A DNA stretch of 64,000 nucleotides from Acinetobacter sp. ANC 4169 (GTDB taxonomy: Bacteria > Pseudomonadota > Gammaproteobacteria > Pseudomonadales > Moraxellaceae): positions 186,001-250,000 of the forward strand of contig NZ_NEGE01000003.1 of NCBI RefSeq assembly GCF_002135355.1, written 5' to 3'. Under the pieces are notes generated by a model. That model saw nothing but the letters and a program-made list of their open reading frames with translations. It was not told where the DNA came from and did not search any database. Positions 1-64,000 of this stretch are shown one piece after another. Numbering within the stretch: the first letter of the stretch is position 1; each line of letters starts with the position of its first letter. Made by a program: the position numbers and the translations under genes.

Positions 1-97
1 CCCAACCCTCACCAATTAAAGCCAACTAAATATTTTTATGGATTCGATATTAGCAAGAGTTAAGCTCCGATACTACTAGCGCTGAAAATTCAAGTAA

Positions 98-748
98 TTA
101 ACCACGAATTTCCTGAAATACCCAAGGACGTGATTGCTTGGTTTTTTCTTCATAGGCACGAATATCATCTGCAGCTTGTAAGGTTAAGCCAATATCATCC
201 AAACCATTCAACAAACAGTGCTTACGGAACGGATCGACTTCAAACTTGAAGGCTTCACCCGCTGGCGTACGTACTTCTTGTGCTTCCAAGTCGATGGTTA
301 ACTGATAGCCTTCTGTCGCAGCACATTCTTTAAATAACTGATCCACGATTTCTTCAGACAAAATCACCGGCAACATGCCGTTTTTAAAGCTGTTGTTAAA
401 GAAAATGTCGGCATAGCTTGGTGCGATGACAGTACGGAAACCATATTCGTTCAACGCCCATGGCGCATGCTCACGGCTTGAACCACAACCAAAGTTGGCA
501 CGTGAAATCAATACAGTTGCACCCTGGTAACGCGGCTGGTTCAAAACGAATTCAGGGTTTTTCGGACGAACTGAATTGTCCTGACCCGGATAGCCTTCAT
601 CCAAATAACGCAATTCATCAAATAAGTTGTCACCAAAACCGGTACGTTTGATCGATTTCAAAAACTGTTTTGGAATAATTAAATCTGTATCGACATTGGC
701 ACGGTCTAATGGTGCAACGATACCTTGTTCAACGGTATATTTTTTCAT
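98..748 (-). CDS. leuD: 3-isopropylmalate dehydratase small subunit
   Basis: Small subunit of isopropylmalate isomerase, which with LeuC interconverts 2- and 3-isopropylmalate in cytoplasmic leucine synthesis. The 216-residue protein has the usual family length and the conserved block [13 protein letters not shown] at about residues 87-99, which lines the substrate pocket, followed by [17 protein letters not shown]. It starts at ATG. It lies downstream of leuC on the same strand, separated by about 115 bp that hold a palindromic repeat, so the two are probably co-transcribed. leuB commonly follows in this genus and may lie beyond the left edge; bases 1-97 hold no gene that I can see. Confidence 0.97.
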
Positions 749-769
749 GTTTATTTCCCAATGAATCCG

Positions 770-857
770 TAACCTCTCCCTAACCCTCTCCTAAAATGAG
801 AGGGAACTCCTTCTCTTGCGCCATTCATGGCTCAGGGAGAAGGTCGGGATGAGGGCT
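770..857. repeat. Acinetobacter-type palindromic repeat, copy 1
   Basis: The leuC-leuD spacer holds CCTCTCCCTAACCCTCTCC and, about 60 bases on, an imperfect inverted copy (AGGGAGAAGGTCGGGATGAGGG region). A near-identical arm recurs at 11652-11686, and a full two-armed copy lies at 37600-37760. The arms can fold into a long hairpin. Recurrence in unrelated gaps marks it as a dispersed intergenic element rather than a leu-specific site. Confidence 0.75.
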
Positions 858-862
858 TAAAC

Positions 863-2296
863 TTAGAATGAACGAACATCAACGAAATGACCGGCAATGG
901 CCGCAGCTGCTGCCATGGCTGGACTCACCAAGTGAGTACGACCGCCATTGCCCTGACGACCTTCGAAGTTACGGTTAGAAGTAGATGCACAGTGCTCGCC
1001 CGGTTGCAATTTGTCAGCATTCATGGCCAAGCACATTGAGCAGCCCGGTTCACGCCATTCAAAACCAGCTTCTAAAAAGACTTTATCCAAGCCTTCAGCT
1101 TCAGCCTGCTGTTTCACCAAACCAGAACCCGGAACCACCATGGCCTGTTTAATTGAAGCAGCCACTTTGCGGCCTTTAATCACTTCAGCTGCGGCACGAA
1201 TATCTTCAATACGCGAGTTAGTACACGAACCGATAAATACGCGGTCCAATTGAATGTCCGCCAATGCCTGACCGGCATTTAAACCCATGTATTGATAAGC
1301 ACGGGTCCAGTCATTGCGTTGCACGTCATCTTTGGCCTGTTCCAAAGTCGGCACCGCTTGGGACACCGGAATCACCATTTCAGGAGAAGTTCCCCAAGAC
1401 ACTTGCGGTTCAATCTCTTCACCTTGCAACACTACTACGGTGTCAAAGTGTGCGCCTTCATCAGAATGTAAGGTATTCCAGTACTCAACCGCTTTATCCC
1501 AATCTTGACCTTTCGGTGCGTAGTTACGGCCTTTCACGTATTCAATGGTTTTGTCATCCACAGCGACCATACCGACACGTGCACCGGCTTCAATCGCCAT
1601 GTTACATACGGTCATACGGCCTTCGATTGACATGTCACGGAATACCTGACCACCGAATTCAATCGCGTGACCTGTACCGCCCGCAGTACCAATTTTGCCA
1701 ATGATTGCTAACACGACATCTTTTGAAGTCACGCCTTGACCTAATTTACCATCCACACGCACCAACATGTTCTTCATTTTCTTTTGAACCAGGCACTGGG
1801 TAGCCAATACATGTTCAACTTCTGAAGTCCCAATCCCGTGCGCCAAACAGCCAAATGCACCATGAGTTGCGGTATGCGAGTCACCACACACTACAGTCAT
1901 GCCCGGCAAGGTTAAACCCTGTTCAGGCCCTACCACGTGTGCAATTCCTTGGCGAATATCATTGATATCAAATTCAACAATATCGAAAGTTTTACAGTTG
2001 TCATCCAAGGTTTGCACCTGGATACGCGAAGTTTCATCTTCAATACCGGCAATACCCTGTTCACGCTCAGTTTTTGAGGTGGGTACGTTATGGTCTGGTG
2101 TGGCTACATTGGCACTTAAACGCCAAGGTTTACGACCTGCAAGCTGCAAACCCTCAAAAGCTTGTGGTGAAGTTACTTCATGCAATAAATGACGGTCGAT
2201 ATAAAGTAAGGCTGAGCCATCATCGCGTTGTTTTACTAAATGGTCATCCCACAATTTATCATACAAAGTCTTTGCTTTTTGGGTATTGCCTGCCAT
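863..2296 (-). CDS. leuC: 3-isopropylmalate dehydratase large subunit
   Basis: Catalytic [4Fe-4S] subunit of isopropylmalate isomerase, a cytoplasmic enzyme of leucine synthesis acting with LeuD. From the chosen start the product has 477 residues. The three cluster cysteines are visible as GSCTNSR (Cys358) and CSMC (Cys419 and Cys422), close to the E. coli positions. The aconitase-type motifs [14 protein letters not shown] and NRNFEGRQG are intact. An in-frame start 12 codons upstream exists, but the ATG at 2296 has a GGAG nine bases before it and begins [16 protein letters not shown], as in relatives. leuD follows. Confidence 0.97.
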
Positions 2297-2539
2297 GTCG
2301 ACGCGCTCCATAGAACTGGGTAATGCTTTCATTAACTTCGATTATAACCACGTATTCACATAAATCTAATTTATCATTTTTATTAGTTTAAAAACTTTTT
2401 GGAATTAATATTAACCCGATTAAAACCCTGAATTTTGGCAAAATTTCATCTCTCAGTTTTTAAACCAAGTCGCAATCTCCTGATGTTAAAACTCAACTAA
2501 TCCCGGGTTCTTTATCGCTCAAGAAATGAATGATTGAAT

Positions 2540-2740
2540 TTAGTGCGACGAACTGTCTTTGGTTTCGATCAGCTGTTCAATCGCGCGGATGAGTTCTGCT
2601 TTCGCTGCACCGCACTGCGCCGCAGCCTGATTTTCGTCATCTTCATCATCGGCAATCTCATAAACCTGACTTCGCTTTTCCACCGCTCCCTCAAAAATAT
2701 CAAGGAGGTATTTGATGTGTTTTATATCCATTCCTTTCAT
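2540..2740 (-). CDS. small hypothetical acidic protein upstream of leuC
   Basis: A 66-residue protein that I do not recognise. It has an IKYLLDIFEGAVEK helix, an acidic centre (DDEDDEN), a stretch AAAQCGAAKAELIRAIEQLIE likely to be helical, and a serine-rich end. There are no membrane segments, so it is probably cytoplasmic. Two starts are possible: the first ATG sits directly behind AGAGG, while the ATG three codons later (MDIKHIKYLL) has that AGAGG at a better nine-base distance. It shares the strand of leuC and lies about 240 bp upstream, so a separate promoter is likely. Coding status rests on ribosome-site quality and composition only. Confidence 0.6.
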   Translation of the reverse strand: MKGMDIKHIKYLLDIFEGAVEKRSQVYEIADDEDDENQAAAQCGAAKAELIRAIEQLIETKDSSSH

Positions 2741-2862
2741 CCTCTAAAAAGTATCACTGTCCGATACCGTTGCCCTGTTGTTTATTGATTGTTAAGTTTG
2801 ATCAGTTAATTATCAATAAAACCGATTAAAAATTAAAAAATATTCGTTTTTACAAATTAAAT

Positions 2863-2881
2863 AAGACTGATTATCATTTAG
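2863..2881 (+). promoter_or_regulatory. possible Fur-like operator
   Basis: Bases 2863-2881 match the 19-bp Fur consensus at 12 positions, with the right half TGATTATCATT best conserved. They lie 34 bp before the DUF2061 start. This is a by-eye match in AT-rich DNA and may be chance. Confidence 0.25.
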
Positions 2882-2914
2882 CTATATCCCGAGGCAAAGA
2901 TTGAGGAACAACCC

Positions 2915-3169
2915 ATGGCTCATATTCAAAAATTTGTTGATAACAACCAGCGTATGTTTAAAAAAACCTTTAGCTATTACATTATGCACATCACCATTGC
3001 CATGTTGGTCGGTTATTTCGTGACAGGAAATATCTGGATGGCAGTTACGCTGAGCTTGCTTGAACCGACCATTCAGGCGATTGCCTTCTTCTTTCACGAA
3101 AAAATCTGGGAAGCAAAACCGGCTAAAAGACAAAATAGCAACCATATGGAAATGCTGAATCAGCAATAA
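2915..3169 (+). CDS. DUF2061 family inner-membrane protein
   Basis: An 84-residue membrane protein with the DUF2061 signature: SYYIMHITIAMLVGYFVTG, then EPTIQAIAFFFHEKIW. Two hydrophobic segments (about residues 22-38 and 41-62) are followed by a basic polar tail. The family function is unknown. The ATG has a GAGG ribosome site eight bases upstream. A clear hairpin terminator follows (3206-3236), so it appears monocistronic. A weak Fur-like site lies just upstream. Confidence 0.85.
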   Translation: MAHIQKFVDNNQRMFKKTFSYYIMHITIAMLVGYFVTGNIWMAVTLSLLEPTIQAIAFFFHEKIWEAKPAKRQNSNHMEMLNQQ

Positions 3170-3205
3170 CAAAAGATCATGGGTTGCCACTTCTGCTTTA
3201 TAAAG

Positions 3206-3236
3206 ATCACTCTACTAATATGGAGTGATTTTTTTA
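3206..3236 (+). terminator. Rho-independent terminator after the DUF2061 gene
   Basis: Perfect 7-bp stem ATCACTC/GAGTGAT with a 10-base loop, followed by seven T. Confidence 0.85.
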
Positions 3237-3357
3237 TTTTTACTCTTTAAATTCACATCTGCATACATTTTTCACTGTCTTTTTTTCAGATTAAACACCC
3301 TTTTTAGTATAAAAATATTTTATAATTATTTTAATATTTCATAACCAGATTATCCTT

Positions 3358-4230
3358 ATGAATCTTGCTGCCTTTGAAGCGTTCATTAAAGTCATGGAAA
3401 CAGGCTCTATTTCTATGGCCGCCGATTTATTGTTTATTACTCAACCTGCTGTGACCAAACGAATTCATAGCCTGGAAGAATATTTTGGCGTGAAACTGTT
3501 TGAGTCTGCCGGTCGTGGTGTTCAGGCCACCCATGCAGCACACTCTTTATTGCCGAAAGTGAAAAACTGGCTCAATGAACTGGGCGATATTCATCATACC
3601 CTCAGTCACGAACAGGAACAGGTGCAAGGCAAGCTGAAAATTGGCACCAGTCACCATATTGGTTTGCATCATCTGCCTCAGCATCTGCGCAATTATGTAC
3701 AAAAATTCCCGGATGTGACTTTAGATGTGCACTTTGTTGATTCGGAGCAGGCACATGAGCAGGTACTCGCCGGTGATCTGGAATTGGCTTTCTTAACCCT
3801 TCCGCCCCAAGGTGATGAAAGGCTAAGTTATGTGACCATCTGGAATGATCCACTGGTGTTTGTGGCTGCACCTTTTCATCCGCTGGCGCAAAAAAAGCAT
3901 TTGAGCCTGGAAGATCTGATCCAGTACCCGAGCTTACTGCCAGCATCGCAAACCTATACCACTCAAATCACCCTGGCAGAGTTTGAAAAGCAAGGGGTTA
4001 AACCGAAAATCACCATGAGCAACAATCCGCTTGAATCCATCCGCATGCTGGTTTCAATTGGTTTGGGATGGTCGGTACTACCAAAAACTTTGCTGAATCA
4101 GGACCTGCAAATGCTGGATATTAATGTGCAAATGCAACGTCAACTGGGCATGGTCTGGCATCCTGGCCGCACCCAATCACGTGCCGTACAGGAACTGGTG
4201 GCTATGATGCAAAACTCGCATCTTAGCTAG
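3358..4230 (+). CDS. LysR-family transcriptional regulator
   Basis: A 290-residue regulator. The N-terminal winged helix-turn-helix (MNLAAFEAFIKVMETGSISMAADLLFITQPAVTKRIHSLE) is typical of LysR proteins, and the rest is the periplasmic-binding-like effector domain from about residue 90. The start ATG has no obvious Shine-Dalgarno sequence. It lies 150 bp upstream of ovoA on the same strand but is separated from it by a terminator hairpin. It could regulate ovoA or an unlinked target; the sequence does not decide. Confidence 0.9.
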   Translation: MNLAAFEAFIKVMETGSISMAADLLFITQPAVTKRIHSLEEYFGVKLFESAGRGVQATHAAHSLLPKVKNWLNELGDIHHTLSHEQEQVQGKLKIGTSHHIGLHHLPQHLRNYVQKFPDVTLDVHFVDSEQAHEQVLAGDLELAFLTLPPQGDERLSYVTIWNDPLVFVAAPFHPLAQKKHLSLEDLIQYPSLLPASQTYTTQITLAEFEKQGVKPKITMSNNPLESIRMLVSIGLGWSVLPKTLLNQDLQMLDINVQMQRQLGMVWHPGRTQSRAVQELVAMMQNSHLS

Positions 4231-4241
4231 AATTTGCTTTA

Positions 4242-4274
4242 AATGCTGCATCGGTCGGGGTGCAGCATTTTGTT
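4242..4274 (+). terminator. Rho-independent terminator after lysR
   Basis: Stem AATGCTGCA/TGCAGCATT (9 bp) with a 10-base loop, followed by TTGTT. It separates the LysR gene from ovoA. Confidence 0.8.
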
Positions 4275-4378
4275 ACCTAAATCCTCAGCACAGTAGCCGA
4301 GCTTTCGAGTACTTTTAAATACAGCATTTAAAACTTAATGCTTTAAATGTGTATAAGAATTCGACGGAGTGTGAGCAC

Positions 4379-6565
4379 ATGTTGAGGGATTTATTATCTG
4401 CGCGAGCTAAAAAAGACCAATCTGTAATCCACCCTCATAATTCCTGCGTGTGGCAAGGCGCGAAGATTTCCCTGCTACCGACTCCCAATTTAAACTTTGC
4501 CGATGAAGCCACTGCACGGCATGGCTTGCGTGATTATTTCCTGAATACTTTCGACAGCTATGAACTGCTGTTTGACTGTCTGAAAAATCCGGAAGGCTAT
4601 TACCTCAAACCGATACCTTTACGTCATCCACTGATTTTTTATTTTGGCCATACCGCCACTTTTTTTATCAATAAATTGTTGCTAAGCAAACTGATTGGCG
4701 AACGCCTGAACCCGCAGCTGGAAAGTATTTTTGCTGTCGGGGTCGATGAAATGAGCTGGGATGATTTGAATGACCGGCATTATGATTGGCCGAGCATCGC
4801 AGAAGTCCGGGCTTATCGTCATCAGGTACGCAATCTGGTGCTGAATCTGATTGAGCATGCTCCTCTGACATTACCGTTGAACTGGCATAATCCATGGTGG
4901 TCGATCATCATGGGCATTGAACATGAACGGATTCATCTTGAAACATCCTCGGTACTGATTCGTCAGCAGCAGCTGAACTATGTGCACAATCATCCGCAGT
5001 GGCGTGCCCAGGTCATGACCGGGATTGCCCCTGAAAATACATTAATTGCAGTTCCTGCAGGACAGGTCAGTCTAAACAAAACTTTCGACAGCAGCTTCTA
5101 TGGCTGGGACAATGAGTTTGGTCAGCATCAAGCTGATGTTAGCGCTTTTGAGGCTTCGCAATATCTGGTCTCTAATCAGGAGTTTTTGAGTTTTGTGGAA
5201 GATGACGGTTATAAAACTGATCGCCACTGGAGCGCAGAAGGACAGGCCTGGCTGAAATTTTCTCAAGCAGCATATCCCTGCTTTTGGCGAGAAACACCTG
5301 AAGGCTGGTCACTGCGTATTATGCTAGAAGAAATTCCCATGCCTTGGGACTGGCCGGTAGAAGTGAATTACCTGGAGGCCAAAGCTTTTTGCCACTGGAA
5401 AGCCGAAAAAACTGGTCAAAACATTCGCTTGCCCACAGAAGATGAGTGGTATCGGCTCTATGATGTGGCAGGTTTGGATCCTGAGCTGCCCTGTCCGGAT
5501 CATGCCAATATCGAACTGAAATACGGAACCAGTTGCTGTCCGGTGAATTATTTCCAGCAAGGTGATTTTTTTGATATTCAGGGCAATGTCTGGCAATGGA
5601 CTGAAACCTCGATTTATCCTTTTGAAGATTTTCAGGTGCATCCGATCTATGATGATTTCAGCACCCCAACCTTTGACGGACAACATAATTTAATCAAAGG
5701 CGGTTCCTGGATTTCTGCCGGCAATGAGGCTTTGCACAGCGCACGTTATGCCTTCCGCAGGCATTTCTTTCAGCATGCCGGATTCCGCTATGTTGCCGCC
5801 TCACAAGCGCTGCAGAAGTTTCAATCGCAGTATGAAACGGACCAGATGATCTCGCAATATCTGGAATTTCAGTACGGCGCAGAATATTTTAACGTGCCCA
5901 ATTTTGCCCACAGCCTGATCAATATTGCACGCCCCTATTTTAAAGATCTTGCTACACATCAGGCATTAGATATCGGTTGTGCCACAGGTCGGGCCAGCTT
6001 TGAACTGGCAGCTTATTTTGATCAGGTTACAGGACTGGACTTTTCCGCGCGCTTTATTCAGCAGGCAGTACAGTTGGCACAAGGCGAAACGCTACGTTAT
6101 ACCCTGCCGATTGAAGGTGAACTGGTCGAATATAAAGCCTGTCACTTAAAAGAATTGGGTCTGGATGCCCATGCAGACCGGGTCAATTTTTTTCAGGCCG
6201 ATGCCTGCAATTTAAAGCCACATTTTAGCGATTACAATTTTATTTTGGCTGCCAATTTAATTGACCGTCTGCATCATCCCAAAGATTTTTTAACCTCTAT
6301 TCATCAGCGTTTAGCCATGGGTGGAGTTTTAATGCTGGCCTCTCCTTATACCTGGCTAGAAGAACATACCGCACGTGCTGAATGGATCGGGGGCTTTAAA
6401 AAAGATGGCGAAAATTTTAGTACGCTGGATGGTATTGCTGAACTTTTACAAGCGCATTTTGAAATGCTTGCTGAGCCGCAGGATATCGAATTTGTCATTC
6501 GTGAAACAGCGCGTAAATACCAACATACGCTGTCCCAAGTGACCTTATGGAAACGGGTGAGATAA
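4379..6565 (+). CDS. ovoA: 5-histidylcysteine sulfoxide synthase fused to 4-mercaptohistidine N1-methyltransferase (OvoA)
   Basis: Makes the redox thiol ovothiol A. The N-terminal iron-dependent part joins cysteine to C5 of histidine, and the C-terminal S-adenosylmethionine domain methylates the imidazole. In 728-residue numbering the DinB-like part carries the iron motif HX3HXE as HERIHLE at about 182-188. A formylglycine-generating-enzyme-like domain spans about 230-475 (QGNVWQW, KGGSW, GFRYV). The methyltransferase begins near 490 with DIGCATGRASFELA. A GTG ten codons upstream is in frame, but the ATG at 4379 has GGAG nine bases ahead and was chosen. The fusion distinguishes it from ergothioneine-type EgtB, which lacks the C-terminal methyltransferase. 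The C-S lyase that must follow is not visible in the window. Confidence 0.9.
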   Translation: MLRDLLSARAKKDQSVIHPHNSCVWQGAKISLLPTPNLNFADEATARHGLRDYFLNTFDSYELLFDCLKNPEGYYLKPIPLRHPLIFYFGHTATFFINKLLLSKLIGERLNPQLESIFAVGVDEMSWDDLNDRHYDWPSIAEVRAYRHQVRNLVLNLIEHAPLTLPLNWHNPWWSIIMGIEHERIHLETSSVLIRQQQLNYVHNHPQWRAQVMTGIAPENTLIAVPAGQVSLNKTFDSSFYGWDNEFGQHQADVSAFEASQYLVSNQEFLSFVEDDGYKTDRHWSAEGQAWLKFSQAAYPCFWRETPEGWSLRIMLEEIPMPWDWPVEVNYLEAKAFCHWKAEKTGQNIRLPTEDEWYRLYDVAGLDPELPCPDHANIELKYGTSCCPVNYFQQGDFFDIQGNVWQWTETSIYPFEDFQVHPIYDDFSTPTFDGQHNLIKGGSWISAGNEALHSARYAFRRHFFQHAGFRYVAASQALQKFQSQYETDQMISQYLEFQYGAEYFNVPNFAHSLINIARPYFKDLATHQALDIGCATGRASFELAAYFDQVTGLDFSARFIQQAVQLAQGETLRYTLPIEGELVEYKACHLKELGLDAHADRVNFFQADACNLKPHFSDYNFILAANLIDRLHHPKDFLTSIHQRLAMGGVLMLASPYTWLEEHTARAEWIGGFKKDGENFSTLDGIAELLQAHFEMLAEPQDIEFVIRETARKYQHTLSQVTLWKRVR

Positions 6566-6747
6566 AATTTTTATCTCAAAAAAAACAATCTACTGATTCA
6601 ATACTGATCAGTTAAGGGATTTTACTATAAATGCCTTAGCTTTAAGTTATCCACAGCGGAGTCTTATCTTTTTAAATCAAATATTTGGAGCTCATTTGTT
6701 CTTTTGTTTAGCCAAATGAGAAGCAAAGCTTCGCAAGAAAAGCATCT

Positions 6748-6858
6748 GTCATTCGCAAAACTCGTCCACTACCACCGAGTAGTACATCTATCGCAGAAAC
6801 AGTAATTTTTTAATCTTGCAGTGCAATGCACCTCATGCCTCAAACAGTTGCGAATGAC
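6748..6858. repeat. 111-bp block bounded by perfect 11-bp inverted repeats
   Basis: GTCATTCGCAA at 6748-6758 and its exact reverse complement TTGCGAATGAC at 6848-6858 enclose about 90 bp with no reading frame. It could be a miniature inverted-repeat element or a structured RNA. No clear target duplication was seen at the ends. Confidence 0.5.
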
Positions 6859-6884
6859 GTTTCCGCGTATCAGAAACATAGTGA

Positions 6885-6923
6885 ATTCAAAATAAAATAC
6901 CAGTCAATTTCTTAACTGACTGG
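6885..6923 (-). terminator. terminator of the DUF2789 gene
   Basis: Stem CCAGTCA/TGACTGG with a 10-base loop; read on the minus strand it is followed by TATTTTATTTTG. It lies about 40 bp beyond the stop codon. Confidence 0.75.
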
Positions 6924-6960
6924 CATTCATTCTGTGGATTGGCTTTTTTCTCTTTGATCC

Positions 6961-7206
6961 TTATTGAATCACTGAATCTTCATGCAGCGATTCATTCAAC
7001 TGGTCGACTATAATCGCCCATGAACCATCCGACTTGATTTTTTCTGCCAAGAACTGGCGCTGTGCTTCAGTCCAATATTCCGCTTCAGTAATTTTGGTGT
7101 GGGCATTCAGTTGATGCGTAGCAATAAACAGGGCGATCGCCTCTTCACTCGAGTCGAGTCCCAACTGCTCAAAAAGATTGGTCATTCTTGGACGTGTTTG
7201 GCTCAT
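6961..7206 (-). CDS. DUF2789 family protein
   Basis: An 81-residue soluble protein with the DUF2789 pattern: FEQLGLDSSEEAIALFIATH, then EAEYWTEAQRQFLAEKIKSDGSWAIIVDQLNE. The family function is unknown; it is common in Acinetobacter and Pseudomonas. The ATG has GGGAG eight bases upstream. It stands alone between two non-coding gaps, with its own terminator downstream. Confidence 0.85.
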   Translation of the reverse strand: MSQTRPRMTNLFEQLGLDSSEEAIALFIATHQLNAHTKITEAEYWTEAQRQFLAEKIKSDGSWAIIVDQLNESLHEDSVIQ

Positions 7207-7511
7207 TTTGATCTCCCATTCTTCAAACTAAAGTTTAATTTTTTATCAGTACTGATCATCATCTTCATATCTAATATACGGCAAAGGCATAATGATAGTA
7301 AGGCTTATTTATAGTCTCTTGTTATAGCTTCTGGGTCGATATGACGCATCCAACTCGATTCGCCACATCGGTAAAAATTATCGCAAAGACAAAATGATGT
7401 CGGCACAATCCAGTTTTTTATTTTAAGGTTTATTTTTAACGTTTAAACCAGGGAGAACGGCGCTATTCCGCACGGTTCTCCTGTTACCCACAACATTTAA
7501 AAGTAGAGATG
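7207..7511. other. 305-bp intergenic gap
   Basis: No gene seen. It holds the promoter side of the DUF2789 gene and, at 7451-7482, a hairpin (GGAGAAC/GTTCTCC with inner pairing) that lies 30 bp past the stop of the HAD gene and may end its transcript, although the T-run is poor. Confidence 0.5.
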
Positions 7512-8162
7512 CTAGATTGACCAGTCCTGGATTTCCCAGTTTTGCTCTTTGGCTAAAATGGCTAAACGATCATCTGGATTGACCACAATGGCATGGTCGG
7601 CATGTTCCAACAGGAAGCGGTCATTGATTGAATCCGAATAAGCCCAGGATTCTTCCACATTGCGTCCTTCAAGCCATTGTTCCAGACGGATCAGCTTGCC
7701 TTTTTGGTAACACGCGGTATTGATCACTTTACCGGTGTATTTACCCTCAATCACTTCGGCATTGGTGGCAATAATTTCAGTAATGCCAAACTCATTAAAA
7801 ATCGGTGCAGTAATAAAATCAGAAGTCGCGGTAATACCGACCAGTTCATGCCCTGCATCTTTGTGTTTTTGAATTGCAGCAAAACCTGCTGGACGCATTT
7901 GCGGGCGAATCACTTTTTTCATGAATAATTCATGTAATTCTTTCAAATAATCATTATCGTGCTGGGTTAAAAACTCAAATACAAATTCGTTATAGGCAAT
8001 CGGGTCAAGTTGCCCTGCTTTATAGTCTTCATAAAACTTGTCATTCATCTGACGATGTCGGATTGGATCGACTAAACCCTCGGTTACTAAAAACTCACCC
8101 CATGAATAATCTGAATCGGTATTGAGGAGGGTGTGGTCGAGGTCAAATAAAGCCAATTTCAT
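7512..8162 (-). CDS. HAD-IB family phosphatase
   Basis: A 216-residue cytoplasmic phosphatase of the haloacid dehalogenase superfamily, subfamily IB (phosphoserine-phosphatase-like). The nucleophile motif is FDLDHT (Asp7, Asp9), motif II is GITATSD, and motif III/IV is the AYSDSINDRFLLEHADHAIVVNP region. Relatives are annotated as histidinol-phosphatase or phosphoserine phosphatase; the sequence does not settle the substrate. It is divergent from rppH. The ribosome site is weak. Confidence 0.85.
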   Translation of the reverse strand: MKLALFDLDHTLLNTDSDYSWGEFLVTEGLVDPIRHRQMNDKFYEDYKAGQLDPIAYNEFVFEFLTQHDNDYLKELHELFMKKVIRPQMRPAGFAAIQKHKDAGHELVGITATSDFITAPIFNEFGITEIIATNAEVIEGKYTGKVINTACYQKGKLIRLEQWLEGRNVEESWAYSDSINDRFLLEHADHAIVVNPDDRLAILAKEQNWEIQDWSI

Positions 8163-8344
8163 GAAAATACTCGTAAAAACTGCAATTTAAGAAAAAAATT
8201 GTAAATCTATCTCCGCTAGTCGATAGAAATTCGTTAAGATCATAGCAATTTTTAACATTTAAGCTGTGCTTTTTTTCGAGATGGATATAGAAATAACAAT
8301 CCCCGAACAAAAAGTCATACATTACAGAAAATTTAGGTAGCCAA

Positions 8345-8821
8345 ATGATCGACTCAGAAGGTTTCCGACCGAATGTCGGGATCATTTTGGCAAACGACAT
8401 TGGACAAGTTTTATGGGCAAAACGCATTGGACACAATGCTTGGCAATTTCCACAAGGAGGTATCCAGTATGGAGAATCCCCCGAACAGGCACTTTACCGT
8501 GAGCTGAGAGAAGAAGTTGGCTTATTGCCCGAACATGTACAAGTTATAGCGCAAACAAAAGGTTGGCTGCGTTATCGTTTGCCGCAACGGTATATACGCT
8601 CGGATTCAGATCCAGTGTGTATTGGTCAAAAACAAAAGTGGTTTTTACTCAAACTGACGGCTCCAGCCCGAAATATTCAGCTGGATTTGTCTGACCCACC
8701 CGAGTTTGACCAGTGGCAATGGGTAAGTTACTGGTATCCATTAGGACAGGTCGTGAATTTTAAACGCGATGTATACCGTAAAGCGATGGTGGAACTGTGT
8801 AACCAGTTACCTTCCATCTAA
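8345..8821 (+). CDS. rppH: RNA pyrophosphohydrolase RppH
   Basis: A Nudix hydrolase that removes pyrophosphate from the 5' triphosphate of mRNAs and so starts RNase E-dependent decay. The 158-residue product opens with the diagnostic [15 protein letters not shown]. The Nudix box runs from GGIQYGES (residue 38) to RELREEVGL (residue 60), with catalytic Glu53, Glu56 and Glu57. It is followed after 88 bp by ptsP on the same strand, the pairing known in E. coli. Only a weak A/T-paired hairpin lies between them, so read-through is likely. Confidence 0.97.
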
Positions 8822-8909
8822 ACTTAAAAAATCGTATGAAAATGCAGATTTTTTAGTGACATGTTGTTATAAATAAAAATAGTTTTAAATCTTTTTTGGA
8901 GCAGATTTT

Positions 8910-11207
8910 ATGTCGAATATGCAACTGGATACCTTAAGACGCATTGTGCAAGAAATCAATGCGTCCACCAGTTTGCATGAGTCACTCGACATCATGGTCA
9001 ATCAGGTGGCCGAAGCCATGCATGTAGATGTCTGCTCCATCTATCTGCTGGATGAGCGTAACCAGCGTTATCTGCTCATGGCATCTAAGGGATTGAATCC
9101 TGAAGCTGTGGGACATGTTTCTTTGCACACCAGCGAGGGACTAGTGGGACTGGTGGGACAACGCGAAGAAATCGTCAATCTGGACAATGCACCAAAGCAC
9201 GAACGCTTTATGTACCTGCCTGAAACCGGGGAAGAAATTTATAATTCTTTCTTAGGCGTTCCTGTCATGTACCGCCGTAAAGTGATGGGCGTTCTGGTGG
9301 TGCAAAATAAAGAATCTCAAGATTTTAGCGAAGCCGCTGAATCCTTTCTGGTCACTTTGTGTGCCCAGCTTTCCGGTGTGATTGCCCATGCCCATGCGGT
9401 CGGCAATATCGATGTATTCCGCAAGCCAAGTAACCTGCCCGCTTATAAAACCTTCCAGGGTGTTTCAGGTTCAGGTGGAATTGCCTTAGGTCGTGCCGTC
9501 ATTCTCTATCCGCCTGCAGATCTGGCTGCCGTACCGGACCGTGAAGCGGATGACATCAGTGAAGAACTGGAACTGCTTGATCATGCGCTGAATGCAGTGC
9601 GTCAGGAAATTCAATCACTTGATGAAAAAATGCAGGATGCCTTAATGGCTGAAGAACGGGCTTTATTTAGCGTGTTTTTGCGCATGCTGGATGAAAATGC
9701 TTTACCTTCTGAAATTAAAGCTGAAATCCGCGATGGTAACTGGGCACAAGGTGCAGTCAGGAATGTCATAGATAATCACATTGCCCTGTTTGCACAAATG
9801 GAAGATGATTATTTACGCGAACGTGTGTCTGACCTGAAAGATCTGGGGCGTCGCATTTTAGCCTTTTTACAGGAAGCTGATGCCAGCCATCGCGAACTGA
9901 CTGATGAAAGCATTCTGATTGGGGAAGAAATTTCAACGGCAGCCCTGGTTGAATTACCGGTCGATAAAATCGCCGCGATTGTCACCACTGAAGGTGCCAT
10001 GAATTCACATATGGTGATTGTGGCACGTGCGCTGGGTATTCCAACTGTGGTGGGTGTGACTGAACTGCCAATCAATACCCTGGATGATGTCGAGATGATT
10101 GTCGATGCCCATCAGGGACGTGTATTTATCAATCCGCCTCGCCGTTTGCGTAGCCGCTATAAAGAAATCCAGAAAGAAGAAGAACAGCTTGCTAAAGACT
10201 TAAAGCAATACGAAACCAAAGATGCCATTACTCCGGATGGGGTGGCCGTTAAACTGTTTGTGAATACCGGTTTGATGATTGATGTAGTACGTGGGGTACA
10301 ACGTGGCGCTAAAGGCGTCGGTTTATACCGTTCTGAAATTCCGTTTATGCTACGTGACCGCTTCCCCGGCGAAGAAGAACAGCGTGCCATTTATCGTCAG
10401 CAGCTTAGTCACTTTGCCAATAAACCTGTGGTGATGCGGACCCTCGACATTGGTGCAGATAAAGATTTACCCTATTTCTCGATTGAAGAAGAAAACTCAG
10501 CGCTGGGCTGGCGCGGCATCCGTTTTACCCTGGATCATCCTGAAATTTTTTCTGCACAAATTCGTGCCATGCTCAAAGCCAGTATTGGTCTGAATAACCT
10601 GCACATTTTACTGCCCATGATCACCAGTGTCAGCGAAGTAGAAGAAGCCTTATATCTGCTTGACCGTGACTGGGCCGCAGTGCAGGAAGAAGAGCAGGTT
10701 AAAATTACCAAGCCCAAAATTGGCATTATGGTTGAAGTACCGAGTGTGCTGTTACAGATTGAAGAATTTTCTGAGCTGGTGGATTTCTTCTCGGTCGGTT
10801 CCAATGACTTGACCCAGTATTTGCTGGCAGTTGACCGTAATAATCCTCGGGTTGCCAATGTCTATTCTCACTTCCATCCTGCGGTTTTACGTGCCTTGAC
10901 CCGTCTGGTTCAGGAATGTCATAAATACGATAAACCGATCAGTATTTGTGGAGAAATGGCCGGAGATCCATTGGCGGCTGTACTGTTAATGGCGATGGGC
11001 TTTAATACCCTGTCGATGAGTTCAAGTAATATTTTGCGGGTGCGTAAAGCGATTTGTCATGTTCCAATGACCGACGCGCAGGAACAGCTGGAACGGGTAT
11101 TAAAAATGAGTAATCCGCTGATGATTAAAAGCTGGATGGAGTATTACTTCAAGACCCATGGTCTGGGGGATATGGTGAAATCTGCAACCCGTATTGTAGG
11201 TGCTTAA
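8910..11207 (+). CDS. ptsP: phosphoenolpyruvate-protein phosphotransferase PtsP (enzyme I-Ntr)
   Basis: First enzyme of the nitrogen-related phosphotransferase system; it takes phosphate from phosphoenolpyruvate and passes it to NPr. The 765-residue product has a GAF domain (about 5-160), the helical NPr-binding domain, the phosphohistidine segment TTEGAMNSHMVIVARALG with active His367, and a C-terminal TIM barrel with GSNDLTQYLLAVDRNNP and the ICGEMAGDP signature. The ATG follows a GGAG. The GAF domain and length separate PtsP from the sugar-system PtsI. It ends at the bidirectional terminator 11241-11277 shared with a convergent small gene. Confidence 0.97.
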   Translation: MSNMQLDTLRRIVQEINASTSLHESLDIMVNQVAEAMHVDVCSIYLLDERNQRYLLMASKGLNPEAVGHVSLHTSEGLVGLVGQREEIVNLDNAPKHERFMYLPETGEEIYNSFLGVPVMYRRKVMGVLVVQNKESQDFSEAAESFLVTLCAQLSGVIAHAHAVGNIDVFRKPSNLPAYKTFQGVSGSGGIALGRAVILYPPADLAAVPDREADDISEELELLDHALNAVRQEIQSLDEKMQDALMAEERALFSVFLRMLDENALPSEIKAEIRDGNWAQGAVRNVIDNHIALFAQMEDDYLRERVSDLKDLGRRILAFLQEADASHRELTDESILIGEEISTAALVELPVDKIAAIVTTEGAMNSHMVIVARALGIPTVVGVTELPINTLDDVEMIVDAHQGRVFINPPRRLRSRYKEIQKEEEQLAKDLKQYETKDAITPDGVAVKLFVNTGLMIDVVRGVQRGAKGVGLYRSEIPFMLRDRFPGEEEQRAIYRQQLSHFANKPVVMRTLDIGADKDLPYFSIEEENSALGWRGIRFTLDHPEIFSAQIRAMLKASIGLNNLHILLPMITSVSEVEEALYLLDRDWAAVQEEEQVKITKPKIGIMVEVPSVLLQIEEFSELVDFFSVGSNDLTQYLLAVDRNNPRVANVYSHFHPAVLRALTRLVQECHKYDKPISICGEMAGDPLAAVLLMAMGFNTLSMSSSNILRVRKAICHVPMTDAQEQLERVLKMSNPLMIKSWMEYYFKTHGLGDMVKSATRIVGA

Positions 11208-11214
11208 AAAAGAT

Positions 11215-11406
11215 TTATAGAACAGCAAATACTGTGCAAGAAAAAGGGAGATAGTCATTTGAGTATCTCCCTTTTTTGTGCTTGTCATAGCCACGTTTTG
11301 CATTTTTCTTGCGGTCTACAAAGACCTGGCTTTTGTTGACTTCATACATATGTTTTGCCACAAAGTTGTGAATCACAACCTCTGGCAGTACTTTTTTCTT
11401 TGCCAT
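11215..11406 (-). CDS. small basic protein whose frame runs through its own terminator without a stop
   Basis: A 63-codon gene on the strand opposite ptsP. ATG 11406 has AGGTGA seven bases ahead. The product begins MAKKKVLPEVVIHNFVAKHM and continues with a lysine/arginine-rich stretch (RKKNAKRGYDKHKKGRY). From codon 47 the frame enters a strong terminator hairpin (stem GGGAGATA/TATCTCCC, then T5), and the first in-frame stop lies beyond it at 11215. Transcripts that end at the T-run would lack a stop codon. The same arrangement is known for the ribosome-rescue factor ArfA, which is made from non-stop mRNAs and limited by tmRNA. The typical ArfA motif KKGKGSY is not present, so homology is not claimed. 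It may instead be an uncharacterised family whose stop was lost. Confidence 0.65.
   Translation of the reverse strand: MAKKKVLPEVVIHNFVAKHMYEVNKSQVFVDRKKNAKRGYDKHKKGRYSNDYLPFSCTVFAVL
11241..11277. terminator. bidirectional terminator between ptsP and the small convergent gene
   Basis: AAAAA, then the perfect 8-bp stem GGGAGATA/TATCTCCC with a 10-base loop, then six T; it has a U-run on either strand. On the minus strand it lies inside the coding frame of the gene at 11215-11406. Confidence 0.93.
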
Positions 11407-11651
11407 TTTACTCACCTGTTTTTCAAGTTTCACATCATGGATGATGTTGAACATATATTGCGCTATTTTCTTAAAATTTCAAGTGGATTAAGCTTTTCGA
11501 TTTAGCTATATCTAACTATCTGCTAAATAAAAATCTCCTCTACTTTTAAGGCAAGAAATTATTCTTTTCTAGACTAAACAAAAACTTAAAACTGTATCCA
11601 ATACTAGTTGATCACTACAATGATTCAGCAAGAGGGAAAATAATATTATTT

Positions 11652-11686
11652 ACCTCTCCCTAACCCTCTCCTAAAAGGAGAGGGAA
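11652..11686. repeat. palindromic repeat, copy 2 (single arm)
   Basis: CCTCTCCCTAACCCTCTCC followed by TAAAAGGAGAGGG, forming a short hairpin just past the stop codon of the acyl-CoA dehydrogenase gene. It is nearly identical to the arms at 770-857 and 37600-37760. The rest of the 11407-11651 gap is AT-rich with no gene seen. Confidence 0.75.
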
Positions 11687-11691
11687 TATTC

Positions 11692-13353
11692 TCAAGATGC
11701 AAAAGCCCTTTCCAACACACGCTCCACATCTACCATTTTCGCATCCAGCATACCCACCACACGCCCATGAAATGCACTATACCGGCTTTGAATAAAACCA
11801 TTCGCTACATAGTCAGGTGCATAACGTTTTAGTAAAACTGCTTGCGCCAAAATCACCAGACGGCTGACCAGACTACGCCCCATAAACTGCAACTCATCAG
11901 CAGGTTGCTGCAACAGTTTAAACAGGCTTTGTAATTCATTTTTTAAGGTTTCATGTTGCATCGCCGTTGATGCCAGATCTTTAAACAATAGCTCAGTCGA
12001 TTCAGGTTCACGGCCCATCGCGCGCAGCACATCCAGGCACATGACATTGCCCGAACCTTCCCAAATGGTATTCACCGGGGCTTCTTTAAAAATACGCGCC
12101 ATGATGCCGTTATCCACATAACCATTGCCGCCAAAGACTTCCATGGCTTCACCTGTCAACTCGACTGCCCGCTTGCAAATCCAGAACTTGGAAGCTGGCG
12201 TCATGATGCGTTTCCAAGCTACGGACAGCTCATCATCCTGTTCATAACAATGCGCCAGATGAAAACTGAGTTGCATTGCTGCTTCGGTTTCCAAGGCTAA
12301 ATCGGCCAATACAGCGCGCATTAAAGGTTGTTCGGCCAGACGTTTGCCAAAAGCCGTACGCTGACGGGTATAAGCAATGCACTGTACCAATGCCTGACGC
12401 AGCATGGCTGTGCTGCCAACGGAACAGGTCAGGCGGGTGTAATTTGCCATTTCAATAATGGTCGGAATGCCGCGCCCTGCTTCACCAATCATGATGCCCC
12501 AAGCTTCTTTAAATTCCACTTCGGAACTGGAGTTACTGCGGTTTCCGACTTTGTCTTTAAGTCGCTGAATGTGAATTTTATTTTTTGTGCCATCTTCCAG
12601 CCAGCGCGGCACAAAGAAACAGGCCAAACCATCCTGTTCGGTTTTCGCAACCACCAGATGAGCATCACACATCGGCGCGGAGAAAAACCATTTATGCCCG
12701 GTCAGTAAATAGGCCTTACCCCGGCCTGATTCAGCGACAGGAACAGCTAGGGTTTCATTGGCCCGCACATCGGAACCGCCCTGCTTTTCGGTCATACCCA
12801 TGCCCAGCCAAATCGATTTCTTCTGGCTGATGGGTAGGTCACGTTCATCGTATTCGGTAGATAATAGTTTCTCGCCAATTTTGGCCCACAGTTCAGGTTC
12901 ACGCTGAATTAAGGGAATGCTGCCCAAAGTCATTGAAGTTGGACACAGACTGCCGCATTCGACCTGTCCGCTTAAGTAAAAACGCGCTGCCCACTCTACC
13001 CATTTGGAGGAAGATGCCGCATGGTTAAATGGATGGGCATGGCTGTCGAATTTGCGGTTTAAAGCCATCCATTTATGCCATGCAGGATGAAACTCGATGT
13101 AATCTTTACGGCGGCCACGGGCATCAAAGGCATGCAGAATGGGCGTGTGCTTATTGGCTAAATCGGCATATTGATAATATTCGGCTGATCCCACCACTTT
13201 GCCCATATCACACAAGGTTGCTTGATCATGGCTGCCATAACGCTTCAATATTTCATGTAAAACCGTATCGGATGAAAATAGATTGTAATCTTGCAGTTCA
13301 TCAAACTGGTTGCTGATTTGATGGGTCATCCATGTCTGATTCGATATATGCAT
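11692..13353 (-). CDS. AidB-like acyl-CoA dehydrogenase
   Basis: A 553-residue flavoprotein of the acyl-CoA dehydrogenase superfamily, AidB branch. E. coli AidB has isovaleryl-CoA dehydrogenase activity and belongs to the adaptive response to alkylation. The shared signatures are FHPAWHKWMAL near residue 90, QVECGSLCPTSMT, GMGMTEKQGGSDVRAN, LTGHKWFFSAPMCDAH, and the C-terminal VFGGNGYVDNGIMARIFKEAPVN. The start ATG has AGGAAG eight bases ahead. It is divergent from a TetR regulator 94 bp away, which probably controls it. The physiological substrate is not evident from sequence. Confidence 0.88.
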   Translation of the reverse strand: MHISNQTWMTHQISNQFDELQDYNLFSSDTVLHEILKRYGSHDQATLCDMGKVVGSAEYYQYADLANKHTPILHAFDARGRRKDYIEFHPAWHKWMALNRKFDSHAHPFNHAASSSKWVEWAARFYLSGQVECGSLCPTSMTLGSIPLIQREPELWAKIGEKLLSTEYDERDLPISQKKSIWLGMGMTEKQGGSDVRANETLAVPVAESGRGKAYLLTGHKWFFSAPMCDAHLVVAKTEQDGLACFFVPRWLEDGTKNKIHIQRLKDKVGNRSNSSSEVEFKEAWGIMIGEAGRGIPTIIEMANYTRLTCSVGSTAMLRQALVQCIAYTRQRTAFGKRLAEQPLMRAVLADLALETEAAMQLSFHLAHCYEQDDELSVAWKRIMTPASKFWICKRAVELTGEAMEVFGGNGYVDNGIMARIFKEAPVNTIWEGSGNVMCLDVLRAMGREPESTELLFKDLASTAMQHETLKNELQSLFKLLQQPADELQFMGRSLVSRLVILAQAVLLKRYAPDYVANGFIQSRYSAFHGRVVGMLDAKMVDVERVLERAFAS

Positions 13354-13447
13354 CGTCTATACTTCCTGCTTGTTGTTCTGGGCTTTTCATTCCAGTATAG
13401 AGAAAAAATAGCCGCAGGTTGTTCGGCTTTGTTTGATCAAGAGTTTT

Positions 13448-14098
13448 ATGAAAAATCCCGAGATTCAAGTACGGCGTAAGCCACGTCAGTCCAGAGCCAA
13501 GCTGACTCAGGAAGCCTTGCAGGACAGTTTTGTTCGGCTTTTGCATGAGCGTGCCGCACATGACATTACCATTCGCGAGATTACCGATTTGGCCGGTGTA
13601 GGCTTAGGCACGTTTTATGAATATTTTTCCAAAAAGGAAGATTTGATTGCGCTGACCATTTACAGACACGTAAAAAACAATGCCGAAGACTTAAAAACTT
13701 ATGCACAAAGCCTGATCAAGTTATCCACAGATATGGCTCTGGATGATTATTTAAAACCGGTGATTCACTTTCAGCTTAAGCAGATTCAGGCACAGCAGTT
13801 TTTATGGGCACAGACTTTTTTGCTGGAACGGCAGATTTCCAATATTGAGAGTTATCGCAAGAGTTATGAGATGATGGTGCAGATGTGGCAAAGCATTCTT
13901 GTGCCATTTATTCAGGATGCTGAACAGCTGAAACGCATGAGTTTAAATGTGCAGCGGGTATGTTATGGCTTTGTGTCGCAGACGTTGTTGGTAGAGCCTG
14001 AGTTTGGGGAATGGAAAATTTTAGAGGAGGACATTATTCAAACTTTTGCCAATATAATTTTTAACTTAGATTCTCAAATGAAGTGCAACAGAGATTAA
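13448..14098 (+). CDS. TetR-family regulator with an IS30-derived C-terminal tail
   Basis: A 216-residue regulator. The N-terminal helix-turn-helix is about residues 10-60 (RAKLTQEALQDSFVRLL, ITIREITDLAGVGLGTFYEYF), and the rest is an all-helical ligand domain. A TTG five codons upstream is in frame, but ATG 13448 with AAGAG nearby is preferred. It is divergent from the AidB-like gene, its likely target. The IS30 element begins at 14065 inside the last codons. Joining the sequence across the element restores ...ATT TTT AAT TAA, so the ancestral protein ended at Asn206. The present tail LDSQMKCNRD and its stop codon come from the IS left end. The fold should be intact. Confidence 0.9.
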   Translation: MKNPEIQVRRKPRQSRAKLTQEALQDSFVRLLHERAAHDITIREITDLAGVGLGTFYEYFSKKEDLIALTIYRHVKNNAEDLKTYAQSLIKLSTDMALDDYLKPVIHFQLKQIQAQQFLWAQTFLLERQISNIESYRKSYEMMVQMWQSILVPFIQDAEQLKRMSLNVQRVCYGFVSQTLLVEPEFGEWKILEEDIIQTFANIIFNLDSQMKCNRD

Positions 14099-15112
14099 AT
14101 TATTGGAAAGAAGCAAGATGAGCTAGCATTCTGCTTCCGACCGACCAAAGTCAAAGTTGCATCATGAACTATACTCATCTTACCCAAGAAGAAAGATATC
14201 AGATTTATACCTTGTTACGTGAAGGTTTTTCTAAACGTTATATTGCTTCGAGACTGAATCGTTCCCCTTCAACCATTTTTAGAGAAATCAAACGTAATCG
14301 AGCCAGAAATGGCTATTTCGCTAAACATGCCCATAAACTAGCTCGAAGACGCCATTGTCCCAATCCTAAAACAATCCCGGGTGAAATGTGGGCACATGTC
14401 ACCTCTTATCTTGAGCTTCAATGGAGTCCTGAACAGATCGCTTCTCGTGTTCCAGTCAGTTTGCATTCAATTTATCGCTTCATACGCCAGGATAAAAACA
14501 AGGGCGGTACACTCTTTCACAACCTACGTTTCAGAAATCAAAGAAAGAGGAAATACGGCTCTACTGAAACCCGTGGTCAGTTGAGCAACCGTAAAAGTAT
14601 TCATGACAGACCTATGGAGATTGAGCAGCGCACTCGCTTTGGGGATCTGGAAATAGATACGATTGTGGGTAAGAACCATCAGCAATCATTGGTTTCAATT
14701 GTAGATCGCAAGACAGGTTATTTATGGCTGAAGAAGTGCAGCTCACGCAAGGCAGAGGAAATTTGCCAAGCAACCATCAGTTTGCTTAAGCCGGTCAAAG
14801 ATCAGCTACAGACGATTACCGCAGATAACGGTAAGGAGTTCAGCCTGCATGAGTATGCTGCTGAAGAATTAGGGATAGACTGGTATTTCGCTGATCCTTA
14901 TAGCGCCTGGCAACGAGGCACGAATGAAAATACCAATGGCTTAATCAGGCAATATATTAGAAAAGGCAGTGATTTGAATGCCTATACGGATGAATATATC
15001 TCAGAAATTACTCAACGTTTGAATCATCGGCCAAGAAAAAGACTCGGCTTTAAAAGTCCGAGTCAGGTATTATGGCAACAACATGGTGTTGCACTTCAAA
15101 TGCTAATCTAAG
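14065..15112 (+). mobile_element. intact IS30-family insertion sequence (1048 bp)
   Basis: The ends are imperfect 26-bp inverted repeats (22 of 26 matching) at 14065-14090 and 15087-15112, sharing CTTAGATT at the tips and TGAAGTGCAACA inside. The direct repeat TAA flanks both sides (14062-14064 and 15113-15115), giving a 3-bp target duplication. The single transposase gene is full length, and its stop codon lies inside the right repeat. The element occupies the last codon of the ancestral tetR gene. Confidence 0.93.
14164..15111 (+). CDS. IS30-family transposase
   Basis: A 315-residue DDE transposase. The N-terminal helix-turn-helix region reads YTHLTQEERYQIYTLLREGFS, then IASRLNRSPSTIFREIKRN, typical of IS30. 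The catalytic residues are Asp165 (GDLEIDTIVG), Asp221 (TADNGKEF) and Glu255 (NENTNGLIRQY), giving the 33-residue D-E spacing of this family. The C-terminal HRPRKRLGFKSP motif is present. No frameshift or internal stop is seen, so the enzyme is probably active. Confidence 0.96.
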   Translation: MNYTHLTQEERYQIYTLLREGFSKRYIASRLNRSPSTIFREIKRNRARNGYFAKHAHKLARRRHCPNPKTIPGEMWAHVTSYLELQWSPEQIASRVPVSLHSIYRFIRQDKNKGGTLFHNLRFRNQRKRKYGSTETRGQLSNRKSIHDRPMEIEQRTRFGDLEIDTIVGKNHQQSLVSIVDRKTGYLWLKKCSSRKAEEICQATISLLKPVKDQLQTITADNGKEFSLHEYAAEELGIDWYFADPYSAWQRGTNENTNGLIRQYIRKGSDLNAYTDEYISEITQRLNHRPRKRLGFKSPSQVLWQQHGVALQMLI

Positions 15113-15182
15113 TAATTAAAAATGTCCTTTTTTGAAGTTAAATATCCGTTTTTAATTGACAAAACACATCAAAATCGCTCAC

Positions 15183-15209
15183 AAAAAAACCGACTTGTTT
15201 CCAAGCCGG
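15183..15209 (-). terminator. probable terminator of the 15.3-15.8 kb gene
   Basis: Stem CCGACTTG/CAAGCCGG with one mismatch; on the minus strand it is followed by seven T. It lies about 90 bp past the stop at 15300. Confidence 0.7.
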
Positions 15210-15299
15210 GATTCTGCTGATCTTTTAACTTTTTATTTTATCTTAACATGTTGATATTAAAACATTATTTAAATTTAATTTCGTATAACGGCCATTATG

Positions 15300-15767
15300 T
15301 TAAATGGGATACTCATCATGGATATTAGAACCAAAAACTACTCTTCCATGATGAATGTATAGTCCCCAATTTAGGCTATTATCAAAAATTGATATCTCAT
15401 CAGAAGAGTAATAAAAATCATCGAAAAACTTTACGAAAATTTTCCAGTTAGTACTAACAGCAATATCAGGTTGCCAAACGACATAAATATCTTTTTGAAA
15501 AGCTAACCCTGTATGAAATAACCATTTTTTTATTGTTTTATCTTCGGCATTAATTTCTCTAAAACAATTAAAATTCTTTTTTTCTATCAAGTTTTTAGTA
15601 ATTTCAGAACTATAATTCCAAAGGAAATTTGAAGCCTGTGGAGTCATAGGCTTTATTTGATCTAAATGTATCTGATTAAGCTGATTATAAGAATCATCGT
15701 CAAATCTCCAATGTATTGGAAATTGATCAAATGACATTATGAAATTGTTTAAACTTTTTAAATCCAT
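15300..15767 (-). CDS. hypothetical protein, possibly DUF2947-like
   Basis: A 155-residue soluble protein rich in aromatic residues, with no signal peptide or membrane segment. The stretches IHWRFDDDSY and KPMTPQASNFLWN recall the DUF2947 family, whose role is unknown; this match is from memory of the pattern and weak. Base composition is visibly more AT-rich than the neighbours. It stands alone between the IS30 element and katG, with poor ribosome-site quality. Recent acquisition is possible. Confidence 0.55.
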   Translation of the reverse strand: MDLKSLNNFIMSFDQFPIHWRFDDDSYNQLNQIHLDQIKPMTPQASNFLWNYSSEITKNLIEKKNFNCFREINAEDKTIKKWLFHTGLAFQKDIYVVWQPDIAVSTNWKIFVKFFDDFYYSSDEISIFDNSLNWGLYIHHGRVVFGSNIHDEYPI

Positions 15768-15918
15768 AGTTATTAGAAAGTCTTTAACTTATTCTAAAAT
15801 TAACATAATACACCTTATACGAAATTCAATATAAGTTAAATAAGATCAATATTTTAAAATCTATAAAAAGCTAAGTGAGTAGAAATTCAGCTTTTTACAT
15901 GACATTTCTACGTTCATT

Positions 15919-15946
15919 AAAAAACCGCCCCTCAAGGCAGTTTTTT
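15919..15946 (-). terminator. terminator of katG
   Basis: AAAAAACCGCC/GGCAGTTTTTT stem (one G-T pair) with a 6-base loop, 16 bp past the katG stop, with T-runs on both strands. Confidence 0.85.
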
Positions 15947-15961
15947 ACATCTCAATGCAAA

Positions 15962-18540
<2,579 letters not shown>

Positions 18541-18981
18541 ATGCAAAATAAGATTGAGCACATCATTCAACAACATGACATTATTTTATTTGACGCGATT
18601 TGCGTCATATGTAATGGCTGGGCTAAATTTTTGATCAAGCATGATCGGCAGGCAAAATTTAAACTGGTTTCCGCACAATCCCCTTTAGGTGAAGAAATCC
18701 TGAAATATTATGCGATGTCGACCGAGCATTACACCACCATGCTGGTCATTAAAGATGGGCAACTTTATACAGAGTCGTCTGCTTTGCTCAAAGTTATGCA
18801 GCATCTCGGATTGCCATTTTCCCTGATGAATTTAGGTTATCTCATGCCGCGTTTTATTCGGGATTTTCTCTACAGACGTGTAGCCTTAAATCGCTATCAA
18901 CTTTTTGGAACCACCAATAACTGCCTGCTTCCATCAGCTGAGAATAAAAGCCATTTTTTGGATCATGCCATTCGTGAATGA
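18541..18981 (+). CDS. DCC-family thiol-disulfide oxidoreductase-like protein (DUF393)
   Basis: A 146-residue protein of the DCC family, named for a conserved Asp-x-x-Cys-x-x-Cys motif. Here it is FDAICVICNGW near residues 17-27. The conserved RDFLYRRVALNRYQLFG block lies toward the C-terminus (about residues 108-124). The family is predicted to be thioredoxin-like but has no settled function. The next gene, a DoxX-like membrane protein, starts inside its last codons, so the two are translationally coupled and probably work together. Confidence 0.85.
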   Translation: MQNKIEHIIQQHDIILFDAICVICNGWAKFLIKHDRQAKFKLVSAQSPLGEEILKYYAMSTEHYTTMLVIKDGQLYTESSALLKVMQHLGLPFSLMNLGYLMPRFIRDFLYRRVALNRYQLFGTTNNCLLPSAENKSHFLDHAIRE

Positions 18982-19375
18982 TAAGCTGCAATTAGAAAGA
19001 CCCCTTCGACTTATTCAGATCACGCTTGCGGTACTTTGGATTTATCAGGGATTGATACCCAAAATCCTGTTTCAGTCGACTGCGGAAATCGAAATTTGGC
19101 AGAGCTTGGGCTTAGAACTGGCTCTGTCAAAAAGCTGTGTTGCACTATCGGGCATGATTGAAATGATATTTGGCTGTAGTTTTCTGATTTGGCCACGAGC
19201 CATTTTCATCCATCAGCTTAATATTTTGGGCTTAAGTGGATTATTAGTGCTAATTATGCTCACGAATCCCTTACAACTCACCACTGCATTTAATCCAGTG
19301 GTGATGAATATGGCCATGATCGTCATTTCAATGGTTGCCATTCAAATTTTAAAGCTCAGAAACCAGCAACCTTAA
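18965..19375 (+). CDS. DoxX-like integral membrane protein
   Basis: A 136-residue protein with four hydrophobic helices and the DoxX-like features LRLIQITLAVLWIYQGLIPK near the N-terminus and GMIEMIFG in the middle. The chosen ATG (18965) overlaps the end of the DCC gene by 17 bases; a GTG at 18974 is an alternative. In other bacteria DCC and DoxX-like genes are often adjacent, which supports a joint membrane redox or thiol role, but the reaction is unknown. Confidence 0.8.
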   Translation: MPFVNDKLQLERPLRLIQITLAVLWIYQGLIPKILFQSTAEIEIWQSLGLELALSKSCVALSGMIEMIFGCSFLIWPRAIFIHQLNILGLSGLLVLIMLTNPLQLTTAFNPVVMNMAMIVISMVAIQILKLRNQQP

Positions 19376-19381
19376 CAAAGA

Positions 19382-20443
19382 TCAGACCACCAAACGCCGC
19401 CCTTCCCGTATACAGATAAAAGGTGTCATCAGTTTAGAGGTATTTTTCATCGCGATCTTTAAGTCGATTTCCGGCTGTTCCCGACTTTCATCGGTTAACT
19501 GGAAAGTTCGATAATGAATTCCAAGTGAACATTTTGAATGTAAATCCTGATGCGCCTGAAAAGCCTCTTGCGGGTTCATGTGCATATAACGCATGAGCTC
19601 GCGCGGTTCATACGCGCCTATCGGCAACAATGAAATACGTGGAGCACCCAAACGGCTGTGAATTTCTTTAAAGTGTGGCGAATAACCGGTATCACCAGCA
19701 AAGAAACAATGATCTTTGCCATTCAGCACCGAAAATCCGCCCCAGAGTGCCCGGCTATGATCGCGCAGGCCGCGACCGGAAAAATGCTGCGCCGGGGTAT
19801 AGATAATTTTTAACTCATGCAATAAAGACGATTGCCACCAATCCATTTCCAGCACATGGAAACTTTTAGGCAAATACCAGGAGTTGCCCAGTCCGGTATA
19901 AATCGGCATGGCAAATTTATCATGTAGCCACTGCAAGCTGGCCAGATCCATATGGTCATAATGATTGTGACTCAGCAGCACCGCATGAATAGTCGGCAAC
20001 TCTTCCAGAGCAATGCCCGCAGGAATTACCCGTTTCGGACCTTTGCCTTGCGCAGGGCCGGCATATTCACCCCAGACCGGATCGGTTAATAAATTATAGG
20101 GTCCGATCTGCAACAGCACAGTGGCATGTCCGACAAACCACACCTGCCAATCATCCATATCCGCCTGAGGCCGATCCTGGGGAATGGCACGTTTGTTTGC
20201 ATGGAATTCGGCATGCTCCTTAGCGCTATCGACATTCCATGTGGATGACTTACGGGTTAACAGCCATTTTATCAAGTCGGCGCGACCACGCCCTGCTGGC
20301 CGTGGTAAGACATTGACGAATCGCTCACCATTATGGTGATTCGAATACATAAACTGAAATGAAGGCTGACGCCAGGTATGTGACCAGCATGATTTGGTCG
20401 GGAGTTGAAAGTGTAATTGCTCAGGCTTTTGCTTCATGTACAT
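19382..20443 (-). CDS. MBL-fold metal-dependent hydrolase (NAPE-PLD/UlaG-like)
   Basis: A 353-residue metallo-beta-lactamase-fold hydrolase. The metal-binding motif is SHNHYDHMD (His159, His161, Asp163, His164), preceded by GHATVLLQ and LTDPVWGEYAGP. A later FFAGDTGYSPHF and the final H-Y-R-T-F match phospholipase D-like members of the NAPE-PLD group. An approximately 95-residue extension precedes the catalytic fold. The substrate is unknown; phospholipid or lactone hydrolysis are family precedents. It is convergent with the DoxX-like gene with only 6 bp between the stops. Confidence 0.8.
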   Translation of the reverse strand: MYMKQKPEQLHFQLPTKSCWSHTWRQPSFQFMYSNHHNGERFVNVLPRPAGRGRADLIKWLLTRKSSTWNVDSAKEHAEFHANKRAIPQDRPQADMDDWQVWFVGHATVLLQIGPYNLLTDPVWGEYAGPAQGKGPKRVIPAGIALEELPTIHAVLLSHNHYDHMDLASLQWLHDKFAMPIYTGLGNSWYLPKSFHVLEMDWWQSSLLHELKIIYTPAQHFSGRGLRDHSRALWGGFSVLNGKDHCFFAGDTGYSPHFKEIHSRLGAPRISLLPIGAYEPRELMRYMHMNPQEAFQAHQDLHSKCSLGIHYRTFQLTDESREQPEIDLKIAMKNTSKLMTPFICIREGRRLVV

Positions 20444-20512
20444 TTAATTTCTTAGTGTGACCGCAACATCCAGAATCCGATATTCTGAATGCCATGCCAT
20501 ATATATCACGTT

Positions 20513-21451
20513 TTATTCCAAACGTCCTTGCATACGTTCCAACCACACCTGTTTGGTTTGCGGTTTAATAAACAATGCCACAATTTCCGGATGAATCTGT
20601 TTAATTTTCGCTTCAATTCTGTTGACGCAAGCCTCAATATCATCCGAACTCAAATTATCTTCAAATTCCAGACTTAAGGAAGCCAATACTTGATGTGCCC
20701 CCATCTGTTCAGTCAGCACGCCATTGGCCGACTGTACCGCCTCATCTTGCTGCGCAATCAGCAGAATGTCATTACGCAGTTTTGGATCGGCCGTTTCACC
20801 CAGCAATAAGCCCTTGGTTTCTCGCGCCAGTAAGATAGCAGAAACCGCCAATACTATACCAATCAGGATCGAAGCCACGCCATCGAGTTCAGGGATATTC
20901 AGGGCATGCGCCAGATAAATCCCGATTAAGGCAATGAACAGTCCGCATAAAGCAGCGGTATCTTCAAACAAGACGGTAAAGGTGGTGGGATCTTTGCTGC
21001 GCCGAAACGCCTCAAAATAGCCTTGCTTGCCTTTCACCTTGCGGAACGCTTTCAAGGCCACAAACCATGAAGTACCTTCACATACAATGGCAATCACTAA
21101 AACAATATAATTGATGCTGGGATTGAGCATTTCTTCAGGATGCAACACATGCTGTATGCCCTGATAAATAGACACAATGGCACCCAGTGCAAAAACCATC
21201 AGTGCGACAATAAAGGCCCAAAAATACAGTTCACGGCCATAGCCAAAAGGATGCTTGTAGTTTGCCGGCTGCTGGGATTTTTTCATGCCATAGAGCAGCA
21301 GAATTTCGTTCAGGGTATCCACCACCGAGTGAATGGCTTCACTGAGCATGGCTGAACTATTGGTGATATATGCCGCGACAAACTTGACCAGTGCAATCGC
21401 CAGATTACCTGCCAGCGCAGCATAAACCACAATCTTGTTCGAATCAGACAT
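20513..21451 (-). CDS. cation diffusion facilitator family transporter (ZNT9-like)
   Basis: A 312-residue inner-membrane exporter of divalent metals. Six helices are visible; the transport-site residues appear as His41 and Asp45 in SEAIHSVVDTLNE and again as FEDTAALCGLFIALIG. The cytoplasmic C-terminal domain (from about 210) is short. The HxxxD pattern, rather than DxxxD, and the VLFEDTAAL block match the ZNT9-like branch. The ATG has TAGGA upstream. Zinc or another transition metal is the probable substrate; specificity cannot be read here. Confidence 0.87.
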   Translation of the reverse strand: MSDSNKIVVYAALAGNLAIALVKFVAAYITNSSAMLSEAIHSVVDTLNEILLLYGMKKSQQPANYKHPFGYGRELYFWAFIVALMVFALGAIVSIYQGIQHVLHPEEMLNPSINYIVLVIAIVCEGTSWFVALKAFRKVKGKQGYFEAFRRSKDPTTFTVLFEDTAALCGLFIALIGIYLAHALNIPELDGVASILIGIVLAVSAILLARETKGLLLGETADPKLRNDILLIAQQDEAVQSANGVLTEQMGAHQVLASLSLEFEDNLSSDDIEACVNRIEAKIKQIHPEIVALFIKPQTKQVWLERMQGRLE

Positions 21452-21654
21452 TCAAGTTTGTCCTACATTTATTTTTATCAAATAGATCTATTTGATTTTT
21501 CTGTATATCCAACTGCATCTTACCTAAACTGCTGCAATAAATTGTTTATTGTTTTGTTGTTATATCTCTTAATCGGTGAATCACTAGAGCAATACTTTCA
21601 CAGTCACATGCGACAGCAAGAAAGTTAGGTGAGGCATCGTCATTTTTATCCCTA

Positions 21655-21680
21655 TAAAAAAGGAAGCCAAAGCTCCCTAT
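21655..21680 (-). terminator. terminator of the EamA transporter gene
   Basis: On the minus strand GGGAGC/GCTTCC (one G-T pair) followed by six T, 60 bp past the stop. Confidence 0.65.
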
Positions 21681-21691
21681 TTAAATTTCAA

Positions 21692-21730
21692 AATCTGCTT
21701 TTTTAATCTGCTTTTTTAAGCTGTTTTTTC
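21692..21730. repeat. short 13-bp tandem repeat
   Basis: AATCTGCTTTTTT occurs twice in a row, followed by a degenerate third unit AAGCTGTTTTTTC, directly past the stop of the EamA gene. Confidence 0.7.
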
Positions 21731-21740
21731 AAGTCGAATG

Positions 21741-22649
21741 TTAAAGTTTAGAAAAATACTGCTCGCGCCATTCTTTCCAGAAATACAGCACAATTCCGAA
21801 CATCACCACCACAATGCCGGCAAAAGCATTTGGACTGATATGTTCATGATTTAAGGTTGCTCCCAGTACCAGTGCAATCACCGGCGTCATGACATTACTC
21901 AGTGATACAGTCGATGCAGCCAAACGGCGAATCAGCCAGAAGTAGCATAGCATCGCGACGATAGATGACATGATCATGGTAAAGACAAAACCAATCATGG
22001 CCTCGGTGCCTGGAAGACGGGTTGGCATATGCTGCCAGATAAATGGAATCATCAATACCGAACCCAAGGCAGAAACCAGCAGTGAACCTGCGGCTTGTGA
22101 CATCGGGCTGAGTGGTGCATTAATCTGTTTGACCCAGAAGATCGAGCTGATATAGGACACCATACTGATCAGCATCAATACTACACCAATCGGATTTATT
22201 TTACTGTCGGCAGAATCGGCAAAGACAAAAGTTAAACCCGAAACTGCAATCGCCATACCCAGCCATTGCAGCCAGATCAGTCTTTGGGTTTTTAAAATCA
22301 CATGCCCGATCAGGCCGGCGATCAACGGTGAAAAGCCGAAGATCAGCGCCATTAAACCGGAAGTTAAATAGTTCGCCGCAATGTAAATAAACAGCTGTGC
22401 CCCGATCAGGTTCAGGCTACCTGCCAGATAACTTTTTAAAGAAGTCTGATCAAAAGGCAGCGGATCACGCATCAGCTTTAGCAACAAAAGCGCAATGATG
22501 GATGCGCCGAAATAACGGATAATCAGCACCCACATTGGATGGACTTCCTGCACGCTCCAGACAATGGCGAGCGGCGTGGTGGCCCAGATCAGCACCAGCA
22601 AAGCATAAATACTTGCCGTGACAACAAGTGGCGAAGAATTAGAATTCAT
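21741..22649 (-). CDS. EamA-domain DMT-superfamily transporter
   Basis: A 302-residue inner-membrane protein with about ten hydrophobic helices arranged as two EamA repeats (about 15-145 and 160-295). The boundaries PLIAGLIGHVILKTQRL and TPVIALVLGATLNHEHIS are the typical ends of each repeat. Members export amino acids, metabolites or drugs; the substrate is unknown. It stands alone, with a terminator downstream and a repeat-filled gap upstream. Confidence 0.87.
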   Translation of the reverse strand: MNSNSSPLVVTASIYALLVLIWATTPLAIVWSVQEVHPMWVLIIRYFGASIIALLLLKLMRDPLPFDQTSLKSYLAGSLNLIGAQLFIYIAANYLTSGLMALIFGFSPLIAGLIGHVILKTQRLIWLQWLGMAIAVSGLTFVFADSADSKINPIGVVLMLISMVSYISSIFWVKQINAPLSPMSQAAGSLLVSALGSVLMIPFIWQHMPTRLPGTEAMIGFVFTMIMSSIVAMLCYFWLIRRLAASTVSLSNVMTPVIALVLGATLNHEHISPNAFAGIVVVMFGIVLYFWKEWREQYFSKL

Positions 22650-22721
22650 AAGCTCATCAATCGCAATTTAAATCAGGGATCAGACTAAAAATCGAGTCCT
22701 CCCCATCATTAACTATGCTGG

Positions 22722-22780
22722 GGGCGACATGGATGTCGCCTGTAGTGCTGGGGGATATGGATGTCCCCTCAGCACTACAG
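22722..22780. repeat. pair of adjacent strong hairpins
   Basis: Bases 22723-22740 form the palindrome GGCGACAT-gg-ATGTCGCC. It is followed by a 41-base hairpin with outer arms CTGTAGTGCTG/CAGCACTACAG (11 bp) and inner arms GGGGA/TCCCC. Both share the central ATGGATGT motif. This looks like a bacterial interspersed mosaic (REP-like) element. Confidence 0.7.
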
Positions 22781-22873
22781 AAGATTTTTGTTACTTTTAA
22801 TCTCTTAAAAGTAAAAAATGCCTATATAACAAGTACCAGTCAGTTAAGCAAAATGATTGCTTAAATAATGAGG

Positions 22874-22979
22874 AATCTCCCCTAGCCCCTCTTTAAAAAG
22901 AGGGGGATGATCAAAACTGAATCAGTTTCTAGCAAGAATAACTCCCTCCTTTGAAAAAGGAGGGCTGGGGAGGATTTAA
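22874..22979. repeat. two-armed inverted element related to the CTCTCCC repeats
   Basis: Left arm AATCTCCCCTAGCCCCTCTT and right arm AAGGAGGGCTGGGGAGGATT are imperfect reverse complements about 105 bp apart end to end, and each arm also forms its own hairpin. The layout matches the elements at 770-857 and 37600-37760, but the sequence is a diverged subtype. Confidence 0.7.
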
Positions 22980-23066
22980 ATCATCTTTTAACTGATCAAC
23001 ATTACCTATACAGCTGCCTTTCAATTCAAAACACATAATGTGGCAGTGACAACAAAGCCAAAGACA

Positions 23067-23105
23067 TAAAAAAGCAGACCTAGGTTGCCCAAGGTCTGCC
23101 CTTTT
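23067..23105 (-). terminator. terminator of the hca operon
   Basis: Stem GCAGACCT/AGGTCTGC (8 bp) with a 10-base loop; on the minus strand it is followed by six T. It lies 12-40 bp past the hcaD stop. Confidence 0.9.
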
Positions 23106-23116
23106 GTAAACTGAAA

Positions 23117-24352
23117 TTACTTCACAAGCTTACGAAGATCTTGGCTAAGATCCAAATACTTATCCGCTTCAAATGCTGCATTCTTGCTGATCAATTTTTT
23201 CAAATGGCGCATCTCTTTCGCAGCATTCACGGTAATACCACCCACGATAATATCGTTGCTCACACCGAAAAGCACAAAAGAAGAATCCGCACGTTGTTCA
23301 GCATTTACATCACCACGTGCAACCCATTGCTCAGCCGCCATATCACCGACAAATTGATAGTTGATGTTCAACTGATCGGTCCAGAACCACGCTGGATTTG
23401 GCGTAGGATGCTCAACACCCATCACATGACGCGCAAAGATACCCGCTTGAAGATTGGCATTTTCCCAAGTTTCCACGCGGCGGTGATTACCACAGTCACG
23501 AAGTTGAGTCGCTACATCGCCTGCTGCATAAATGTCAGCATTTGAAGTCTGGCAGTTCTCGTTCACTTTAATTGCACAGTCAACATCTAAACCAGCATCT
23601 GCTGCTAGCTGCATATTCGGCACAATACCAATGCCGTATACTACCGCGTCGGCACGAAGCTCTTCGCCACCTTCTAAAGTGACCACAACTTCTTCACCAT
23701 CCAACTTACAATCCGCAATGGCAGTTGAAAGACGCACATCAACACCAGCAAGACGTTGCTGCGCCAATAAGAATTCACTCAACACGCGTGGAGACGAACG
23801 TCCCATCACCATAGGACCCATTTCAATTACAGTCACTTGACAGTCTTTGTAACGTGCTGAAGATGCAAGCTCTAAACCGATTACACCACCACCAATCAAG
23901 ATCAGGCGACGACCTGCTTGAAGTACAGGAACCAGTGCTTGTGAATCTTCAAGGTTACGTAGCGTATAAACGTGTTTACCCAAAGCATCGAAGTTTGGTA
24001 AACGGCGCGCTGCACCGCCAGTAGCAAGCAATAACTTGTCATAAGCAACTATATCGCCATTTTTAAGTTCAATGGTTTTTGCGTCGCTGTTGATTTTCAC
24101 CACGCCATTGCCACGAATGGTTTCCACACCCAAATCTGCCAGTTTTTGTTCTGACAGAATTTCGATTTTGGTTTCCTCCGGCTTTAAGATCACATCTTTA
24201 GACAAAGGCGGACGTTCATACGGCAGATGTGTTTCATCACCCACCAAAATGATTTTGCCTTCGTATTTGTTGGCACGGAGTTCTAAAATGGCGCTAGCAC
24301 CAGCTTGACCAGCACCGACGATAACGATGGTTTCGATAGCATTTTGGCTCAT
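23117..24352 (-). CDS. hcaD: ferredoxin reductase of the phenylpropionate dioxygenase (HcaD-like)
   Basis: FAD- and NADH-binding reductase that feeds electrons to the Rieske ferredoxin HcaC. In the 411-residue product the FAD motif is VIVGAGQAGASA near the N-terminus, the NAD motif is ILIGGGVIGLELA, and the second FAD motif is ADIYAAGDVATQ; the C-terminal reductase domain is present. The ATG at 24352 has AAGGA eight bases ahead and was preferred over an upstream in-frame start inside mhpB. It is the last gene of the hcaEFCB-mhpB-hcaD operon, 11 bp after mhpB. Confidence 0.87.
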   Translation of the reverse strand: MSQNAIETIVIVGAGQAGASAILELRANKYEGKIILVGDETHLPYERPPLSKDVILKPEETKIEILSEQKLADLGVETIRGNGVVKINSDAKTIELKNGDIVAYDKLLLATGGAARRLPNFDALGKHVYTLRNLEDSQALVPVLQAGRRLILIGGGVIGLELASSARYKDCQVTVIEMGPMVMGRSSPRVLSEFLLAQQRLAGVDVRLSTAIADCKLDGEEVVVTLEGGEELRADAVVYGIGIVPNMQLAADAGLDVDCAIKVNENCQTSNADIYAAGDVATQLRDCGNHRRVETWENANLQAGIFARHVMGVEHPTPNPAWFWTDQLNINYQFVGDMAAEQWVARGDVNAEQRADSSFVLFGVSNDIIVGGITVNAAKEMRHLKKLISKNAAFEADKYLDLSQDLRKLVK

Positions 24353-24363
24353 GGGTTCAATCC

Positions 24364-25326
24364 TTATTTCAATTCTGCAGATACGATGCCGAAGCCCGCA
24401 ATCCACTCACTAATATCTTCGTAGCAATGAGTTGTCATTTCATACTCACCGACTTCATGTAATGCAGCAAAAGCAGCCATCCAGGAACGGACTTCCTGAC
24501 CGCCACGACCACCCTCGACACGAATTTCAGCTTCGGTCATTGCCTCAATTGCAGCAAAGTCTGCTTTGGCAAAAGTTTCCAGCAATGCGCGATCCCACTC
24601 AGGGTTCAACGGTACGGCAATTGATTTATCACCTGCAGCCAGTTTTTGACCAACCGCAATAATCTTGGACTGACGGTTATGACGCGACTCTTCAGACGGG
24701 TTACGACCACAAATCAGGAACTCTTCCACTTCCGGAGGAACCGAACCCATTTGTGGCGTTGGTGGATCATGAGAAAGACCGCCAGTACCGAGTACCAGTA
24801 CACGTTCGTTTTCAAGGTTCAATGACTTGATGAACTGACCTACTGCACGACCCAGCGCCACAGTGCGCTTGGTGGTTGGCATCGGCGCAGCTGCACCATT
24901 GATGAAAATCGGAATCGTTGGATAACGGTCAAGTTTGCCACCACACAAGAAATGCAATGGTTGAGTTACGCCATGGTCAGCTTGCATACGATATGAGTAC
25001 GCAACATCCACACCTTCATCCAACACACGACGCACTAGATTAATGGCTGTTTCTTCAGGCACATCAATGTGGTCATTGTCTTTACCGTAATCCCAGTCCC
25101 CTGCGGCTTTGGCACGAATACCCACGCAGAAGCTTGGCATCAGGTCATAAAAGAAACCATTGAAATGGTCTGGACCAAAAGTAATGATTAAAGTCGGATT
25201 GTAGTCTTCAACTTCTTGGGCAAGTTTGGCAAAAGCTTCACGAACGGCTTGTTCTTTATGCTTTTCTTGCGGTGAAGCGAATTCCATTAATGGGCTGTGC
25301 GATGCACAAATGAGTTTAACGGCCAT
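24364..25326 (-). CDS. mhpB: 2,3-dihydroxyphenylpropionate 1,2-dioxygenase (class III extradiol)
   Basis: An iron(II) ring-cleavage enzyme that opens 2,3-dihydroxyphenylpropionate (or the cinnamate analogue) by meta cleavage. The 320-residue product aligns by eye along its length with E. coli MhpB: SHSPL near the start, PDHFNGFFYDLMPSFC, acid-base histidine His118 in MQADHG, His186 in GTGGLSHDPP, and the closing EWIAGFGIVSAE. The ribosome site is TAGGAG. It is unusual in sitting inside the dioxygenase operon, between the dihydrodiol dehydrogenase and the reductase, rather than with the other mhp genes. Confidence 0.93.
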   Translation of the reverse strand: MAVKLICASHSPLMEFASPQEKHKEQAVREAFAKLAQEVEDYNPTLIITFGPDHFNGFFYDLMPSFCVGIRAKAAGDWDYGKDNDHIDVPEETAINLVRRVLDEGVDVAYSYRMQADHGVTQPLHFLCGGKLDRYPTIPIFINGAAAPMPTTKRTVALGRAVGQFIKSLNLENERVLVLGTGGLSHDPPTPQMGSVPPEVEEFLICGRNPSEESRHNRQSKIIAVGQKLAAGDKSIAVPLNPEWDRALLETFAKADFAAIEAMTEAEIRVEGGRGGQEVRSWMAAFAALHEVGEYEMTTHCYEDISEWIAGFGIVSAELK

Positions 25327-25392
25327 GAGTGACTCCTAAACGGAAGGCAGCCTGATCAGGCTGCCGAGTAAGTCCATTACGATTTAGGCTGA

Positions 25393-26211
25393 TTAGATCT
25401 CATCAAAGAAGCCGGCACGTGGCTGACGTAAACCACGAATACCTAAGCCACATTCCGCGTTAATTAAAACGCCGGTCAATGGGCGGTTGTTTTGACGAGA
25501 AGCCAGTAATACATATGAACCAGTCATATCTTCAGGTTCTGGTAAGAAGCCAAGCGGCATACCACGTCCAATTTTTTCAGGATCGCGGGCATCCAATAAG
25601 CCAAGGTTTTCCTGGCCTAAAGATGCTGCACCTTTGATATTTACATTCATACCTGAGGGTGCAACTGCGTTCACTCGTACTTTAGGCGCAAGCTCATAAG
25701 CCAGTTCTTTCATCACGCCCACACCAGCATGCTTAGATGCAGTGTAGATAGGGCCTCCGCCTGCTGAGTACAGTGCAGAGTTAGACAAAGTAAATATGAT
25801 AGAACCTTCAGAAGCTATCAATGCATCCAGTGCAGCCTTGGCACCCAAGATGAGAGATTTGGTGTTAATGCCCATAATCTCATCAAAAGCTTTTTCCAGC
25901 TGTTCACCAGAGGTATTGACGATATCTGCGTAGTGATCCCAGATACCTGCGTTTCCAACGAAACAGTCGAGCTTGCCGAAGCGCTCAACGGTTGCGTTCA
26001 CGGCACGGACGTTGTCTTCATAGCTGGCTACATCGCCTTCGATCGCAAGAACTTTACCGCCAAAGTGTTCATTTAATGCATCCACTTTTGCTTTTGAACG
26101 CTGAAGTACGGCAACTTGTGCACCTTCTTCTAAAAAGCGCTCAACCAATGCCCAGCCTAAGCCTGAACCACCACCGGTAATAAGTGCAACTTCGCCTTGT
26201 AGCCAACCCAT
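25393..26211 (-). CDS. hcaB: cis-dihydrodiol dehydrogenase (HcaB-like)
   Basis: Short-chain dehydrogenase that rearomatises the cis-dihydrodiol made by the dioxygenase to a catechol, reducing NAD+. The 272-residue product has the nucleotide motif GGGSGLG (residues 13-19), NAGIWDHYAD, and the catalytic Ser143, Tyr156 and Lys160 (YTASK). NAGIWD and a C-terminal GIRGLRQPRAGFF are typical of ring-dihydrodiol dehydrogenases. It starts 2 bp after hcaC with an AGGAG site. The order after the dioxygenase subunits fits the pathway. Confidence 0.9.
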   Translation of the reverse strand: MGWLQGEVALITGGGSGLGWALVERFLEEGAQVAVLQRSKAKVDALNEHFGGKVLAIEGDVASYEDNVRAVNATVERFGKLDCFVGNAGIWDHYADIVNTSGEQLEKAFDEIMGINTKSLILGAKAALDALIASEGSIIFTLSNSALYSAGGGPIYTASKHAGVGVMKELAYELAPKVRVNAVAPSGMNVNIKGAASLGQENLGLLDARDPEKIGRGMPLGFLPEPEDMTGSYVLLASRQNNRPLTGVLINAECGLGIRGLRQPRAGFFDEI

Positions 26212-26213
26212 GA

Positions 26214-26540
26214 TTACTCTCCTGCCATTTCTACAAACAATTGACCATCTTCAACAATCACCGGGAAAGTTTTGATTGGATCAGTTGCAGGTAGACATAA
26301 TGCTTCACCTGTTTTCAAACAGAAACGTGCTGAATGCAGCGGGCATTCTACTGTGCCGTCATCTTCAAGATAACCTTCTGACATAGAAGCGTTACCATGT
26401 GAACAGCGGTCGTTCATAGCGAAGAACTCACCGCCATTGTTGAAAACTGCAAGCGCATCGATACCGTTTACGCCGCAATCCACTTTCAATGCTTCGCCTT
26501 CGTCTAATTCATCAACTTGGCAAACAAAAATCTTATTCAT
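26214..26540 (-). CDS. hcaC: Rieske-type ferredoxin of the dioxygenase (HcaC-like)
   Basis: A 108-residue electron carrier between the reductase and the oxygenase. The Rieske [2Fe-2S] ligands are clear: CSH (Cys46, His48) and CPLH (Cys66, His69), with the usual 17-residue gap. It overlaps the end of hcaF by one base (TAATG), so translation is coupled. It has no signal peptide and is cytoplasmic. Confidence 0.93.
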   Translation of the reverse strand: MNKIFVCQVDELDEGEALKVDCGVNGIDALAVFNNGGEFFAMNDRCSHGNASMSEGYLEDDGTVECPLHSARFCLKTGEALCLPATDPIKTFPVIVEDGQLFVEMAGE

Positions 26541-27058
26541 TAGAAGAACACGCTCAGGTTATGTGAGTTATAAGTCACCTGATCAAGGGTGATCTTACGA
26601 TTGAAGATCTCAAAGCCTTGTTCAGTATCGACTTTACGGATTTTGTCGTGACGCTTACCACAGTAGATGGTGACATCTTTTTCTTTCTGGGTACGGTACA
26701 ACAAGTAAGTCACGTAAACGTCGTATTCGCCTTCAACTTCCGTTGCCTCAACAATGATGTTAGACACCATGTGAGTGGTACGTGAAGGAGGTTCTTCAGC
26801 CCATGCCATACCGGTCTCAAGACGGGCAACACGGCGTTCCAGCAAATCTTTGGTATCGTTAAATACCCAAGTTGTAGGCGGCTCGATTGAACGGCGACGG
26901 TCACGTGTTTGAGCGTTTGGTGTAGTACGCAGGGTGTAAGAAATATCTTCTGACAGCACCGCTAACCAATCGCGGAATTTCCAGTCGTCCAGCATTTTTG
27001 CTTCACGATAGAGGAACTGACTAATTTGATGTTGAAGTTCTAAACTGATCTGACTCAT
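26540..27058 (-). CDS. hcaF: ring-hydroxylating dioxygenase beta subunit (HcaF-like)
   Basis: Small structural subunit of the alpha3-beta3 dioxygenase. The 172-residue product has the family pattern: [21 protein letters not shown] near the N-terminus, then [18 protein letters not shown], and the C-terminal [14 protein letters not shown]. It overlaps hcaE by 4 bp (ATGA), so translation is coupled. Beta subunits do not determine the substrate by themselves. Confidence 0.93.
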
Positions 27059-28422
27059 TTCATAAGCTCCTTCTCATATTCGTCAGCTGCTTTTTCCACG
27101 TCTTCCCATTTTTCATGGATCAATAAATCTGCCCAACGGCGATACATGCCACGTGCTGCAGTTTCAGAGAAAATATAGTTGGTGATACCCGGAATACCGT
27201 CTTCACGAACTTTCTCGTTGCCTTTACCCATTTCCATGATCAGGCGGTTTTTACGCGCTTTATAACCACGAAGTACTTTTTGGATTTCGATCCAGTTTTC
27301 AGAGTCATCTTGCTCTAGGAAACCAGCAGGACCGAAGGCACGCGTTGCAGAACGTTCAAATGCTTCTTTCACTTCTTGAGAAGCTTCAGCATCGGCAATA
27401 CAGAATGCCCACACTTCAGTTTTGTTTGGACCACGTGGGTGCCATACGCGAAGTGTTGCAGTACCGTTCAACCAAGACATGGTTGGGAACATGGTGTTGT
27501 GACCTGCAAGACGAAGCGCACGAACTTCACCCAGACGTTCTTTTACTTCTTCATACGTTTCACGGAAGTAGTTTGCTACTTCACCATCAACCCAAACGTT
27601 CGCATCTGGTTTTTCTGTAAAGAAGAAGCCTGAACCGTGACCACGTGAACCGTACTGGATCGCATCTTTAGCCGTTTCCCAAACCGGACGTGCGGTTTGT
27701 GCAGCACCTAATTTTTTAGATGATTCATCATCTGGTTTCGCGCCCAACACCTGAATGGCAGATGCGTGAGAGAACAATGCGTGATATTGGTCAGATGCGA
27801 ACTGTTCAGCTGCAAATTTCCAGTTACACTCGATTTCCCATTTGTGCACACCACCGATGATTTCAGTACCACCCGGACGACGGTCAACTACACCATCGAG
27901 GTACCAGGCGATATCACCCATGTATTCTTCCAGATCTGGAGTGGTTTCATCCCAGCATCCGAAGATTAAGCCTTTGTATGACTTCACACGGTTAACTTCA
28001 ACCAGACCCCATTGCTCTTTGCATGCACCTTGCGGGAAAGCACGCTCTTCAAGCGGGATGTCTTTTAAAGAACCGTCAATACCGTAAGACCAGCCGTGGT
28101 ATGGGCAAGTAAATGCACGGGTATTACCACAGTCTGCGAAGCTCACACGCATAGAGCGGTGACGGCACTGGTTTAAGAATGCTTTGATTGAACCGTCTTT
28201 TTGACGTGCCACAATAATTGGATCTTCACCCATGTAGGTATTGAAGAAGTCACCAGCCTTAGGAATCTGGCTTTCATGGCAAAGGAACAACCAGGTACGA
28301 CCGAACACACGTTCAAGTTCTAATTCGTATAGATCAGGGTCTGTATAGATCGACGGCGAGATACGTCCATTTTGTGCATCGACTAAAGCGTCGATTTCGC
28401 GCACATCAATTTTTCCACTCAT
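27055..28422 (-). CDS. hcaE: ring-hydroxylating dioxygenase alpha subunit (HcaE-like, 3-phenylpropionate/cinnamate)
   Basis: Catalytic subunit that adds O2 to the aromatic ring to give a cis-dihydrodiol. The 455-residue product matches E. coli HcaE in length. The Rieske ligands are Cys86-x-His88 (NQCRHR) and Cys106-x2-His109 (CPYHGWSYG). The mononuclear iron site is marked by [14 protein letters not shown] near residue 210. The start at 28422 ([13 protein letters not shown]) has AGGAG eight bases ahead; a longer in-frame start was rejected. It is the first gene of the operon and faces the hcaR-like regulator. Substrate is inferred from the HcaR, MhpB and MhpC neighbours; a different phenyl-alkanoate is possible. 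Confidence 0.88.
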
Positions 28423-28648
28423 GAAAAGCTCTCCTGTGACCAGTAACGGCACAAAGTAAATAGACTCAACTTTTCAGCGATAATGGATTTTTAGCCAGTT
28501 TTGGTGAAATATTTTTTTTGTTTCAATTAAGATATTTTATGGATTATTTAAAACTGTGGTTTATATATTTAAACACTAATAGAAAACGCAAGACCATTTA
28601 TTTTCTAAATGACAGAATAATCTTCACCTAATAGTTGTTTATAGATTA

Positions 28649-28669
28649 TACTGCTACAAAAATATAGTA
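28649..28669. promoter_or_regulatory. candidate LysR-type operator between hcaE and hcaR
   Basis: The dyad TACT-N13-AGTA lies 36 bp before the hcaR start in the 282-bp divergent gap, a usual place for an autoregulatory LysR site that also activates the facing operon. It was found by eye in AT-rich DNA. Confidence 0.35.
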
Positions 28670-28704
28670 AGACATTTTTTGGATTACTCTTTTGGACGAG
28701 TTAT

Positions 28705-29604
28705 ATGGAATTACGACACCTACGCTATTTTATCACCGTTGCAGAAGAACTTAACTTCAGTAAGGCTGCACTAAAGCTTTATACCGCTCAACCCTCTTTA
28801 AGCCAGCAAATTAAAGACCTGGAAGAAGATGTCGGAGTAAAACTGCTTTATCGTACCAAACGCAAGGTTGAGCTGACTGAAGAAGGTGCCGTATTTCTTG
28901 AACAAGCCCGCTTAACCCTGGCCCAGGCAGACAAAGCCATTGCCATGGCGCGCCAGGTGTCTCAGGCCAAACAGCAAATGCTGCGTATAGGCTTCGTTCC
29001 GGTGGCGGAAATGAAAATTTTCCCCTATGTGCTGCCGAATTTACGCGTGCAAAACCCTGATTTAAAAATTGATTTGCTCAGCTTAAACAACAATGAACAA
29101 ATGAAGTTGCTGAAAAAAGGCGAACTTGATGTCACCTTTACCCGACACAACTTTAATAGCGATGAAATTGAAAGTTTATTTGTACTGCGCGAGCCATTGA
29201 TCTTTATTTTGCCAGAAAATCATCCGCTGGCTAAATATGAACGCATACCAGTTAAAGAGTTGAATGGTATAGATTTTATTATTCCAGCAGCAGAACAGTC
29301 TTTAACCTTACACAACGCAATTTTAGATTTTGCTCACGCCAATGGGATTGAATTTAATATTGTGCAAAAAGCCGACAATATCCTGTTTAACATCAACTCT
29401 GTAGGGATGGGCCTAGGCTGTACCATTCTACCGGGTTATGTGGCTCCCCTCACCACCAGTAATTCAGTGATTCGTACTTTAGATGTAGAACTGCCTTATC
29501 TTGACCTGTATGTGAGTTACCATAAAAACAGCAGTTCGATGGCAGTGAAAAAATTTATTGAATTACTGACTCATGTGTTTTATCTGAACATTAATCGCGG
29601 TTAA
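28705..29604 (+). CDS. hcaR: LysR-family activator, HcaR-like
   Basis: A 299-residue LysR regulator that in E. coli activates the hca operon in response to phenylpropionate or cinnamate. The N-terminus MELRHLRYFITVAEELNFSK, the middle IGFVPVAEMKIFPYVLPNLR, and VGMGLGCTILPGY follow E. coli HcaR closely, and the length is similar (296 there). It is divergent from hcaE, the usual layout for an activator and its target. A strong terminator follows. Confidence 0.88.
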   Translation: MELRHLRYFITVAEELNFSKAALKLYTAQPSLSQQIKDLEEDVGVKLLYRTKRKVELTEEGAVFLEQARLTLAQADKAIAMARQVSQAKQQMLRIGFVPVAEMKIFPYVLPNLRVQNPDLKIDLLSLNNNEQMKLLKKGELDVTFTRHNFNSDEIESLFVLREPLIFILPENHPLAKYERIPVKELNGIDFIIPAAEQSLTLHNAILDFAHANGIEFNIVQKADNILFNINSVGMGLGCTILPGYVAPLTTSNSVIRTLDVELPYLDLYVSYHKNSSSMAVKKFIELLTHVFYLNINRG

Positions 29605-29639
29605 GTCATCTTTTCTACACTTTTGTGCTGAATTAAAGC

Positions 29640-29678
29640 CACCATTATTTTGCTAATAAATAATGGTGCTTTTTTTTA
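29640..29678 (+). terminator. terminator of hcaR
   Basis: Perfect 11-bp stem CACCATTATTT/AAATAATGGTG with a 7-base loop, then C and eight T. Confidence 0.92.
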
Positions 29679-29893
29679 TTTCAATTTGTGTATTTTTAGA
29701 CCCGCTTAGACTTAAGTCTTACTCATTTTTTATATCGTCAACACTGCATTAATAGGAAATAACGCATAACTTTTCTTTTAAGGACTTATAATCAATATTT
29801 CATCAGCAAAAAATTACAACTTAAGTCTAATAAATTCTTGGCAGGCTTTTTAAAATTTACAAAACAAAAACAACCATAAAGGAGATGATAACC

Positions 29894-30565
29894 ATGCAGC
29901 TACTGCTCCGTATAAAAACAGGGATTCAGCACCATCTTCATTTCTTTCTTATCTTTCCTCTTATTGCGGTACTTTATGCCGCTTTTCAGTTCATGACCGC
30001 ATGGAACTGGTCAACCTGTCTGTTAATGAGCTGGAATCTTGCTGTTTATACTTATTTATTCCTTACCCTTAAAAAACTCTGGCACGTTGACCATGCACAT
30101 ATCCTGCAACGTGCAGAGCAACAGGATGCCAGTAAATGGCTGATTCTTTTTCTGGTGATCCTCACTTTAATTATTTGTTTCATCGCGATTATTATTGAAG
30201 TGAATAATTTGCCTAGCAATACTGCCATTCGAACGGGTCATTTAATTTTATCCATGCTGACCATTACTTCAGCCTGGTTCCTGATGCATACCATTTTTGC
30301 GATTCATTATGCGCACGACTTTTATTTGGCATTAGACCAGAATAATGAAGGTGGACTGGATTTTCCGAAAACCCCCAAACCGACTTATCCCGACTTTTTA
30401 TATTTTAGTTATATCGTGGGTACTTCTGCACAAACTGCCGATGTATCGGTTACCCACTCCAAAATGCGGGTGCTAAATACCTTGCACTTGCTTCTGGCTT
30501 ACGGATTTAACACGACTATTCTGGCCATCACCATCAATGTGGCAGCGAACTTTATTAGCCCCTAA
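29894..30565 (+). CDS. DUF1345 family membrane protein
   Basis: A 223-residue inner-membrane protein with five hydrophobic segments and the DUF1345 motif DFLYFSYIVGTSAQTADVSVTH near residue 165. An ATG three codons upstream is buried in the ribosome site; the start at 29894 has AAGGAG nine bases ahead. The function of the family is unknown. It sits inside the aromatic locus between hcaR and mhpC, but on the opposite strand to mhpC and behind the hcaR terminator, so it has its own promoter. A role in uptake or tolerance of the aromatic acid is only guesswork from position. Confidence 0.85.
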   Translation: MQLLLRIKTGIQHHLHFFLIFPLIAVLYAAFQFMTAWNWSTCLLMSWNLAVYTYLFLTLKKLWHVDHAHILQRAEQQDASKWLILFLVILTLIICFIAIIIEVNNLPSNTAIRTGHLILSMLTITSAWFLMHTIFAIHYAHDFYLALDQNNEGGLDFPKTPKPTYPDFLYFSYIVGTSAQTADVSVTHSKMRVLNTLHLLLAYGFNTTILAITINVAANFISP

Positions 30566-30590
30566 ATATATTCATAAAAATATGCTCATA

Positions 30591-30619
30591 AAAAAGGATG
30601 ACCGAAGTCATCCTTTTTT
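30591..30619. terminator. bidirectional terminator between the DUF1345 gene and mhpC
   Basis: AAAAAGGATGAC-cgaa-GTCATCCTTTTTT, a 12-bp stem with a tetraloop, serving both convergent genes. Confidence 0.93.
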
Positions 30620-30636
30620 ATCTTTAACAGCCGTGA

Positions 30637-31494
30637 TTAAACACCACGGGCAGTTAAGTAGTCTTTAATGACAGTATTGAACTCTTCAGCTTTTTCCACT
30701 TGAGACCAGTGACCACATTGGCTGAAGATGTGTGCATCAGCATTCGGTACAGTATTTAAAATGTCCCAAGTACGTGAAACCGGAATCACCACGTCCTGTA
30801 CACCGTGAATCAACAATACCGGTACAGTGATGTCTTTCATTTTTTCGAAGTCTAGCGGGAATTCGAAACGGTCACGGTCACGTGCACCCACTACGTCCAT
30901 CAAACGGTTCGACGCATAGTCATTTGCAGCAGAAGCAAAACGTACTTTCACCAATTCATCGGTGATCAGGTCTTTGTTCACCACGAACATCGACAAGGTT
31001 TTCTTGATGCCTTCTTCAGTCAATACCGGGTTGGCATGCGCTTTAAGTGCAGCAGTCTGTTTTGCACCGCCAGTACCCATAGACACAATACCCAATACGC
31101 GATCTGGATAATCCAGCGCCAATTGGAACGCTAACCAGCCGCCCAATGAGTTACCGACCAACCAGGTTTTCTCAATGCCAAGCGCATCTAAAGTACGAAC
31201 CGCATGATCTACCCAGGCACGGATACCGTAAGCTGTACCTGGTGCAACCACAGTTTGACCATAACCAATGGTGTCGATGGCGATACAACGTGCCTGCTCA
31301 CCAATTTGTGGCAAGTTTAACCACCAGTTTGCCGCAGCAGATACACCAGTACCTGAACCATGCAAAAACAGAATAGGCGTACCCTCACCAACTTCGTGAT
31401 AGTGAGTCAACTCACCTTCTGCTGTTTCAATCCATTTGTCTTCTAAGCCAAAGAATGGATCTGTTGTATATTCAGGGATTTGAACAGTGCTCAT
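30637..31494 (-). CDS. mhpC: 2-hydroxy-6-oxonona-2,4-dienedioate hydrolase (MhpC-like)
   Basis: An alpha/beta-hydrolase that splits the meta-cleavage product into succinate (or fumarate) and 2-hydroxypenta-2,4-dienoate. In the 285-residue product the nucleophile is Ser116 in GNSLGGW, the oxyanion motif is HGSGTGVSAAANW, the acid is in GVQDVVIP near 235, and the histidine is in QCGHWSQVEK near 263. GSGTGVSAAANW matches C-C hydrolases of this pathway. It is a separate unit with terminators on both sides, downstream of the porin gene. Confidence 0.9.
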   Translation of the reverse strand: MSTVQIPEYTTDPFFGLEDKWIETAEGELTHYHEVGEGTPILFLHGSGTGVSAAANWWLNLPQIGEQARCIAIDTIGYGQTVVAPGTAYGIRAWVDHAVRTLDALGIEKTWLVGNSLGGWLAFQLALDYPDRVLGIVSMGTGGAKQTAALKAHANPVLTEEGIKKTLSMFVVNKDLITDELVKVRFASAANDYASNRLMDVVGARDRDRFEFPLDFEKMKDITVPVLLIHGVQDVVIPVSRTWDILNTVPNADAHIFSQCGHWSQVEKAEEFNTVIKDYLTARGV

Positions 31495-31743
31495 ACATAC
31501 TCCTCGTACAGTCTTTAGCTTGCGTTTCCATCTCTATTCAGAATTTAACGTCAAGTTGACTCAGTGAAATTTACTTTTTTACCGCCTTATATTACCTGTT
31601 CAAACCGGTCAAACTGATACAAATTTACGATCAAATACTATAAAAAAACGATAATTCAACTATTTGTTTTTAAATATTTTATTAAAACTTAAACCCTTAT
31701 TTTTCTTAAGGCATTTAATAAAAAAATAGCTTTCTAGACAGCC

Positions 31744-31775
31744 AAAAAAGCGACTTATTTAAAGTCGCTTTTTTA
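31744..31775. terminator. terminator of the porin gene
   Basis: AAAAAAGCGACTT/AAGTCGCTTTTTT stem with a short loop, 14 bp past the porin stop; symmetrical T-runs. Confidence 0.92.
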
Positions 31776-31788
31776 TTGCACCGCTTAA

Positions 31789-33042
31789 TTAGAACTTATA
31801 GGTATAAGTGGTCGCTACACGGTACTCTTTTAAGTCTGATTTCCAGTCGAAATCGGTATCAATATACATCGCCTGGAAGCCTAAACCTTTCAGCTTACCC
31901 TCTGGAACGGTGTAGTTAACAATCAAATTCAGCTCATCCGATTTCTGATCTTTCAAGGTTCCTGCCTGGGTTTTCACCTCAGCACCTGAACCAGTGAAGT
32001 ACACTGCCGTAGCATTTAAGCCTTTGGCACCCAATCCAGAGAAGTCATAACCATAGGTGAAGCCCCATGATTTTTCATTGGCATTGGTAAATGTTGCTAC
32101 ACCCCAGTTAGCCAGATAAGGCTGCGGTACCCAGCCACCCAATGTCGGGAATGCTGAATCACCGAACATTTGCTGGTAGCCCAAACCAACAGTATGCGCG
32201 CCATAATTGACTTTAGCACCTACAGACAAAGCCTGGTTATCAATCTCACCATACAGCTTGTCACCTGACTCCGAGTTATCGAAGTAACGGATGTGGCTGT
32301 CTAATTTGGCTTTTTCACCCAGCTTGGTTTTGTAGTTTGCACCGACATAATGCTGCTGATAAATATCTTTAGCATCGGCATACCAGTAGCTGCCGCCAAT
32401 TTCAGGCGTGAACTGGTGATCAACACCTGCAATATACATACCGTCCGCTTGTGCACCATTGTCATAAGCTGGCGGTGCAAATTTGGTTAAATCACGGAAC
32501 TGGTTGTCATAACGGTTGTTGATCCCGTCAATATAAGCAAGGGTAAGTTTAGTATCCTTAATATCTTTGGATTCTAACCACGCACCGCTATATGTAGTCA
32601 GCAACTGACGTGATGGATCGAATACCAGTACTGGAGATACCGGTAATAATTCACCTACTTTCAATTCAGTTTGTGAAACTTTGGCTTTTAAGGTTGCCCC
32701 TACTTTACCAAAATTGTCTTTCGACTCTTGACCATCATGTGGCAAAACCCAGTCCGGATTTTTATCACGGCCATTCAATTTAAATGCGTGCTGCACCAAA
32801 AGGTCTGCACCCACTTGAATACCGCCACCGATGTCCTGATAGCCAGATTTTGCATCTAGTGTGATGCCCTGAGACCAAGAACCCCAGTTGTTTTGCGGAA
32901 GATCTGCATACTGACGGTCTAAATAAAAGTTTTTGAATTTAAGTTGCACTTGGCTGTCGTCAACAAAATCTGCATTTGATGCAGTTGTTCCTAAAGTTGC
33001 TGTCGCAGCAAGTATTGCTATCCATAAGTTTTGACGACGCAT
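31789..33042 (-). CDS. OprD-family outer-membrane porin
   Basis: A 417-residue outer-membrane channel. It begins MRRQNLWIAILAATATLG, a signal peptide with likely cleavage after TASNA. The mature protein opens DSQVQLKFKNFYLDR, the usual first strand of OprD porins, and ends in VATTYTYKF, a terminal beta-strand with C-terminal Phe. The start at 33042 was preferred over an in-frame TTG seven codons upstream. OprD members take up small organic acids including aromatics. Position between mhpC and mhpE argues for a role in substrate entry. It is a separate transcription unit. Confidence 0.9.
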   Translation of the reverse strand: MRRQNLWIAILAATATLGTTASNADFVDDSQVQLKFKNFYLDRQYADLPQNNWGSWSQGITLDAKSGYQDIGGGIQVGADLLVQHAFKLNGRDKNPDWVLPHDGQESKDNFGKVGATLKAKVSQTELKVGELLPVSPVLVFDPSRQLLTTYSGAWLESKDIKDTKLTLAYIDGINNRYDNQFRDLTKFAPPAYDNGAQADGMYIAGVDHQFTPEIGGSYWYADAKDIYQQHYVGANYKTKLGEKAKLDSHIRYFDNSESGDKLYGEIDNQALSVGAKVNYGAHTVGLGYQQMFGDSAFPTLGGWVPQPYLANWGVATFTNANEKSWGFTYGYDFSGLGAKGLNATAVYFTGSGAEVKTQAGTLKDQKSDELNLIVNYTVPEGKLKGLGFQAMYIDTDFDWKSDLKEYRVATTYTYKF

Positions 33043-33469
33043 GGCTGAATTCCCAGTAATCAAATTAAGCTATGACGCCATCATGCTTAACAATTGCAAA
33101 TTACGAAATCCGACCAGAGTATTAAGATTTATTACTTTTATAGCTATTTTTGCTTTTTTATTTCAGTGATTAAAATCACGTTAAGAACTTTAAACAATAA
33201 GTTATTTTATCCTGCTTTTATTTCATTATTGTTAAACCCTTGTTCCGGTGTTTATTTTGAAAGAATTCGAGCTTTTTGACCGTAAAAAAAATTTGATTAA
33301 TCGCTTTTAAGTTTAACCCAAGCTTAAAGATGTTTAAGCAATTGATTATATTAATATATTTCACCTATGACATGATATTTTTTATCTATAAAATCAAGTG
33401 TAAAATCAAGGTTTAGCCATAAAAAAAGCGCCCTTTCGGACGCTTTTTTCAGCTTTAACTTAAATTCAA
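33043..33469. other. 427-bp gap upstream of the porin gene
   Basis: AT-rich, no gene. It holds the porin promoter region and, at 33421-33449, the mhpE terminator. Confidence 0.5.
33421..33449. terminator. terminator of mhpDFE
   Basis: AAAAAAAGCGcCC-ttt-cGGaCGCTTTTTT stem-loop with T-runs on both strands, about 20 bp past the mhpE stop. Confidence 0.9.
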
Positions 33470-34489
33470 TTAAGCAGTCGCTTCTTTGGCTTTAGACATG
33501 GTCAATGCCAAGTCTTCAATCATGTCTTCCTGACCACCAACAGTACCACGGCGACCAAGTTCCATCAGGATTTCACGCGCAGAAACGCCATATTTCGCTT
33601 CAGCACGTTTCGCGAATAACAAGAATGATGAGTAAACACCTGCATAACCTAAAGTTGCTGCATCACGGTCAGCACGGATCTGATGTGTCATCATTGGAAT
33701 GATTAAATCTTCCGCAACATCTTGAACTTTAAACAAGTCCACACCTGTCTCCATTTGCATACGGTTGGCAACCGCAACAAACAATTCAAGTGGAGTATTA
33801 CCTGCACCTGCACCTAAACCTGCAGAAGCTAAATCGACACGCGTTGCACCAGCTTGAACCGCTGAAACAGAGTTCGCAACACCCATACCCAGGTTATGGT
33901 GACCGTGGAAACCGATTTCGATCTCTGAAGCCAGGTTGGCACGTAAAATACCCACGCGGTCAGTCACGTCTTGAGGCAACATATAACCAGCAGAGTCAGT
34001 CACATAAATACAGTTTGCACCGTATGACACCATTTTGCTGGCTTCTTCCAAAAGTTTTTCAGGAGTTGCCATGTGCGCCATCATCAAGAAGCCCACAGTG
34101 TCCATGCCAAGTTTACGTGCAGCAGTAATGTGCTGTTCAGAAACGTCAGCTTCAGTTGAGTGCGTTGCAACACGAATGGTTGCTACACCAACATCATGTG
34201 CCATTTTCAAATGGTCAACCGTACCAATACCAGGAAGTAAAAGTGCAGATACTTTCGCCTGTTTCAGGTTTGGAATCACCGCTTTTAGGTATTCTTCATC
34301 GGTTGCTGCTGCAAAACCATAGTTCACAGAGTTACCGCCTAAGCCGTCACCATGCGTAACTTCGATTAAAGGTACACCTGCATCATCCAAAGCAGTTGCA
34401 ATGGCAACCATTTGTTCAGGTGTAGTTTGATGGCGCATAGGATGCATACCATCACGTAAAGTCATATCATTAATAATAATCTTAGACAT
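33470..34489 (-). CDS. mhpE: 4-hydroxy-2-oxovalerate aldolase
   Basis: A metal-dependent class II aldolase that cleaves 4-hydroxy-2-oxovalerate to pyruvate and acetaldehyde. In the 339-residue product the N-terminal [12 protein letters not shown] carries the catalytic Arg, Asp and His; [14 protein letters not shown] and [15 protein letters not shown] supply the metal-binding Asp and His-x-His. The C-terminal domain contacts the dehydrogenase MhpF in a channelling complex. It starts 11 bp after mhpF. Confidence 0.96.
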
Positions 34490-34500
34490 TTTGGTATTCC

Positions 34501-35397
34501 TTAAGCTTCAGCAGTGTTTAATACGCGTTCTGCAAACATTTCTGCAGTACGTGCAGCAGCTGCAGTCATAATGTCGAGGTTACCGGCATACTTAGGCAGG
34601 TAATCACCCAGGCCTTCAACTTCCAGGAAGATAGATACACGGTTACCGTCAAATACAGGACCATTTACAAGTTTGTAACCTGGTACGTATTTTTGAACCT
34701 CGAGGATCATCGCATGCACTGATTCAGTGATTGCTGCTTGATCTGGTTCACCTTCCACCAAGCAGTGCACAGTGTCACGCATCATCAATGGTGGTTCAGC
34801 CGGGTTAATGATGATGATTGCTTTACCCGCTTTTGCACCACCGACTTTTTCAATCGCACCGGCAGTAGTACGGGTGAATTCGTCAATATTTTTACGTGTA
34901 CCCGGACCGACCGATTTAGTCGATACAGTCGCGATGATTTCGCCATATTCAACCGGTTGAACACGTGAGATTGCAGCCACCATCGGAATAGTTGCCTGAC
35001 CGCCACAAGTCACCATGTTCACATTTGGTAACTCACCCGCTTCAAGCAAAGCTTCAAGGTTTACTGGTGGTACACAGTAAGGACCAATAGCCGCTGGGGT
35101 TAAGTCAATCATCAACACGCCAAGTTCGTTTAACTTACGGCTATTTTCTGCGTGAACGTATGCAGAAGTTGCATCGAATGCAATTTTAATTTCGTCAGCT
35201 TCAACGTGAGGAAGTAAACCGTCTACACCGTCACTTGTGGTTTTTAAACCCATTTTCGCAGCACGCGCCAAACCTTCAGAAGTCGGGTCAATACCTACCA
35301 TCCAAACAGGCTCTAAAAATTCACTGCGTTGTAATTTATACAGCAAGTCAGTACCGATGTTCCCTGGACCGATCAATGCACATTTAATCTTTTTCAT
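34501..35397 (-). CDS. mhpF: acetaldehyde dehydrogenase (acylating)
   Basis: Oxidises acetaldehyde from MhpE to acetyl-CoA with NAD+ and CoA. The 298-residue product has the nucleotide motif [11 protein letters not shown] near the N-terminus and the catalytic cysteine in [10 protein letters not shown] (Cys131). An in-frame TTG two codons upstream exists, but ATG 35397 is preferred. It lies between mhpD and mhpE; the enzyme pair normally forms a complex that passes the toxic aldehyde directly. Confidence 0.96.
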
Positions 35398-35434
35398 GAA
35401 CAATTTCTCTTAAAAACGCTCTTAAAATCTGGAC

Positions 35435-36232
35435 TTATTCAGCAGCGAATGCAGCAGTTACAGAACCAAAACCTTCAATTTCAACCACGAATTCATCACC
35501 CGGATTCGCGACAACCATAGGACCTAATGCACCAGTCAGGATGATGTCACCTGCAAGTAAAGGACGGCCACGGCGCACCATTTCATCCGCCAGCCAAACA
35601 GCGGCATTTAATGGATTAGCAAGACAGGCTTTACCCACGCCTTGAGACACGATTTCTTCACCGCGTTTCATGATCATTTTGCAATTTACGAGGTCTAAAT
35701 TTTCCAGTTTCACAGGACGTGAACCTAGTACATAAGCCGCAGAAGATGCGTTATCTGCAACAGTATCGATCAATGAAATTTTCCAGTTTTCGATACGGCT
35801 ATCCACCACTTCTACAGCAGGCAATGCATATTCAGTTGCACTGATAATGTCTGCATAAGTGTGTTTTTCTTGGGTTAAATCTTTATTGATGATTAACGCG
35901 ATTTCCGCTTCAACTTTCGGTTGAATCAACAGACCCGCAGGAATGGCTTCGCCATCACCATAAGCCATATCAGCAAACAACATACCGAAGTCCGGTTGGT
36001 CTACGCCAAGCTGCGCTTGCACAACTTTAGAGGTTAAACCGATTTTACGACCGGTTAAACGGCGGCCTTCAGCCTCTGCACGTTTGGTATTTACTTCCTG
36101 AACTGCGTATGCAATATCCACATCAGCATTTTCACCGCCAAGTTGCGGGCGAACTGGTGCAATCGCAGTTTTTGATAATTCAGCGTCACGTAATGCTTGC
36201 GCAACTGATTCAACAACAGCAGAATTCGACAT
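35435..36232 (-). CDS. mhpD: 2-keto-4-pentenoate hydratase
   Basis: Hydrates 2-hydroxypenta-2,4-dienoate to 4-hydroxy-2-oxovalerate, a metal-dependent step of the meta-cleavage lower pathway. The 265-residue product belongs to the FAH-like hydratase family: GRKIGLTSKVVQAQLGVDQPDFG, PKVEAEIALI (metal-binding Glu pair), and AAYVLGSRPVK. The ATG at 36232 has AAGGAA close upstream; a longer TTG start was rejected. First gene of the mhpDFE unit. Confidence 0.94.
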   Translation of the reverse strand: MSNSAVVESVAQALRDAELSKTAIAPVRPQLGGENADVDIAYAVQEVNTKRAEAEGRRLTGRKIGLTSKVVQAQLGVDQPDFGMLFADMAYGDGEAIPAGLLIQPKVEAEIALIINKDLTQEKHTYADIISATEYALPAVEVVDSRIENWKISLIDTVADNASSAAYVLGSRPVKLENLDLVNCKMIMKRGEEIVSQGVGKACLANPLNAAVWLADEMVRRGRPLLAGDIILTGALGPMVVANPGDEFVVEIEGFGSVTAAFAAE

Positions 36233-36890
36233 CAATGTTTCCTTAAACTGCAAAAATTGGACTTATACCGTTAGCGATGGAAATGCGATGAACAACGAGA
36301 AAAAATCTGTGAACTGATCAAAGCCATCAGCAAATGGGTGCTGCCCATCTTGGCAAACGCGTATATGTATAAACAGTTTTAGAATCGGAAAATTGCGGTT
36401 TTTATGCCAATACTTATTTTATTTATGACAATAGCTAATTCCTATAAATTAACTTGGTTTTATTTTTAAAAAACAGACATATGAACAAAATATTAAAAAA
36501 TGCTTTCTTGCATCTGCTGCGAGGTAAATTGCCAGATTCATAAAATAACCATCGATCTACGACTAAAAGACTAGATGCTTTGTCTATTTTTAATACAAGC
36601 TTTTTTATTAAATAATGAGTTCTAAAAACATCAATTAAAAATCAACATCTTATATTTTAATTATCCATCAGTTTCATCTTCAGCTCATATGCTGCCGATT
36701 AACTTTACAACCCTCATTTCTGTTCCATCGCAGTACTTTTTCGATATCAATGCAGATCTGCACACATGCCAGTAGAGCCTTATTGCAGTCAAATTTTTAA
36801 ATGATGAACATGAACAGATCAAAATGAAAATAAAGATATAAAAAGATATAAAAGGATGATTTAAGATCATCCTTTTATATATCTCAATAA
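36233..36890. other. 658-bp gap between mhpD and the HAD gene
   Basis: AT-rich, holding the promoter region of mhpDFE, a small palindrome ATGGGtgctgCCCAT near 36336, and at 36850-36876 a GGATGAT/ATCATCC hairpin that ends the HAD gene. A 61-codon frame at 36685-36870 lacks a ribosome site and is not called. No HcaR-like site was recognised with confidence. Confidence 0.5.
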
Positions 36891-37559
36891 TTAAACTGCC
36901 TGTTTTAAATTCACATGCTTTAATAAAAGCTGATGCAAATCCGCAACATCATCTGCAATCGCCAGCGGATTATAGCGGGCAAGGATTTCAGGCGTATGCA
37001 CGCCATAACTTACCCCTATACGCGGCATGGCAATATTTTGCGCCATTTCCAGATCATAGGAGGTATCACCCACCATAATGGCATTTTCCGCACAGATTCC
37101 TGTGACCTGTAAAATTTCAGTCAGCATTAAAGGATCAGGCTTGGATTTGGTTTCACTGGCTGCACGGGTCACCTCAAATAATTCATAACTCTGTGTTTGA
37201 TGAAGTACACGGTCTAAACCTTTACGGCTTTTTCCTGTCGCCACAGCAAGTTTCACCTCTTGTGCCTTTAAATCCTGCAACATAACCGAAACCCCTTCAA
37301 ACCAGGCATCTCCTTTGGAGTTTTCCACATAGTGAGTGGCATAGCACTGCAAAATCTCATCATGTAATTCAGGCACTTCTGGAAACAAGACTTGCGCCAC
37401 TTCCGGCAAACCCAGACCAATAATGCTTTTTGCAGCAGCTTCTGTCAGCGGCTGCTCGAACTGCTGTGCCGCAAACTGTAGGCTCGCAACAATCTGACCG
37501 ACTGAATCAAATAGCGTTCCATCCCAGTCAAAAATGATGAGTTCTACAGGTGTGTTCAT
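36891..37559 (-). CDS. HAD-IA family phosphatase (phosphoglycolate-phosphatase-like)
   Basis: A 222-residue cytoplasmic phosphatase. The motifs are FDWDGTLFDS (Asp11, Asp13), VATGKSRKG for motif II, and KPDPLMLTEIL with MVGDTSYDLEMAQN for motifs III and IV. The sequence resembles phosphoglycolate phosphatase or 5'-nucleotidase types; substrate not determined. It follows rluC on the same strand, a neighbour arrangement seen in other gamma-proteobacteria, but a 160-bp repeat element separates them. Confidence 0.87.
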   Translation of the reverse strand: MNTPVELIIFDWDGTLFDSVGQIVASLQFAAQQFEQPLTEAAAKSIIGLGLPEVAQVLFPEVPELHDEILQCYATHYVENSKGDAWFEGVSVMLQDLKAQEVKLAVATGKSRKGLDRVLHQTQSYELFEVTRAASETKSKPDPLMLTEILQVTGICAENAIMVGDTSYDLEMAQNIAMPRIGVSYGVHTPEILARYNPLAIADDVADLHQLLLKHVNLKQAV

Positions 37560-37599
37560 AAATGCTTTCCTAGTATTTGATTCAGTATTTAATTGTTCA

Positions 37600-37760
37600 C
37601 CTCTCCCTAGCCCTCTCCTACAAGGAGAGGGAAACCCTTTTGCTTAGTCATTCATTTATTACTAAATCAAAATACTGACTACACGAAGTCTGAGTTAATG
37701 ACAGAATATTTTACGTGATGTCCCCTCTCCTTTTTAAAGGAGAGGGTTAGGGAGAGGATT
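37600..37760. repeat. palindromic repeat, copy 3 (complete two-armed element)
   Basis: Left arm CCTCTCCCTAGCCCTCTCC (with its own hairpin) and right arm GGAGAGGGTTAGGGAGAGG are inverted copies about 160 bp apart end to end, filling the space between rluC and the HAD gene. Same family as 770-857 and 11652-11686. Confidence 0.8.
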
Positions 37761-37768
37761 AAAACTTA

Positions 37769-38731
37769 CTAGTCGTCAAAAGTAACGACCGGCTTATCCT
37801 TCTTCTGCGCTCTTAACTGCGCCACCAAACTCTGCATATCTTCAGGTAATGGCGCTTCAATAGTCGGATAACCCGGAATTTCCAGTCGCATCGCATGTAA
37901 ACATAAACGACGTGGCTTCGGCCCGTTATATTCGGTTTCATGACCATATTTTTCATCACCAATGAGAGGATGACCAATACTTAAACCATGGACACGAATC
38001 TGATGGGTACGACCAGAAAGCGGCGAAGCATACACCAATGTGCCATGCATGAAACGCTCTGCCACATTCCATTGAGTTTTACTGTCTTTACCTTCTTTCG
38101 ACACACGTACCCGACGCTCGCCATTGGCCAGCTCATAGCGATGTAAAGGTGCATCAATCAACTGTTTATCCAGACTGACCTGCCCTTTAACAATGGCAGC
38201 ATAGGTCTTTTTAATTTTGTGTTCACGCAGTAAATCTTGCAATGTTTTTAAAGTACTACGTTTTTTACTGATCATCACCAGACCAGAAGTGTCACGGTCA
38301 ATACGGTGAATCAGTTCCAGATATTTCTTGCCCGTTGCAGCACGCAGACCTTCAATCAGGCCATAAGCCACACCACTGCCGCCATGCACGGCAATTCCTG
38401 AAGGCTTGTTTATCACCATCAGGCCTTCATCTTCATAAACGACACGGCTGAGCAGGCTTTGCGCCACTTTATCCGATACCGGTGCCGCCGTTTCATCTTT
38501 TTGCTCATAACGAATCGGCGCAACACGAATCTGGTCGCCAATATTGAGTTTGGTTTCCGCTTTAATACGCTTTTTATTAACCCGAACCTGTCCTTCACGA
38601 ATTAAACGATAAATCCGACTTTTAGGCACACCTTTGAGTCTGGAAAATAAAAAATTATCGATACGTTGACCCAATTGATGCTCGTCCACTTCAAACCAGG
38701 TGACACTTTGCCATTCTTGCGTAGAATTCAT
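37769..38731 (-). CDS. rluC: 23S rRNA pseudouridine synthase RluC
   Basis: Converts uridines of 23S rRNA (955, 2504 and 2580 in E. coli) to pseudouridine. The 320-residue product has an N-terminal S4 RNA-binding domain (LGQRIDNFLFSRLKG, SRIYRLIREGQVRVN) and the RluA-type catalytic domain with HRIDRDTSGL, catalytic Asp145, followed by SGRTHQIRVH and HPLIGDEKYG. The ATG at 38731 was chosen over a TTG six codons upstream. It is divergent from rne across a 760-bp gap, the same arrangement as in E. coli. Confidence 0.95.
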   Translation of the reverse strand: MNSTQEWQSVTWFEVDEHQLGQRIDNFLFSRLKGVPKSRIYRLIREGQVRVNKKRIKAETKLNIGDQIRVAPIRYEQKDETAAPVSDKVAQSLLSRVVYEDEGLMVINKPSGIAVHGGSGVAYGLIEGLRAATGKKYLELIHRIDRDTSGLVMISKKRSTLKTLQDLLREHKIKKTYAAIVKGQVSLDKQLIDAPLHRYELANGERRVRVSKEGKDSKTQWNVAERFMHGTLVYASPLSGRTHQIRVHGLSIGHPLIGDEKYGHETEYNGPKPRRLCLHAMRLEIPGYPTIEAPLPEDMQSLVAQLRAQKKDKPVVTFDD

Positions 38732-39495
38732 ACAGTTACGATGACCCAAAAAAAATACTAAAATTGATTAAAAACTGATCACTTAGGCTATGCTTTACAC
38801 AAGAAAGATAAGCTTAGCCCATAGGCAGATGATGCAAGGTTTGATATAGTCAGCGCACGGATACCACCGTTAGTGTGAAAAAATTTAATTCCTTCAATAT
38901 TTTTGAAGCTCAAAATTAAATTTCACAATTCACATTAAACACGGAAAGGTCCCTAAAGAATATGCCGACGCCGAAGGCTTATTATATCGGCAAAAAAGCA
39001 AACTGTTGCGTTTAATTGTACTTCGTACATAAATCAGTTTGCCCTAAAAAATATGTCGCCAACGTTAAGTTGGTTTTTAAACGTAAACTGATACACATCA
39101 GATTAGTCGCACCCTGAAGCTGTATTCAGGCTATAACGTTGATGCATTGGATCTGCACATAAAGCAACGATACGATGATAATTCCGTATCAAGACGCCCG
39201 ATCATGAATTAATGAAGGGACGGTCTTCAAGCTACGTGACAGTGAAAGTTACTCACATCTAATGCACCGTTAGTCCGCCAGTGAATCGTTCAGGTGACTT
39301 TAATCGTTTATAAGATTGAAGCCGTATTGCCATCTTCAATACGTGAATCAAAAACCGAAGCCCAAAAAAAAGGCCGGTAAAAAAGCTCAGACCACAATTG
39401 CGTCATTTTGAGATCTGGGTGTTGATCCGTAATGTGTGATGTTCGCTACGTGTATAGCGATGTTTTGGTGTGTATCACTATTAGGTGTTACACCC
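38732..39495 (+). promoter_or_regulatory. long structured leader region of rne
   Basis: A 764-bp gap between rluC and rne without a gene. It contains several hairpins, including GCAAACTG/CAGTTTGC enclosing TGTAC-ttc-GTACA near 39000-39045, CCTGAA/TTCAGG near 39113-39130, and ATTGAAG/CTTCAAT near 39315-39341. In enterobacteria the long rne 5' UTR is bound by RNase E for autoregulation; the size, position and folding here suggest the same, by inference. The transcription start was not identified. Confidence 0.6.
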
Positions 39496-42400
39496 ATGAA
39501 ACGTATGTTGATTAATGCAACACATGCCGAAGAGATTCGCGTTGCACTTGTCACTGGTCAGCGTCTTTACGATTTCGATCTGGAAAATCGTACCCGTGAA
39601 CAAAAAAAATCCAATATCTATAAAGGTCACGTGACTCGCGTTGAACCTTCTTTAGAAGCTGTTTTTGTAGAGTATGGTGCAGGTCGTCAAGGCTTCCTGT
39701 CTATGCGTGAAATCGCAAACTCTTACTACAAGGCAGATCCTCGCCAAACTTCAAATATCCGCGAATTGATCACTGAAGGTACCGAACTTTTAGTACAAGT
39801 GGAAAAAGAAGAGCGTGGCAACAAAGGTGCTGCCCTATCTACATTTATCTCGCTTGCTGGCCGTTATTTGGTCCTTATGCCAAATAATCCGAAAGGTGGC
39901 GGTATCAGCCGTCAAATTTCCGGTTCAGTTCGTGAAGAATTGAAAGAAATGTTGGCTTCACTGAATATTCCTCGTGGTATGAGCGTGATTGTACGTACCG
40001 CAGGTATTGGCCGCTCTCAAGAAGAATTGCAACTTGACTTGCAACACTTGATGGACCTTTGGGCACAAATCCAGAATACGGCTGGTTCTGGTCCATCACC
40101 AATGCTGGTACATCAAGAAGCCGGTGTGGTAACACGTGCAATTCGTGACTATTTACGTGATGATGTTGCAGAAATCCTGATTGACTCTGAACAAGCCTAT
40201 AACGAAGCCTATAACTTCGTGAAAGCAGTCATGCCACGTCAAATCGACAAGCTCAAAACCTATACTTTAAATGAGCCTTTATTTGCTCATTTCGGTATTG
40301 AAAGCCAAATCCAGACTGCCTATGAACGTGAAGTAAAACTTCCTTCTGGCGGTTCAATCGTGATTGACCAGACTGAAGCTTTAGTGTCAATTGACATTAA
40401 CTCGGCGAAATCGACGCGTGGCCACGACGTTGAAGACACCGCTTTAAATACCAATCTGGAAGCAGCCGAAGAAATTGCACGTCAACTGCGTTTACGTGAT
40501 ATCGGCGGCCTGGTGGTCATCGACTTCATCGACATGACCAAAGACCGCAACCAGCGTATGGTTGAAGCCAAACTTCGTGAAGCGACTCAAAGCGACCGCG
40601 CCCGTATCCAATTCGGTCAATTGTCTCGTTTTGGTTTAATGGAAATGAGCCGTCAACGCTTACGCCCATCTTTGGAAGAAGCCACTGGTTATGTTTGCCC
40701 ACGCTGTCATGGTACAGGCATGGTGCGTGACCTACGTTCGCTTTCTCTTTCTATCATGCGTAAAGTGGAAGAAATTGCACTTCGTGAACGTCATGGTGAA
40801 GTTCAGGTTGAAGTGCCAGTTGAAATCGCAGCTTTCTTATTGAATGAAAAGCGTCATAGCTTGATTTATCTGGAGCAAACTTCAAACGTACGTGTAACCG
40901 TGTTGCCTCACCCGCATCTAGAAACACCACATTACGAAATTTCCTATAATCCTGAAGGTTTTGCACCAACCAGCTATGAACGTACAGAAGCAACACGTTC
41001 TAGCGAAAAAGAGTTGGGTTATGAAGCCTCTGAATGGCATCTGGAAGAAGAGCAACAAGCTCAGCAAGCTGCGCAACAAGCTTCCAACCAGCCAGAGCGC
41101 AATAACAAGAAAAAACCACAGCAACAGGCGGCTCAGCCACAAACTCAAGCTGTGGTTCCAGCAGCACCGTCTGCAAGTCCATGTGCCTGGTTAGAAAACC
41201 TGTTTGTACAAAAGCAGGCCACAACTGTAGATCAAGCACGCACTGCAAACAATGCCGCTGCTGCAATTGAACAAATGGTCAATGCCGGTGCGGTCAGCCG
41301 TGGTCAATTCGGTCAGGTTGTAACATCTGCGCCTACTCAGAGCGCACCAGCTGTTGCCACTGCAAACAACAATGCTTACTTATCGCCAACTGCGCCTGTT
41401 ACACAAAAACAGGAACAGCGTGAAGTTGCAGATAAATATTCTGATAAAGAAGAAAAATCGCAACGTCACAACAAAAAGCGTAACAAGCCTAAAGAGCAAC
41501 GTGAACAAACTCAGCACGACAATCAGCAAAACCAAGTGCATGAAGAAATTGTTCAGGTTTCTCGTCATGAGCAGCGTCAAGAACAACGTCCGGAACAGCG
41601 CCAGGATTCACGTGAAAACAAGCGCCCGACTCGACGTCAACACGCTGAACAGCAAAACGCCGATCAACAAGCAGAGCAAAATGCTGTGCCACGTCGTGAC
41701 CGTCGTAACCAGCAACGTCCTGAACGCCCAAATCGCCACCGCGATCAAAGCGTATTGAACGAACAGCCAGCACAACAAGCTGCACCTGCTGCAGTAGTGA
41801 ATGAACAGCAACCTAAAGTCGAAGTGATTGATACACCTCGTCAGGATGTTCTTCCAACAGCATTGCTGATCAATATCGATCAGGCAAAAAGTGAAATTGT
41901 TGCATTAAATTCAACTCCTGTGGTTGAAGCGCCAATTGCACCATCTGCACCTGAAGCTGTTGCAGCCCCAGCACCTGTTACTGAGAAAGCAGTGGCCGCC
42001 GCGAAGGAAGAAAAACCTGCTGCTGCAACTGAAACTCAGGAGCAGCACAAACCACGTTCTGCAGAAAAACGTGCCAGCAACGATCCGCGTATGCATCGTC
42101 GCCAAAAACGTGAAGCTCAGGTAAAACAAGCTCAGGCACCGAAGTTAAGCCCTTCTCAGGTTCCAACTTTGGGTCAATACACCGTGGGCAGCCTCATTCG
42201 CCATGTTTATGGTGAAGATTGCTCAGTATTGATTGAACAGTTTGGTTTAATTCCGACTTTCAACCGCGCCTTGGTAAAATTTACCGAGCAATATGCCGAG
42301 ACCATCAGCCAACAGGCAACTGAAGCGCAAGCACCAGCACAGCCTGTGACGCGTGATGTAGCATTAACCAAAGCAGCACCTGAAGCAGAACCCGCACCCG

Positions 42401-42858
42401 TGCTGGACTTAACGCCGCCAACACCGGTATCTGACAAGCGTGTGGCAAATGATCCACGTGAACGTCGCCGTTTGGCAAAACAGGCTGCAGAACAAGCTTT
42501 AGAGCAAGCAAAGCAGGCACATAGCGAACCTGAAGTGACTCCAGTGGAAGCTGTTCCAGCTGAAGCTACTCCTGTCACAGAAGCAGAAACAGTGACAGCC
42601 GAAGTGGCTGAGCCTGTAGTGACTGTAGCGGTTGCTGAAACTGCTGTAGAAACAGTAGCTGCCTCAGTAGAAACTGAACAGGCAGCAGAACCGGTACAAG
42701 CTGAATTGGCGGTAGAAGCTGCTCAGGATGTACCAACTGAGCTTGAGCCTAAAGCAGAAGCTGAAAAAACCGAAGGTGAAGATGCTGACAAACCTGTCCG
42801 TCCTCGTCGCCCTCGCGGTCGTCCACCAAAGAAAGCAACGCCTGCAAGTGAGTCATAA
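39496..42858 (+). CDS. rne: ribonuclease E
   Basis: Essential endoribonuclease of mRNA decay and rRNA/tRNA processing and scaffold of the degradosome. The ATG at 39496 gives [18 protein letters not shown], matching E. coli; a longer frame was rejected. In the 1120-residue product the catalytic half has the S1 domain (about 35-120), metal residues Asp300 and Asp343, and the zinc-link CPRCHGTG (Cys401, Cys404). From about 500 it is low-complexity, rich in Gln, Arg, Ala and Glu. Two copies of K-R-x-A/S-NDPR-x-x-RR occur with NDPR at about 862 and 985; a conserved island [20 protein letters not shown] lies between them. The end RPRGRPPKK resembles an AT-hook. Confidence 0.97.
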
Positions 42859-42891
42859 TTAGTCACATAATTAGCTCTAATGCAGCGAAAT

Positions 42892-42929
42892 AAAAAAACC
42901 TAGTCATTCCGGTGACTAGGTTTTTTTTG
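42892..42929 (+). terminator. terminator of rne
   Basis: AAAAAAACCTAGTC/GACTAGGTTTTTTTT, a long stem with an 8-base loop, 35 bp past the stop. Confidence 0.95.
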
Positions 42930-43054
42930 ATACTTTTATCGGATTAGGTTGATTGCACTAGATTGAAACGGATAAAAGACAAGTGTACAAATGACTGCAA
43001 GCGTATTGCGAACAAATAAACTGTATTGGATTACGAAAAATAAATAGGATTCAT

Positions 43055-44896
43055 ATGAACCATACCACACCGAGCGATCTTATTGGTATTGCGGATGTCG
43101 CAGCAAAATTACCTAAATTTATGAGCAAAGTCCCTCACCTGTTGAGTGGTCTCAAACAAGCCTATTTGCGTACCTCCAATACTCCTGCAGGCTTAGGGAT
43201 TGCCTTTGAAAGAGCGGTAAAACACAATCCGCACGGCATGGCTTTATTATTTGAAGACCAGAAATTCAGCTATCAGGAACTGAATGAATGGGCCAACCAG
43301 ATTGGACACTTTTATCTATCCATCGGTGCCTGTAGAGGTGATGTGATTGCGGTGATGGTGGAAAACCGCCCTGAACTGGTGGCCACAGTTATTGCCTTGG
43401 CAAAAATTGGGGTGACAGCTGCATTAGTCAACACCTCACAAACAGGCAAAGCCCTGACCCACAGTATCAATCTGGTGAAACCGATTGCCATCATTGTCGG
43501 TGAAGAATGCCGTAATGCTGTTGAAGAAGTTCGTCAGGATTTACAGCTTCAAGCAGACCGTTTTCATTGGTTCGCCGATCAAGCCACACAAAAGGATGCA
43601 GGCAAAACCCCAGAAGCCTGGGCCAATCTTGCAGAAAAAGTGGATCAATTTCCCAAATTCAACACCCCAACCACCCATACGATTCAAGGTAAAGATGGTC
43701 TATTTTACATCTACACCTCGGGCACTACGGGCTTGCCTAAAGCGGTCATTTTCACGCATAGCCGCTGGACACTGGCCTATGGTACCTATGGACATGTGCT
43801 GGATTTAAAATCTGATGATGTGATGTACTGTACCCTGCCGCTGTATCATGCCACCGGTATTGTGGTGTGCTGGTGTGGCGTGATTGCCGGCAGTGCCACT
43901 TTGGCATTGCGTCGTAAATATTCGACCTCTTCCTTCTGGAAAGATGTGCAAAAATTTGATGCTTCTGCCATCGGTTATGTCGGTGAACTTTGCCGTTACT
44001 TAATGGATGCGCCGGTGTCTGAACTGGAAAAAGGCCACCGTGTCACCAAAATGATTGGTAATGGCATGCGCCCGAATATCTGGGACAAATTCAAGGAACG
44101 CTTTGGGATTGAAGAAGTGCTGGAGCTGTATGCGTCCAGTGAAGGTAATGTCGGTTTTAGTAACGTGTTTAACTTTGACAACACGGTTGGCTTCTCTCCA
44201 ACGCCTTATGCCATTATTGAATTTGATAAAGAAAACAATCAGCCCGTGAAAGATGCGAAAGGCTGGTGTAAAAAGGTCAAAAAAGGCGAAGTCGGCTTGC
44301 TGGTGGGTAAAATTACCCGACGCTCCCCTTTTGATGGCTATACCGATCCGGAAAAAAACAAAGCCGTGATTATGAAAGATGTGTTTAAACATGGAGATGC
44401 ATATTTTAATACCGGTGATCTGGTACGCGATATCGGTTTCCGTCATGCCCAGTTCGTAGACCGTCTGGGTGATACTTTCCGCTGGAAAGGCGAAAATGTT
44501 TCGACCAGCGAAGTTGAAAATGCGGTCAGTGAATATGAAAAAATTGCTGAAGCGGTGGTTTATGGGGTGGAAATTCCGCATACCAATGGTCGTGCCGGTA
44601 TGGCAGCCATCACCTTGAGTGATGGCGCAGAATTAACTGCTCAAGACTTAAAGCAAATGGCAAGCGAGTTTAAAAAATGTTTGCCGGCTTATGCTGTTCC
44701 GGTATTTTTACGCATTCAAGCTCAGGTCGAAACCACAGGCACCTTTAAATATCAAAAAAACAAGCTCAAAGAACAGGCTTTTGATCCCAACAAGACCGAT
44801 GAACGCTTGCTGGTATTACTCCCGAATGCGACCGAATATTGTGATTTAACTGCGGAAATATTCAGCAATATTCAAGCCTATCAATACCGTTTCTAA
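43055..44896 (+). CDS. long-chain acyl-CoA synthetase (FATP/FadD6-like)
   Basis: A 613-residue AMP-forming enzyme that activates fatty acids to acyl-CoA. The ATP motif is YIYTSGTTGLPKA near residue 218; further signatures are LPLYHATGIVVCW, ELYASSEGNVGF, and FNTGDLVRDIGF with DRLGDTFRWKGENVSTSEVE. The last pattern and the overall length match the FATP (very-long-chain) branch rather than FadD proper. The ATG follows AGGA. It has its own promoter region after the rne terminator and stands before the lysine tRNA cluster. Confidence 0.88.
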   Translation: MNHTTPSDLIGIADVAAKLPKFMSKVPHLLSGLKQAYLRTSNTPAGLGIAFERAVKHNPHGMALLFEDQKFSYQELNEWANQIGHFYLSIGACRGDVIAVMVENRPELVATVIALAKIGVTAALVNTSQTGKALTHSINLVKPIAIIVGEECRNAVEEVRQDLQLQADRFHWFADQATQKDAGKTPEAWANLAEKVDQFPKFNTPTTHTIQGKDGLFYIYTSGTTGLPKAVIFTHSRWTLAYGTYGHVLDLKSDDVMYCTLPLYHATGIVVCWCGVIAGSATLALRRKYSTSSFWKDVQKFDASAIGYVGELCRYLMDAPVSELEKGHRVTKMIGNGMRPNIWDKFKERFGIEEVLELYASSEGNVGFSNVFNFDNTVGFSPTPYAIIEFDKENNQPVKDAKGWCKKVKKGEVGLLVGKITRRSPFDGYTDPEKNKAVIMKDVFKHGDAYFNTGDLVRDIGFRHAQFVDRLGDTFRWKGENVSTSEVENAVSEYEKIAEAVVYGVEIPHTNGRAGMAAITLSDGAELTAQDLKQMASEFKKCLPAYAVPVFLRIQAQVETTGTFKYQKNKLKEQAFDPNKTDERLLVLLPNATEYCDLTAEIFSNIQAYQYRF

Positions 44897-44978
44897 TTTC
44901 AGAACAGGTGTTTTTTAACAAGATTAAGCAAATTTGTTGTATTTATAATCAAACATCAACAAGTTTGCTAATTTTTAC

Positions 44979-45006
44979 TTGCGCTCGTTTGATATCTTGC
45001 TACAAT
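44979..45006 (+). promoter_or_regulatory. predicted promoter of the lysine tRNA cluster
   Basis: TTGCGC (44979-44984) and TACAAT (45001-45006) with a 16-base spacer, 83 bp before the first tRNA. A GC-rich base run typical of stable-RNA discriminators follows. Confidence 0.65.
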
Positions 45007-45089
45007 ACGCTCCATCAAAACAAAGTGGTGTTTAGAAAGCCTTTATTTTCTTGCACTGCACATTCAGACAAGCGCTGAATGTTGGTTCA

Positions 45090-45165
45090 GGGTCGTTAGC
45101 TCAGCTGGTAGAGCAGCGGACTTTTAATCCGTTGGTCCCGCGTTCGAATCGCGGACGACCCACCA
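45090..45165 (+). tRNA. tRNA-Lys(TTT), copy 1
   Basis: 76 bases including an encoded CCA. Acceptor GGGTCGT/ACGACCC, D-arm GCTC/GAGC, anticodon loop CTTTTAA (anticodon TTT), T-arm CCGCG-TTCGAAT-CGCGG. Confidence 0.98.
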
Positions 45166-45188
45166 CTTATTTTGATCAACCTAGAGAT

Positions 45189-45264
45189 GGGTCGTTAGCT
45201 CAGCTGGTAGAGCAGCGGACTTTTAATCCGTTGGTCCCGCGTTCGAATCGCGGACGACCCACCA
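45189..45264 (+). tRNA. tRNA-Lys(TTT), copy 2
   Basis: Identical over 76 bases to the copy at 45090-45165, after a 23-base spacer, so the two are co-transcribed. A hairpin with a T-run follows. Confidence 0.98.
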
Positions 45265-45270
45265 TCTTTT

Positions 45271-45297
45271 AAAAGGCTTCTGACATGAAGCTTTTTT
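45271..45297 (+). terminator. possible internal terminator in the tRNA cluster
   Basis: AAAAGGCTTC/GAAGCTTTTTT stem (one bulge) with a 6-base loop and six T, between the second and third tRNA-Lys. It may reduce read-through or be a processing hairpin. Confidence 0.5.
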
Positions 45298-45323
45298 AGC
45301 TTTTAAAAGCACTCTTTCTGAAT

Positions 45324-45399
45324 GGGTCGTTAGCTCAGCTGGTAGAGCAGCGGACTTTTAATCCGTTGGTCCCGCGTTCGAATCGCGGACGACCCACCA
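45324..45399 (+). tRNA. tRNA-Lys(TTT), copy 3
   Basis: Third identical 76-base copy, anticodon TTT, encoded CCA, 59 bases after copy 2. Confidence 0.98.
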
Positions 45400-45576
45400 T
45401 TCTTTCTTAGGGCTTCTTTCTGTACTACAATAGAAACGAAACCTGCAATATTCCGACCAAGACAAACCACACCGTTTCGGTTGATTCGCCATTCTCGAAA
45501 TTTTGCTACACCGATTTTGCAAAACACAGTGCTTGAATGTACTGTAAAAAAATCTCAGATTTTTTCTTGCACTCGG

Positions 45577-45607
45577 GTGAACTCTTAAAGCGATGCTTTA
45601 AGTTCAC
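45577..45607 (+). other. strong hairpin before the fourth tRNA
   Basis: GTGAAC-tc-TTAAAGC pairs with GCTTTAA-GTTCAC around a 3-base loop (two-base bulge), 13 bp before tRNA-Lys(CTT). No T-run follows, so it is more likely a processing structure than a terminator. The 45400-45576 stretch holds only a weak A/T hairpin at 45546-45565. Confidence 0.45.
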
Positions 45608-45620
45608 TAATCCTTGCTCA

Positions 45621-45696
45621 GGGTTGTTAGCTCAGTTGGTAGAGCAGTAGACTCTTAATCTATTGGTCGAGGGTTCGAGCCCCTCACAACCCACCA
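45621..45696 (+). tRNA. tRNA-Lys(CTT)
   Basis: 76 bases with encoded CCA: acceptor GGGTTGT/ACAACCC, anticodon loop CTCTTAA (anticodon CTT), T-arm GAGGG-TTCGAGC-CCCTC. It differs from the three upstream TTT copies at many arm positions, so it is not a recent point mutant of them. Confidence 0.95.
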
Positions 45697-45818
45697 GATT
45701 TCTTTATATTATTGTTCTTATTTTTATACGCACATATAATAAAAAATGCTCCATATTTAGAGCATTTCCATCTTTTTAAATTGCAAGCCTGGTTAAATCA
45801 ACCGGCTCCCTCTCTTCT

Positions 45819-46427
45819 TTAACTGAGTTTTTCTTTAAGCAAACGGTATGCCTGTTGTGGAAAGGGATTGCCTTCGGCAAAATATTGCTGGTTTAGCGCA
45901 GAAGCATGGGCAATTTTGTCTAAATCCATCACCAGATTTTCATCTTTATCAATATCATAAAAAAACTCCACCCCATTTGAGCGATGCAAAATTACCTGAT
46001 GATGCTGGGCATCGTAAGACCAACGATCTTGCTGGTAGTGAAAATTAGAATCAAAGGTAATTTGTCCCAGATGAATCAGGGTACGGTGTGCTGTGCCATC
46101 AGCCAATAAATTGATGACAAAGTCACTCGTGCCTTGGTCACACTTCACAAAAGGGTCTTTGCAGCTAATGGTAATTTGATAACGCCCGATATAGGGCTGG
46201 GCATTTTGCGGCATGGTATTTTTCAGCACTGGCTCAGCTTTTTCTACTGGAACAGTCGCCTGTCCTGCAACCTGGGTCAGACTTTTCGCCTGCTCACTGG
46301 CTACTTTAGCTGAAGTTTCTGCTTTGATCTGTTTCGCCACAGAATCCTCCGGTGGTTTATGACAACCGATTAGAGCTGCTGAAACTGCAATCAAGATACA
46401 TAGCTGATAATCTGCTTTTTGAAACAC
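45819..46427 (-). CDS. predicted lipoprotein of unknown function
   Basis: A 202-residue protein starting at GTG with a strong GGGAGGA site. The hydrophobic N-terminus ends in the lipobox ALIGC (Cys22). An alanine/lysine-rich linker (about 30-75) follows, then a compact domain beginning YIGRYQITISCKDPFVKCDQG whose two close cysteines may pair. The hydrophobic, aromatic beta pattern (SDFVINLLADGTAHRTLIHLG) suggests a small beta domain. I do not recognise the family. It is monocistronic. Confidence 0.78.
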   Translation of the reverse strand: MFQKADYQLCILIAVSAALIGCHKPPEDSVAKQIKAETSAKVASEQAKSLTQVAGQATVPVEKAEPVLKNTMPQNAQPYIGRYQITISCKDPFVKCDQGTSDFVINLLADGTAHRTLIHLGQITFDSNFHYQQDRWSYDAQHHQVILHRSNGVEFFYDIDKDENLVMDLDKIAHASALNQQYFAEGNPFPQQAYRLLKEKLS

Positions 46428-46735
46428 CTGTTCCTCCCTGAATCCTCTATTTTCTTCGGCGACTTGTACATCTGTTCAATTATTTATTGCTTAAGTCATG
46501 AGAGGCTTTTCATCATCTTGCAATACATTTCCATATTTCATTGATTTTTATTGATATAAATCAACTTTTTTAGGACAAGTGTATTTTATATCCCAAGTCT
46601 GGTTATAGTAATTATTTATTTACATAACTTAACCATTTTTTGGGGCTTGCCACTTTAAAAATGTATGGGCATCTCCATCTCTTTATTATGAGTATGTTGT
46701 TTTAACTTTTATTTTCTCATTCTAAGGAGACCTAG
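46428..46735. other. 308-bp divergent intergenic gap
   Basis: AT-rich promoter region between the lipoprotein and PspC-domain genes. No repeats, RNA or operator recognised. Confidence 0.4.
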
Positions 46736-46999
46736 ATGGCCAATGTTGGTTTATATCGCTCTAAGCGCCAGAACATGATTGCCGGTGTAATGGGTGGTAT
46801 TGCTGAACGTTTTGGTTGGAATGCCACTTTACTGCGCGTTATTTTTATTCTTGTCTCTGTTATGAGTGCAGCATTCCCGGGGATTTTGGTTTATTTAATT
46901 TTATGGTTGGTGATACCAAAACAGCAAAATAGTATGTTTGGTCAGTCACAAGCCTATAACAACCCGATCCGCACAGTAAATTCGGATCAAAATCGCTAA
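46736..46999 (+). CDS. PspC-domain protein
   Basis: An 87-residue protein with the PspC fold: LYRSKRQNMIAGVMGGIAERFGWNATLLRVIF, then one long transmembrane helix (FILVSVMSAAFPGILVYLILWLV). The C-terminal tail is polar. PspC proteins sense envelope stress in Enterobacteria, but no other psp gene is present here, so the function is open. Very good ribosome site (AAGGAG). A terminator follows. Confidence 0.88.
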   Translation: MANVGLYRSKRQNMIAGVMGGIAERFGWNATLLRVIFILVSVMSAAFPGILVYLILWLVIPKQQNSMFGQSQAYNNPIRTVNSDQNR

Positions 47000-47031
47000 T
47001 ACCTCGCTGAACTCTAATGAGTTCGTTTTAT

Positions 47032-47070
47032 GCTACGACTTATACCCCAATCAGTCGTAGCTTTTTTTTT
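47032..47070. terminator. terminator after the PspC-domain gene
   Basis: GCTACGACT/AGTCGTAGC (9 bp) with a 12-base loop, then nine T. Confidence 0.93.
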
Positions 47071-47084
47071 GCCTGATTTTTAGC

Positions 47085-48185
47085 TTATGCAGCTGCATTC
47101 AACTGCTGATTCAATGCCGCAATCATATCGGCGCGGCTAATAATGCCGACCATTTTCTGTTTTTCCACCACGGGAATATAATTAAATGAGCGCTCCACAA
47201 AATACGGCACCAAGTCCTGAATCGGCTGCTCCGGTTTCACGGTCACGACCTGTCGAATCATAATATCCTTAACCTGACGCTGCCAGGTGGTTCTTAAATC
47301 GGTGGCACGCTTAAACCATTCCACCACTTCATATAAAGCCAGGGTTCCTACCAGTTGCTGCTGCGCATCAATCACAGGCAGGCTCATTAAATTCATGTGC
47401 TTGAATTTATCCAGCGCTGAATGGATATCGTCATTTTCATTTAAGCTGATCACGTTTTTGGTCATGATGTCCTGACATTTAAACTGGCTCACACCCCGGG
47501 CATTAGCTTTCTCTTGGGCTGCCAGAATAATTTTTTGCAGGTCATATTCACTAATATCCAAAAGCTCGGTCTGCTGATCCAGCGTTGCCTGAATATCCTG
47601 CGGTTGAATGGTGACTTTTTGAGTCGGCGTTGGGTCTTTAGAACGCTGGTTGATCTGGGCCACTTGCGGATATTGTTTTCCCAGCAAGCGGTTAAATACA
47701 ATCGCAATGACCAGCAACAACATGGAATTTAATAAAACCGGGTAAAAAATAAAGTGATAACCTAGCTGATGTACCGCATCCCCACCCAGTACCGCTGTAA
47801 TGGCCACCGCTCCACTCGGCGGATGCAATGAGTCGGTGCTCATCATCAACATAATGGACAACCCGACCGCCACACTAAAGGCTTCGGTCAGGTTAGGAAT
47901 GTACATTGCACAGGTCACGCCAATAATGCCTGCAATACTATTTCCGACCACCATATTCCACGGTTGAGCCAATGGACTGGCAGGTACGGCAAACAGCAAC
48001 ACTGAAGATGCACCCATCGGTGCGATATACCAGGCATTGATATCACCCAGCACCCACCAGCTAATGAGTGAGGAAAGCGCCAGTCCAAGTAATGCACCCA
48101 GACCGCACAATAGACGGTCTTTGAGGGGAAGCACTTTAAAATTGGGTTTTAGGGTATTCAGCCAGTCTGCTTTTGAGTGAAACAC
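47085..48185 (-). CDS. HPP-family membrane protein with two CBS domains
   Basis: A 366-residue inner-membrane protein starting at GTG. The N-terminal half has about five helices and the HPP signature SLHPPSGAVAITAVLGGD near residue 119. The C-terminal half holds a CBS pair (about 240-300 and 310-362), each with the D-M-T/R pattern (CQDIMTKNVISL, VKDIMIRQVVTV). CBS pairs usually sense adenine nucleotides. Some plant HPP proteins carry nitrite; the substrate here is unknown. Confidence 0.87.
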   Translation of the reverse strand: MFHSKADWLNTLKPNFKVLPLKDRLLCGLGALLGLALSSLISWWVLGDINAWYIAPMGASSVLLFAVPASPLAQPWNMVVGNSIAGIIGVTCAMYIPNLTEAFSVAVGLSIMLMMSTDSLHPPSGAVAITAVLGGDAVHQLGYHFIFYPVLLNSMLLLVIAIVFNRLLGKQYPQVAQINQRSKDPTPTQKVTIQPQDIQATLDQQTELLDISEYDLQKIILAAQEKANARGVSQFKCQDIMTKNVISLNENDDIHSALDKFKHMNLMSLPVIDAQQQLVGTLALYEVVEWFKRATDLRTTWQRQVKDIMIRQVVTVKPEQPIQDLVPYFVERSFNYIPVVEKQKMVGIISRADMIAALNQQLNAAA

Positions 48186-48361
48186 AGTGTGCCTATTGTG
48201 GTTTTGCCATGGAATGCAAAATTATAGAATGATGAGATATAAAGGTGTATTTATTTTCCATCTTTAAATCATTCATTTTTCTACTTATGATAAAAGCATT
48301 CATGCTTAATCAAAAAACATCTACATTTAATCAATAATTATCTAAACCCTTATCTATAAAA

Positions 48362-48820
48362 ATGAAAAAAACATATTTTATCTTTCAGCCATTACAGCAA
48401 ACCAAAGCACGAATTGCGCTGAATTTGATACTTGCTCCTATTGGCGGGATACTGATCTACACACCATTACTTTTATTTTTGCCACACAGCACAACTCCAG
48501 CATTAGATTCCCCATTTACTGTGATGAGCATGATTTTACTGCTTTTCATCACCGTATATATGTTAATCGGCTATCTTCCCTTGCTGGCATATCTATTGCT
48601 GCTCAAGCATTACAATAAATTTAATCTATTGAATATCTTGTTTGTCATATTCGTTATAACGCTAATTTTCAGCTATTTTTGTAACAGCCGTGATTTATTT
48701 AAGCCCTTTTATATGCTGCTCTTCTTTAACCTGCCGGCAACCCTATTTTTTATTTTGCTGACCCTGCGCAGCCATCGAAAAAATTTAAATCCGACTTTTA
48801 AAAAGCAACAAAGCGATTGA
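48362..48820 (+). CDS. hypothetical four-helix membrane protein
   Basis: A 152-residue membrane protein with four clear hydrophobic segments (about 19-39, 53-78, 90-107 and 115-135) and a basic C-terminal tail. No recognised family. The ribosome site is poor. It stands directly upstream of glyQ, 76 bp away, but a functional link is not apparent. Confidence 0.65.
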   Translation: MKKTYFIFQPLQQTKARIALNLILAPIGGILIYTPLLLFLPHSTTPALDSPFTVMSMILLLFITVYMLIGYLPLLAYLLLLKHYNKFNLLNILFVIFVITLIFSYFCNSRDLFKPFYMLLFFNLPATLFFILLTLRSHRKNLNPTFKKQQSD

Positions 48821-48896
48821 GCGATAACCCTTTGCCACTCTCCTACAAAATCCTTATACTTAGAGCCAATTTTTCTCTAATTTTAATGGATGCTAC

Positions 48897-49865
48897 ATGA
48901 GTCGCGCCATATCGCATATTGATACATTTCAAGGCTTAATTCTTGCCTTACAAAACTACTGGGCTGAACAAGGTTGTGTGGTGTTACAACCTTACGATAT
49001 GGAAATGGGTGCAGGGACATTCCACACTGCAACTTTCCTTCGTGCTTTAGGGCCAGAAACGTGGAACGCGGCTTACGTACAACCTTCACGTCGTCCGAAA
49101 GACGGCCGTTATGGTGAAAACCCGAACCGTTTACAACACTACTATCAGTTCCAGGTGGTGCTTAAGCCAAACCCGGACAATATCCAGCAGCTTTATCTCG
49201 ATTCCTTAGAAGCCATTGGTATTGATACCCTGACTCACGACATTCGTTTTGTTGAAGATAACTGGGAATCACCAACACTTGGCGCTTGGGGCTTAGGTTG
49301 GGAAGTTTGGCTTAACGGTATGGAAGTGACTCAGTTCACTTACTTCCAGCAAGTCGGTGGTGTTGAATGTTACCCGGTAACAGGTGAAATCACTTACGGT
49401 CTTGAGCGTTTAGCGATGTACCTGCAAGGTGTAGATTCAGTTTACGATTTGGTTTGGACCAAAGGTCAGTTCGGTACAGTAACCTATGGCGATGTATTCC
49501 ATCAGAACGAAGTAGAACAATCGACGTATAACTTTGAATATGCCAACGTTGAAAAAATGTTTGAACTGTTCGACTTCTACGAAGCTGAAGCGACACGTTT
49601 AATTGAAGCTGAACTGCCACTTCCTGCATATGAACAAGTAATCAAAGCCTCACATAGCTTTAACTTGCTGGATGCGCGTGGAGCAATTTCGGTCACTGAA
49701 CGTCAGCGTTATATTTTACGTGTACGTACTTTGGCACGTTCAATCGCAACAAGTTATGTGGCAGCACGTGCGAAGCTTGGTTTCCCAATGGCTGAACCTG
49801 AACTTCGTGATGAAGTGTTGGCGCAGTTAAAAGCACAAGTTGAAGCAGAAGCACAGCAAGGTTAA
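48897..49865 (+). CDS. glyQ: glycyl-tRNA synthetase alpha subunit
   Basis: Catalytic subunit of the alpha2-beta2 type glycyl-tRNA synthetase. The 322-residue product shows the class II motifs in [43 protein letters not shown], and [25 protein letters not shown], at the usual family length. The next gene is a tautomerase-like protein 34 bp on, then glyS; all three look co-transcribed. Confidence 0.97.
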
Positions 49866-49899
49866 TAATTTGATAAAAATAATGATAAGGAAGTGAGTT

Positions 49900-50295
49900 A
49901 TGCCAAGTGTGACCATTGAAGTAAGACGTGAATATACAGTCGAGCAAGAAATTGCAATTATTGAAGCGGTTCAGTCTGCTTTAGTGACACACTTTAAGAT
50001 TCCTGAAAAGGATAAGCATATTCGCTTTTTTAGTCATTTACCGCATCGTTTTGCCTGTCCGCCGCATCAGGATCAACCCGAGTTTTATACTCAAATTATC
50101 ATTGATGCCTTTGCTGGACGCTCTGTGGAAGCAAAACGAAATCTTTATCAAGGTATTGTAGATAATCTTAAGCTGCTCGGCATTCCACCGACCTATGTCA
50201 CCATTGTACTGCGTGACATTCCCCTGGAAAACTGGGGCATTCGTGGTGGTCAGGCAGCCTGTGATGTTCCTTTAGGATTTAAAGTTGATGTTTAA
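49900..50295 (+). CDS. tautomerase-family protein inserted between glyQ and glyS
   Basis: A 131-residue protein of the tautomerase superfamily. Proline follows the initiator Met (MPSVTIEVRREY), giving the N-terminal catalytic proline. The central FAGRSVEAKRNLYQGIVDNLKLLGIPPTYVTIVL and the ending ENWGIRGGQAACDV match the Tautomerase_2-type half. Strong AAGGAAG site. It lies 34 bp after glyQ and 46 bp before glyS without a terminator, so it must share their transcript. Its substrate and its reason for being there are unknown. Confidence 0.85.
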   Translation: MPSVTIEVRREYTVEQEIAIIEAVQSALVTHFKIPEKDKHIRFFSHLPHRFACPPHQDQPEFYTQIIIDAFAGRSVEAKRNLYQGIVDNLKLLGIPPTYVTIVLRDIPLENWGIRGGQAACDVPLGFKVDV

Positions 50296-50341
50296 ATCAA
50301 CTACGCAGTGATACATCAACATTTAAAGAAGATATTTAAAA

Positions 50342-52408
50342 ATGACACATACAGTTTTATTTGAATTGGGTTGTGAAGAACTTCCACCAAAAAGCTTAAA
50401 AAAATTACGTGATGCATTACACGCAGAAACGGTTAAAGGTTTAAATGATGCAGGCTTGGCCTTCGATGCGATTGAAGCCTATGCCGCACCTCGCCGTTTG
50501 GCATTGAAAATTGTCAATGTTGAAGGTGCACAAGCAGATACGCAAAAACGTTTTGACGGCCCTGCCGTTCAAGCAGCTTATGATGCAGAAGGCAAACCGA
50601 CTCGCGCACTTGAAGGCTTTATGCGTGGTCAAGGCATCACCGCGGATCAAGTATCGACTTTTAAAGCCGGTAAAGTTGAAAAAGTGTGTTACTTAAAAGA
50701 TGTCAAAGGCCAAAGCCTAGACGTGCTTTTACCACAAATTTTACAATCTGCTTTAGATAACCTGCCAATTGCAAAACGCATGCGTTCAGCGGCAAGCCGT
50801 ACTGAGTTCGTACGTCCGGTAAAATGGGTTGTGTTGTTGAAAGACAACGACGTGATTGATGCAACCATTCAGGATCACAAAGCAGGCAACGTGACTTATG
50901 GTCACCGTTTCCACGCGCCTGAAGCAATTACTTTAACCCATGCTGATGAATACCTAGCGAAATTAAAAGCAGCGCACGTGGTGGCATCTTTTGAAGAGCG
51001 TCAAGCCATCATCGACCAACAAGTGAAAGCACTTGCAGATGAAGTCAATGCCATTGCGATTGTGCCAGCAGATCTTCGTGACGAAGTAACAGCATTGGTT
51101 GAATGGCCTGTTGCACTTCGTGCAAGCTTTGAAGAACGTTTCCTTGCTGTACCGCAAGAAGCGCTTATTACGACGATGCAGGACAACCAGAAGTATTTCT
51201 GTTTGGTAAATAGCGACAACAAACTTCAACCGTACTTCATTACTGTTTCAAATATTGAGTCGAAAGATCCGACTCAAATTATTGAAGGTAACGAGAAAGT
51301 AGTTCGTCCACGTTTGTCTGATGCTGAATTCTTCTTCCTGCAAGACCAAAAACAACCGCTTGCTTCTCGTAAAGAGAAATTAGCAAACATGGTTTTCCAA
51401 GCAGAACTCGGTACGCTTTGGAACAAGTCTGAACGTATTGCGAAACTTGCAGTAGCTTTAGCGCCGATCACTGGCGCAAACCCTGCTGATGCTGAAAAAG
51501 CTGCCCTTCTTGCAAAATGCGACTTAACCTCTGAGCTGGTGGGTGAATTCCCTGAACTTCAAGGTATTGCGGGTACGTATTACGCACGTATTGAAGGCGA
51601 AAATGATGAAGTTGCAGAAGCACTAGGCGAGCAATATTTACCTAAATTCGCAGGTGATGTTTTACCGAAAACCAAAACTGGGACAACCATTGCCCTTGCA
51701 GACCGTTTAGATACTTTGACGGGTATTTTCGGTATTGGCCAAGCGCCTACAGGTTCTAAAGACCCGTTTGCACTACGTCGTTCTGCGATTGGTATTCTGC
51801 GTTTAGTGACTGAAAATGAGCTTGATGTGTCGATTGAAGAATTAATCAAATTAGCACTCGCTGCGTATGGTGATGTACTGAAAGATCACAACAAGACTTT
51901 GGCCGATGCTGTTGCATTCCTGGAAGGTCGTTACCGTGCGAAATACGAAGACCAAGGCGTTGCAGTGGATGTGATTCAAGCGGTTCAAGCCTTATCGCCA
52001 AAATCTCCGCTTGATTTTGACAAACGCGTAAATGCGGTCAATCACTTCCGTGACTTGCCTGAAGCTGCTGCACTTGCTGCTGCCAACAAGCGTGTTGCCA
52101 ACATTCTAGCTAAAGAAGCAGAGCCTACAGGTGCTGTAGTTGAAGCAAACCTAGTAGAAGATGCTGAAAAAGCATTGTTCGCTGAACTTGCAAAAATTAC
52201 GCCTGTGGTTGAGCCATTATTTGCTGCCAAAGAATATACAGAAGCATTGTCTAAGCTTGCTGCTTTACGTGCGCCTGTTGATGCCTTCTTTGACGGTGTA
52301 ATGGTCATGGCTGACGATGCTGACCTGAAAGCAAATCGTTTACGTATGCTTGCGCAATTACGTGGCTTGTTTACCAAAGTGGCTGATATTTCTGTACTTC
52401 AGCACTAA
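50342..52408 (+). CDS. glyS: glycyl-tRNA synthetase beta subunit
   Basis: tRNA-binding subunit of glycyl-tRNA synthetase. The 688-residue product starts [16 protein letters not shown], has PRRLALKI and GPA near residues 55-75, the HD-like core ([14 protein letters not shown] region near 355), and a C-terminal anticodon-binding domain. It has typical length. A strong terminator follows. Confidence 0.97.
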
Positions 52409-52422
52409 GTTGTAATTGAAAT

Positions 52423-52450
52423 AAAAAGCCCGCTTTAGAGCGGGTTTTTT
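52423..52450 (+). terminator. terminator of the glyQ-glyS operon
   Basis: AAAAAGCCCGCT-ttag-AGCGGGTTTTTT, an 8-bp G/C-rich stem with tetraloop and T-run, 15 bp past the glyS stop. Confidence 0.95.
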
Positions 52451-52646
52451 ATTGTGAATCGTTGTCATCCGAATCACTTCCTATTTTGGATAATAAATTT
52501 ATTATCCCGAGCAATAAAACCACGAGAAGTACAAATGCAAATATTCCAAACAGAATAAGGTCTGGCACATTAAAAGATTGATGTGCACTTGCTAGACTCG
52601 GCAATAACAGCAGAAAAACACTGAAACAAACTCCTTTCTTATTCAT
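52449..52646 (-). CDS. small predicted secreted/membrane protein
   Basis: A 65-residue product from the ATG at 52646: an N-terminal signal (KKGVCFSVFLLLLPSLASAHQ, probable cleavage after ASA), then one transmembrane helix (LILFGIFAFVLLVVLLLG) and an acidic tail SDSDDNDSQ. The frame stays open upstream into a related unit with a TGA (see 52647-52826), so the true start is uncertain. Function unknown. Confidence 0.5.
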   Translation of the reverse strand: MNKKGVCFSVFLLLLPSLASAHQSFNVPDLILFGIFAFVLLVVLLLGIINLLSKIGSDSDDNDSQ

Positions 52647-52826
52647 CCTTATCATTCTTTTTAGCATTATATCTCCACCTACTAACAGCGCTAGGAATGC
52701 AATCACAACTAGGATAAAGAATCCCATTACAAAAAGTTGGCCTAGTAGAATAACTCCATATGCATGTGCAAATATCAGCAGACCCAGTCATAGTACTGCC
52801 ATTAAAAGTTGATTCATATTTTTCAT
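52647..52826 (-). pseudogene. upstream paralogous unit with an in-frame TGA
   Basis: In the same frame, ATG 52826 (or 52817) encodes NQLLMAVL, then TGA at 52788-52790, then LGLLIFAHAYGVILLGQLF and VMGFFILVVIAFLALLVGG, without a stop before the next unit. Both units share the plan Met-Asn, signal-like stretch, A-H or A-H-A, then a hydrophobic helix and KR or SK. It looks like a tandem duplicate inactivated by one nonsense mutation and fused to its neighbour. A sequencing error or stop-codon readthrough is an alternative. Confidence 0.5.
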
Positions 52827-53083
52827 TTTTAGTATTTAATTTTTTTAAATGGTTTGAAGTTTACTAAAAATAGTACATGCATAGAAGCTACTAAGCGATG
52901 GAAAACCTTATTAAAAGACAATTAAAATATTACTAAAAATCACTGATTTTTATAGCAACAACTTAGACATCTTTATTCACAACCCTCAAGGAACTTCGAA
53001 CAAGCATAAAGTATTAAAACTATGGTTAATTCCAGTCCAATTCCCTATACTCAAACCAACAACACTCAACAAGAAAGAATCAC

Positions 53084-53473
53084 ATGAAACTTAAAATGCT
53101 TATTTTGACTGGTCTTGCGGGTATTGCTGTTACGGGGTGTACAACTACTCCTACTATTCCCACACTTGAAACGGGTGTCTTACAAGAAGTTCAAAATCTG
53201 GAAGTCTATCCAAATACCACCGACAACAAAGCCAAACTGACTAAATTCATAGACAAATGCGTAATTGAATTTACCGGCAACCTGCAAGCTGGCAAAGCCA
53301 TAGAACACTGGTCATTTAAGGGCAATACCTTAATTACTGGCGGTTCGGCAGTCTTTGCCCAAGATGGAACAAGTACCGCTCAAAACTTTGACCTCAATGA
53401 TGCAGCTGTGCAAAAAAACTTCCTTGCACTACGCCACCATTTTCATAAAGATGCTTTAGCACAATGTGACTAA
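53084..53473 (+). CDS. predicted lipoprotein of unknown function
   Basis: A 129-residue protein with an N-terminal signal ending in the lipobox AVTGC (Cys19). The mature part starts TTTPTIPTLETG and contains two more cysteines (in DKCVIEF and at the end, AQCD) that could form a disulfide. AAGAAAG ribosome site. Not recognised beyond the lipoprotein signal. A weak hairpin (GAATCAC/GTGATTC, 53483-53514) follows. Confidence 0.8.
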   Translation: MKLKMLILTGLAGIAVTGCTTTPTIPTLETGVLQEVQNLEVYPNTTDNKAKLTKFIDKCVIEFTGNLQAGKAIEHWSFKGNTLITGGSAVFAQDGTSTAQNFDLNDAAVQKNFLALRHHFHKDALAQCD

Positions 53474-53834
53474 TACACTAAAGAATCACTGATTCAATAT
53501 TGATTTGGTGATTCTTCTCTCCCCTTCAATAAAAAGCCATTTATTCTTTTAATTTCTATTCAAATACCGTTTATCGTTATTCATCTTAAGATGTTACATA
53601 TCAATACTTTGTATCCAAGCTCATTCCTGATTTTTGAAAAAAAAATTAAAATTCAAAAACTAAAAAACAAAAGCTAAAAATCATATTCACATATTTGTCC
53701 AGATTGTTAATTCGCTGTTGCTAAAACGTTGGAATTTATTCTTAAATTCAAAATTTAGAAATTGAACCGATTAAGATAATGATCTTATAACTCGGTAAAT
53801 ACTCGGGTTTTATCATGCAAGGATAAATCGAGCT
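53474..53834. other. 361-bp AT-rich gap
   Basis: Contains the weak terminator of the lipoprotein gene (53483-53518) and the promoter side of the next secreted protein. Otherwise nothing recognised. Confidence 0.4.
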
Positions 53835-54194
53835 ATGAAAACAATCAGAACAATAGTGATTAGCACTGCTGCACTTTTAGCTTGTACCTCTCTTTTTGCC
53901 AACCCCAGCACCAAAGCAACTTCAGAGCTAAAAGCCAAACCTAGTGATCAAAATACTGCTGACAAAGTGGATAGCATTAAAAAAGGAATGAATAAAACTC
54001 GGACATCGAGCAGAAACTCCCGAGAGAATACTCAAAACTTTGCCAGTAAAAACGCCCAACAAAGCAAAGACAGCAACAATTCACACCCAAGCAATATGGA
54101 TATTAATGGTAAAACTCATGCAGAGCTGGATACTTACTCAGGGAAAATGCATTCAGGACTTACGATTGAAACACCAAGTCATGAGGACGAGTAA
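53835..54194 (+). CDS. predicted secreted hydrophilic protein
   Basis: A 119-residue product with a signal peptide (KTIRTIVISTAALLACTSLFA, likely cleavage before NPST). The mature part is highly polar, rich in Ser, Asn and Lys (SSRNSRENTQNFASKNAQQS), and probably disordered. AAGGA site upstream. It has its own terminator. Unrecognised. The next gene encodes another secreted low-complexity protein, which may be related in role. Confidence 0.7.
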   Translation: MKTIRTIVISTAALLACTSLFANPSTKATSELKAKPSDQNTADKVDSIKKGMNKTRTSSRNSRENTQNFASKNAQQSKDSNNSHPSNMDINGKTHAELDTYSGKMHSGLTIETPSHEDE

Positions 54195-54216
54195 ATCCAT
54201 AGTTCAGCTCTTTTGG

Positions 54217-54243
54217 AAAAGCCCATCTCTATGGGCTTTTTTC
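54217..54243 (+). terminator. terminator after the secreted hydrophilic protein
   Basis: AAAAGCCCAT/ATGGGCTTTTTT with a 4-base loop, 25 bp past the stop. Confidence 0.92.
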
Positions 54244-54398
54244 TTGCTGGATAAATTGTAGATATATCTCAAATGTAATAAATCTGTATTAATTTCGCCA
54301 CATTTCACATTTTAAGCCAAATTCACTCTTAAAATAAAATCAAACAGATCATATTGAAACGAATTGAAGTCATCGCTAAAACAGGAATAAAACCCACA

Positions 54399-54863
54399 AT
54401 GAAAATGATGAAAACGGTATTAATAACCAGTGCAATTTTGGCCTCTACTCCCCTTTGGGCTCAAACAGCCACAACCGCTCCAGACCATACTTCAACTCAT
54501 ACTCAACCAGCGCCCTATGGTGATAATCCCAGCATCTTTAAAGTACTAGGCCATAAGGCACAGCAGAAGGTTCAGCATACGGCGGAAAAAGTCGATTATG
54601 GGGTACAAAAAGGCATCGCCAAAGTCAAACCAAAAGTAGAAAATGCCTGGGAAGAAACCAAAGATTTTGCTACTGAAAAATCAGAAGTGGCCAAAGAAAA
54701 AACCGAGCGAGCTGCAACAACAGTGAACCGAAAGCTGAATCAAACCAAAGATAATATTATTGGCAGTCCAAATGACCAGCCTGCACCGATTGTTTCTCGT
54801 CCGCTAAGCGAATCTTCAACAGATCAGCAGGCGGTTCCTGTACAGCAAACACCAGCCAGTTAA
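54399..54863 (+). CDS. predicted secreted amphipathic-helix protein
   Basis: A 154-residue product from the ATG at 54399; the longer TTG frame is rejected because the signal peptide begins at MKMMKTVLITSAILASTPLWA. A middle segment (about 55-115) repeats polar helices such as AEKVDYGVQKGIAKVKPKVE and TKDFATEKSEVAKEKTERAA, reminiscent of LEA- or apolipoprotein-like repeats. The tail is Pro/Gln/Ser rich. Periplasmic or outer-membrane associated; function unknown. Confidence 0.72.
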   Translation: MKMMKTVLITSAILASTPLWAQTATTAPDHTSTHTQPAPYGDNPSIFKVLGHKAQQKVQHTAEKVDYGVQKGIAKVKPKVENAWEETKDFATEKSEVAKEKTERAATTVNRKLNQTKDNIIGSPNDQPAPIVSRPLSESSTDQQAVPVQQTPAS

Positions 54864-54916
54864 ATATATTTAGACTCAAAATAAATACGCGTATTCAAAA
54901 TATAAAGCAAAAATAT

Positions 54917-54950
54917 AAAGCCTCTCTCTGACAGGAAGAGGCTTTATTGA
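54917..54950. terminator. bidirectional terminator
   Basis: AAAGCCTCT/AGAGGCTTT (9 bp) with a 10-base loop, shared by the secreted-protein gene and the convergent dehydrogenase gene. Confidence 0.85.
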
Positions 54951-54962
54951 TTTTTATATTTC

Positions 54963-55916
54963 TTAATTCACCTGTCGAATTGGTTGTCCTGCTTTAAAGG
55001 CTTCTACATTTTCCACCATCTGCTGCACAATACGTTGCCGTGCATCTACACTGCCCCATGCGCTATGCGGGGTAATAATCAGGTTGGGAATATCATCAGC
55101 CAAAAGCACATTACCGTCTTTAGGCGGCTCTACCGTGAGCACATCGGTTGCAGCACCTGCAATTTTGCCTTGGCGTAAAGCATCGGCAAGCGCGGCTTCA
55201 TGCACGATTCCACCTCGGGCACAGTTAATTAAGAATGCGCTCGGTTTCATGGCATCGAAGGCCTGATGATCTATCAGGTCTCGGGTATCTTCCGTTAAGG
55301 GACAATGCAAAGTTAAAAAATCGACCTGTGGCAGCAGTTCGGCAAAAGGCACACGGCTCGCATCGCCAGGACGGTTCGGCAATGACCCGACCAAAACCTT
55401 CATCCCAAAAGCCTCAGCCAGTTTGGCTACCGCCTGCCCCAGTTCACCATAACCTATAATGCCCAAGGTTTTGCCGGCCAGTTCAATGATTGGGAAATCC
55501 AGCAGACAGAATTGCGACGCTTTATTCCATTGTCCCTGTTTCACTTCCCGATCATATTGAATTAACGAGGTTGCTAAAGCCAGCATCAAGCTTAAGGTGT
55601 GCTGCGCCACTGCGGCAGTGCCATAACCCTGACAGTTGCACACCACAATGCCCTGCTTACGTGCCTGAACCAGATCAATATTATTGGTGCCGGTTGCGGA
55701 AATTAAAATCAGTTTCAAATGAGGACATTGCTGCATGGTCGCTGCATCGACCACGACTTTATTACTGATAATGACCTCTACCTCTTGCACACGCGCGAGT
55801 AGCTGTGCCGGAGTCGTCATTGGAAACAGTACCAACTCATCAAATCCAGCTTCAAGCTGACTGAAATCCAGATCATTTTTATCCAGCGATTCATAATCTA
55901 AAAATACGGCTTTCAT
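54963..55916 (-). CDS. D-2-hydroxyacid dehydrogenase (hydroxypyruvate/glycerate type)
   Basis: A 317-residue NAD(P)-dependent enzyme that reduces 2-oxoacids to D-2-hydroxyacids. The nucleotide motif is GIIGYGELGQAVAKLAEAFG; catalytic Arg lies in INCARGGIVHE, Glu in AATDVLTVEPP and His in ITPHSAWGS. The ATG at 55916 has AAGGAAAG upstream; an in-frame extension of 27 codons was rejected. Close relatives are annotated glycerate dehydrogenase. Single-gene unit. Confidence 0.87.
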   Translation of the reverse strand: MKAVFLDYESLDKNDLDFSQLEAGFDELVLFPMTTPAQLLARVQEVEVIISNKVVVDAATMQQCPHLKLILISATGTNNIDLVQARKQGIVVCNCQGYGTAAVAQHTLSLMLALATSLIQYDREVKQGQWNKASQFCLLDFPIIELAGKTLGIIGYGELGQAVAKLAEAFGMKVLVGSLPNRPGDASRVPFAELLPQVDFLTLHCPLTEDTRDLIDHQAFDAMKPSAFLINCARGGIVHEAALADALRQGKIAGAATDVLTVEPPKDGNVLLADDIPNLIITPHSAWGSVDARQRIVQQMVENVEAFKAGQPIRQVN

Positions 55917-56021
55917 GCTGCTTTCCTTGGCTGAGTTTGATGAATATCTAAAAATTATTGCCCAGACATTAAAAGCCAGTTTTACATTCTTTTTCAACCA
56001 AATTTAAAGATTAAAAATACA

Positions 56022-56042
56022 AAACCCACTATTTAGTGGGCT
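56022..56042 (-). terminator. terminator overlapping the end of the 56.0-kb small gene
   Basis: CCCACTA/TAGTGGG stem with a 3-base loop, followed on the minus strand by TTTTG. The stop codon TAG of the small membrane gene lies inside the stem. Confidence 0.75.
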
Positions 56043-56226
56043 TGTTGATATGCAGTTGAATAGACCTGCGAATTTCATAAAACACATAGATTGCCAGGAC
56101 AAAAACCAGAAGCAATCCCCCGCCCATAATCATGTAAGTCGAATCCGGACTCTGGGCAAATGTTAAAGTAGATACTGTGCTAGACAGCAGGGTTAAAAGT
56201 ACAGCCGGTAGAAAATCCAGTTTCAT
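56029..56226 (-). CDS. small membrane protein with signal-like N-terminus
   Basis: 65 residues from ATG 56226, which has AGGTG six bases ahead: KLDFLPAVLLTLLSSTVSTLTFA, then a short loop, one transmembrane helix (MIMGGGLLLVFVLAIYVFY) and a basic tail EIRRSIQLHINKPTK. Topology with either one or two membrane segments is possible. No known family. The last four codons lie in a terminator hairpin, but the TAG stop is retained before the T-run. Confidence 0.65.
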   Translation of the reverse strand: MKLDFLPAVLLTLLSSTVSTLTFAQSPDSTYMIMGGGLLLVFVLAIYVFYEIRRSIQLHINKPTK

Positions 56227-56368
56227 CCTTAGCACCTGTTATTTGTTTATTATGTGATTTTGGGCAAATTGAACTTGCCTTATATGTCTATCTTAGACCG
56301 ATTTAAAGATAAAGCAAGTGATCAAAATTAAAACAAATTAGGGTGTAGTCCAACCCTGTCCGCATATG

Positions 56369-57703
56369 CTATAGGGCTGCTACCGCTTCAGGCTGGGTGA
56401 TAAATTGCGCCGTTTCCGGAATATCTTCAACAAACTGATGGCTGCCATATTCGTTATTGCTCAAGTTTAAATGCTTATAACTGAGCAGGTAATAATCACT
56501 GTATTTTTTAATCACCAATGGATGCATGCCCAAGGTCAAAGCTTCCTGTTCCTTGAACAGCTTCATCACCTGCCGGTCATTCATGGCCACAATATAACGT
56601 TCATCATTCAATGAAATTTGTACCAATCCACTGCCTTTGGCAAAGATAGGAATCAGAAATTTATGGTTCAAGGCAATGGCACTGGCGGCATAGCTTTCAA
56701 TTTTCTGGCTAATCACATTAAATACCAAGCCATGACCAAAACAGTCCATTAACTGGCTACGATTTTCCTGCGGTAAATTGACCTGTATGCCCAGTTTCAG
56801 TAAATCTTGCTGACTGACCTGTTTATTGCGCAGCAATTCCCTGAGTAAATTGTGCTTGAGCTTGGCATCAAAAAACTGGCTGTCCAGCTGCAAATCATTA
56901 TTGACCAGAATGGAACCTAAGGCATTGCGATGTCGGGGCAACAGATTTTCAATGACTTTGCGATAATAAAACTTGCTGTTCTTTTTCACCTGACGGATTT
57001 TGCGATAAAAATAGCTGGCATCAAACTTGTGCAGCAAAAAGTCATGCAGCAATTCCGAGCTGGCCAGCACGGCAATGGCATCATGTCCAGTAAAAGGTAA
57101 ATTCAGGGTCTGAATTTTTGGCAGTACCTGTTCAAGTTTTAAATAATGCGCACGGTCTTCCGGGCAATAGGGATCATAGACCACAATATATTCACGTTCA
57201 GCCGCAACATCCTGTGGCTGAATGTGCATATTGGCATTCTGTTCAGCATGAAAGAACATGTTATAACGTGGGTCTTCGACATCTTCCGGATCGATGGAAT
57301 ACTGTGGCACCAATGCCACCACGCGTTTTAAATCCAGCAGGTTGGAATACTTGATCACCGCATATCCACCCATGGAACCGCCATAACCAATGCGGGTTTT
57401 AAACGGCGCAATCAGTTCCTGAATCTGGGCAAACATCTCGCGCATCGAGCTTTCAGGAAACCAGGATTTCTGCTTGGGCATAATGCCAATCACATTAAAG
57501 TGATATTTATGCAGGGATTTTTCGGCATTAACCGACAGCCCTTTGGCCCGCGTAATCAGGTCGCCAAAAGAGAAAATCAGCTCATCCGATGAGCCTTTGA
57601 GAAAGATTACACGAATTTGTTCGTCTTCAAAAATAATGTGTTTATCCATTTCCACACCGAAGCAAATCGGCCCTTTATCAGAATCAATATAACAAATAGA
57701 CAC
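56369..57703 (-). CDS. large hypothetical protein with alpha/beta-hydrolase-like N-terminal half
   Basis: A 444-residue protein that I do not recognise as a family. The N-terminal half shows a nucleophile elbow, GGSMGGYAV (Ser110), after a KFNVIGIMPK-like strand region, and FTGHDAIAVLAS near 210 could supply a histidine; this suggests a serine hydrolase fold. The C-terminal half (about 230-444) is unassigned, with a basic FYRKIRQVKKNSKFYYRK segment. A GTG start is given; ATG 57649 (18 codons in) is an alternative. It is divergent from a methyltransferase gene. No signal peptide. Confidence 0.7.
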   Translation of the reverse strand: MSICYIDSDKGPICFGVEMDKHIIFEDEQIRVIFLKGSSDELIFSFGDLITRAKGLSVNAEKSLHKYHFNVIGIMPKQKSWFPESSMREMFAQIQELIAPFKTRIGYGGSMGGYAVIKYSNLLDLKRVVALVPQYSIDPEDVEDPRYNMFFHAEQNANMHIQPQDVAAEREYIVVYDPYCPEDRAHYLKLEQVLPKIQTLNLPFTGHDAIAVLASSELLHDFLLHKFDASYFYRKIRQVKKNSKFYYRKVIENLLPRHRNALGSILVNNDLQLDSQFFDAKLKHNLLRELLRNKQVSQQDLLKLGIQVNLPQENRSQLMDCFGHGLVFNVISQKIESYAASAIALNHKFLIPIFAKGSGLVQISLNDERYIVAMNDRQVMKLFKEQEALTLGMHPLVIKKYSDYYLLSYKHLNLSNNEYGSHQFVEDIPETAQFITQPEAVAAL

Positions 57704-57769
57704 CTTGCCTATTTACGAAAAGCGACTATGTTATTTTATAGATGCCAAGAAGATTAAAAAGCGCAAAAT

Positions 57770-58552
57770 ATGACACAATCACTTCATCCTGCTGCTCAAA
57801 AAGGCTTCAGTTCTGCTGCTGAACTTTATCAGCAGGTTCGCCCAAGTTATCCACAAGACATCGTCCATTGGCTGCGAGATCAGCTGCAACTGGATGAACA
57901 GTCGCAGGTGATTGATCTGGGTTCGGGCACTGGCAAATTCTTACCTTATTTAAAACCACTCACTTCACACATTATTGCCATTGAACCCATACAGGCCATG
58001 CTGGCACAGTTGCAACAGGCCTATCCTGACATTCAAACCCTACAGGCGTCGAGTGAGTATCTACCTTTAGCAGCGCATAGTATAGATGCAGTGATTTGTG
58101 CACAATCTTTTCACTGGTTTGCCAATCTTGAGACTCTAACGCAAATTCATCAAGTGCTCAAACCGACCGGACATCTGGCACTGATCTGGAACCAGCGTGA
58201 TGTGCAGGTAGACTGGGTCAACGCTTTGGCAGAACGTATTCAACCCTTAGAGGGTAACACACCGCGCTATCATAGCGGTCAATGGAAACAGGTCTTTGAG
58301 CAACAAGCGCTGTTTCAGCTCGCGCATAATCAAACCTTTCAGCAGCAACACATCGGTACAGTGGAACAGGTGGTCTCTAAACGTTTGCTCTCCACCAGCT
58401 TTATTGCAGCAATGTCAGAACATGAACAGCGGCAGTTAAAAGCCGAATTTGAACAGATTGTTTTAGCGTACACAGGCAAGCATCCACAAGATGAAATTGC
58501 ATTTCCCTATGTGACCTATGCCTATGACTTTAAAAAAATTGATCAGAAATAA
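57770..58552 (+). CDS. class I SAM-dependent methyltransferase
   Basis: A 260-residue cytoplasmic methyltransferase. Motif I is VIDLGSGTGKFLPYL (about 43-57), the acidic motif II follows in IIAIEP, and post-motif regions are AQSFHWF and VLKPTGHLALIWNQRD. The FHWF and WNQRD signatures are usual in the small-molecule methyltransferase branch resembling yeast Crg1 (trans-aconitate type). Substrate unknown. A lipoprotein gene follows 10 bp after its stop, so they are probably co-transcribed. Confidence 0.83.
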   Translation: MTQSLHPAAQKGFSSAAELYQQVRPSYPQDIVHWLRDQLQLDEQSQVIDLGSGTGKFLPYLKPLTSHIIAIEPIQAMLAQLQQAYPDIQTLQASSEYLPLAAHSIDAVICAQSFHWFANLETLTQIHQVLKPTGHLALIWNQRDVQVDWVNALAERIQPLEGNTPRYHSGQWKQVFEQQALFQLAHNQTFQQQHIGTVEQVVSKRLLSTSFIAAMSEHEQRQLKAEFEQIVLAYTGKHPQDEIAFPYVTYAYDFKKIDQK

Positions 58553-58562
58553 AGGAACCATC

Positions 58563-59177
58563 ATGATAAAACTTCAACTCAAACACTTTGGTCTTCCTGT
58601 TTTATTGTGCTCAAGTGTATTGCTGAGTGCCTGTGATCGTCATCAAGATACCGCATCTCAAAACGATAAGATTCAGCCTGAAGATAAGGTGATGCAGGAG
58701 CTGGTTACAGAACCGGTTAAAGAATTTAAAAAAACTCCAGATGACCAACACGATATTGCCTTGCTGACTGACTTTGACCAACGTTTTACCCAAATGAGTG
58801 ACCAGATGGAAGATGAACTGGTCAAAATGGAGGAGCAAGGTTCCCTGACTGATGAATTTGCGCATAACCGTAAACGCGACAACATCCGCTCGGCTTTATA
58901 CATGCTCAAAGAACTGGATTTAAAAACTGAACAAGGACGCTATATTCAAGGCCTGATGGCGGGGTATTGGCAGGCTCAAGCCAAACTTTATGATCAGCAC
59001 AAAGATAAAAAAGCAGAACCAATTAAAAATTCAGCAGATCAGGTCAAAGACCTGGGCGAATTTTTACATGCTCAGGAACAGCTGGAACACTGGCAATCTC
59101 AATATCCGCAAATGAACCAAGCCGAAACAAAAAAAGCTGAAGTAGCTAAATCCGAGACCACCCTATCTGGCTACTAA
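58563..59177 (+). CDS. predicted lipoprotein
   Basis: A 204-residue product from ATG 58563 (AAGGAA upstream); the earlier in-frame start lies inside the methyltransferase gene. The signal ends in the lipobox LLSAC (Cys24). The mature part is polar and helical (DFDQRFTQMSDQMEDELVKMEEQG, ALYMLKELDLKTEQG), likely coiled-coil, and ends in a Lys/Glu/Ala tail. Family not recognised. Coupled to the preceding methyltransferase by position only. Confidence 0.75.
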   Translation: MIKLQLKHFGLPVLLCSSVLLSACDRHQDTASQNDKIQPEDKVMQELVTEPVKEFKKTPDDQHDIALLTDFDQRFTQMSDQMEDELVKMEEQGSLTDEFAHNRKRDNIRSALYMLKELDLKTEQGRYIQGLMAGYWQAQAKLYDQHKDKKAEPIKNSADQVKDLGEFLHAQEQLEHWQSQYPQMNQAETKKAEVAKSETTLSGY

Positions 59178-59221
59178 AATTTGGTCCATAAAAAGTCTGT
59201 TAATCACAGGTTTCACCATAA

Positions 59222-59632
59222 CTAAGGCCGCTCATCATATTGTGGCAGGCCATCACAGATGGTCTCCCACTCGGCTTTGGACGCCACAAAAATATGTTGG
59301 GTCGGCTTTTGTTGCAACGGTGTATCCAGCGTGCCTATTCTCAGGCGATACAGATCAGGCGTTTCGGTTTTAATACTGATAATCGGTGAGCCACAATCGG
59401 CACAGAAACAGCGCTGTGTGGTTTCGGTCGACTGAAACCTTTTCAGTAAATGCTCCCCTTGCACAATCTGAAAATCGGCTTTTCGAATCGGTGCATTGCT
59501 GGCAAAAGCGCTGCCATTGGCTTTACGACAGCGCTGGCAATGACATTCTATGATGTCGCCAATTTCACCCCGAATTTCATAGCGTAAACCGCCACACAAA
59601 CAGCTTCCGGTATATTGTTTTGCTTCTGACAT
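59222..59632 (-). CDS. GFA/CENP-V family zinc-fold protein
   Basis: A 136-residue zinc-binding protein of the glutathione-dependent formaldehyde-activating (GFA) fold. The cysteines are in order: CLC (11 and 13), CHCQRC (30, 32 and 35), and CFCADC (75, 77 and 80). GG-LRYEI near the start and GSPI after the last cysteine are standard. Most members have no shown enzymatic role. Single gene. Confidence 0.88.
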   Translation of the reverse strand: MSEAKQYTGSCLCGGLRYEIRGEIGDIIECHCQRCRKANGSAFASNAPIRKADFQIVQGEHLLKRFQSTETTQRCFCADCGSPIISIKTETPDLYRLRIGTLDTPLQQKPTQHIFVASKAEWETICDGLPQYDERP

Positions 59633-59715
59633 AGCGATGCATTTTTTTATGATGACTGAGTATGCAAATTAGCATGCTTCCCATCACAGTTCAAAACCTG
59701 CCCAATCATGCGCTG

Positions 59716-60918
59716 CTATTTTTGTGCAGCCAGATAAGCATGCACGCCCTCACCTGCAGCGCGACCTGTGGCAAAACAGGCAGTGAGCAAATACCCCCCA
59801 GTCGGCGCATCCCAGTCCAGCATTTCTCCACAACAAAACACATGCGGATTAGACTTTAATTGCAACTGTTCGGACAACACGTCTCGTTTCACCCCACCTG
59901 CACAGCTAATTGCTTCTTCAATCGGGCGGAATCCTGTTAAAGGAATCGGTAGCTGTTTGATCTGCTGCGCTAAAGCCAGCGGATCGTTCCATAGATGTTT
60001 CGCCACCAGTTCACGCAGCAGATTGGCCTTAACCGCATCCAATCCCGCCTTACGCCAGACATTGCTTAACGATTGCTTTTTGCTTGGCTGTAATTTTTTC
60101 GCCAATTGTTCCATGCTTTGTTCGGGGATTAAATCCAGATACAGCTGCATGGTTTGACTCTCTTTGAGCTGCTGACGTAATGCCCGCCCCTGCTTATAGA
60201 CCAAGCCACTTTCCAGACCATAATGGCTAATCACAATATCGCCCATGGTTTTGGTTTGTCCCTCTACCCAGGCTTCGACACGCTTTAAAGGCTGACCAAA
60301 TACCGGCTGCATAAACTTGGACCAGGCATGTTCCACCCCGGCATTACTGGCCTGAAAGGCTTCAATGTCATGCGCAGACAGCCACCGCTGCCATGCCCCA
60401 TCGCTGCCCAGTTGTGACCACGATACCGCCCCACAGGCCATGATGATGGCATCAAAGCTTTGCTCGATAATGTCCTGATTAAGCAGGTTTTTGATACTAA
60501 GGGTTGCGCCATTTAAATTTAAACATTGATGGCGATAATGAAATTTTATCCCTTGTTCAGCCAGGCGTTTGAGCCAGGCGCGCAGTAGCGGTGCGGCTTT
60601 CATTTCTACCGGAAACACCCGGCCTGACGAACCTATATAGGATTCAATCCCCAAGCCTTTCATCCATTTCTGAATCCAGTGGGCATCCCATTTTTTTACC
60701 CAAGGCGCCAGCCATTCCGCCTGATCATAACGCTGAATAAACTGCTCAACAGGCTCGGCATGGGAAATATTCAGTCCGGTTTTACCCGCCATCAAAAATT
60801 TGCGTGCAGCAGACGGTTTTTGTTCATAGACATGAATCTCGTAGCCGTATTGGCTCAAGACTTCTGCAGCCATCAACCCTGCGGGGCCTGCCCCAATAAT
60901 TGCAACACGCTTTTTCAT
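59716..60918 (-). CDS. TIGR03862-type FAD-dependent flavoprotein (HI0933-like)
   Basis: A 400-residue flavoprotein. The FAD motif is VAIIGAGPAGLMAAEVL near the N-terminus, followed by KFLMAGKTGLNISH, the HI0933/BaiN-family signature; CAGGVKRD and GEMLDWDAPTGGYLL lie at the C-terminus. The role of the family is unclear. Starts up to nine codons further upstream overlap the preceding trmB-like gene; the start shown gives MKKRVAIIGAG. Its ribosome site is weak, so the start is uncertain. It follows the methyltransferase gene with an overlap or a 7-bp gap, so they are co-transcribed. Confidence 0.85.
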   Translation of the reverse strand: MKKRVAIIGAGPAGLMAAEVLSQYGYEIHVYEQKPSAARKFLMAGKTGLNISHAEPVEQFIQRYDQAEWLAPWVKKWDAHWIQKWMKGLGIESYIGSSGRVFPVEMKAAPLLRAWLKRLAEQGIKFHYRHQCLNLNGATLSIKNLLNQDIIEQSFDAIIMACGAVSWSQLGSDGAWQRWLSAHDIEAFQASNAGVEHAWSKFMQPVFGQPLKRVEAWVEGQTKTMGDIVISHYGLESGLVYKQGRALRQQLKESQTMQLYLDLIPEQSMEQLAKKLQPSKKQSLSNVWRKAGLDAVKANLLRELVAKHLWNDPLALAQQIKQLPIPLTGFRPIEEAISCAGGVKRDVLSEQLQLKSNPHVFCCGEMLDWDAPTGGYLLTACFATGRAAGEGVHAYLAAQK

Positions 60919-60925
60919 CAGCGAC

Positions 60926-61594
60926 TTATTCAACATCTTTAACATCGGTTTCTGATGCTACAGCTTGAACAGCATTTTGGCCTTGTAAAGGCATAAAATC
61001 ATCAAAGCGCGTGCTGTAGCCTTCAGGTTTGCTGATGATCAGTTGCTGACACAATTCACCACGCTGCAAATATTTAATTTCAAAATGGGTACGTGCCGAT
61101 GTGCCTGGAATCACTTCTTTAACAAAAGGTAATTTCCAGACTTCGATTAACTGCTGCTGTGCTTCTGTAATATATTTAGGAATATTACTGGCCAACGTGA
61201 CTGTACCGCCGACCTGTAAACGTGACAGTAAAAATTCAAAAAATGGCATGTTTAACCAGCGTTGCGCCGGGTTATGCGGTTCAGGATTCGGATAGAGTAT
61301 AAAAAATTGCTCGACTTGAGCAGGCAATAACGAATGCACAACCCAGGGCATGGCATCGGCATGAATCGCCTGCAAATTGCTTTGTCCTTCCAGGTCATGC
61401 TGTTTTTGCATGGCCAAATATTTTTCACGCGTGCGCTCAATAGCAATCAATTTTTTTTCAGGATTTTGAGCTGAAAACAGCAAGGCATGTTTACCTTTGC
61501 CGGCACCAATTTCCACACAAACTGGATCTGGGCGAATCATTTGAAAATCACGAGGCGCATGCATACGCTGTGCTTGAAATTGACGAATTGGCAT
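60926..61594 (-). CDS. TrmB-like methyltransferase (possible tRNA m7G46 type)
   Basis: A 222-residue SAM-dependent methyltransferase. VCVEIGAGKGKHALLFSAQNP and KLIAIERTREKY resemble TrmB motif I and II. The catalytic stretch ILYPNPEPHNPAQRW is related to the TrmB motif FPDPW-K-RH-KRR but changes several residues. It is either a divergent paralogue with another substrate or an atypical TrmB. It shares the strand of the flavoprotein gene, whose longer start candidates overlap it. Confidence 0.7.
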   Translation of the reverse strand: MPIRQFQAQRMHAPRDFQMIRPDPVCVEIGAGKGKHALLFSAQNPEKKLIAIERTREKYLAMQKQHDLEGQSNLQAIHADAMPWVVHSLLPAQVEQFFILYPNPEPHNPAQRWLNMPFFEFLLSRLQVGGTVTLASNIPKYITEAQQQLIEVWKLPFVKEVIPGTSARTHFEIKYLQRGELCQQLIISKPEGYSTRFDDFMPLQGQNAVQAVASETDVKDVE

Positions 61595-61684
61595 AATCAG
61601 ATCAAACTAACAAAAATCCGCTCAAGTCTAGCAAGTGCGACTGTATTTGCCTAATTGAATCCTTATTTTTATTCGGAGAATAAG

Positions 61685-61870
61685 ATGCCCCGTACTTTTC
61701 CATGTCCACGATGTGGCAAACCGACCATCTGGGAAGGCAATGAATTTCGTCCTTTTTGTTCAGAACGTTGCAAAATGATTGATCTGGGGGCTTGGGCCAA
61801 TGATGAATATAAATTACCAACTCAAGATGCGCCACAGGCAGATAATAGTGGCGAACAAGATGATTTTTAA
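61685..61870 (+). CDS. yacG: DNA gyrase inhibitor YacG
   Basis: A 61-residue zinc protein that binds GyrB and blocks gyrase in E. coli. The four cysteines are CPRC (Cys7, Cys10) and CSERC (Cys25, Cys29), with the conserved [24 protein letters not shown]. The start at 61685 has GGAG six bases ahead; ten upstream in-frame codons are rejected. Single gene. In many relatives yacG neighbours coaE and pilD, which are not present here. Confidence 0.93.
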
Positions 61871-61928
61871 TCTTGCATAATCAGCATTAAAAGCTCTTCT
61901 AGAGGTTGATAAAATGTATTTATCAACC

Positions 61929-62108
61929 TTAATCAAATGGATTGGAAAGCATTTTCTTATATTCTAAACCTAAAATAATAATACACAAAATCAGAAGGAT
62001 ACCAATCGCCCCAATGAACATATCATGACTATAAAAACCAAAACCTGAACATATACATGACAGAATAATAAATATACACAGCACTATTTTTGTAAATATT
62101 AGCTTCAC
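61929..62108 (-). CDS. mini membrane protein A (paralogue of B at 62486-62674)
   Basis: A 59-residue product from a GTG start with GGGGGGA four bases ahead; a longer frame has no site. Two hydrophobic helices (FTKIVLCIFIILSCICSGFGFY, and IGAIGILLILCIIILGLEY) flank the polar SHD turn, with ending KKMLSNPFD. It shares the pattern FGxYxHDxxIxxIGILxIL and the closing xPF with protein B on the opposite strand, so the two are divergently placed duplicates. Function unknown. Confidence 0.6.
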   Translation of the reverse strand: MKLIFTKIVLCIFIILSCICSGFGFYSHDMFIGAIGILLILCIIILGLEYKKMLSNPFD

Positions 62109-62485
62109 AAATCCCCCCAACAAAAAAGAATAATTATAAATCACGTGATCTAATCAACTTTTTATAGAGAAAAGGGGAATTTGTCCATTTATTTGTACTA
62201 AATTTGTTCTTATTTTTTTCAATATGTAATCAAAATACATTAAAAAAAACGATTAAGAAACACTCTTTTACACATGTTAAATTTTCTTATTGATCGATAA
62301 AAAAGGATAACCAGCGCTCACTTTTTAAACTATAATGACTTTATAATAATACCAATAAAATTTTTCCTACAACTGAATATTTAAAAACAATACAGCTTAG
62401 CGATAAAGCCTAAAAACGATAAAAACGATAAAAACGATAAAAACGAACAATTATAAATCTTAAAAACTATAAAAAGGAGAATTCC
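62109..62485. other. 377-bp AT-rich gap between the two mini membrane genes
   Basis: Divergent promoter region. It ends with a 9-bp tandem repeat (62411-62446) right before the ribosome site of gene B. No other gene seen. Confidence 0.5.
62411..62446. repeat. four perfect 9-bp tandem repeats
   Basis: TAAAAACGA occurs four times in a row (36 bp), ending 39 bp before the ATG of the mini membrane gene at 62486, within the probable promoter or 5' UTR. Confidence 0.85.
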
Positions 62486-62674
62486 ATGACGGGTCTTTGG
62501 TGCTTAAGAATTCTATTTTTTCTGTTTGTCGGCCTAAGTATTATTGGCCTGATTTTTGGAATTTATACCCATGATGGCATTATTATTTCGATTGGCATTT
62601 TATTCATTCTTGCAGCCATCATCATTGCACTGGAATTAAAACAGCTGCGCAGTGGACCCTTTCACCGAGATTGA
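62486..62674 (+). CDS. mini membrane protein B (paralogue of A)
   Basis: A 62-residue product with two helices (RILFFLFVGLSIIGLIFGIY and ISIGILFILAAIIIALEL) joined by the polar THDG turn, ending LRSGPFHRD. Excellent ribosome site (AAGGAG, six bases). It is a clear relative of the protein at 61929-62108, transcribed divergently. The repeat TAAAAACGA x4 lies upstream. Unrecognised family. Confidence 0.72.
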   Translation: MTGLWCLRILFFLFVGLSIIGLIFGIYTHDGIIISIGILFILAAIIIALELKQLRSGPFHRD

Positions 62675-62708
62675 TGAAACTAATTCATCAATCTCTTACA
62701 GGAATGCA

Positions 62709-63353
62709 TTAACCCGCTTTACCTGCAACAAAAGGATTATGCTGTTTTTCAAAACCAATGGTACTTAAGGGGCCATGACCTGAAATAAACTGGGTTTCAT
62801 CGGGCAAACTAAAACATTCACGCTGGATGGAATCTAATAATTGCTGATGGTTGCCTCGTGGAAAATCGGTACGTCCAATCGATCCCTTGAACAACACATC
62901 CCCTGTCCACAACAGACCATAATTTTTGTTATAGAACATCACATGACCCGGAGTATGCCCCGGGGCAAAACGGACTTCGAATTCCTCTGCTCCCAGCTTT
63001 AAAACTTCTCCGCCTTCGAGCCATTGAGTCACTTCTACTTTTTCTGGAATCGGGAAACCATAACGTGCCGATACTTCCTGAATCATATCCAGCCAAAAGG
63101 CATCTTCCTTATGTGGCCCGATCACCGGAACATTCCAGAGCTTGCTTAAATTACCCACTGCCCCGGCATGATCCAGATGTCCATGGGTTAACCATAAGGC
63201 TTTCACCTTGAGTCCCAAGGCTTCCACCTCGGCTTTTAATTTTTCAGGCTCACCGCCTGCATCAATCAAAATGGCTTCTTTGGTTTCCGCATCCCAAATA
63301 ATGGAACAGTTTTGCTGAAATGCCGTGACCGGAACAATTTTGACTTGCAGCAT
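62709..63353 (-). CDS. MBL-fold hydrolase, glyoxalase II-like (YcbL type)
   Basis: A 214-residue metallo-beta-lactamase-fold enzyme. The metal motif THGHLDHAG gives His57, His59, Asp61 and His62; later APGHTPGHV and LLWTGDVLFKGSIGRTDFP complete the site, and ISGHGPLSTIG closes it. The length and these blocks match YcbL-like hydroxyacylglutathione hydrolase relatives rather than GloB proper. It follows hemH by 21 bp on the same strand, so they likely form one transcript. Confidence 0.87.
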   Translation of the reverse strand: MLQVKIVPVTAFQQNCSIIWDAETKEAILIDAGGEPEKLKAEVEALGLKVKALWLTHGHLDHAGAVGNLSKLWNVPVIGPHKEDAFWLDMIQEVSARYGFPIPEKVEVTQWLEGGEVLKLGAEEFEVRFAPGHTPGHVMFYNKNYGLLWTGDVLFKGSIGRTDFPRGNHQQLLDSIQRECFSLPDETQFISGHGPLSTIGFEKQHNPFVAGKAG

Positions 63354-63374
63354 GATAGTGAAACCTCAGGGAAA

Positions 63375-64000
63375 TTAATGAGCGAATGTTTGCTTTAATC
63401 CATCAAGATTAGCCTGAAGCATCAGATTGAGCAATTGCAAATGATCTTCACGGACATTTAAGGCGGGAATATAACTGTAACTTTGCCCACCAACCGATTT
63501 AAACAATTCGGCATTTTGAATTGCCAGTTCTTCCAGGGTTTCCAGACAATCTGCAGAGAAGGCAGGACTCATGACCTGAACAGATTTCACCCCTTGCTCG
63601 CCCCATTGTTGAAGTAAAGCATCGGTATAGGGTTTTACCCACTCCTGTTTTCCAAAACGCGACTGGAAACTGATGGCCCATTGATCTTCTTTCAAACCTA
63701 AAGCTTGTGCCAATAATTGTGCAGTCACGCGGCAACGATCGGCATAAGGGTCGCCTTTATCGGCATAGGGCTGAGGAATCCCGTGGAATGACATCAACAG
63801 TTTTTCTGGCTGGCCATGGACTGCCTGATAGTCTCGGACACTTTGTGCCAAAGCCTGAATAAATGCGGGATGCTGATAATAATCCCGAATGATAGACAGG
63901 CCCGGCAAATTACGTTGCGTCAGAATCCACTTTGCTACGGCATCATATAAAGGTGCGGTTGAGGTGGCTGAATACTGCGGAAATAAAGGCAATAAAATCA
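63375..64000 (-). CDS. hemH: ferrochelatase, C-terminal part (cut by the window edge)
   Basis: Inserts Fe2+ into protoporphyrin IX in the last step of heme synthesis. Only about the last 208 codons are present; the gene continues past 64000 (in-frame I-L-L precedes [13 protein letters not shown]). The catalytic motif [16 protein letters not shown] and the [16 protein letters not shown] block are seen, then the C-terminal [15 protein letters not shown]. The MBL gene follows 21 bp after. Confidence 0.94.

Follow-up and report, generated by a model that had tools for sequence, protein, structure and literature searches.

The question raised by the locus described here is whether a bacterial gene whose message appears to end ahead of any stop codon is built that way by design, and what its protein might then do for the cell. 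By analogy, such a message would resemble those of proteins known to release stalled ribosomes as a back-up. The gene lies in a stretch of 64,000 nucleotides from Acinetobacter sp. ANC 4169, referred to below as the window, and its relatives were compared across the genus, in other bacteria and in phages.

The reading frame and its hairpin

The original prediction for this DNA, that the frame of a small basic-protein gene runs into a strong terminator with no stop codon before it, was confirmed by direct reading: the stop, TAA at 11217-11215, is past the hairpin (Table 1). The hairpin is entered from codon 44 of the 63-codon frame, and the GGG in that stem occupies codon 46 (11271-11269), not the codon 47 at which entry had been placed. 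The MAKKK-type start common to most relatives supports the ATG at 11406; an alternative upstream in-frame ATG, at 11454, would give a protein of 79 amino acids. We expect the 3' end of the transcript just past the T-run, an inferred end point that would leave about 55-56 sense codons and no stop.

Table 1. Features of the DUF7230 locus and its neighbour, in window coordinates
Feature	Position	Strand	Basis
DUF7230 (PF23876) frame, ATG 11406 to first in-frame stop, 63 codons	11215..11406	-	sequence read directly, and profile match
Shine-Dalgarno-like AGGTGAG, 4 nt upstream of ATG	11411..11417	-	read from sequence
Conserved core N14 to H43 (NFVAKHMYEVNKSQVFVDRKKNAKRGYDKH)	11278..11367	-	pN/pS 0.114 genus-wide
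Terminator-like hairpin within the frame, 13 pairs (11276-11264 with 11253-11241, loop 11263-11254)	11241..11276	-	fold and comparison
T-run, foot of the hairpin 3' arm	11241..11245	-	read from sequence
Read-through codons from T-run to stop; hydrophobic, sequence not conserved	11218..11240	-	genus comparison
First in-frame stop TAA, beyond the hairpin	11215..11217	-	read from sequence, and genus loci
Convergent neighbour, presumed ptsP-like	8910..11207	+	frame coordinates

The RNA fold of the hairpin has a predicted energy of -22.1 kcal/mol (z -6.46), and none of 200 shuffled sequences folded as well. A separate terminator scan did not list this hairpin, probably because of the loop limit of that scan and because the T-run is itself paired. 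Our own scan of the window returned 44 terminator-like hairpins. For 18 of them an open frame of 100 or more amino acids has its stop no more than 150 nt upstream, and none started ahead of the stop of such a frame; the 63-codon DUF7230 frame itself falls under the size used in that scan. The overlap of hairpin and frame is exceptional in the window, and more than chance. The hairpin may also terminate the convergent neighbour, which we take to be ptsP-like. Elsewhere in the window, positions 14164-15111 (+) hold a 315-aa transposase-like ORF, presumably of the IS30 type.

Conservation of the layout in Acinetobacter

The PF23876 profile found one copy each in 70 of 119 Acinetobacter genomes. 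In all 70 loci the in-frame stop lay beyond the hairpin and T-run, 45-84 nt after the GYxKH codons. A second set of 64 named loci, all labelled Acinetobacter and including A. kookii, schindleri, lwoffii, guillouiae, towneri, indicus, tandoii and others, overlaps largely with the first (18 of the 64 have a hairpin segment unseen in the 70); it showed the non-stop layout in 64/64, with a 7-pair stem core intact in every one. Orthologues with a stop ahead of the hairpin would have refuted the prediction, and the comparison yielded none, 0/70 and 0/64 in these overlapping sets. One locus of the named set, L129, is labelled Acinetobacter baumannii strain ACIN00150, the sole such label among the 64, and may come from a mislabelled species.

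A scan for an uninterrupted stem succeeded in 68 of the 70 loci, and in the remaining two (L011 and L070) the 7-pair core is present, with a mismatch deeper in the stem. Stem positions 4-10 were paired in every one of the 45 distinct hairpin segments, and over these segments 95.4% of stem cells were paired, as against 88.6% after shuffling. Cells changed on both sides numbered 32, compared with 11.9 in shuffled rows, and involved 5 pairs; for neither quantity was any of 500 shuffles as high, and slid registers of the stem alignment gave at most 69.6% paired. These figures carry the caveats that the stem was derived from the same rows, that the rows are related, and that both arms are under coding constraint. 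The codons before the hairpin are protein-constrained (core pN/pS 0.114, 66 distinct rows). Those of the hairpin tolerate amino-acid change (pN/pS 0.441, pN 0.155), yet no stop occurs among them. As far as sequence comparison can establish it, we regard the hairpin-before-stop layout as confirmed to be real and under selection.

It had been suggested that a -1 slip on the A6 run before the stem might bring ribosomes to a stop in the loop, such that the mRNA would not be functionally non-stop. The A6GG sequence together with a -1 frame stop in the hairpin does exist in the window, and in 29 of the 70 loci. However, 35/70 loci do not start the segment with A6GG (they have AAGCAAGGG, AGACAAGGG, AAACAAGGG and others instead), and 23/70 have no -1 stop in the hairpin. 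With A6GG in 35/70 and both features in only 29/70, slippage is contradicted as a conserved mechanism, and we give it hardly any weight.

The hairpin might instead be a mere bidirectional terminator shared with the convergent neighbour, in which case the missing stop would be accidental and without regulatory meaning. In favour of this, each of the 70 loci has the ptsP-like gene pointing towards DUF7230, inside the fetched flank in 55 and 0.56-2.0 kb away in 15; a T-run is present on either strand of the hairpin; and in some loci (L003, L006, L043) a further convergent frame intervenes. Yet the ptsP end is more than 0.5 kb away in 22/70 loci and the hairpin is still kept; other frames, several of them convergent too, lie between in those of the 22 that were inspected, and in L070 the next frame seems co-directional. 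Since ptsP converges in all 70, this argument rests on distance and intervening frames only. It is joined by evidence from the genomes without DUF7230: the 45 of these 49 that had a ptsP end to read contained no DUF7230 remnant beside it, and in the ones inspected ptsP has its own terminator. (Four weak HMM hits beside ptsP, with E 0.02-0.15, were rejected as remnants; they are ptsP terminators whose stems read similarly.) An accident would also have to allow for the absence of any stop in 70 loci whose stem codons tolerate change, and for recurrence of the layout in other bacteria and phages. Because the hairpin is kept in all 70 loci, and because the 45 genomes lack any remnant, we conclude that it belongs with DUF7230. 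A role for convergent neighbours as well is probable, but that the hairpin does nothing else appears to us improbable.

The codons beyond the hairpin were examined for their composition. Among 61 distinct Acinetobacter tails, charged residues made up 2.9%, compared with 9.6% (sd 1.3) in 300 shuffles; the 2 other frames of the same T-rich DNA gave 6.0% and 8.3%, and frame-specific selection for hydrophobicity is therefore only suggested. Ends in -AA occurred in 22/70 Acinetobacter frames, but in just 8/54 distinct tails, against a background of 1/51 window frames, 4/93 frames of the Acinetobacter loci and 5/185 frames of all loci. Outside the genus, 6 of 8 DUF7230 proteins whose stop is enclosed in a hairpin end in -AA, and 0 of 13 others; the tmRNA tag ANDESYALAA ends likewise. 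That such ends act as ClpXP-type signals on the full-length product is an inference for which we have no test. Full-length ArfA of E. coli is described as unstable and hydrophobic in the passages used of one review (PMC8012679), and a similar hairpin with a hydrophobic end is stated for P. aeruginosa ArfA in an excerpt of another paper (PMC13159725).

The protein and its ribosome-rescue background

The window protein matches Pfam DUF7230 with 56.5 bits (curated cut-off 27) over residues 11-51. DUF7230 is a family of unknown function, as is PHROGs family 1359, which the protein also matches (E 1.8e-8); NCBIfam gave no above-cut-off match. A search of open-licence literature by title and start of abstract returned nothing on DUF7230 or this gene, which, within that literature, is apparently not in print.

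Membership in ArfA was tried and rejected. The profile PF03889 had no match to the window protein at E up to 10, and profile-profile comparison of DUF7230 with ArfA (hhalign) gave probabilities of 0.8% and 0.4%. That the ArfA motif is absent, as predicted, was thus borne out; by eye, none of the DUF7230 rows inspected contains KGKGS, and the ArfA control rows carry KGKGS or KGKGA. The hhalign alignment does place SQVFVDRKKNAKRG against DKLFRQRVEKKRKG of ArfA, but with a probability below 1% we claim no homology for it. The window protein also had no match to PF00472 (RF-1, GGQ domain), and so did not meet the criterion for ArfB. A search for solved-structure relatives found none at E up to 10, and an AlphaFold model from 30 rows was poor (pLDDT 60), with a helix at 15-27. 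The likeness to ArfA would be one of gene layout, as judged from sequence; that the protein is an ArfA is not established.

The genome itself encodes a tmRNA (186.8 bits) with the tag ANDESYALAA; tmRNA was sought in this genome only. The ArfA profile matched none of the 119 Acinetobacter genomes in a search in which E. coli gave a match. The genome has 2 RF-1-domain matches, which we read as RF1 and RF2. A third such match was present in 12/119 genomes, all 12 of them with DUF7230 (G005, G035, G044, G048, G051, G062, G063, G072, G078, G086, G092, G093); ArfB and PrfH were not distinguished. RqcH was not detected in Proteobacteria in a survey of >15,000 genomes, according to the part of that report consulted (PMC11633108). 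With no ArfA match, only two RF-1-domain matches and no RqcH detected in Proteobacteria, DUF7230 is the sole candidate back-up factor seen here. In 49/119 genomes we found neither DUF7230, ArfA nor a third RF-1-domain match, which indicates that the genus can live without DUF7230. An A. baumannii smpB mutant is mentioned in the available portion of one paper (PMC12321068); the DUF7230 status of that strain was not established.

We think it probable, with considerable reserve, that the product of the DUF7230 gene is under tmRNA control and acts, like ArfA, as a back-up in ribosome rescue, while belonging to a separate family. The mRNA would normally end at its own terminator, ahead of any stop codon. 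While trans-translation works, tmRNA would tag the nascent chain for destruction and hold the protein at a low level, and the rare read-through product would acquire a hydrophobic tail. Failure or overload of trans-translation would let an untagged peptide of about 50-56 amino acids escape and serve as a back-up rescue factor; its GYxKHK-type basic tail would enter the vacant mRNA channel, and its N-terminal region would recruit a release factor, in the manner of ArfA and BrfA. The comparisons established the layout and the selection on it, the constraint on the protein, the presence of tmRNA, the lack of an ArfA match and the limit of two RF-1-domain matches. The earlier suggestion that this is a similarly tmRNA-controlled protein is supported by the layout (no stop before the hairpin in 70 or 64 loci, with recurrence in other bacteria and in phages). 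The 3' end in vivo, tagging and tmRNA control, ribosome binding, release-factor recruitment and rescue activity are all inferred, without experiment. The absence of detectable ArfA homology, of a solved-structure relative and of a model better than pLDDT 60 counts against the rescue-factor reading, as do the 49/119 Acinetobacter genomes without the gene and the ordinary stop without a clear hairpin in 9/21 cellular members outside Acinetobacter and in 3 members from T4-like phages.

Next after the rescue-factor reading comes one that accepts a genuinely non-stop gene under tmRNA control but takes its product to be another small ribosome- or RNA-binding protein, for which the status of tmRNA serves as a switch. 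The layout evidence (70/70, 64/64, covariation) holds whatever the function, and the lack of ArfA homology and the normal stops of T4-like phage and some cellular members would suit such a protein. On the other hand, the genes designed to be non-stop in the cited passages are rescue factors, ArfA and BrfA (PMC6881298, PMC8012679), the basic GxY stretch and the hairpin are, by eye, positioned much as they are in ArfA, and the genome has no other recognised Arf. We consider a switch of this kind possible, although unlikely.

Members in other bacteria and in phages

DUF7230 matches besides our genome were found in 9/244 genomes of the order and 12/369 of the class, 2 of the latter 12 being under the cut-off; together these form a set of 21 non-Acinetobacter cellular loci (the order of one genome, G472, is represented by only 2 genomes). 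A hairpin precedes or encloses the stop in 12/21. In L072, L074, L076, L078, L079, L080, L082 and L083 a long, almost perfect duplex surrounds the stop; a terminator with T-run lies ahead of it in L086 and L087, and a hairpin without T-run in L075 and L081. Neither layout is clear in the other 9 (L073, L077, L084, L085, L088, L089, L228, L229, L230). For the stop-enclosing form, 8/20 DUF7230 genes reached a score of at least 40, as against 18/156 control frames (Fisher p 0.003). The threshold was picked after the scores had been seen, L075 was left out, and the gene's own stop was excluded from the controls. These controls are open frames no shorter than 120 codons and not necessarily genes, and several of the DUF7230 loci form sister pairs within one genus. 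A first local score of at least 30 was reached in 12/21 genes and 21/89 controls, L072's own 126-codon frame being probably among the latter. With all 20 cellular members included, a rank test on the hairpin scores was not significant (p 0.09), and MFE pair counts around the stop failed to discriminate, the mean being 14.7 pairs in 80 control frames.

As a yardstick, 21 ArfA loci were examined with the same kind of script, and showed the same two layouts: a hairpin ahead of the stop, for example in L090, L092, L094, L096, L099 and L107, and a stop inside the hairpin, often with an -AA end, in L104, L105, L108 and L109. Ends in -AA occurred in 5/21 ArfA loci, L091 being the other, and L098 shows neither layout clearly. 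The ssrA-tag-like -AA C-terminus that ArfA genes with a stop in the hairpin often encode is a feature of which we noticed no mention in the available literature passages. In both families, by eye, the hairpin begins a few codons after the basic GxY stretch. In a class sample of 274 genomes, DUF7230 occurred in 10, ArfA in 3 and both in none; mutual exclusion was considered and dropped, these numbers being too few to mean anything.

In a tblastn search, the window protein matched 23 phage records and no plasmid; one non-Acinetobacter member, L081, had no match among phages. Pfam confirmed DUF7230 in 4/4 phage proteins scanned. Over 25 viral loci, a hairpin lay before the stop in 19, abutted it in 2 and was absent in 4, namely three T4-like phages (L233-L235) and L248, a doubtful match. 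The hairpin at or just before the stop is found in DUF7230/PHROG 1359 genes carried by jumbo phages of enterobacteria and others (L231, L232, L236-L247, L249-L255). Phages CBB (L231, L237) and GAP32 (L238, L253) are each counted twice, and other viral loci are near-identical. The source contigs of L242, L245 and L247 are <140 kb long, and the remaining hairpin-bearing loci lie on records of some 350-380 kb. For 8 of the 19 loci with a hairpin before the stop, the stem is followed directly by the stop; an RNA that ends in the T-run may then contain this stop, and a non-stop message is not assured there. Compact phage genomes may favour overlaps of hairpin and stop. In the record of phage Munch (L250) the depositors themselves annotated a terminator at 724-748, inside the CDS at 598-750.

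For a wider proposal we regard the chances as evenly balanced. By this proposal DUF7230/PHROG 1359 would be a distinct tmRNA-controlled family of alternative rescue factors without detectable relation to ArfA, serving bacteria in which neither ArfA nor ArfB was found and also acquired by jumbo phages, with 2 routes to a non-stop message (a terminator before the stop, or a stop within a duplex of the RNase III kind) and ssrA-like -AA read-through ends as backing. If it holds, jumbo phages would carry their own rescue factor, a possibility that is raised here for giant phages. The accessible part of a 2021 review states that further small rescue proteins that recruit release factors may exist and be hard to find by sequence (PMC8012679). 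It is gene layout, not sequence, that points to the present candidate, in a genus in which no ArfA was found and most genomes yielded no third RF-1-domain protein either. A family of unknown function is thereby made directly testable, and a search by layout for others is suggested.

Comparison with known rescue systems

ArfT of Francisella, as described in the portion available of its report (PMC6299226), has 40 amino acids, a basic stretch likened to KGKGS and a role as back-up to trans-translation. By the same account it has no terminator or RNase III site before its stop, unlike DUF7230, and its motif as printed there, KKGGSTNKK, differs by eye from the DUF7230 core. The PHROG 1359 proteins of jumbo and T4-like phages belong to the same family as the window protein; most jumbo members read have a hairpin at a similar place, whereas the three T4-like members have none.

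ArfA (PF03889), from E. coli and other proteobacteria, resembles DUF7230 as a small basic protein with a hairpin before or around the stop, a frequent hydrophobic or -AA read-through end and, by eye, a basic GxY stretch shortly ahead of the hairpin. The non-stop product of DUF7230 would have about 55 amino acids, compared with the 52-55 given for mature ArfA in the same source excerpt (PMC6299226). Unlike ArfA, DUF7230 has no profile match and no KGKGS, its core reading N-x-VAK ... F-x-DRKK-x-x-KRGYxKHK. BrfA and ArfA are made from non-stop mRNA, according to the passages cited (PMC6881298, PMC8012679). BrfA (YqkK) of Bacillus subtilis shares with DUF7230 a Rho-independent terminator in the coding region and, as stated in the excerpt, a non-stop mRNA under tmRNA control (PMC6881298), and differs in its Gram-positive host and its length of about 62 amino acids. 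Of the features by which genes of the ArfA and BrfA kind are recognised, DUF7230 has tmRNA in its own genome, the only one searched for it, and the hairpin before the stop, which was found in 70/70 and 64/64 loci and is supported by covariation of the stem.
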